Shown: in pieces, positions 1 through 26,986 of the stretch
Layout: each line of letters begins with the position of its first letter
Numbering within the stretch: the first letter of the stretch is position 1
IMG/VR virus record: IMGVR_UViG_3300042691_007824
Span: 1 to 26,986 of that record
Direction: 5' to 3' (one strand)
From: a virus
Length of the DNA stretch: 26,986 bases
Program-made: the position numbers and the translations under genes
Notes under the pieces: model-generated
Database searches by the model: none
What the model was told of the DNA's origin: nothing
The model's input: the letters and a program-made list of their open reading frames with translations, nothing else

Positions 1-38
1 TAACTTTGTAATTAGTCAAATTATTTTACAAAAAAAGT

Positions 39-69
39 TTGAAAATATGAAAAGTATTTAGTATATTTG
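39..69 (+). promoter_or_regulatory. Bacteroidota-type promoter for the replication operon
   Basis: TTG at 39-41 and TATATTTG at 62-69 are separated by 20 bases, matching the flavobacterial sigma-A pattern TTG-N17-23-TANNTTTG. Transcription would start near 74-77, at the first base pair of the leader hairpin. The next codirectional gene starts at 172. The match is read from the sequence; activity is inferred. Confidence 0.75.
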
Positions 70-74
70 CGACA

Positions 75-140
75 TGAAGGGTCAGAACTTCAAGAAATTT
101 TATTGAAAAGCTTGCATGAAAAGGTACTCTGACCCACCTT
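75..140 (+). promoter_or_regulatory. Structured leader RNA with two hairpins and complementary loops
   Basis: Hairpin 1 pairs TGAAG (75-79) with CTTCA (88-92), leaving loop 80-87. Hairpin 2 pairs AAGGT (121-125) with ACCTT (136-140), leaving loop 126-135. Loop bases GGTCAGA (80-86) are exactly complementary to TCTGACC (128-134), so the loops could kiss over seven base pairs, or the two segments could form one long-range stem. The predicted transcription start falls at the foot of hairpin 1. A role in translation control, RNA stability or replication is inference; no known riboswitch class was recognised. Confidence 0.5.
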
Positions 141-171
141 GATTGCAGGCTTTTTGCATTTAAAAAATATT

Positions 172-852
172 ATGGCTAAAGAGTTACCATATTTTAAGTT
201 TGAACCTGCTGAGTATTTAACGAAAGACATTTCTTTTTGTTCTATTGGCTCGCAAGGTTTGTTTATTAACATTTGCTCGTACTATTGGCAAAGGGAGTGC
301 AGCTTAACAGTTGAACAAGTTAAAAGGCGGTTTAACTATCCTGATGAATTACAAGAGTTAATTAATGAGGGTATTATTGACATCGAAGATTCTGTTATTA
401 GTATTAAATTCTTGGATTTACAATACGAGGATGCAACTAAGTTAAGTACTAAGAATAGTGTGAACGGAAGTAAGGGAGGTCGACCTAAGAAAAACCCAAC
501 TGAAACCGAAACAAAACCCAAATTAAACCCAACTGAAAGCCAACCGAAAGGCATAAGAGAAGATAAGATAATAGAAGATGATATAATTAAACGCAAAGAG
601 GACTTTGCTCAATCATTAAAACCTTTCTTAGAAACTTACGGAAGCGATATGTTAAACGAGTTCTTTTTTTATTGGACTGAAAAAAGCCCAAGAGGTAAAC
701 AGATGAGATTTGAAAAACAAACTGTTTTTGAAGTACCAAAAAGATTAGTAACTTGGTCGAAAAATAACTTTGGTAATAAACAAAAAGACGAAGTCTCAGA
801 CCATTACTCAAACCACGTTATGAATCAAATTAAAAAACTTAAAGCATTATGA
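172..852 (+). CDS. Phage replication protein with N-terminal winged-helix-type domain
   Basis: The product has 226 residues. The start is ATG 172; an in-frame TTG at 139 lies inside the structured leader and is less likely. The N-terminal ~80 residues (MAKELPYFKFEPAEYL..., then an aromatic-rich helix around CSYYWQRE) resemble the Lin1244/DUF4373-type N-terminal domain of phage replication or replisome-organiser proteins. A charged, Pro/Thr/Lys-rich linker at about 100-135 (KPKLNPTESQPKG) joins it to a C-terminal helical segment with FYWTEK and TWSKNNF motifs. The stop overlaps the start of the ATPase gene (ATGA), implying translational coupling. The likely role is to recognise the phage origin or load the helicase encoded next. 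The family assignment rests on pattern recognition and position and is moderate. Confidence 0.6.
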   Translation: MAKELPYFKFEPAEYLTKDISFCSIGSQGLFINICSYYWQRECSLTVEQVKRRFNYPDELQELINEGIIDIEDSVISIKFLDLQYEDATKLSTKNSVNGSKGGRPKKNPTETETKPKLNPTESQPKGIREDKIIEDDIIKRKEDFAQSLKPFLETYGSDMLNEFFFYWTEKSPRGKQMRFEKQTVFEVPKRLVTWSKNNFGNKQKDEVSDHYSNHVMNQIKKLKAL

Positions 853-1769
853 TACTAAACAACGGACACAGCACACAGTACTTAACCGATTACTTAGACG
901 GAAATATTCCAACGGGTTTAAAATTAGGTTGCGACTTTGATAATTACTTCGTTCATAAACACGGACAGTTAAACACAATATTAGGACACGATAACGTAGG
1001 TAAGTCTTACTGGGTCGAATGGTACTTTTTAGCTTTAGCAACAAACCATGATTTAAGATTCATTTTGTTTATGGATGAGAACTATGCGGGTCGTGTAATG
1101 CGTGACTTAATTCAAATGTATGCAGGAAAAAAATACATGGATTTAACGCACAAAGAAATCCGTAGGTTTGAAATGAAAATCGAACACCATTTTAAATTTG
1201 TCGACAACACGAAACGTTACACACCTGACAACCTGTTAAACATTTTTAAAGATAGTAAGTGCGATGTTTGTTTAATTGACCCTTTTAATGGTTTAGACAC
1301 TCCAATGACTTATTCAACTAATTACGAAGTACTAAACAAGTTTAAAAACTTTAGTAAGGAAGGTCAAACGATTTATTTAAACGCACACCCAAGTTCAGCA
1401 AGTGGTCGAAGAGGTGCTGTATATCCTGAAAAACACGATTGGTCGGGTCATGTTATGCCACCTTTAAAATCAGATATTGAGGGCGGTAAACCATTTGCCA
1501 ATAAGACGGATGACTTTTTAACATTACACCGATTAACTCAGCACAAAGATATGTGGAATTACACAATGGTCGAAGTAACAAAAATCAAAGACACCGATAC
1601 TGGCGGTAAACCAACGATGTTGAACGAGCCTGTATTATTTGAATACAATTACGGACTTGGATTCAAAGTTAACGGTAAAGATGTAATCAAAAGAAATCAT
1701 GAAGTAAAATGCATAAAAGATCCGATTATAAATAATTTTAATAGTTTTGTAACTAAAATGCCTTTTTAA
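849..1769 (+). CDS. RecA/DnaB-fold ATPase, probable replicative helicase or loader
   Basis: The product has 306 residues. A Walker A motif GHDNVGKS lies at 46-53 and a Walker B strand CLIDPFNG at about 141-148. A later segment (KPFANKTDDFLTLHR, about 214-228) resembles the DnaB H4 region that contacts DNA. The protein is essentially one RecA-like core without the DnaB N-terminal primase-interaction domain, so it is shorter than cellular DnaB (about 450 residues). It would hydrolyse ATP to unwind or translocate on DNA at the phage fork. The ATG overlaps the upstream stop. It might instead be a RecA/RadA-like recombination ATPase, but its place beside a replication protein favours the helicase reading. 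Confidence 0.75.
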   Translation: MILNNGHSTQYLTDYLDGNIPTGLKLGCDFDNYFVHKHGQLNTILGHDNVGKSYWVEWYFLALATNHDLRFILFMDENYAGRVMRDLIQMYAGKKYMDLTHKEIRRFEMKIEHHFKFVDNTKRYTPDNLLNIFKDSKCDVCLIDPFNGLDTPMTYSTNYEVLNKFKNFSKEGQTIYLNAHPSSASGRRGAVYPEKHDWSGHVMPPLKSDIEGGKPFANKTDDFLTLHRLTQHKDMWNYTMVEVTKIKDTDTGGKPTMLNEPVLFEYNYGLGFKVNGKDVIKRNHEVKCIKDPIINNFNSFVTKMPF

Positions 1770-1771
1770 CT

Positions 1772-2065
1772 ATGAATGAACTTGACTTATTAATACGCAA
1801 AGCACAGCTATCTACTGTTTTGCATCGTGTAAAATTTGCACTTGATGACCTTGAGCAGAAAGCACCACACAAACAAGAACTTATAAAATCACAAAAGGAA
1901 AGTGTTAACGACCTTTTAGATGTACAAGAATTAGTTTATCATTTAGTAGATGAGAATAAAACGTACCGACTTAGAAACATAAGTTTAGAAAAAGCATTAA
2001 TTTTAAACGAAGTTGAAATGCAAAAGATGCGTGACGAAGTTGAATCAATAAAGCAGTTGTTATGA
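1772..2065 (+). CDS. Small coiled-coil protein of unknown function
   Basis: The product has 97 residues and is strongly helical, with heptad-like spacing of Leu and Ile along most of its length (ALDDLEQK, then SLEKALILNEVEMQKMRDEV near the C-terminus). No enzymatic motif or membrane segment is seen. It begins two bases after the ATPase stop and its TGA overlaps the next ATG, so it is part of the replication operon. It may be an oligomerising accessory factor, but nothing in the sequence shows this directly. Confidence 0.6.
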   Translation: MNELDLLIRKAQLSTVLHRVKFALDDLEQKAPHKQELIKSQKESVNDLLDVQELVYHLVDENKTYRLRNISLEKALILNEVEMQKMRDEVESIKQLL

Positions 2066-2271
2066 CACCAAAAGAAAAAGCAATTGAGTTAGTGGAAAAG
2101 TTTACTGATATTGAAAATGAATATAATGAATACTCAGACTTTAAACAAGCAAAACAATGCGCATTAATAGCAGTTGATGAATTAATTAACCAACAAGAAA
2201 AATATAATAATGGTAGTTTTTATCCTTCAAAGTATTGGCAAGAGGTAAAAAAAGAAATTGAAAAGCTATGA
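2062..2271 (+). CDS. Small acidic hypothetical protein
   Basis: The product has 69 residues, opening MTPKEKAIELVEKF, with a YNEYSDFKQAKQCALIAVDELI segment and C-terminal YWQEVKKEIEKL. Short proteins with this helical layout are common in Bacteroidota phages and prophages, but I know no function for them. Overlapping ATGA junctions with both neighbours show that it is translated as part of the operon. Confidence 0.6.
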   Translation: MTPKEKAIELVEKFTDIENEYNEYSDFKQAKQCALIAVDELINQQEKYNNGSFYPSKYWQEVKKEIEKL

Positions 2272-2480
2272 CACCACTAAACGAAGTAATGTTTCAGCTA
2301 CAAAAACACGAACTGAATAGAAGTTTAACACTACATAAAGGTTGTTACATACCAAACATTAAGAACACAGTAGAAAGTCTGTTAAACGTGCTTAAAAACC
2401 AAAAAGGAAATAGAGCTTATTTACCTTACTATTTTACGATTGTAAACATTTTAAAAAAATTGAATGATGAAAACAGTTAA
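2268..2480 (+). CDS. Small hypothetical protein
   Basis: The product has 70 residues, mostly helical and basic, with no recognised domain. Its start overlaps the upstream stop by four bases. Its 3' end overlaps the PAPS-reductase-like gene by 17 bases in another frame, so that gene was placed hard against this one. The DNA contains one copy of the AAAACACGAA motif (2303-2312), read here as Lys-His-Glu. Confidence 0.55.
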   Translation: MTPLNEVMFQLQKHELNRSLTLHKGCYIPNIKNTVESLLNVLKNQKGNRAYLPYYFTIVNILKKLNDENS

Positions 2481-3321
2481 TAGCATATCAGGAGGAAAAA
2501 CAAGTGCATATATTGCAGTTAATTATCCAGCAGATTATAATTTATTTGCCTTAGTCAGAACAGATGATAAAAATTGTATATTCCCAGATGCAAAAATTAG
2601 ACAAATAGTAAGTGATAAAATTGGTAAAGAATTTATTGGAACACTTGAGGAAGATGCAATAATATACACTATTTTGGACTTAGAACAATTAATTGGTTCT
2701 GAAATTAATTGGGTAAGTGGAAAATCTTTTGATGAAATTATATTACGTAATGGAAAAAAATATTTACCAAATCTTACACAAAGATTTTGTACTTCAGAAA
2801 TGAAATTAAAACCAATGTTTGATTGGTGGTTAAACACAATAAATGAACCTGTAGAAATGAGAATAGGGTTTCGTGCTAATGAAATTTCAAGAGCAGAACG
2901 CATGATTGAAAAAACAAATGAAAATGGATTTTCAACATTTAAACACATTGTTGGTAAAACCAAAACTGGTAATAGAAATAAATGGAAAGATATAGAATGG
3001 CAAAAACCAATTTTCCCACTTATAGATGATAGAGTTTTTAAAGATACTATTGAAAATTTTTGGCAACATAAAAATGTAAGATTTGCATTTATGAATAATT
3101 GTGTAGGTTGTTTTCATAGAAATGAAATATTATTAAAAAAAATGAGTGAAAAATTTCCTGAAAAATTTGATTGGTTTTGTAAACAAGAAATTAATACTGG
3201 TTATAATGTTAGAACATTTAAAAATGGAATAACTTATGATAAAATTAGAAATCATAAACTGCAAATTGAATTATTTGATAATGATTTTAACGATTGCGAT
3301 TCTGGATATTGTGGATTATAA
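2464..3321 (+). CDS. PAPS-reductase-like adenine nucleotide alpha-hydrolase family protein
   Basis: The product has 285 residues. A PP-loop SGGKTS at 9-14 is the nucleotide-binding signature of the PAPS reductase/N-type ATP pyrophosphatase fold. RFCTSEMKLKPM (107-118) and a Cys pair in NCVGCFHRN (212-220) are typical of the phage subgroup; a C-terminal CDSGYCGL adds two more Cys. Family members activate a substrate through adenylation or handle adenylyl-sulfate, but the phage substrates are mostly unknown. The gene is more AT-rich than its neighbours and uses AGA for nearly all arginines, suggesting recent acquisition. ATG codons occur at 2464 and 2467; either could start. The frame overlaps the upstream gene by 17 bases. 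No dnd or other phosphorothioation genes lie nearby. Confidence 0.8.
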   Translation: MMKTVNSISGGKTSAYIAVNYPADYNLFALVRTDDKNCIFPDAKIRQIVSDKIGKEFIGTLEEDAIIYTILDLEQLIGSEINWVSGKSFDEIILRNGKKYLPNLTQRFCTSEMKLKPMFDWWLNTINEPVEMRIGFRANEISRAERMIEKTNENGFSTFKHIVGKTKTGNRNKWKDIEWQKPIFPLIDDRVFKDTIENFWQHKNVRFAFMNNCVGCFHRNEILLKKMSEKFPEKFDWFCKQEINTGYNVRTFKNGITYDKIRNHKLQIELFDNDFNDCDSGYCGL

Positions 3322-3333
3322 ATAAATTACAAA

Positions 3334-3870
3334 ATGAAAACAAATTACGATAAAGTATGCAAGTGCGGAACTATATTTGTACCTTATAAGACAACCGATA
3401 GATTATGCTACGTTTGCACCAAGACAAAACTTGCTTTAAAGAACCTTGAAAAGATTAAAAAAGAAAAAGTAAAGAAACAAAAAGAGGATCTACTAACGCT
3501 CCAGGACTATTTAAAGTTAGCTCAACAAGTATTTAATAAATACATAAGATTACGAGACGAAGGATTGAACTGTATTAGTTGCAATAAACTACCACGTAAA
3601 AAAAATGCCGGACATTTCTACTCACAAGGGGGACACTCAAATGTTAGGTTTGACGAAATGAATTGCCACTTACAATGTGAACACTGCAATAGCTTTTTAT
3701 CAGGCAATCTGATTGAGTACGGAAACAACTTAGTTAGAAAGATAGGAAAAGACGAGTTCGAGTTATTACGTAACCGTGCTTACGATGTTAAAAAATGGTC
3801 AAAAGACGAACTAAAAAAGTTGATTAATGAATATAAACTAAAAATAAAACAACATGAAAGTAACACTTGA
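3334..3870 (+). CDS. ninG: NinG/Rap-like recombination endonuclease
   Basis: The product has 178 residues and matches the lambda NinG (Rap) layout. N-terminal zinc-type Cys pairs are C9/C11 and C25/C28. A Lys-rich helix at about 32-52 leads to LQDYLKLAQQVFNKYIRLRD. The signature core follows: CISC (80-83), GHFYSQGGHSNVRF (93-106) and CHLQCEHC (111-118). In lambda, Rap is a Holliday-junction and D-loop nuclease that helps Red and RecBCD recombination. Here it sits just upstream of an ERF annealing protein and exonuclease, consistent with resolving recombination intermediates. The ATG at 3334 follows an AT-rich gap of 12 bases. Confidence 0.9.
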   Translation: MKTNYDKVCKCGTIFVPYKTTDRLCYVCTKTKLALKNLEKIKKEKVKKQKEDLLTLQDYLKLAQQVFNKYIRLRDEGLNCISCNKLPRKKNAGHFYSQGGHSNVRFDEMNCHLQCEHCNSFLSGNLIEYGNNLVRKIGKDEFELLRNRAYDVKKWSKDELKKLINEYKLKIKQHESNT

Positions 3871-4054
3871 ATTTAAAAACAGAGAAGATGCTATTTCAGC
3901 AATGCGAGGAAACGATTGGCATCAGTTAGTCCGTGATTTAGACCAAAGTTTAAGAACTCACATTAAGCATTCAGAAAAAGACGAATTTGAACTGCAAAGT
4001 GTAAGGGATAGACTTTACGAATTATTAAACGATTACAATTTAATTTTAGAATAA
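3854..4054 (+). CDS. Small hypothetical protein
   Basis: The product has 66 residues, overlapping the end of the NinG gene by 17 bases in another frame. It reads as a beta strand followed by helices (MKVTLEFKNREDAISAM, then LYELLNDYNLILE). A GNDWHQLVRDLDQSLR segment is similar to short proteins found beside recombination genes in Bacteroidota phages, from memory only. It closes the first operon; the next promoter begins directly after its stop. Confidence 0.6.
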   Translation: MKVTLEFKNREDAISAMRGNDWHQLVRDLDQSLRTHIKHSEKDEFELQSVRDRLYELLNDYNLILE

Positions 4055-4057
4055 TGC

Positions 4058-4086
4058 TTGTGAATTAAAAATAATACGTATATTTG
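4058..4086 (+). promoter_or_regulatory. Bacteroidota-type promoter for the ERF operon
   Basis: TTG at 4058-4060 and TATATTTG at 4079-4086 are separated by 18 bases. The TTG and the first 16 spacer bases match the promoter at 6222 at all but one position (TTGTGAATTAAAA, then a variable base, then TAAT), so the two probably respond to the same polymerase or regulator. The start would lie near 4091-4094, some 15 bases before ATG 4109. Confidence 0.75.
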
Positions 4087-4108
4087 TAAAAATTAAAGTA
4101 AAAGAACT

Positions 4109-4618
4109 ATGAAACATTTATTTAAAGCATTGGCAGACTTTCAACAAGAAGTGCCAACAATCCACAAAGGGACACAAGGGTATGGCTATTCGTACAGCGA
4201 CCTTCCCGCAATTTTCAAAGTGATTAATCCGTTACTACAAAAACACGGTTTAGGATTCACTCAATTAATCAACTCACATGATGGACAAAACTATTTAACT
4301 ACGGTTATTTTTCATTTTGAATCAGGCGAAAAGATAGATTCTAATTGTTTAATTCCTTACGTGCCACTTAAAGGCATGAATGATTATCAATCTTTTGGTT
4401 CGGGTGTTACTTACTTCAGACGTTATGCTTTGGCTTCGGCTTTAGGATTAGTTACTGACAAAGATACGGACGCTTCAGGAGAACAAACAAAGCAACCTAT
4501 CAATGATGAGCGATTTATTAAAGCAATCGAAGCAATCAAACAAGGCAAAGCCAAAAAGACGGACTTAAACAAGTTTGAGTTAACAGCAGAACAAACTAAA
4601 GTAATAAGTGAGATATGA
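4109..4618 (+). CDS. erf: ERF-family single-strand annealing protein
   Basis: The product has 169 residues. The N-terminal 125 residues match the ERF superfamily: LFKALADFQQEVPTI, the loop KGTQGYGYSYSDLPAI, INPLLQKHGLGFTQ, and the signature QSFGSGVTYFRRYALASALGL followed by the acidic VTDKDTDASG. ERF proteins form rings on single-stranded DNA and anneal complementary strands during genome recombination or circularisation, as in P22. The C-terminal ~40 residues are a short charged tail. It has its own promoter and is followed, one gene later, by a YqaJ-like exonuclease, its expected partner. Confidence 0.9.
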   Translation: MKHLFKALADFQQEVPTIHKGTQGYGYSYSDLPAIFKVINPLLQKHGLGFTQLINSHDGQNYLTTVIFHFESGEKIDSNCLIPYVPLKGMNDYQSFGSGVTYFRRYALASALGLVTDKDTDASGEQTKQPINDERFIKAIEAIKQGKAKKTDLNKFELTAEQTKVISEI

Positions 4619-5019
4619 GACCGGTTAGAAAAGAAAGAAAAAACGTGACAAAAAAATATTTAGAGTTTTTGAACTTTTTAAAAAACGAAATAAATAACAA
4701 ACAGATAAATTCGTTAAGTGAAATTATGACAGAAAAAAAAGTATCTCGTAATTGGGGTACATTTTTAAGACAAAACAATATAATTTTTAAAAGCGAAAGC
4801 GGTTTTTATTATTGGAATGAAAAAATTCCCGTGTCAATTAAAATAGTAAATAAGTTTAAACACCAAAAACAAATACTAAATAAAAAACTGATTCAAAAAA
4901 ATCAAACTACAATAGTTTTCCATGATAAAGAAATAAAAAAATCAGTAGATAAATTCAAGCCTATAAAAACAGAACAAAAAGTAGGTGTTATACGTAAATT
5001 TTTAAAATGGCTATGGTAG
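4615..5019 (+). CDS. Basic AT-rich hypothetical protein
   Basis: The product has 134 residues, very rich in Lys, Asn and Ile, opening MRPVRKERKNVTKKYLEF. The segment VSRNWGTFLRQNNIIFKSESGFYYW at about 45-70 could be a winged-helix-like DNA-binding fold, but I cannot assign a family. A basic C-terminus ends RKFLKWLW. Its ATG overlaps the ERF stop and its 3' end overlaps the exonuclease start by 13 bases. Its base composition is more AT-rich than either neighbour, suggesting insertion of an accessory gene between the annealing protein and exonuclease. Confidence 0.55.
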   Translation: MRPVRKERKNVTKKYLEFLNFLKNEINNKQINSLSEIMTEKKVSRNWGTFLRQNNIIFKSESGFYYWNEKIPVSIKIVNKFKHQKQILNKKLIQKNQTTIVFHDKEIKKSVDKFKPIKTEQKVGVIRKFLKWLW

Positions 5020-5690
5020 TACGTTGTTCATCACTTGGTAAGATAATGACAGAGCCTCGCAGTAAGTCGGAATTGATTTCTGCTACTGCTAAATCTTACA
5101 TTGAGGAAGTATTCAAAGAAAACTACTTCGGGTTTCGTAAGGAGTTTAGTTCACGCTATACCGACAAAGGTTTGGAAATGGAGGACGAGGCTATACAGTT
5201 TGCAAGTGAGCAGTTCGATTGGGATTTTGTAGTTAAAAACACGAAGCGTTTCAATAACGAATACTTAACGGGAGAGCCTGACATAAACACGGATTCACTT
5301 TTAGCAGATATTAAATGCTCTTGGGACTTATCTACGTTTCCTATGTTTGACACCGAACTAAAAAACAAAGACTACTATTGGCAGTTGATGGGTTACTTAT
5401 ATTTGACGGGACACACTCAAGCTGAATTGGTTTACTGCTTAATGAACACACCTATTCAAATAGTTGAGGACGAAGTACGTAGGGCGCATTGGAAGGCCGG
5501 ACTAATTGACGAGGACATTGACTTGAGACATGAAGTTCAAATGAAGCACAACTTCGAACACATCGAGCCACGTTTAAGAGTAAAGCGTTTTATTGTAGAG
5601 CGTGACGAAAAGGCGATTGAAAAGATAATCGAGAAAGTATCAATAGCCCGAGAATATTATAAGATTTTAGAAACAGCAATTAACAAGTAA
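5007..5690 (+). CDS. YqaJ/lambda-exonuclease-like PD-(D/E)XK nuclease
   Basis: The product has 227 residues. The catalytic signature is visible in order: an N-terminal RCSSLGKIMTEP start typical of YqaJ proteins, KGLEMEDEAI with E58, GEPD at 89-92, ADIKCSW with D101 and K103, and YYWQLMGYLYLTG with Q126. This fits metal-dependent 5'-3' double-strand exonucleases that make the single-stranded tails used by ERF or RecT annealing proteins. The length is normal for phage exonucleases. It overlaps the AT-rich gene by 13 bases and is followed by an SSB-like gene, completing a two-component recombination system. Confidence 0.87.
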   Translation: MAMVVRCSSLGKIMTEPRSKSELISATAKSYIEEVFKENYFGFRKEFSSRYTDKGLEMEDEAIQFASEQFDWDFVVKNTKRFNNEYLTGEPDINTDSLLADIKCSWDLSTFPMFDTELKNKDYYWQLMGYLYLTGHTQAELVYCLMNTPIQIVEDEVRRAHWKAGLIDEDIDLRHEVQMKHNFEHIEPRLRVKRFIVERDEKAIEKIIEKVSIAREYYKILETAINK

Positions 5691-5702
5691 AAACAAATAA
5701 AC

Positions 5703-6005
5703 ATGAGTACAATTATCAGTGCAAGTATCGACCTTGCCAAAATCGACAAAAAAAGCATTTACGAGAAAGACGGTAAAAAATACCTATCGCTTCAAATTAG
5801 CGTGAATGACGAAACAAAATTCGGTAACAACGTAAGTATTGCAATAGGGCAAACAAAAGAACAGCGTGAGGCTAAAGCTGACAAAATCTATTTAGGTAAC
5901 GGTAAAGTAGTTTGGACTGACGGAAAGATTACACTTGCAGAAAAGCAAGAACAACCACAACCAGCACAACAAAAACACGAACCATTAAATGACCTCCCTT
6001 TTTGA
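5703..6005 (+). CDS. SSB-like single-stranded DNA-binding protein
   Basis: The product has 100 residues. The first ~75 are predicted beta-rich (SASIDLAKIDKKSIYEK, KKYLSLQISVND, NNVSIAIGQT, KVVWTDGKITL), compatible with one OB fold. A Gln/Pro-rich linker leads to a C-terminus ending EPLNDLPF, which resembles the acidic DDIPF tip that bacterial SSBs use to recruit partners. Its place after the exonuclease supports the call. Only the tail and size are strong evidence; the OB fold is inferred. Confidence 0.6.
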   Translation: MSTIISASIDLAKIDKKSIYEKDGKKYLSLQISVNDETKFGNNVSIAIGQTKEQREAKADKIYLGNGKVVWTDGKITLAEKQEQPQPAQQKHEPLNDLPF

Positions 6006-6232
6006 TGTTAAGCTACATTATAAGCATAGAGGAAATAACACGCAAAGAAATAGGCGACCACTTTGCAAGAACGTGCGAAAGCCCAAGAAGTCTTTGCAAA
6101 CGAGCGGGATTACAACAATCGCAGTTTAATAAGTTTCTAAAACACGAAGGCGGTTTAAACACTCAAACGCTTCAAAGATTAGGCAAAGCATTATTTAACA
6201 CAAATTATTCGCACAAAGGTATTGTGAATTAA
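6005..6232 (+). CDS. Small helix-turn-helix protein
   Basis: The product has 75 residues from ATG 6005, which shares one base with the upstream stop (TGATG). An upstream in-frame TTG at 6002 is possible but less likely. The region SPRSLCKRAGLQQSQFNKFLKHEGGLNTQTLQRLGKAL (about 27-64) has the pattern of an XRE-type HTH: a first helix, turn, recognition helix, then a Leu-rich helix. It is likely a DNA-binding regulator. The promoter at 6222-6250 begins inside its last codons, making it a candidate for local control. Confidence 0.6.
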   Translation: MLSYIISIEEITRKEIGDHFARTCESPRSLCKRAGLQQSQFNKFLKHEGGLNTQTLQRLGKALFNTNYSHKGIVN

Positions 6233-6250
6233 AATTAATGTATATATTTA
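6222..6250 (+). promoter_or_regulatory. Bacteroidota-type promoter for the accessory region
   Basis: TTG at 6222-6224 and TATATTTA at 6243-6250 are separated by 18 bases. The -7 box lacks the final G of TANNTTTG. The upstream half is nearly identical to the promoter at 4058. The expected start is near 6255, at the first base of the hairpin at 6254-6277. Confidence 0.65.
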
Positions 6251-6253
6251 CAA

Positions 6254-6277
6254 ACGGGTAGCAATTCAGTTGCCCGT
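6254..6277 (+). promoter_or_regulatory. 5' leader hairpin
   Basis: ACGGG (6254-6258) pairs with CCCGT (6273-6277), and CAA (6262-6264) with TTG (6270-6272), with TAG bulged and a five-base loop. No T-run follows, so it is not a terminator. It lies at the predicted 5' end of the transcript and 14 bases before ATG 6292, and could stabilise the mRNA or tune translation. Confidence 0.5.
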
Positions 6278-6291
6278 AAAACTTACGTAAA

Positions 6292-6618
6292 ATGAACAAA
6301 GAACTAAACATTTGCAAAGAATCTACAATGTACGATTCTAATTTCGAAGTAACATTTCAATTAAACGGTTTGGAGTATTGGTGTAATGCCTATGTAAGAT
6401 ATGACCATGACGGTTGTTACTTAACAGACCATGACTTTACTTTTGAGTTAGAGCCTTTTGATTTTGATGACATTCAAAAACACGAACTAATTACATCTAT
6501 TGACGAATACTTTAGTAATAAATACGCTGATGACTACCTACAAAAACACGAATCAGACGCATACGATTACTACGAGCAATGTAGAGAAGATGAATCAATA
6601 GAGAATAAATACCTATAA
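6292..6618 (+). CDS. Acidic hypothetical protein
   Basis: The product has 108 residues and is strongly acidic throughout, with many Asp, Glu and Tyr (VRYDHDGCYLTDHDF, LEPFDFDDIQKHEL, DAYDYYEQCREDE). No catalytic motif or membrane segment is seen. Small acidic phage proteins in accessory regions are sometimes DNA mimics that block host nucleases or repressors; that is only a possibility here. It has its own promoter and leader hairpin. Its stop codon is the first base triplet of the 58-bp repeat. Confidence 0.6.
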   Translation: MNKELNICKESTMYDSNFEVTFQLNGLEYWCNAYVRYDHDGCYLTDHDFTFELEPFDFDDIQKHELITSIDEYFSNKYADDYLQKHESDAYDYYEQCREDESIENKYL

Positions 6619-6673
6619 AGTATAATTATTGTACAGCAGAAAAGTATAACAATTAAATCAGAATAAGATGAAA
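6616..6673 (+). repeat. 58-bp direct repeat, copy 1
   Basis: It is 58 bases long, identical to 7144-7201 except for two substitutions, and ends in the start codon and second codon (ATGAAA) of the following gene. It contains AAAGTATAA twice (6617 and 6641, 24 bases apart) and the near-palindrome GTATAAT-T-ATTGTAC (6620-6634), which look like regulator half-sites. No TANNTTTG box is present. Confidence 0.85.
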
Positions 6674-7123
6674 AGTAGTAAAGAAAAAATGCTGTATTCA
6701 GCAAAGAAAATGAGAGAGATATTAGCATCTATTGAATCTATATTAGATGGATATGAAGGAATTGAAGGTAATAAATCATACGTGAGTTATTGTATTAACA
6801 AAGTAAAATTGGCAAATGAAGATGATTTAAAATTGAAACAGTTGTACGATGATACATTTAACGTAGATATGAATCAACGAAAAGCAATTAATATTGCAAC
6901 ACTATTAAATATTATTGAAAAATACTTTAAACTACTTGATGACATTGATACGGCAAGTGATATATTTAAACCAACTTGGTGTAAAATTACAAGTGTTGTA
7001 AGTAAGTTACAAAGTTTGCGATGGTTGTATTGCACATTTGATATTGATATAAACGAAGAAGATAATATGATTATAAACGGAGAATGTTTCAAAAGAGAAG
7101 AACGAATCATTTTATCACTTTAG
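6668..7123 (+). CDS. Hypothetical protein on a repeat-flanked segment
   Basis: The product has 151 residues, mainly helical, with no recognised domain (MKSSKEKMLYSAKKMREI at the start, a DDIDTASDIFKPTW segment near 100). There is no signal peptide or membrane segment. It is AT-rich and lies exactly between two copies of a 58-bp repeat that each carry a start codon. Recombination between them would remove this gene and join the same leader to the next gene. It therefore behaves like an exchangeable accessory gene; its job is unknown. Confidence 0.6.
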   Translation: MKSSKEKMLYSAKKMREILASIESILDGYEGIEGNKSYVSYCINKVKLANEDDLKLKQLYDDTFNVDMNQRKAINIATLLNIIEKYFKLLDDIDTASDIFKPTWCKITSVVSKLQSLRWLYCTFDIDINEEDNMIINGECFKREERIILSL

Positions 7124-7143
7124 TAGTATTGTGCCTAAAACAG

Positions 7144-7201
7144 TAAAGTATAATGATTGTACAGCAGAAAAGTATAACAATTAAATCATAATAAGATGAA
7201 A
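7144..7201 (+). repeat. 58-bp direct repeat, copy 2
   Basis: This is the second copy of the sequence at 6616-6673, differing at two positions (G for T in the near-palindrome, T for G before the start codon). It ends in the ATGAAA of the small membrane protein gene at 7196. Because it reproduces leader and start codon, both genes should share the same control. Confidence 0.85.
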
Positions 7202-7351
7202 CAAGAAACTAAAGCATGGATTCTGTTAGGCTCAATCTTTTTAGTGTTTATTACTTCAATACCAAAAAAGCAAGAAAAACACGAACCAAAGCAGAAAGAA
7301 ATATACGGTAACTATGAAAGGTTACCTGATAGATATTACGAATTGAAATAG
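7196..7351 (+). CDS. Small single-span membrane protein
   Basis: This short frame of 51 codons starts at the ATG of repeat copy 2. The product begins MKQETKAWILLGSIFLVF, giving a hydrophobic span at about 8-25, followed by a basic, Glu-rich tail (KKQEKHEPKQKEIYGNY). One Met-start, one transmembrane segment and a cytoplasmic or periplasmic charged tail are all that can be said. It is followed directly by an intrinsic terminator, which supports it being the last gene of this transcription unit. Confidence 0.55.
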   Translation: MKQETKAWILLGSIFLVFITSIPKKQEKHEPKQKEIYGNYERLPDRYYELK

Positions 7352-7377
7352 ACCAAGTTTAAACACTTGGTTTTTTT
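7352..7377 (+). terminator. Rho-independent terminator
   Basis: ACCAAG (7352-7357) pairs with CTTGGT (7366-7371) around an eight-base loop, followed by a run of T to 7377. It begins immediately after the TAG of the small membrane protein and ends the accessory unit. Confidence 0.8.
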
Positions 7378-7400
7378 ATTTAAAAAAAGTTGTATATTTA
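7367..7400 (+). promoter_or_regulatory. Bacteroidota-type promoter after the terminator
   Basis: TTG at 7367-7369, inside the terminator stem, and TATATTTA at 7393-7400 are 23 bases apart, the long end of the accepted spacing. The next ATG is at 7415. It would start the transcript that runs through the sigma-like regulator toward the packaging genes. Confidence 0.6.
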
Positions 7401-7414
7401 CGAAAAATTTATAT

Positions 7415-7672
7415 ATGGAAATAGTTTTATTAGTAGCGTTTGCATGGTGGTTTGTTAAATTTGAGCCTTTGCACTTCTTAATCGATTATACTTTTGAGTG
7501 GTTTAGACCTACTTTTTTAAATAATTGGGTGCATCACTCTTTATCATGTTACAAATGTGTGGGGTTTTGGTCTGCTTTAATCATTACGGGCAACTTTTTT
7601 ACTGCTTGTCTCGTTTCATTAATATCTTACACATTTGATTTATGCTTACAGAAATTGACATCGAATATATAA
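7415..7672 (+). CDS. Small membrane protein with Cys-Tyr-Lys-Cys motif
   Basis: The product has 85 residues from ATG 7415 (MEIVLLVAFAWWFVKFE); an in-frame TTG at 7367 lies in the terminator and promoter and is rejected. Hydrophobic spans lie at about 2-15 and 50-75, with CYKCVGFWSALI between them. This resembles the C-x-x-C-x-x-FW motif of DUF1360-type small membrane proteins, but the match is by eye. It is the first gene of its unit; its 3' end overlaps the next gene by 31 bases. Confidence 0.6.
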   Translation: MEIVLLVAFAWWFVKFEPLHFLIDYTFEWFRPTFLNNWVHHSLSCYKCVGFWSALIITGNFFTACLVSLISYTFDLCLQKLTSNI

Positions 7673-7848
7673 ACTCAATACGTTTACAATCGCAACACGT
7701 TCAAGAATCGAAAGCGGTTTTAAACAAACTGAAATCGATAAAAGAACGGATCACAGGCGAGAATTTTACAAAATGCTTTTGTTCTGCTGTGGTAAGACGG
7801 AACTATCTCAAAGATTTTTACACTTGGTATGAAAGTAATCTTAGATAA
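7642..7848 (+). CDS. Small hypothetical protein
   Basis: The product has 68 residues, helical, opening MLTEIDIEYINSIRLQSQHV with a C-terminal CFCSAVVRRNYLKDFYTWYES. It overlaps its upstream neighbour by 31 bases and its downstream neighbour by 20 bases, each in another frame. The Cys-x-Cys and aromatic C-terminal stretch occur in small proteins upstream of regulators in flavobacterial phages, from memory only. Function is unknown. Confidence 0.55.
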   Translation: MLTEIDIEYINSIRLQSQHVQESKAVLNKLKSIKERITGENFTKCFCSAVVRRNYLKDFYTWYESNLR

Positions 7849-8386
7849 CTACCTAAATAACCACTATAACGAAGTAGAACGATACACTCACTACTTCTTA
7901 CATAGGTTAAAACTGAATTTAGATGTCAGTTCTGTAATCAACAACGCCTATATTAATTACATTGACCACCAATCTCAAGGCAAAACACCTACAATCGAAC
8001 ACGAAGTAAGCTACTATTTTAGCCACTTAATTAAGTGCGAGTTATTGTGGACTTCAGAAAGCAAAAAAGAGTTGATCACAAGCGTTGAAAATCACTATTT
8101 AGCGGATGAACAAATAGAAAGCGACAGCATTATAATTGACACCACGACAAAAAGACGGAAGATAATACTTGAGATATATAGAAACAGCTTAGAATCAAAA
8201 GTAAAACGCATATTTTTTGACACGTTTGTAAGACTGTCAGAGCAAAAAGGAAAACCTTTTACCATTCGTGAGTTAGCAAATCACTTCAATATCTCGATAG
8301 GCACAGCACACAACATGGTAAAGGAAATAAGAAACGAAATAAAAGAAATACAGAAATTCATAAATTCAAATAGTCATGAGAATTAA
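7829..8386 (+). CDS. Sigma-70-like or HTH transcription regulator, candidate late activator
   Basis: The product has 185 residues. The C-terminal part (about 125-175) has a sigma region 4-like helix-turn-helix: KPFTIRELANHFNISIGTAHNMVKEIRNEI. The N-terminal part is helical and could correspond to a divergent region 2. Such proteins in phages often switch on packaging and structural genes. It lies two small genes before the terminase genes, fitting a late regulator. The HTH is clear; sigma identity is a moderate inference, and a plain HTH activator is possible. Confidence 0.6.
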   Translation: MKVILDNYLNNHYNEVERYTHYFLHRLKLNLDVSSVINNAYINYIDHQSQGKTPTIEHEVSYYFSHLIKCELLWTSESKKELITSVENHYLADEQIESDSIIIDTTTKRRKIILEIYRNSLESKVKRIFFDTFVRLSEQKGKPFTIRELANHFNISIGTAHNMVKEIRNEIKEIQKFINSNSHEN

Positions 8387-8603
8387 AGAAGAATACAAAG
8401 GGAAAACACTTGTCGTTAATGACGGGATTCTTGGCGAACTTAGAATCGAAGTTGATAAGATCAAACCAAGCCAACGTACTTGGATTATGGGCATGGGATT
8501 CGGTTACATTTTTTATAGCGAAAAGTTTACGGGTATTGAAGAAGAAAAACCTAAAAAAACACGAACTAAAAAAGTGAAACCAGTAATAGACGAAGACGAA
8601 TGA
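8376..8603 (+). CDS. Small basic-tailed hypothetical protein
   Basis: The product has 75 residues: a beta-rich N-terminus (KGKTLVVNDGILGELRIEVD), a WIMGMGFGYIFYSEKF segment, then a charged tail (EEEKPKKTRTKKVKPVIDEDE). Short proteins of this type are frequent before terminase genes in Bacteroidota phages, from memory. The last codons encode the AAAACACGAA motif in the Lys-Thr-Arg frame. The TGA overlaps the next ATG. Confidence 0.55.
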   Translation: MRIKEEYKGKTLVVNDGILGELRIEVDKIKPSQRTWIMGMGFGYIFYSEKFTGIEEEKPKKTRTKKVKPVIDEDE

Positions 8604-8776
8604 GATACTTTGTAATTTGTGTAGGGGATAACATGAAACAAAGAGGCTATCAGATTATTGAAATGATAAAGGACAGCACTACACACATAGTCGAATACGA
8701 ACTAATAGACGAACCAAACAGTATCTTATTAGACGAGATCAGCGAAGATGAATTTTTAGCACATTACAAACTATAA
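8600..8776 (+). CDS. Short hypothetical protein of 58 residues
   Basis: The product has 58 residues and begins MRYFVICVGDNMKQRGY; it ends DEFLAHYKL. The ATG overlaps the upstream stop (ATGA) and the TAA is 11 bases before the small terminase ATG. Sizeable spacing and codon use fit a real gene, and the frame is open with no other gene covering it. No domain is recognised. An AAAACACGAA copy (8776-8785) fills most of the gap before the terminase start. Confidence 0.6.
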   Translation: MRYFVICVGDNMKQRGYQIIEMIKDSTTHIVEYELIDEPNSILLDEISEDEFLAHYKL

Positions 8777-8787
8777 AAACACGAACA

Positions 8788-9207
8788 ATGGGAAAACACA
8801 AATACATAGAGACACCAGATAAACTCTTTGAACTATTCCAACAATACAAAGCAAGCCTAAAACCAAGAGAAATACAAAAGGCAACAGCAGCTGGAGTAAA
8901 GTCAGAGTTTCACACACCGCCCTTGACCTTAGAAGGGTTTGAAAACTTTTGCGAGGAAAATATAGGATGCGTTCACCAATATTTTGAGAATCGAGATAAT
9001 AGATATTGCGAGTATGTGACTATCTGCTCACGTATAAAGCGATTAATCCGTCAAGACCAAATTGAAGGTGGTATGGTAGGGCAATTCAATCCAAGCATCA
9101 CACAGCGTTTAAATGGACTTACTGAGAAGACAGACGTAACAACAAACGGAAAAGAAATAAGCAAAATCGAAATTCAGATTGTAACGAATGAAAATCAAAT
9201 CGACTAA
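8788..9207 (+). CDS. terS: Small terminase subunit-like DNA-packaging protein
   Basis: The product has 139 residues and resembles the gp3-type small terminase/DNA-packaging family: ETPDKLFELFQQYKASL, LTLEGFENFCEENIG, ICSRIKRLIRQDQIEGG, then FNPSITQRLNGLTEKTDV. These proteins form rings that recognise the pac or cos site and regulate the large subunit. The next gene encodes the large terminase and overlaps it by 20 bases. The C-terminal ~25 residues are beta-like and end ISKIEIQIVTNENQID. Small terminases diverge fast, so position contributes to the call. Confidence 0.8.
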   Translation: MGKHKYIETPDKLFELFQQYKASLKPREIQKATAAGVKSEFHTPPLTLEGFENFCEENIGCVHQYFENRDNRYCEYVTICSRIKRLIRQDQIEGGMVGQFNPSITQRLNGLTEKTDVTTNGKEISKIEIQIVTNENQID

Positions 9208-10336
9208 AATATTCCAACAAAATTGGGAAGCATTAAATAGCGAGAATAGATTTGTAGTTAATCAGGGGGGGAGTAGGTCATCAAAAACTTACTCCCTTTG
9301 TCAGTTAATTATAGTATGGTGCTTACAAAATCCCAATAAGGTAGTGTCGATAGTTAGAAAGACATTCCCCGCTTTACGTGCTACCGTTATGCGTGACTTT
9401 TTCGAGATCATGAAAGACCTTGAGATTTACGATAAGTCTAACCACAATATGAGCGAGAATATTTATAAGTTTCCAAATGGTTCGATAGTAGAGTTCTTTA
9501 GTGTTGATGACGAGCAAAAGATTAGAGGGCGAAAACGTGACTTAGGTTGGTGTAATGAAGCGAATGAACTTTGGTTTGAGGATTTCCAACAGCTAAATAT
9601 GCGTACTGAATCAAAAATGATATTCGATTACAACCCTTCAGATAGTGCTTCATGGCTTTACGAACTACCAAAAGACGAAACGACCGTAATAAAATCCACA
9701 TACAAAGATAATCCTTTCTTGCCGGAGTCGATTAGAAGACAAATAGAGGACTTAAAACGAACAGACGAGGCCTTATATCAAATCTACGCTTTAGGAGAGA
9801 GAGCGATAAGCAAACAGAACATTTATAGCAATTGGAACTTCATTAAAGAAAGACCGCTCAGATTCCAATCGTTTGTTTATGGACTTGACTTTGGTTACAA
9901 TCACCCGACCGCACTTATCAAAGTATGGCATAATGAAAAGGACTTATACATCGAGCCGATTATATACGAAAGTTATTTAACTACTTCGACATTGATTCAA
10001 AAGATGCAGGATTTAGGGATTGATCAAAACACGGATATACTTGCCGATTATTCACGACCTGAAATAATAGCCGAAATGCAAATCGCAGGATTCAACGTAA
10101 ACAACGCAAACAAAGAAGTAAAAAAAGGAATTGACGATGTTAAGACTTTCGGGGTTTTCTGCAAAGACGACCCTAACATGAAGCGAGAGTTCGATAACTA
10201 CAAATGGCGTAAGGTAGGTGATACGATAACGGATGAGCCTGTAAAGTTGTTTGACGATGCTATGGATGCTATACGATATGCTACACGCTTTATAAAAGAA
10301 ATGTACTACACCGATAACGCTTATATAACGTTCTAA
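9188..10336 (+). CDS. terL: Large terminase subunit
   Basis: The product has 382 residues. The packaging ATPase has Walker A GGSRSSKT at 27-34 (phage-type with Ser) and a Walker B/catalytic carboxylate stretch LGWCNEANE at 119-127. The nuclease domain shows YGLDFGYNHP with D234, ILADYSRPE with D287, and a C-terminal DDAMDAIRYA with D357 and D360, matching the RNase H-like headful/cos nuclease. The length is normal for a siphovirus TerL. It translocates DNA into procapsids through the portal encoded at 23459-24802, over 13 kb away. Confidence 0.95.
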   Translation: MKIKSTKIFQQNWEALNSENRFVVNQGGSRSSKTYSLCQLIIVWCLQNPNKVVSIVRKTFPALRATVMRDFFEIMKDLEIYDKSNHNMSENIYKFPNGSIVEFFSVDDEQKIRGRKRDLGWCNEANELWFEDFQQLNMRTESKMIFDYNPSDSASWLYELPKDETTVIKSTYKDNPFLPESIRRQIEDLKRTDEALYQIYALGERAISKQNIYSNWNFIKERPLRFQSFVYGLDFGYNHPTALIKVWHNEKDLYIEPIIYESYLTTSTLIQKMQDLGIDQNTDILADYSRPEIIAEMQIAGFNVNNANKEVKKGIDDVKTFGVFCKDDPNMKREFDNYKWRKVGDTITDEPVKLFDDAMDAIRYATRFIKEMYYTDNAYITF

Positions 10337-10367
10337 TGTACAAACGAAATTCACAAACATTATAGTC

Positions 10368-10736
10368 ATGGATAATACATTTAAAAACTGGGTGCAAGAA
10401 ATAGCAAACGTGTTAGGAGAAACGACTACGAATGGCGATTGGTGGCAAACGATAGCGGGACACTTTGGCATTGTAGCTGAAAATGGAAACTATCAACAAG
10501 CGTTGTGTACTTACTTTGATGCAAACATAGACTTAGGCGAAAGTTTCATTCAGGCTTTAGCTGAGGACTTCGGTGCTACGGGGACTGTGAACGGTTCTTG
10601 GATTGAGGCTTTAGCGTCTGAGATTAGCGCAACGATGACATTGATTAACACTTTTAAAACACGAATAGCAACGGATAGCGGAACAGTAGAAGCTGAAAAT
10701 TGCTTATTACAAACATTAAATAATTTAGAAATATGA
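10368..10736 (+). CDS. Repeat protein with about seven 18-residue units
   Basis: The product has 122 residues. The sequence breaks into roughly seven units of 17-19 residues: NTFKNWVQEIA, NGDWWQTIAGHF, NGNYQQALCTYF, GESFIQALAEDF, NGSWIEALASEI, INTFKTRIATDS and NCLLQTLNNL. Each has an aromatic or Leu, a short helix with Ala and Leu, and a turn often starting NG. This suggests a small helical solenoid. Its TGA overlaps the start of the receptor-binding protein, so it may be a virion adapter or its chaperone. No family is recognised. The ATG follows CATTATAGTC, a leader shared with 23112. Confidence 0.6.
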   Translation: MDNTFKNWVQEIANVLGETTTNGDWWQTIAGHFGIVAENGNYQQALCTYFDANIDLGESFIQALAEDFGATGTVNGSWIEALASEISATMTLINTFKTRIATDSGTVEAENCLLQTLNNLEI

Positions 10737-11854
10737 GTTTATTAGATAGCGCAAGTTTAGTAGTAACACCAAACGGAACGAAAGCGGGTAAGTTGTATTC
10801 CGTAGTTCCAAGCGATGGCTCGGGAGATTTATCAGTAACAAGAGCAACCACAGCGACAAGAGTTAATTCAAGCGGATTGATTGAAAGCGTAGCAAGTAAC
10901 GTACCACGTTTAGACTATTCAAACGGAACTTGTCCAAGTATATTAGTAGAGCCACAAAGAACGAATTTATTGACTTATAGTTCAGATTTTACAAATGGTT
11001 GGTATGCTTATTTAGGTAGTATTTCAGCTACTGCTAATTATGGAATTGCACCAGATGGAACAACAACAAGTACAAGGGTTTTATTTACTTCTACTAATCA
11101 GCTATGGGCAAAATCAATATCTGCAATAAATGGTAATTATGGTGTTTTTTCTATTTATATAAAAGGTACAGCAGGTAAAAAAATAGCTATAACTTATGGT
11201 GGTGTTGATAACTTACTTACTTTGCAAAGTGGATGGAATAGATACGAAGTAAAAGGCACTGCTTCTATTCCTTTTTTATTTATTGGTACTTTTGGTGCAG
11301 ATACTTTAGATATTGAAGTTTGGGCAGGACAAGTAGAATTAGCAACATACTCTACTTCATACATTCCTACAACTTCAGCAAGTGTAACACGTAACGCTGA
11401 TGTGATTAATAAAACGGGTATCAGTAGTTTGATAGGACAAACAGAGGGAACTTTGTTTTGCGAAATAAATACGCAAATTTCACCCGCAAACAATTGGTTT
11501 CAAATTTTAGACGGAACTGCTAACAATTGGATATTTATTGGCCTTGATGCAAATAAATTAAGAGGTTACATTCGATTAGGAGCTACAACTGTTTTTAGCG
11601 ATACATCGTTTACTTTGACAAGTGGAGTTTCAGCAAAGATTGCTTTAGCTTACAAGAGTGGAGATATAGCACTTTATATTAATGGTAATCAAATAGCAAC
11701 AAGTTCAAATTCATTTACAGCAAGTTCGTCTATTGATAGAGTTATATTTGGTGACTTAAATAACGCCCCTAATGATTCAGCTAAATACAAACAAGCTACT
11801 CTTTGGAAAACACGATTAACTAATACGCAACTTGCACAACTTACAACGATATGA
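10733..11854 (+). CDS. LamG/concanavalin-like phage receptor-binding or fibre protein
   Basis: The product has 373 residues. The N-terminal ~75 residues carry the DGSGDLSVTRATTATRVNS and IESVASNVPRLDYSNGTCPS pattern followed by LVEPQRTNLLTYSSDFTNGW, a signature of phage tail spike or fibre proteins. A jelly-roll carbohydrate-binding segment follows, then a LamG-like C-terminal domain (about 225-373) with VINKTGISSLIGQTEGTLF, GDIALYINGNQIATSS and RVIFGDLN. It probably binds host surface glycans. No catalytic glycan-cleaving motif is seen. It is coupled by overlaps to both neighbours. Confidence 0.75.
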   Translation: MSLLDSASLVVTPNGTKAGKLYSVVPSDGSGDLSVTRATTATRVNSSGLIESVASNVPRLDYSNGTCPSILVEPQRTNLLTYSSDFTNGWYAYLGSISATANYGIAPDGTTTSTRVLFTSTNQLWAKSISAINGNYGVFSIYIKGTAGKKIAITYGGVDNLLTLQSGWNRYEVKGTASIPFLFIGTFGADTLDIEVWAGQVELATYSTSYIPTTSASVTRNADVINKTGISSLIGQTEGTLFCEINTQISPANNWFQILDGTANNWIFIGLDANKLRGYIRLGATTVFSDTSFTLTSGVSAKIALAYKSGDIALYINGNQIATSSNSFTASSSIDRVIFGDLNNAPNDSAKYKQATLWKTRLTNTQLAQLTTI

Positions 11855-12147
11855 TTTATAAACTAATATACAAAGACCAAAATACAGCCATTAAAGACTT
11901 GCTACAAAAAGGCGTATTAATCAACACAACTGATTTACAAGGTAACGAAGTAGTCACGTACGCACAAAGTACTCACGCAGTAGTTCACATCGGATTGATT
12001 GTAGACACGCCCGCAGAAGTTGAGAAAATGACAGTAATTACACCCGCTACTTATTTAGAAGGGTGGCACGTTGACATCATGACTGATTTAGAAATAGAGT
12101 TTGATAACGCTATCGAACCAAACAATCCAAAACACGTATTCGCATGA
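11851..12147 (+). CDS. Small virion-region hypothetical protein
   Basis: The product has 98 residues and begins MIYKLIYKDQNTAIKDLL. The GLIVDTPAEVEKMTVITPATYLEGWHVDIM stretch is predicted beta-rich. It overlaps both neighbours by four bases, so it is translated with the fibre and tail genes. It could be a fibre chaperone or a small virion protein; no domain was recognised. Confidence 0.6.
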   Translation: MIYKLIYKDQNTAIKDLLQKGVLINTTDLQGNEVVTYAQSTHAVVHIGLIVDTPAEVEKMTVITPATYLEGWHVDIMTDLEIEFDNAIEPNNPKHVFA

Positions 12148-13640
12148 TAACGAGAATAGCAAAGCCCGACATATTGACACCCGCATATAATCAAATGCGA
12201 TTCATATACAATTCAACAAACAAAAACAAAGACGGGTTTAAGTACATATTCACGGTTTACAACGCAACCACAACAAACGAGATAGGGCAGTTTAAAGTAT
12301 TGCCTGACTTTCCAAATGGTTACGGGAATATAGACATCGCTCGAATAGTACAAAGCTACCTATCAAACTCTTTTGATTCAGCGTTGCCTAATATCGGACT
12401 TGCTAATGATTCTTATTTAAAGTATTACGTTGAAATTGGCGAAGAGTACATCGAAAGCTACAACTACACTTTAAACTTAACCAATGCGAGTGGGAATGTA
12501 CGTATCAACTTTACAAGTCCTTTTGTAGTTGGCGACCAAGTCTATATTGAACAAGCTGACGGAGGCTCAGCAAATCCAAATCTTCAAGGATATTTTACAG
12601 TACTTGCTCAAGCTACGGGTGCTATTGTAGTTAATTCTGCATGGAGTGATATTACAAACGCTAACATTGATGGGACTGTTAGATACGCAAATAACCAAAA
12701 GACGGTTGTTACTGACGAGATAACAGAAAGCGACATGGTAGCTTTTAACGGTGCGATGTCATTCGGTGGGTTTACAACCTATTCGAGTTTCAACTATTTG
12801 AGCAATCAATTAAACTTAGATTTTTATAATCGAGTAATTGCAGACGGTGGCACGTTCGAAGCGATTGAATGTTTGAATACTTTAAATGGAGCGGGAATAA
12901 TTGACTTTTTGACTAACCAACCGAAAGACGGATTCTGCATTACACCAACTCAAGACTTGTACTTTTCTTTAGCTAACAACTACATTACTGATGGTTACAT
13001 TCTATTCACTAATAGCAATGGCGATGAATTAGCTTATGCACTTACAAAAAACTATGTTATAAACATGGTAAACGTTGGAGCAAATGCAGACCCTAAAATC
13101 GTAATTTCAGGAACTGAAGGAATAGTAAAAGACGACACGGATTGGTACACATTTCAATTCATGGCAAATGATTTAATCGTAGCTTATTCAGATTTGTACA
13201 ATGTGTGTATTGACAGACGATGTAAAATAAACGATTACGAAATTTTGTTCTTGGATCGAATGGGATCATTCAGTTCTTTTGCTTTTCAATTAGCAACTTA
13301 TGAAAAAGGTAGCGTAACACGTGACAGTTATAACCGTGATATAGTCGGATCAGTTACAAATGGTAAATGGGGTTACGATTCAACTGACTATGGTTACACA
13401 AACATAAACACGAAAGTTGAAAAGACACTCGAACTAAATACTAATTGGATGACTGAGCAAATGGCTCAATACTTCGAGGAACTAATTACAAGCCCTGTAA
13501 CGTACTTAAAAGTAGGTGATGAATACTTTGCTTGTTTGGTACAAGAAAATGCGTTTGAAGTCTTTAAACAAAAGAATAAAAACCTAATAAAACAAAAGAT
13601 TACAGTTAAGTTCGCAAACAACAACGCAATCAATGGTTAA
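12144..13640 (+). CDS. Tail/baseplate structural protein
   Basis: The product has 498 residues, rich in Asn, Thr, Tyr and Gly, and beta-rich, as in distal tail proteins. The start MITRIAKPDILTPAYNQM and the segment DIARIVQSYLS are familiar from Bacteroidota prophage tail modules. A central repeat-like region with ITNANIDGTVRYANN and a C-terminus ending VKFANNNAING lack catalytic motifs. It overlaps the next gene by eight bases. A distal tail or baseplate role is inferred from position between fibre and tape measure genes. Confidence 0.6.
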   Translation: MITRIAKPDILTPAYNQMRFIYNSTNKNKDGFKYIFTVYNATTTNEIGQFKVLPDFPNGYGNIDIARIVQSYLSNSFDSALPNIGLANDSYLKYYVEIGEEYIESYNYTLNLTNASGNVRINFTSPFVVGDQVYIEQADGGSANPNLQGYFTVLAQATGAIVVNSAWSDITNANIDGTVRYANNQKTVVTDEITESDMVAFNGAMSFGGFTTYSSFNYLSNQLNLDFYNRVIADGGTFEAIECLNTLNGAGIIDFLTNQPKDGFCITPTQDLYFSLANNYITDGYILFTNSNGDELAYALTKNYVINMVNVGANADPKIVISGTEGIVKDDTDWYTFQFMANDLIVAYSDLYNVCIDRRCKINDYEILFLDRMGSFSSFAFQLATYEKGSVTRDSYNRDIVGSVTNGKWGYDSTDYGYTNINTKVEKTLELNTNWMTEQMAQYFEELITSPVTYLKVGDEYFACLVQENAFEVFKQKNKNLIKQKITVKFANNNAING

Positions 13641-16302
13641 AATACAAATACAAAATGGATACTTGAATGTAAAGGAGAACTCAAATTTTCCAATTACATT
13701 CAAGGTTTCTGACATTCGTGATTTGAGTAGCCGAAAAGGTACGTTCTCAAAAACGATTACTTTAGTAGGGGATGACAATAACAACCAACTTTTAGGGAAT
13801 TTATATGATGTAAACATTCAAACGGGAACTTTTGACATTAATAAGTTGACACGTTGCACCGTTCTTCAGGATGGGATACCAATAGTTGAGGATGCTTACT
13901 TACAATTGATAGCGGTAAATAAACTACAATCAACTAGTTTATATGAACAGCATGTTGAATACAATGTAATAGTAAAGGATTCGCAAAGTGATTTCTTTAC
14001 AAAGTTAGGAAGTGCTGAATTAACTGATTTGGATTTCAGTGACTTTGATCATTTGTTTACAGCTGATGAAGTTATCAATACCTTTTCAAACACGGACAAA
14101 TACAAATACATTTTACCGTATGCACCGTTAAACACATACCCACTAAAAGAGTTTAAACCTGCTATATTTGCAAAAGAATACTTCGACAGAATTTTCGCAC
14201 GTGCAGGATTTAGTTATTCATGGGCTACAATAGCAAACGAACGCTTTGAAAGGTTGTTAATTCCTTTTAATGGAGATATCAACAATACAGATTTCAGCCC
14301 TTACAATGTATCGTTTAACAAAGCATTTAATATAAGTGGAACTTATCAGAACTTAGGAATTTACGTAAGTCAAAACTTAACAAGTGTTACAGAAACGCAA
14401 GATGCTTTTAACTTATTCAATCCAACAACAGGTGTTTATAATTCTCCGTTCAATTTAGGATCAGGGGAAAGCATAACTTTATCAATGCCAATTTCATATA
14501 GTGTAAGCTTCAATAACACTTCAGGAGTAGCTTTAACTTTAAGTGGAAATCCAAATGGATTTGTTACGCATACTGTTTTTGTTCAAATATTTAAAAATGG
14601 TGTTTTAATTAACAACGTACAAGTTAATCAAAGTTCATATTTTCCAACTACTTCGATACCTACCGGAGTAACTCAATTTTATAGTACTTCAATTTTAGCA
14701 ACTATACAATTATCAAATATATTAACTACTGATAACATTACATTTAAAATTGTAACAAACAACTTTAAAAATGGATTGTTTTTAAATGGTAGTACAATAT
14801 ACAACATGGGCTTCAAATGGGACTTCACAAACGTTGAAGCTACATTAACACCAAGTTCAAATATAAGCGGATACAATTCAACTATTAATTGCAATTTATA
14901 CGTTCCTAAAAAGATTCGACAATCGGATTTTATTAAGGCGGTTTTTAACATGTACAATTTGTACGTTGACATCGATCCAAACAATCCGAACAATCTAATC
15001 TTAATCACAAGAGACAATTATTACGATAGTGGTGATACAAAAGATTGGACTGAAAAACTTGCAAAAGACCGTGAGCAGACATTAACTTTTCTTCCTGAAT
15101 TAACTAAAAAGAAACTTACACTTTCATACAAGCAAGATTCAGATAGTTCGAACAAAACATACTTTGAGCAAGTTAGTGAAGTTTATGGGCAGGTTTCTTT
15201 CACGTTTGACAATGAGTATATCAAAGAAGAAGAACGGAAAGAAATTCTATTCAGTCCGACACCGATTTTAAAAACTACTTTTGGTGCTTATGTTCCTGCT
15301 ATAAGTGGTGCAAGTCCGAACACAAACATTCGTATTTTATATGATGGAGGATTAACTACATCAACAGGGAATTTTATAATTGAAAATTATGTTGGTAGCA
15401 CGGTTACTGATAACCATTACCCAATGATTACTCACTTTGATAATCCTTTGACACCTTCATTTGATATTAATTTCGGTACGTGTGACTATTACTTTTACAA
15501 TCCGAACAACTTAACAGCTAACAACCTTTATAATATTTATTGGAGACGAACAATAAACCAAATCAATAAGGGTAAAATGTTGACTGCTTACTTTTACTTG
15601 AGAGCAAACGACATCGCAACGCTGAAGCTAAATGATAAGATTAGAATTGATAATTCATGGTGGTCAATTAATTCAATCAATGATTACAACGCCAACGAAA
15701 ACACGTTAACAAAAGTCGAACTATTAACAATTGATGACGAGGTCGATTTGCCACCTTACCAAACAAAACCAAAACAGCCTTGGCAAGGTACGAATGAAAC
15801 GTTTAGCGACATTATAGGCAAGTACTTTACGAATAACAACGTAACCGATGGCGGTGGTGTAGTGATTGGAGACATAGGGCAAGACGCAACAGATGGAAAC
15901 AACTTCTTTAAAAGCGTTACAACTGATTCAATCAACGGGATTCCACAACTTAATCAACACGTTTGGAAAGCGAAACTAACTCAAAGCGGAACTAATGCAA
16001 TAGTAATTGATAGTGTAATGATTGACACGGTAGGCTTTAACATTACAAGCGATTATTCAAGTGCAGGAATGTATTTGTTAAGTGGGTTTGATATGAGCGA
16101 CTTCGGATATCCTGATACGTTTGACGAAATAAACTACGAAATAAACAACTCAAATGCTTTGCCTGATAAAGACATGGTAACTTACTATTGTGAGGGTACG
16201 ACTATATTCATTGATTCGTTACAAAATGGCTCACATAAAAACGATGTTATTCCAAATAGTACAGCACGAAGTTTTATTATTACAGTAACGTTGTACATAT
16301 AA
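13633..16302 (+). CDS. Large tail protein, probable baseplate hub or tail-tip protein
   Basis: The product has 889 residues. The N-terminal part reads MVKIQIQNGYLNVKENSNF and DIRDLSSRKGTFSKTI, which recalls tail proteins in Bacteroidota phages that have a pilin-like or hub N-terminus. Middle segments are Asn/Thr/Ser/Tyr-rich (430-600 includes IDPNNPNNLILITRDNYY). The C-terminus is more like a fibre (GIPQLNQHVWKAKL). It shares eight bases with the upstream gene. A function at the tail tip and cell contact is inferred. No lysozyme or peptidase motif is obvious. Confidence 0.6.
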   Translation: MVKIQIQNGYLNVKENSNFPITFKVSDIRDLSSRKGTFSKTITLVGDDNNNQLLGNLYDVNIQTGTFDINKLTRCTVLQDGIPIVEDAYLQLIAVNKLQSTSLYEQHVEYNVIVKDSQSDFFTKLGSAELTDLDFSDFDHLFTADEVINTFSNTDKYKYILPYAPLNTYPLKEFKPAIFAKEYFDRIFARAGFSYSWATIANERFERLLIPFNGDINNTDFSPYNVSFNKAFNISGTYQNLGIYVSQNLTSVTETQDAFNLFNPTTGVYNSPFNLGSGESITLSMPISYSVSFNNTSGVALTLSGNPNGFVTHTVFVQIFKNGVLINNVQVNQSSYFPTTSIPTGVTQFYSTSILATIQLSNILTTDNITFKIVTNNFKNGLFLNGSTIYNMGFKWDFTNVEATLTPSSNISGYNSTINCNLYVPKKIRQSDFIKAVFNMYNLYVDIDPNNPNNLILITRDNYYDSGDTKDWTEKLAKDREQTLTFLPELTKKKLTLSYKQDSDSSNKTYFEQVSEVYGQVSFTFDNEYIKEEERKEILFSPTPILKTTFGAYVPAISGASPNTNIRILYDGGLTTSTGNFIIENYVGSTVTDNHYPMITHFDNPLTPSFDINFGTCDYYFYNPNNLTANNLYNIYWRRTINQINKGKMLTAYFYLRANDIATLKLNDKIRIDNSWWSINSINDYNANENTLTKVELLTIDDEVDLPPYQTKPKQPWQGTNETFSDIIGKYFTNNNVTDGGGVVIGDIGQDATDGNNFFKSVTTDSINGIPQLNQHVWKAKLTQSGTNAIVIDSVMIDTVGFNITSDYSSAGMYLLSGFDMSDFGYPDTFDEINYEINNSNALPDKDMVTYYCEGTTIFIDSLQNGSHKNDVIPNSTARSFIITVTLYI

Positions 16303-16323
16303 AACACGAAACACATTATAAGT

Positions 16324-18375
16324 ATGGCACAACAAGCAATAGAAATACCAATTAAGTTAGGCGGTTTACAACAGCTTAAAAAAGAGATACGAGAAATTAA
16401 GGGGGAATTAGCAAACGCTACCGACCCCGAACAAATGCAACAACTCGCACAAAGAGCGGGGGAATTAAACGATAGGTTAAAAGATGCCAACGAACAAGTG
16501 GCAGTATTTTCAAGCGGTTCAAAGTTTGAAAGCACAAGCAATGCTTTAGGTTTGATGGGTAGCCAAATACGAGATTTGGATTTCGAGGGTGCTTCTAATT
16601 CGGCTAAACTATTTGCGGGGTCTTTAAAGTCAATTAGTCCGGCAGAAATAGGTACACAATTAAAAGGCTTAATTTCAATCGTTGGAACGATGGCAAAAGC
16701 GTTTGTTTCTTTTGGTGCTACATTACTTACAAATCCTATCTTTTTAATAGGTGCTATTATTGCGGGAGTAGTTGCGATAGTTGTGGCCTTAATGTCTAAA
16801 CTTGGAATACTTAAACCGGTACTAAAAGCTATTGGAAGTTTCTTTGGTGCAATTGGAGACGCTATCGATGTAGTAATTCAATCAATAAAAGATTTCTTGG
16901 ATTGGATAGGACTTACAAACTTTGCTGAAGAAGAAGCAGCCGAAGCATCAGTAAAAGCACAAGAGAAAAGAGCGGATGCGTACAAAGAAGCTGCTGATAA
17001 AAGAGTAGCTGCTATTGATCAAGAAATTCGAATGGCTCAATTAGAAGGTAAAAACACTTACTATTTAGAACTTGAAAAGCAACGTTTAATTAAAGCGACT
17101 GCTTACGAATATGCAAAGAGTTTAAGTGCAAGAATTAAGTTGATGGTTAAGTCAGGCGATTACGATCAAAAAGAAGTTGAAGATTTACAAGCTAAATTAA
17201 AAGAGCAACGTGCTTTGATTACTACTTCAGGGAATGAGATTTCTTACATTAAGAAAAAACACCAAGTAGAAGACAAACAAAAGGAAGACGAAGCACACAA
17301 AAAAAGTGTTGAAGCTGGAAAAGAAGCAAACAAGAAACGAATCGAAGCACAAAAGGAATACGCAAAGAATCGTATCGAAGTTGCTCGAATGATTGAAGAT
17401 GCTAACATCGCTATCATGCAAGAGGGCGAAGCAAAAGAAATCGCTACAATAAATTTAAAATACAAACGTGCAATAGAGGAAACTAAAAACAACGAGAAAT
17501 ACTTAGCAAGTGAAAAGGCTGTTATTATCAAACAACTTGAAACACAACAGGCTCAAGAAAAGGATAAAATTGAAGCCGACAAAAAGGCGAAAGAAGACGC
17601 ACGTATTCAAGAAGCAATTGTAAAAGAACAAGAAACTTACAACGAGTTTTTAGCACGTTACGAAGCACAACAAACAGCGATTGAAGATGCACAACTTACA
17701 GCCGAAGAACGTGAAGTAAACGCAGTACGTGACAAATATTTTACGCTATTAACTGAAGCTCAAAAATACGGAGAAGATACAAAAGCAATTGAAGAACAAA
17801 TTGCAAAAGAAACCGCTGACATTCAAAAGAAGTATGCTTTACAAAGTATCGAACAAGCTAAAAATAAACGTGATGCACTTTTAAATTTTGCTACTGATGT
17901 AAATGAAGGAGTTAAGCAACTTGGAAACATATTCATAAACGACCAAAAGAAGTTAGAGAAATTCCAAAAGGCAAGTGCTTTAGTTCAAATAGCAATCGAC
18001 ACAGCGAAAGCGATTAGTTCACTTGTTGCAACGTCTCAAGCAAATCCATTAAACGCTGTAACTGGTGGAGCTGCTGGTATAGCACAATATGCTTCGGGTA
18101 TTGTTCAAATCTTAACCAATGTCGCAAAAGCGAAAGCGTTATTAAGCAATCCAAGTGCAAGTGCTTCGGGTGGCGGTGGTGCTTCAGCAAGTCCAACAAG
18201 TTCTTCAAGTGTAACGCCTACCGTACAAATGTTCGGGCAAGGTAACAATGCTAACAACCTTACAAGCCAACAAACGGGTGGCCAACAAATACAAATACAA
18301 GCAGTTGTTTCTGAAACTGAGATAACAGCAACACAAAATAAAATGAAAATAATCGATTTAGGTTCTTCGTTATGA
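16324..18375 (+). CDS. Tape measure protein
   Basis: The product has 683 residues. It opens with a helical segment (LGGLQQLKKEIREIKGELA), then a Gly/Ala hydrophobic region with a membrane-like span at about 135-157 and GILKPVLKAIGSFFGAIGDAI. A long Lys/Glu/Ala-rich coiled coil runs from about 200 to 540, with many RIEAQKEYAKNRIEVA-type heptads. A Gly/Ser/Ala-rich stretch near 605-625 precedes the C-terminus. This layout is typical. At roughly 1.5 angstrom per residue it predicts a tail near 100 nm. The leader CATTATAAGTATG resembles those at 10368 and 23112. Confidence 0.85.
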   Translation: MAQQAIEIPIKLGGLQQLKKEIREIKGELANATDPEQMQQLAQRAGELNDRLKDANEQVAVFSSGSKFESTSNALGLMGSQIRDLDFEGASNSAKLFAGSLKSISPAEIGTQLKGLISIVGTMAKAFVSFGATLLTNPIFLIGAIIAGVVAIVVALMSKLGILKPVLKAIGSFFGAIGDAIDVVIQSIKDFLDWIGLTNFAEEEAAEASVKAQEKRADAYKEAADKRVAAIDQEIRMAQLEGKNTYYLELEKQRLIKATAYEYAKSLSARIKLMVKSGDYDQKEVEDLQAKLKEQRALITTSGNEISYIKKKHQVEDKQKEDEAHKKSVEAGKEANKKRIEAQKEYAKNRIEVARMIEDANIAIMQEGEAKEIATINLKYKRAIEETKNNEKYLASEKAVIIKQLETQQAQEKDKIEADKKAKEDARIQEAIVKEQETYNEFLARYEAQQTAIEDAQLTAEEREVNAVRDKYFTLLTEAQKYGEDTKAIEEQIAKETADIQKKYALQSIEQAKNKRDALLNFATDVNEGVKQLGNIFINDQKKLEKFQKASALVQIAIDTAKAISSLVATSQANPLNAVTGGAAGIAQYASGIVQILTNVAKAKALLSNPSASASGGGGASASPTSSSSVTPTVQMFGQGNNANNLTSQQTGGQQIQIQAVVSETEITATQNKMKIIDLGSSL

Positions 18376-18815
18376 CAAGTTACACAACACTATTAAATAA
18401 GATTGACACGTTTTGTCAACAACACCTGCAAATCAAAAAGAATGCAGGGGAGTTCAAAGAACAAATGCCGAACTTTAGCACAATGGATGAAAAGTATCCT
18501 TTGGTTTTTTACGTTCCAATTAGCCAAACAATGGGCGATTTTACGAATGTATTTAACTTGGATATTTACTGCGTTGACATCATTCAAAAAGACCGTGCAA
18601 ATATCAATACTATTTTAAGCGACACGAACTTAATTTTAAATGACTTATATTTGTACTTTAGTCAAGGTTCGGATTTAAGTATCGATGCACTTACACCAAG
18701 TTTAACACCGCTAAATAATTTTGATTTAGATTACGTTGCTGGGTGGGTAATGAATATTACTTTTGAAGTTGACCAATATTGTGTGAATGATATACCATTT
18801 GAAATAGGAGATTAA
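18372..18815 (+). CDS. Tail terminator-like protein
   Basis: The product has 147 residues. It begins MTSYTTLLNKIDTFCQQHLQ and has the mixed alpha/beta order of tail terminator proteins: a helix, then strands around YPLVFYVPISQTMGDFTNVFNLDIYCVDI, an Asp-rich helix (NTILSDTNLILNDLYLYF), and a final strand in NITFEVDQY. It follows the tape measure by overlapping stop and start, and precedes an HK97-gp10-like gene. Terminators cap the tail tube. The call rests on fold pattern and context. Confidence 0.5.
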   Translation: MTSYTTLLNKIDTFCQQHLQIKKNAGEFKEQMPNFSTMDEKYPLVFYVPISQTMGDFTNVFNLDIYCVDIIQKDRANINTILSDTNLILNDLYLYFSQGSDLSIDALTPSLTPLNNFDLDYVAGWVMNITFEVDQYCVNDIPFEIGD

Positions 18816-18817
18816 AC

Positions 18818-19243
18818 ATGGCAACATTCAAAGTTAAATACGCTACACGTAACAAGTTAGCGAGGTCATTACAGCAAGAGATTAGAGCTTTAGGTTTAGT
18901 TGATACAGGTGCGTTATACGAATCGGTTAGGATTTCAGCAATGACAGGAACTGAATTGAACGTAATTAACATGACTATCAATGCTTTGTTTTACTATTTG
19001 TTTTTAGATGAGGGAACGAGTAGAGGGATTCCACCTTATTCGATAACTGATAAATGGTTAAGACGTAGCGATGTACAACAGATACTTGCTGAAGTAACTC
19101 AAGAATATATAGCTTGGCAGTTTGAAAAATATCCTCTTTTGGAAATGGCTAAGCTATTAAACAATCCGAAAGTTAGTATTCAATTCAATTGGATTGATAG
19201 TCCATATCCTGACTTACCAACAGCACCAATGACACCGTTTTAA
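18818..19243 (+). CDS. HK97 gp10-like head-tail completion protein
   Basis: The product has 141 residues. The DTGALYESVRI motif at about 28-40 and YYLFLDEGTSRGIPPY at about 62-77 match the DTGxLxxSI and Y-x-x-EyGT signature of HK97 gp10/minor tail proteins that join head and tail. An AGGAG-like leader (ATAGGAG) precedes the ATG. The stop codon overlaps, tail to tail, with the stop of the minus-strand gene that follows. Confidence 0.7.
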   Translation: MATFKVKYATRNKLARSLQQEIRALGLVDTGALYESVRISAMTGTELNVINMTINALFYYLFLDEGTSRGIPPYSITDKWLRRSDVQQILAEVTQEYIAWQFEKYPLLEMAKLLNNPKVSIQFNWIDSPYPDLPTAPMTPF

Positions 19244-19959
19244 ATTCCGTAGGTTTTTTTCATTGATAACATATTAAACACTAAGATAACAGGCAGGTCG
19301 GTCATTTGGTCGACCTTTGTTATATCACCCCCGCATAAATCGTATATTAAACGCTCCCAACTAAAAGCAGATAGTTTCTTTTCTTCTTCTTCGGCTTTAA
19401 TATCTTCGGGGTCAAGTTCCAATTCTTCGACTTCGCTACTTTCAATGATTGGATTAAATAGATTTTCGTATGTTTTATGAAAGTTTTCTTTGAATTTTAC
19501 AAACTCTACAACAGCACCAAAACAATCATTGATACAAACATGACTAAATAACTGTTTGCGTTCGTCTAGATCAAAGATTAAAGGCTCAAAAACACGGTTA
19601 CTCCATTCATCATGATTAGATTTTCGGTATAAAATGGTTAAAATCTTGTCAAAGTTTTCCGCTTCATTCTCAAATAGGTAATTTAAGTCGATAAATTCCC
19701 CAAGTGTGTACCATGATTTGAAGTGTAATCCATTAATTACTTGCTTAAATTTAAGTGAAGGCGGTTGTTTATACCATGAATACTGCTTACTAAAGTCTTT
19801 GAACTCGTTAATGTCCATATCATTTAGTTCTTCGGTATCAATATCCGCAACGATTGAGAGCCTTTCAATCTCAGCATCAAAGTTGGAATCAAAGGGGACT
19901 TTATCCAATCCCCTAAGTTCCATATAAGTTAATACCGTGATATTATTCCACGCTATCAT
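19240..19959 (-). CDS. Tail assembly chaperone-like protein, second member
   Basis: The product has 239 residues from ATG 19959. An in-frame TTG at 19974 is possible, but the ATG lies inside the upstream gene and suits coupling. The N-terminal region ELNDMDINEFKDFSK echoes EIDDMDFNQFKEVIK in its upstream neighbour, and both share VINGLHFKSW/LEIDGYTYKAF-type and DKILTILYRK/ADMLAVVYKR-type segments; they look like paralogues. A Glu-rich linker (about 190-205) precedes a C-terminal helix pair. Such pairs in siphoviruses chaperone the tape measure. The orientation against all neighbours is unusual. Confidence 0.6.
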   Translation of the reverse strand: MIAWNNITVLTYMELRGLDKVPFDSNFDAEIERLSIVADIDTEELNDMDINEFKDFSKQYSWYKQPPSLKFKQVINGLHFKSWYTLGEFIDLNYLFENEAENFDKILTILYRKSNHDEWSNRVFEPLIFDLDERKQLFSHVCINDCFGAVVEFVKFKENFHKTYENLFNPIIESSEVEELELDPEDIKAEEEEKKLSAFSWERLIYDLCGGDITKVDQMTDLPVILVFNMLSMKKTYGI

Positions 19960-20485
19960 CCTCAAGATTTTCAACTGTTTCAGTCAATTTCTTTGCAACG
20001 TGCCAAACAATAGGCAGGGCAATGTTTGCTTTCAACTCACTAAATAATTTTGCTTTATGTTTGATGTGTGCATTTTCGTAATGTTCTGCGTTTGTCAAAT
20101 CAGTACGTTTATAAACCACAGCCAACATATCAGCAATGTAATGGTAAGGCTTTTCTGCAACTGATTTTTCAATCTTCTTTAAATCCTTAATTGAAATTTT
20201 AAATTCAGTTTCAAATGCCTTGTAAGTGTACCCATCAATTTCCAAAGATTGAACAATTTCGGTATCCTTGTTTTCAGCAGAATTAAATTCTTTGATCACT
20301 TCTTTAAATTGATTAAAATCCATGTCATCAATTTCAGATTCAATTGCTCCTAGACTTTCAAAGATCTGATACCATTTTTCGATTGGTTCGATTTGTTGTG
20401 CTAAAATCTCGTTTACTTTCGAGAATTGTTTAACTGTTAACTCGCTACTCAAGTTTGGCAGTTCCTTAGTTCCTAATTTTATCAT
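19943..20485 (-). CDS. Tail assembly chaperone-like protein, first member
   Basis: The product has 180 residues and opens MIKLGTKELPNLSSELTVKQ, followed by IEPIEKWYQIFESLG, IDDMDFNQFKEVIKEF and KPYHYIADMLAVVYKRTD. It is helical and acidic, consistent with gpG-like chaperones. The gene following on the minus strand overlaps its last 17 bases in another frame and appears homologous. Its promoter-like box lies at 20500-20507. The role in tail assembly is inferred from context and pattern. Confidence 0.6.
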   Translation of the reverse strand: MIKLGTKELPNLSSELTVKQFSKVNEILAQQIEPIEKWYQIFESLGAIESEIDDMDFNQFKEVIKEFNSAENKDTEIVQSLEIDGYTYKAFETEFKISIKDLKKIEKSVAEKPYHYIADMLAVVYKRTDLTNAEHYENAHIKHKAKLFSELKANIALPIVWHVAKKLTETVENLEDDSVE

Positions 20486-20499
20486 GTATAAATTTTTAC

Positions 20500-20507
20500 C
20501 AAATATA
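20500..20507 (-). promoter_or_regulatory. Minus-strand -7 promoter box
   Basis: CAAATATA on the + strand reads TATATTTG on the minus strand, a perfect -7 box 15 bases before the start at 20485. No TTG lies at the expected -33 distance, so it may be weak or regulated. It would transcribe only the two minus-strand genes. The divergent gap of 63 bases also precedes the + gene at 20549, for which I see no convincing promoter. Confidence 0.45.
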
Positions 20508-20548
20508 CAAATTTTTGAACATAAGACTTGAATTTAACATAATAGTGC

Positions 20549-21517
20549 ATGAATGAATTACCATTATTTAAGATTACAATTGATCCTGAATACTCAGAAG
20601 GACAAGACTTAGGAATCGAAATGATTGCTTTCACTTCAAAACCTGCGGTTAAAGTCAAAGGAATGGCATTTAATTCACAAGAAAAACTATTCTTTGCTGA
20701 TAATACAAAAATGAGAATCGTTGCCCCTGCAATGATCCCTATGGATATTTACAGAAATGACGATGGCGATGAATATTTCGTTTCATTTACAGCAGAAGAG
20801 ATTGAAAAGATACACGCAAAATTCATGTCGAACTTATCCAACAAGGATGTATTTAACATTGAACATGATGCTGAAAATAAAGTTCCTGCTTACGTTCTTG
20901 AAGCGTGGATAGTTGAAGACCCAAACACGGATAAAGCAAAAGCGTTCAATATTGATGTGCCAAAAGGAACATTGATGTTAACTGCTCAGGTTACAGATGA
21001 AGATTACTATAACGAGTTAGTTTCAAATGGGCAGGTCGGTTTTTCAATCGAGGGGTTTTTGGGAATGAAATTAAGTGAAATCGAGCAACAATTTAAAACA
21101 GATATAAACATGAAGTTACCAGAGGGAGAGCACCTAATCGAAGGTAAAATCTACGTTGTAAAAGGCGGAGAAGTTATCGAGGTTATGGATGCACCAACCG
21201 AAGAGGTTGTGATGGAGACTGAAGTAGTTGAAGAAGAAGTGACTGAAGAAGTTGAAATGGCAACAGAAGAAGTAGTTGAAGAAGAAGTCGCAACAGAAGA
21301 AGTTGCAATGGCTGTTGATCCGACTGCTGATGCTGAGGCAATTTTGGCTATCGTTACACCTTTGATCGATGAAAAAGTAAATGAATTATTGCAAGTGATT
21401 GCAGAAATTAAAAACATGGTTGAAGCGAAACCAGAAGAGGTTGAAGAAGTTGAGTTAAAAGAAACAAAACTTTCACACCACGAACGCTTTGCAAAATTTG
21501 TAGAATCTAATAAATAA
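20549..21517 (+). CDS. XkdF-like prohead protease fused to scaffold
   Basis: The product has 322 residues. The first ~180 resemble the XkdF/S78-type prohead protease family: a cleavage domain with FNIEHDAE (H106) and GFSIEGF (S166) as likely catalytic residues. After about 210 the sequence becomes Glu/Val-rich with short repeats, then a helical tail (LAIVTPLIDEKVNELLQVIAEIKNMVEAKP), as in scaffolds. One polypeptide would guide capsid assembly and then be self-cleaved. It directly precedes the major capsid gene. The catalytic assignment is by motif position only. Confidence 0.7.
   Translation: MNELPLFKITIDPEYSEGQDLGIEMIAFTSKPAVKVKGMAFNSQEKLFFADNTKMRIVAPAMIPMDIYRNDDGDEYFVSFTAEEIEKIHAKFMSNLSNKDVFNIEHDAENKVPAYVLEAWIVEDPNTDKAKAFNIDVPKGTLMLTAQVTDEDYYNELVSNGQVGFSIEGFLGMKLSEIEQQFKTDINMKLPEGEHLIEGKIYVVKGGEVIEVMDAPTEEVVMETEVVEEEVTEEVEMATEEVVEEEVATEEVAMAVDPTADAEAILAIVTPLIDEKVNELLQVIAEIKNMVEAKPEEVEEVELKETKLSHHERFAKFVESNK
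21190..21312 (+). repeat. Degenerate Glu/Val-coding repeat in the scaffold region
   Basis: Imperfect units such as GAAGTAGTTGAAGAAGAAGT occur twice (near 21221 and 21269), separated by related GAAGAAGTTGAAATGGCAAC and GAAGAAGTTGCAATGGC units. They encode a Glu/Val-rich linker. Repeat length could vary by slippage without breaking the frame if units are multiples of three. Confidence 0.7.
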
Positions 21518-21526
21518 AAAAAAAAG

Positions 21527-22444
21527 ATGAATCGTAAATTAAAATTTGACTTGGATATCGAAACAAATGCTTTGTTGTGTCCAAATCCTAACGAGTTTTA
21601 CTCTCGTGCTTACATTACAGAAGATGTAGTTGATAACTACCGCACTTTGCCAGGTATCAAATCTGCTACTAAATTGGCTAACGTTACTTTTGACACTTTA
21701 TTAAAAGCGTCTACTTGTAGCTTTACAGCACCAACTGATTCTTTGGATGCAGTTGACGTTGATGTTTGTCCTTTATCAGCAATGGCTCAAATCTGCCAAT
21801 TCGATATCGAACAATCATTCTTATCATTACAAATGGCTCAAGGGTCAAATGGAGACTTCACAGTTGCTTCTTTCATGAACTACTACTGGAATGAAATGAG
21901 TTTACAAATTCAAGAAGAAGTTGAATTGATCCGTTGGCAAGGTGACACAGCAAGTGAAGACGATGTGCTTTCTTTGTGTAATGGTTACTTGAAAGGATTA
22001 TTAGCTGATGCTACTGTTATTGATGTTAACAATACAACTGTTACTCCAACAAACGTATTAGCTGAGATGACTAAAGTTGTTGTTGCTTTACCTGCTCGTG
22101 TACAACGTAGAAAATCTGAATTACGTTTCTTTGTATCTTCTAACGTTGCTACTGCATACGAAATCGCAGCCGCTTCAGGAAATACTCAAACTTACATTAC
22201 TACACCATTAGCGTTGACTTTCTTAGGTATTAAATTAGTTGTTGCTGAAGGATTACCTAATGACCACATGGTATTGACACGCAAAGAAAACTTGATCTAT
22301 GCATTTGATGCTGAAGGCGATGCTAAAGCGTTGAAAGCAGTTAACTTATCTGACACAGTTGCTGAGCCGTACTTACGTACTCGTGCTAACTTGAAAGTTG
22401 GATTCAAACACGTTAATGGTGCTGAAATCGTTCTTTATTCATAA
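21527..22444 (+). CDS. Major capsid protein
   Basis: The product has 305 residues, placed right after the scaffold/protease gene with an AAAAAAAAAAG leader. It lacks a long delta domain of the HK97 type, which here is supplied by the separate scaffold. Strands and helices such as YRTLPGIKSATKLANVTFD, SFMNYYWNEMSLQIQEEVELI and LTFLGIKLVVAEGLPNDHMVL fit capsid E-loop/P-domain order, and codon use is uniform and optimal-looking, as expected of the most abundant virion protein. A strong terminator follows. The family call is by context and general pattern. Confidence 0.78.
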   Translation: MNRKLKFDLDIETNALLCPNPNEFYSRAYITEDVVDNYRTLPGIKSATKLANVTFDTLLKASTCSFTAPTDSLDAVDVDVCPLSAMAQICQFDIEQSFLSLQMAQGSNGDFTVASFMNYYWNEMSLQIQEEVELIRWQGDTASEDDVLSLCNGYLKGLLADATVIDVNNTTVTPTNVLAEMTKVVVALPARVQRRKSELRFFVSSNVATAYEIAAASGNTQTYITTPLALTFLGIKLVVAEGLPNDHMVLTRKENLIYAFDAEGDAKALKAVNLSDTVAEPYLRTRANLKVGFKHVNGAEIVLYS

Positions 22445-22460
22445 GAATATATATTAACTT

Positions 22461-22499
22461 AAAAAACGGGAGGGCGGTTAATTCTTCCCTCCTTTTTTT
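22461..22499 (+). terminator. Rho-independent terminator after the capsid gene
   Basis: GGAGGG (22469-22474) pairs with CCCTCC (22487-22492), with a 12-base loop, an A-run before and seven T after. It lies 16 bases past the capsid stop. The stem is GC-rich by the standard of this DNA, so it should be efficient. Confidence 0.88.
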
Positions 22500-22514
22500 A
22501 TAAATTTTAAAAAC

Positions 22515-23024
22515 ATGAGTTGTACAACACTTATAGGAATCACAAAAGGCTGTGATAACAATATCGGAGGGATTACTGCTATCTACATCAATGATATGGA
22601 TAACATTACTTCAACTACCGAAGACACGGCTACATGGATGATTGATGCTCAAGCAGTATCAACTCCTTACGAAGTTTTTGAGTTCCGTAGAAATACAGGT
22701 AACTTCACAGAAGAAGCGGCGATTGATCTAGTGAACCAATCTTCTTTTTACACGCAAACTATTACTTTGATGTTTGCTAGACGTGAAGCTTCAAAATCAA
22801 AAGCTATTAAAATCTTAGGAGAAGGACAAAGAGATTTGGCTGTTATCATAAAAGATGCAAATGGAAAATATTGGTACTTCCCTACTGCTCAATTGACAGC
22901 GGTTGCAGAAGGATCAGGAACTGCTAAAGCTGATGGTTCTAAATACTCAGTTACATTTGTAGCGGAAAACGAATTTTTGGCAAAAGAAGTTGACCCAACA
23001 ATTATAGCTGGATTGATTTCTTAA
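22515..23024 (+). CDS. Major tail tube protein
   Basis: The product has 169 residues, beta-rich with a Cys-rich N-terminus (MSCTTLIGITKGCDNNIGGI). Strands at WMIDAQAVSTPYEVFEFRRNTGNFTEEA, TITLMFARREASK, DLAVIIKDANGKYWYFPTAQL and KYSVTFVAENEF fit gpV-like tube proteins that stack as hexamers. It lies between two strong terminators, which may set its dose apart from its neighbours. Position beside the capsid gene is also consistent with a decoration or head protein, but the strand order favours tube. Confidence 0.6.
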   Translation: MSCTTLIGITKGCDNNIGGITAIYINDMDNITSTTEDTATWMIDAQAVSTPYEVFEFRRNTGNFTEEAAIDLVNQSSFYTQTITLMFARREASKSKAIKILGEGQRDLAVIIKDANGKYWYFPTAQLTAVAEGSGTAKADGSKYSVTFVAENEFLAKEVDPTIIAGLIS

Positions 23025-23040
23025 TCTTACTTAGTAAATG

Positions 23041-23074
23041 AAAAAGGGGTGCTTTAATTAGTATCCCTTTTTTT
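23041..23074 (+). terminator. Rho-independent terminator after the tail tube gene
   Basis: AAAAAGGGGTGCT (23041-23053) pairs with the AGTATCCC and following T-run (23060-23072), a 13-bp stem with two G-T wobbles and loop TTAATT, followed by T to 23074. Stem and T-run together make a strong bidirectional-type terminator. Confidence 0.88.
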
Positions 23075-23111
23075 ATTGTTTGAACTTTTTGAACTTCATT
23101 TCATTATAGTC

Positions 23112-23462
23112 ATGATTTACATTGAAAAAGACATTTTGAATACTATCGTTTTGACATTGACGGAAAATAGTACTTTGTCAAATCCTTACTACATTTTCAA
23201 GTTTGAGAATGAATTTAATACAGCAACAGAGCCAATTTACTTTTACACTCCTGATATCTCAACATCAAAAACTAGATACAACAAATTTGAGTTAGCAGAA
23301 GGAGTTGATGAAACGTTTATAATTGGACAGTACAAGTACGAAGTTTTCGAAAGTGCAACAGTTCCAAATTTAAGTTTACCAAATCCTGTTAATGGATTAC
23401 ACTTAGTCGAAGAGGGTCGCATGGTAGTTGATGGAGTTTTAACAAATAGCATATACGAATGA
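23112..23462 (+). CDS. Small virion or head-tail region hypothetical protein
   Basis: The product has 116 residues from ATG 23112; an in-frame TTG at 23076 lies too close to the terminator. The leader CATTATAGTCATG is identical to that before 10368, supporting the ATG. It has beta-rich segments (NTIVLTLTENSTLS, FIIGQYKYEVFES) and a C-terminal VNGLHLVEEGRMVVDG. It is often seen near portal genes in this phage group, from memory. It overlaps the portal gene by four bases. Function is unknown. Confidence 0.6.
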   Translation: MIYIEKDILNTIVLTLTENSTLSNPYYIFKFENEFNTATEPIYFYTPDISTSKTRYNKFELAEGVDETFIIGQYKYEVFESATVPNLSLPNPVNGLHLVEEGRMVVDGVLTNSIYE

Positions 23463-24802
23463 AATTTTTAGGTTTTAATATCGGAAAAGAAAAAGGGATC
23501 GAAGTAAAAGAAGGATATCAATCTTTTTCAAGTCCATTCATGAACGTAGGCGAGGGAAATTTATCACTACCTTACGTCAATCCTAGACAACAAGTTAATG
23601 GATATATTCGCTTTGGAGTGGATAACCTTTACCCACAGTTGATCAATCAGCTTTATTATACATCGCCTTTACATAGTGCAATTGTTGACTTTAAAGTTAA
23701 CGCTACTATCGGAGGAGGTTATGAATTAAAGGTCGATGCTAATGCTTCAGCAATGGAGAAGGTCGATGTTTACTCGTTTGAAAAGCGTATTAAATTAGAC
23801 AACGTACTTGAGACATTAACAAAAGACGATGTAATGCACAACCGTGTGTATTTTAAGCTCCGTTTTAATGAGATAGGGGACTTAATCGAAATCAAACACA
23901 TAGGTGCTGAAAAGGTACGTAAAAACAAAGATGGAACTACTTATTCATTGTGTTACGATTGGAGTTCACAAATAGACATTGAAACTATTTACCCTTATGA
24001 TTTCAGAAGATTTCAAAAAGAGTGCCTATATATTTATGAAAAAAATTGCGTAGGTCAGGATGTTTATCCATTACCAAGCTACACAAGTGCATTTAATTGG
24101 GCTTTCCTAGATGGGGAAATGTCTTACTTGCAGAAATCTAATATCTTAAACTCAATTTTCCCTTCATTTGCTATTTTATTCCCTAAGAAACCACAATCGG
24201 AGGAGGAGAAAAATGCAATTAGAAAAACAGTTGAACAAGGTAAGGGTGCAAGAAATGGCGGTAAAACTTTGGCGTTTTTTGCTAATGCAAAAGATCAATT
24301 ACCCGAGATCCAAGCAATACCAACTAATGCTAACGATAACCTATTCCAAACGACAACTGAAAGTATTGACAGCAAGATCTGTCAAGCACATACAATAGAC
24401 CCTATTTTGATGGGTATCCGTGTGAGTGGGAAACTTGGTTCGGGTTCTGATATCAAACAGTCTTACATAATTTTTGAAAAGAATGTAATCATTCCACAAA
24501 AAAATAGAATTGAAAAGATAGTCAATGAATTGTTTAAAATTGGAAAAGTTAAGGCTGAATTCAGTTTGAAATCTTTTGCTATTATTAATGAAACAATCGT
24601 TGAACTTGAGGGAAGCGGAAAAGCTACAACAGATGCTTTAAATGCAATGTCGCCTTTGGTTGCTACAAAAGTACTTGAATCAATGACGGAAAATGAAGTA
24701 CGTGCATTGGCAAGTTTACCACCTGTTGAAGGAGGGGATAAAACCAAATCGCAAATTGCAGTTGATACCGCTACAATAACAACACAAACACTTTCGAAAT
24801 GA
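23459..24802 (+). CDS. Portal protein
   Basis: The product has 447 residues. The layout is typical: a short N-terminal arm, wing region NGYIRFGVDNLYPQLINQLYY, an alpha/beta stem (HNRVYFKLRFNEIGDLIEIKHI), a hinge at DPILMGIRVSGKLGSGSDIKQSY, then the crown helix FEKNVIIPQKNRIEKIVNELF. It forms the dodecameric DNA channel at the capsid vertex. It comes after the capsid and tail tube genes, and ends in an overlap with the connector gene. The IRVSGKLGSGSD element is a good portal hallmark in this group. Confidence 0.85.
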   Translation: MKFLGFNIGKEKGIEVKEGYQSFSSPFMNVGEGNLSLPYVNPRQQVNGYIRFGVDNLYPQLINQLYYTSPLHSAIVDFKVNATIGGGYELKVDANASAMEKVDVYSFEKRIKLDNVLETLTKDDVMHNRVYFKLRFNEIGDLIEIKHIGAEKVRKNKDGTTYSLCYDWSSQIDIETIYPYDFRRFQKECLYIYEKNCVGQDVYPLPSYTSAFNWAFLDGEMSYLQKSNILNSIFPSFAILFPKKPQSEEEKNAIRKTVEQGKGARNGGKTLAFFANAKDQLPEIQAIPTNANDNLFQTTTESIDSKICQAHTIDPILMGIRVSGKLGSGSDIKQSYIIFEKNVIIPQKNRIEKIVNELFKIGKVKAEFSLKSFAIINETIVELEGSGKATTDALNAMSPLVATKVLESMTENEVRALASLPPVEGGDKTKSQIAVDTATITTQTLSK

Positions 24803-25308
24803 TTTACTTTATTACCGAAGCATATTTAAAAACTCAAACACCGATTACAGCAAACGTCGATGTTAAGGATGTTACACCATACATAAAAACTCAAAGTGAT
24901 CTGAGAGTGCAACCAATTCTAGGAACGTACTTCTACAAATATTTACTTGGAAAATATAATGCACAAACGCTTTCAACTGATGAAGTGGAACTTGTTGAAT
25001 ATATCCAGCCAATTGTAGCGTGGAGATCTGCTGAAGATGCTGTTTTCGGTTTGTCTTACCAACTTAAAAACAAAGGTTTGCAAGTTCAAAACGGGGACTA
25101 TTCAAATTCAGTTACTAAGTCAGAAGTTATATTTGCACAAGACCACTACGCACAAAAGGCTTCATTTTACGAGGCTCGTTTGGTTAATTTTTTAAAAGCA
25201 AACAAAAGTTTATACCCTCAATTTACTGATAAGCTAAACACGGATAGCGACATTAAACCAACAAAGAGCGTTGATAATGGTTACGATGATTTTATGATAA
25301 TGTTTTAA
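24799..25308 (+). CDS. Head-tail connector protein
   Basis: The product has 169 residues, mostly helical, beginning MIYFITEAYLKTQTPIT. The pattern of helices, LRVQPILGTYFYKYLL, DEVELVEYIQPIVAWRSAEDAVFGLS and YAQKASFYEARLVNFL, matches gp6/gp15-like adaptors seen as DUF6712 in Bacteroidota phages. Such rings sit under the portal. The ATG overlaps the portal stop. Confidence 0.7.
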   Translation: MIYFITEAYLKTQTPITANVDVKDVTPYIKTQSDLRVQPILGTYFYKYLLGKYNAQTLSTDEVELVEYIQPIVAWRSAEDAVFGLSYQLKNKGLQVQNGDYSNSVTKSEVIFAQDHYAQKASFYEARLVNFLKANKSLYPQFTDKLNTDSDIKPTKSVDNGYDDFMIMF

Positions 25309-25312
25309 GATA

Positions 25313-25744
25313 ATGAAGTCATTTGTTGCAACCTATTATACTTATTTTTTACAGGCTATTATAATTTTCTTTGCACCAATAAAGGGGATTATAATACTTG
25401 TAGCATTAAGCACAATCCTAGACACTTGCTTTGGTATATGGAAAGCAGGAAAATTAAAAGAAGGGATTAATTCAAAAACATTCAGACATGGCTTTGTGCC
25501 AAAAGTTTTGAGTTATGTAGGTGCAACTATGTTAGTGTATGCTTCAGACTATTTTATCGTAAATGAACTTACAAAAATGGCGGTTTCTGTTGAATTTTTA
25601 TTTACTAAATTAATCGCACTTGTATTAATGTCAATTGAGGTTAAGTCAATGGATGAATCATTCCAAAAGGTTAAAGGCTATTCGTTCTTGAATCGTATAA
25701 TTGAAATGGTTATCAAAGCTAAAAATATTAAAAAAGAAATATGA
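25313..25744 (+). CDS. Holin (phage holin 4-like)
   Basis: The product has 143 residues. Hydrophobic segments lie at about 10-43, 64-82 and 95-111, with a charged loop (GIWKAGKLKEGINSKTF) between the first and second. The stretch TKLIALVLMSIEVKSMDESFQK is like the conserved LIALILIAxEIKSIxENxxK motif of the toxin-secretion/lysis holin 4 family. The protein would form holes in the inner membrane that trigger lysis timing. No endolysin is visible downstream within the window. Confidence 0.75.
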   Translation: MKSFVATYYTYFLQAIIIFFAPIKGIIILVALSTILDTCFGIWKAGKLKEGINSKTFRHGFVPKVLSYVGATMLVYASDYFIVNELTKMAVSVEFLFTKLIALVLMSIEVKSMDESFQKVKGYSFLNRIIEMVIKAKNIKKEI

Positions 25745-26259
25745 CAACAAAAGGAAACTTCCCGCATTTAGACGTTGCTAAACTTATAATATTTATAGTT
25801 TTTTCTGCTATCGTTTACGGGTTTCTTTTCAGTTGTACTCCTGAATACCACTTAAACAAGTACTATAAAAAAGGAGGTGTTTCAATCAACACATCGGATA
25901 CACTTACTTATTATCACAAAGATTCAGTTTTAATCCGAACTAAAGACACTACGTTTTTCCAGTATATTTATACCCAAAAAGATACAATCATTAAACAAAA
26001 CGTATTTTTATACCCGAAAACACGCTTTTCTCAAAGACTTGAATTAAGACGATTTAAGGACAGTTTGAGACACGAGTTAAGCAAATATACTGATTCACTA
26101 CGATATGCCTTTAAAACGCATAAAAACACTATTAAACACGATTCTAAGGTAGAAGTTTCAAAACAGAAAACAGAACGTAAGAAAAATAGAGGTATTTTAA
26201 TGCCTTTAGTTATACTGTTTTTACTCGTTATTATTGCAATTGCTTTTCGATTCAAATAA
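25741..26259 (+). CDS. Candidate unimolecular spanin or lysis-associated lipoprotein
   Basis: The product has 172 residues. A hydrophobic N-terminus (about 13-31) ends in LFSC with Cys 32, a loose Bacteroidota-type lipobox. A periplasmic-looking charged region follows to about 150, then a C-terminal membrane span (about 152-168, GILMPLVILFLLVIIAI) and RFK. A lipid anchor at one end and a membrane span at the other is the layout of unimolecular spanins, which fuse outer and inner membranes in the last step of lysis. It overlaps the holin gene by four bases. Basic residues before the second span leave the topology uncertain, and a simple two-span membrane protein is possible. Confidence 0.5.
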   Translation: MTTKGNFPHLDVAKLIIFIVFSAIVYGFLFSCTPEYHLNKYYKKGGVSINTSDTLTYYHKDSVLIRTKDTTFFQYIYTQKDTIIKQNVFLYPKTRFSQRLELRRFKDSLRHELSKYTDSLRYAFKTHKNTIKHDSKVEVSKQKTERKKNRGILMPLVILFLLVIIAIAFRFK

Positions 26260-26292
26260 AAAGCGTAACTTTCAACGCAAAATATATTTTTT

Positions 26293-26986
26293 ATGGCTAA
26301 AATTAGACCACGAATAACCAGTGAAGAATTCGAGATAGTTCAGCAGTATAGAGCAATCAAAGAGGAATCGAATGAAATGGGTATCGACCACCAAGACGTA
26401 AAGCATGGTTGGTTAAAATCAAAAAACGCAAGTCTTTTCTTTGCAAATCCTGACTTTAAAAACAAGAATCACAAAGATTTTGAAATACTTAAACAAGGTA
26501 TTGTAGAAATTGTTAAGGATTCCGCTCCTAAATATCCCGAAATAAAACGAAATAAATGTAGTGACGGTCATTTATTAGTAATTGACATTGCAGATTTACA
26601 CATCGGAAAGTTAAGTTCCGTCTTTGAAACGGGCGAAGAGTACAACCAAGAAATTGCAGTACAACGTGCCAAAGAAGGTATGCAAGGAATACTTGACAAA
26701 TCAAAAGGCTTTGAGATTGACATGATTCTTTTTGTAGCTGGTAACGATATACTACACACCGACAACACACGCTCAACAACAACAAGCGGGACACCACAGG
26801 ACACAGATGGAATGTGGTATGAAAACTTCTTAAAAGCGAAACAACTTTACATCGAGTTACTTGAGAGTTTAATGTCAATCGCTGAAGTTCGTGTTATGTA
26901 CAATCCAAGCAATCACGATTTTACACACGGTTTTTTCCTTATGCAATTAATCGAGGCATACTTTACCAACTGCAAACACATTTCAT
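26293..26986 (+). CDS. Metallophosphoesterase with N-terminal HTH-like segment (partial)
   Basis: The first 231 residues are present; the gene continues past the right edge. The N-terminal ~95 residues begin MAKIRPRITSEEFEIVQQYR and may form a helical or winged DNA-binding segment. The calcineurin-like core then shows DLHIGK (about 101-106), AGNDILHTDN and a NPSNHD segment, which provide the usual D-x-H, GND and NHD metal ligands. Related phage proteins have been linked to DNA ends or nucleotide repair, but no substrate is shown. It lies 33 bases after the spanin-like gene, so it probably starts a different module. Confidence 0.7.
   Translation, partial: MAKIRPRITSEEFEIVQQYRAIKEESNEMGIDHQDVKHGWLKSKNASLFFANPDFKNKNHKDFEILKQGIVEIVKDSAPKYPEIKRNKCSDGHLLVIDIADLHIGKLSSVFETGEEYNQEIAVQRAKEGMQGILDKSKGFEIDMILFVAGNDILHTDNTRSTTTSGTPQDTDGMWYENFLKAKQLYIELLESLMSIAEVRVMYNPSNHDFTHGFFLMQLIEAYFTNCKHIS

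Follow-up and report, generated by a model that had tools for sequence, protein, structure and literature searches.

We consider it likely that a 58-nt leader, present twice in the window (the whole 26,986-nt stretch of viral DNA analysed here), is a start-associated joint where ordinary recombination between repeats swaps genes in and out whole. The element would be a start-associated leader common to a set of phages, its A-rich and unstructured 3' half serving as a translation-initiation region, and since the leader or its ~20-nt tail precedes many small accessory genes, it would also provide a run of homology. An exonuclease and an annealing protein could recombine leaders or leader tails, between co-infecting phages or within one genome, and one gene would be gained, lost or exchanged whole, the unit reaching from its start codon to the next one, and a gene that comes in would automatically have a functioning start region before it. 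The predicted exchange unit of the window is the ORF at 6668-7123 plus one leader (Table 1). That recombination or annealing is the agent, in which direction and at what rate it acts, and that the leader functions in translation, we infer; the leader could also be kept for expression alone, the swaps being incidental. Gain and loss of small phage genes of unknown function are seldom visible at base level, and here a candidate joint can be seen that would be used by several unrelated phage backbones.

Table 1. Leader copies, neighbouring genes and recombination genes in the window
Feature	Position	Strand	Remarks
ERF-family single-strand annealing protein	4109..4618	+	PF04404, E 6e-27
Phage exonuclease	5007..5690	+	phrog_5715
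Small protein adjoining exonuclease	5703..6005	+	conserved in backbone groups B and D
Upstream small gene, fixed, 108 aa	6292..6618	+	stop codon overlaps leader copy 1
Leader copy 1	6616..6673	+	two AAAGTATAA boxes 24 nt apart, AATTAAATCAGAATAAG tail, ATGAAA
508-nt block identical to L003/L019 (other backbone)	6647..7154	+	
151-aa gene, putatively swappable	6668..7123	+	absent between leader flanks in L017
Leader copy 2	7144..7201	+	
51-aa next small gene	7196..7351	+	directly behind single leader in L017; homolog in L038 array
Terminator-like stem, then T run; right end of cassette operon	7350..7373	+	

The two copies in the window are spaced 528 nt apart and have 2 mismatches (97% identity). 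Exact direct repeats in the window reach a length of 33 nt, compared with a mean of 15.6 nt and a maximum of 19 nt in 60 dinucleotide-preserving shuffles, which excludes a chance origin of the window repeat. The initial annotation had described copies of 58 bp with two differing bases, each ending in the start codon of a gene. Length and differences were given correctly and an ATG is indeed present in both (6668 and 7196), but AAA follows it in either copy and the repeat extends 3 nt beyond the start codon. The doubled half-sites that had been seen in the repeat are likewise there, as two boxes in direct repeat.

Pattern scans of the viral collection together with a profile search of the loci yielded 24 leader copies in 20 viral contigs, window included, after removal of chance pattern hits (L020, L022, L063) and of duplicate or near-duplicate loci (L001, L003, L005-L007, L009, L010, L016, L023). 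Every copy lies on the strand of the following gene, with the start codon at its end; behind one copy, L021:3222, stands only a 7-codon ORF. Among the copies listed, all 17 with paired boxes have a box spacing of exactly 24 nt, and in paired-box copies the ATG comes 24-29 nt past the start of the second box motif. Leader matches were found in 18 of the 20 records searched whole; those above 24 bits fall at one locus per record, in 1 to 3 copies. When 20 of the 24 copies were aligned (L018:6523, L027, L030 and L031 excluded), conservation across different backbones was evident at the nucleotide level. Heads and tails of the leader appear to be reshuffled, head GTATAAY.ATTGTA and head CTATAACAATTGAAC each being found in these 20 copies with tail AATTAAATCAGAATAAG and with tail TAAACAACAAGAACA, the fourth combination from a single contig (L060). 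The tail alone (AACAASAAYAATG) is present in 15 of 20 records; the window's record, whose tail is the other one, is not among them.

A host or prophage origin of the leader was considered and rejected: in a collection of genomes from 84,980 species the two-box pattern had one match, in a Mycoplasma chromosome, which we take as chance. Cultured phages matched the leader at chance level only (best E 0.04 among the matches listed, which come from 15 of 30 records) and gave no DNA match to window 1-24999 and no match to the 151-aa protein or to the 63-aa L025 protein. In the record of a related phage, MW202828 (L096), the equivalent position is likewise occupied by small genes. The literature searched contained no paper about the leader, outside which most subscription papers lie. 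The terminase of the window is similar, always at <60% identity, to terminases of many phages, those of Bacteroides, Parabacteroides and Flavobacterium phages among them; because of these resemblances a Bacteroidota host is likely, and the leader-bearing phages probably infect Bacteroidota.

Behind this leader stand different genes. At 16 loci, BLASTP placed the genes directly behind the first leader in 10 unrelated clusters (the analysis covered 17 loci, without L002, L027 and L030, and at L031 the ORF filter removed the gene that follows the leader). These 10 clusters behind a shared leader support the proposal of the initial annotation that this is a modular cassette site for accessory genes. 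It had named as refuting a single copy with no cassette variation in any relative, or a leader never followed by different genes, and the relatives showed neither. The cassette genes themselves have almost no family matches, and swappable phage genes might be harvested by looking behind the leader. In backbone group A (L018, L019, L060 and L054) a DUF3127 gene, a small gene and the leader are held in common before the contigs diverge, the gene behind the leader encoding a 115-aa protein in L018, a 43-aa CxxC protein in L019 and L060 and a 66-aa protein in L054. L018, L060 and L054 rejoin at a common right-flank gene (cluster 9) and therefore contain a variable block between fixed flanks. The group-A upstream gene is present in 5 contigs, one of which (L068) has no leader. 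Group E (L037, L045 and L047) has a common left flank up to the leader (89-95%), followed by three different genes, and L045 and L047 have the right flank in common as well. In L054 the right-flank gene (10446-10625, reversed locus) resembles a fusion of an N-terminus of the MKQPNKDEIEKL cassette family with a body of the KSKLTGDIFKDGE.. cassette family, and exchange may therefore also cut inside genes. Elsewhere, a C-terminal segment (..KSQKESVNDLLDVQELVYHLVDENKTYRLRNISLEKALILNEVEMQKMR..) is found in different small-gene combinations at window 1772-2480 and L002 4183-5050, apparently a further sign of small-gene shuffling.

The ends of the blocks that contigs have in common point to the same sites. 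With 42 shared blocks of >=90 nt in 17 loci, 14 of 70 block ends lie at a start-associated site in both partners and the remaining 56 elsewhere; 500 shifts produced 0.87 such ends on average and never more than 5, a control that is not perfect because the loci were picked for carrying the leader. Joints in the arrays are also found at the ~20-nt tail alone.

Single units recur on other backbones. Over ~280 nt bounded by the leader and the next start region, L038 and L045 are 95.7% identical, with different flanks, and L029 and L047 have in common a 38-aa gene between two start regions (87%). The window itself is identical to L003/L019 over the 508-nt block of Table 1 and otherwise has no DNA match to them beyond leader copies; L019 could be an assembly chimera, since each end of the block is inside a repeat and the contig stops at that point, and we do not lean on this case. 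Such cases raise the question of whether false joins or collapses caused by the repeats might explain the pattern, L002 and L019 ending in or just past the leader and 508 bases of L019 being identical to the window. We regard an assembly artefact as very improbable, because units at 95.7% and 87% identity are impossible from a false join of one template, L045 and L047 agree on the right as well as on the left, and the window holds both copies, 2 differences apart.

Consistent with exchange of whole genes at the leader, contigs also differ by the presence or absence of one gene. L017 has one leader and no 151-aa gene, and matches window 6005-6673 and 7144-10477 at 91-94% identity on both sides. 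The initial annotation had predicted that crossing over between the repeats would delete 528 bp; the expected one-leader form without the 151-codon gene exists in L017, which may have arisen by such a deletion but could also represent the ancestral state or a repeat collapse by the assembler. The L002 contig stops shortly after a leader, within the first bases of the 151-aa gene. At a second, related site with a single box, a 65-aa gene is present in 9 of 10 contigs (L034, L036, L040, L041, L043, L046, L050, L053 and L056) and missing from the tenth, L048, exactly between two AAAAACAAA(A)GTAAAAATGAGT-like start-region copies, which mark the join, just downstream of an exonuclease-like gene; here, too, the shorter form could be ancestral or a repeat collapsed by the assembler. 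Homologs of the 151-aa protein at 60-70% occur in other viral contigs without the leader; L004, L008 and L011-L015 have homologs and no leader copy, and the gene is therefore not tied to the leader. This protein had no Pfam, PHROG or PADLOC match, and its AlphaFold model, computed with an alignment of 7 of 14 sequences (query and 13 loci; L003, L014 and near-duplicates excluded), has a mean pLDDT of 59.9.

As regards the control role that the leader may have, we infer a translation-start region as the better-supported reading. In the leader tail, A occupies positions -3, -6, -12 and -13 in 20/20, 20/20, 19/20 and 19/20 copies, compared with 16, 18, 23 and 23 of 35 other window genes from a hand-chosen ORF list. 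According to PMC6847099, A at these four positions is a positive determinant of translation start in F. johnsoniae; in this respect the leader resembles a Bacteroidota translation-start region, and its last ~15 nt fit the Flavobacterium optimum given there. The TAHHTTTG motif, taken from the same paper, is absent from the aligned leader copies. The initial annotation had also pointed to a near-palindrome, which comes down to TGTACA in 8 of the 20 aligned copies and hence is not conserved, the other copies having TGAACA, TGTAAA, TATACA or TAAACA at this position. Since, in addition, 0 conserved base pairs were predicted in the 20 copies and 6606-6700, folded as a single strand, does not stand out (z -1.83), we rejected a near-palindrome or RNA structure as a conserved feature of the leader. 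A sigma-70 promoter was rejected as well, 6000-7600 containing 10 sigma-70-like sites against 9.5 in shuffles, although an unknown phage promoter type would lie outside such a scan.

These features bear on the reading that the leader is purely regulatory, being a phage promoter, operator or mRNA element under selection, while gene turnover is ordinary mosaicism in which the repeat takes no part. The exact box spacing in 17/17 pairs with a near-fixed distance to the ATG, the nucleotide-level conservation across backbones and the regulon-like set of unrelated genes behind the leader all fit such an element. Against it, block ends lie at leader or start-region sites far above the shifted controls, head and tail variants are reshuffled, and neither an excess of sigma-70-like sites nor structure was detected. 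We therefore think it unlikely that regulation is the whole explanation; these points oppose regulation alone, not regulation itself.

All 20 aligned copies have one reading frame that stays open from the first box onwards and meets a stop at -14 to +1 of the next ATG, in 19 of them within -7 to +1; a stop so placed would allow coupling. The leader might accordingly be coding, either as the C-terminus of the upstream gene or as a small uORF ending ..KSITIVQQKSITKQQEQ and coupled by a stop/start overlap (ATGA), and in L018:5984, L037, L045, L047 and L054 the open frame is the end of the upstream gene. The copies are homologous, however, so that 20/20 does not amount to 20 tests, and in 10 of the 20, both window copies included, no ATG precedes the leader in that frame, which opens only inside the leader or just before. 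Moreover, L021:3222 is read in another frame (M-TQTAVKYNNYTAEKYN), and the C/T variation in the box is synonymous in one of the frames but changes the residue in the other. A coding leader is, on these grounds, quite improbable. In several contigs, including the window, nothing upstream is read into the leader frame, so it seems to be the nucleotide sequence, and not a peptide, that is kept as the conserved feature of the leader.

To return to exchange at a shared leader, candidate enzymes are encoded nearby (Table 1), among them a small protein that we take to be probably an SSB. In searches of 17 of the 21 records, exonuclease phrog_5715 was found in 11, lying 0.5-1.9 kb upstream of the leader in 10 and ~7 kb downstream of it in the record of L037, and ERF exceeded the cut-off in 5 (the window and 4 others). 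Phage integrase (PF00589; positive controls 14/14) and resolvase were each found in 0/17 of these records, which may be fragments. With no integrase or resolvase, an exonuclease near the site and ERF, homologous recombination or single-strand annealing would be the simplest agent of the exchange.

Integron cassettes are one-gene units in an array between fixed flanks, with a repeat at each joint, and the arrangement described here, one-gene units arrayed between fixed flanks with a repeat at the joints, could suggest an integron-like site-specific cassette system in which the repeat is the recombination site. We give this reading hardly any credence: IntI belongs to the tyrosine recombinases (PF00589) of which the possibly fragmentary records have 0/17, resolvase is equally missing from them, the repeat forms no attC-like hairpin, the ~20-nt tail alone also serves as a joint, and the repeat lies on the 5' side of the gene. 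The boundary sequences of lambdoid phages, short homologies at gene borders that direct modular exchange, are another parallel, and differ in that here one identical leader sequence serves many different genes. Beyond the joint itself, it is conceivable, though we hold it rather doubtful, that these phages have a gene-cassette system with the leader as universal landing joint beside an exonuclease/annealing module, that is, integron-like arrays without an integrase. If so, a gene from any phage of the network could be captured with its translation start already fitted. The visible joint offers a direct means of asking whether cassette arrays are built by phage recombination genes.

Two systems described in other phages come closest. 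In T4-type phages, PeSLs (promoter early stem-loops) are mobile regulatory cassettes (Arbiol 2010 and Comeau 2014, as cited in PMC4503421), short repeated regulatory elements that lie between small genes and mediate gene shuffling. Like them, the leader sits among small, variable genes and delimits shuffled units. Unlike a PeSL as described there, it has no stem-loop terminator, given the lack of conserved pairs and the ordinary fold, and it ends at a start codon, in other phages with other hosts; as for the early promoter of the PeSL, the leader has neither more sigma-70-like matches than shuffles nor TAHHTTTG, an unknown phage promoter being possible. In cluster K mycobacteriophages, PMC3203893 and PMC12699233 describe SAS/ESAS, an asymmetric sequence directly upstream of the start codons of many gene families, nearly all in one orientation and about half with a longer upstream extension. 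Our leader is likewise conserved, asymmetric and directly upstream of start codons of different families, and occurs as a short, SAS-like tail alone or with the two-box extension. It departs from these descriptions in its A/T-rich consensus, unrelated to the SAS consensus GGGATAGGAGCCC, and in boxes that form a 24-nt direct repeat with no conserved pairs instead of the 17-bp imperfect inverted repeats of ESAS; SAS/ESAS are also many over the genome, whereas the leader has few copies at one locus, with apparent exchange at the site. By analogy, then, the leader would act like PeSL or SAS/ESAS yet fails the defining sequence and structure features given for them, and we regard it as a new form of repeat-mediated modular exchange located at gene starts. 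Start-associated repeats would then be known also from phages whose hosts do without Shine-Dalgarno sequences.

Two further observations concern the window at large. Similar 33-nt stretches at 4058-4090 and 6222-6254 resemble Bacteroidota promoters (TATATTTG-like -7 element) and might drive transcription of the recombination operon and of the cassette operon. Between 2304 and 16302, AAACACGAA is among the commonest 9-mers, with 12 occurrences on the + strand and 0 on the - strand, and AAAAACACGAA occurs 8 times against 0.12 expected. The AAACACGAA motif, perhaps a Chi-like polar motif, falls in every one of the three reading frames and has one intergenic occurrence, and its strand bias is also seen in L017 (7:0), L002 (6:0, coding sense) and L047 (6:0).
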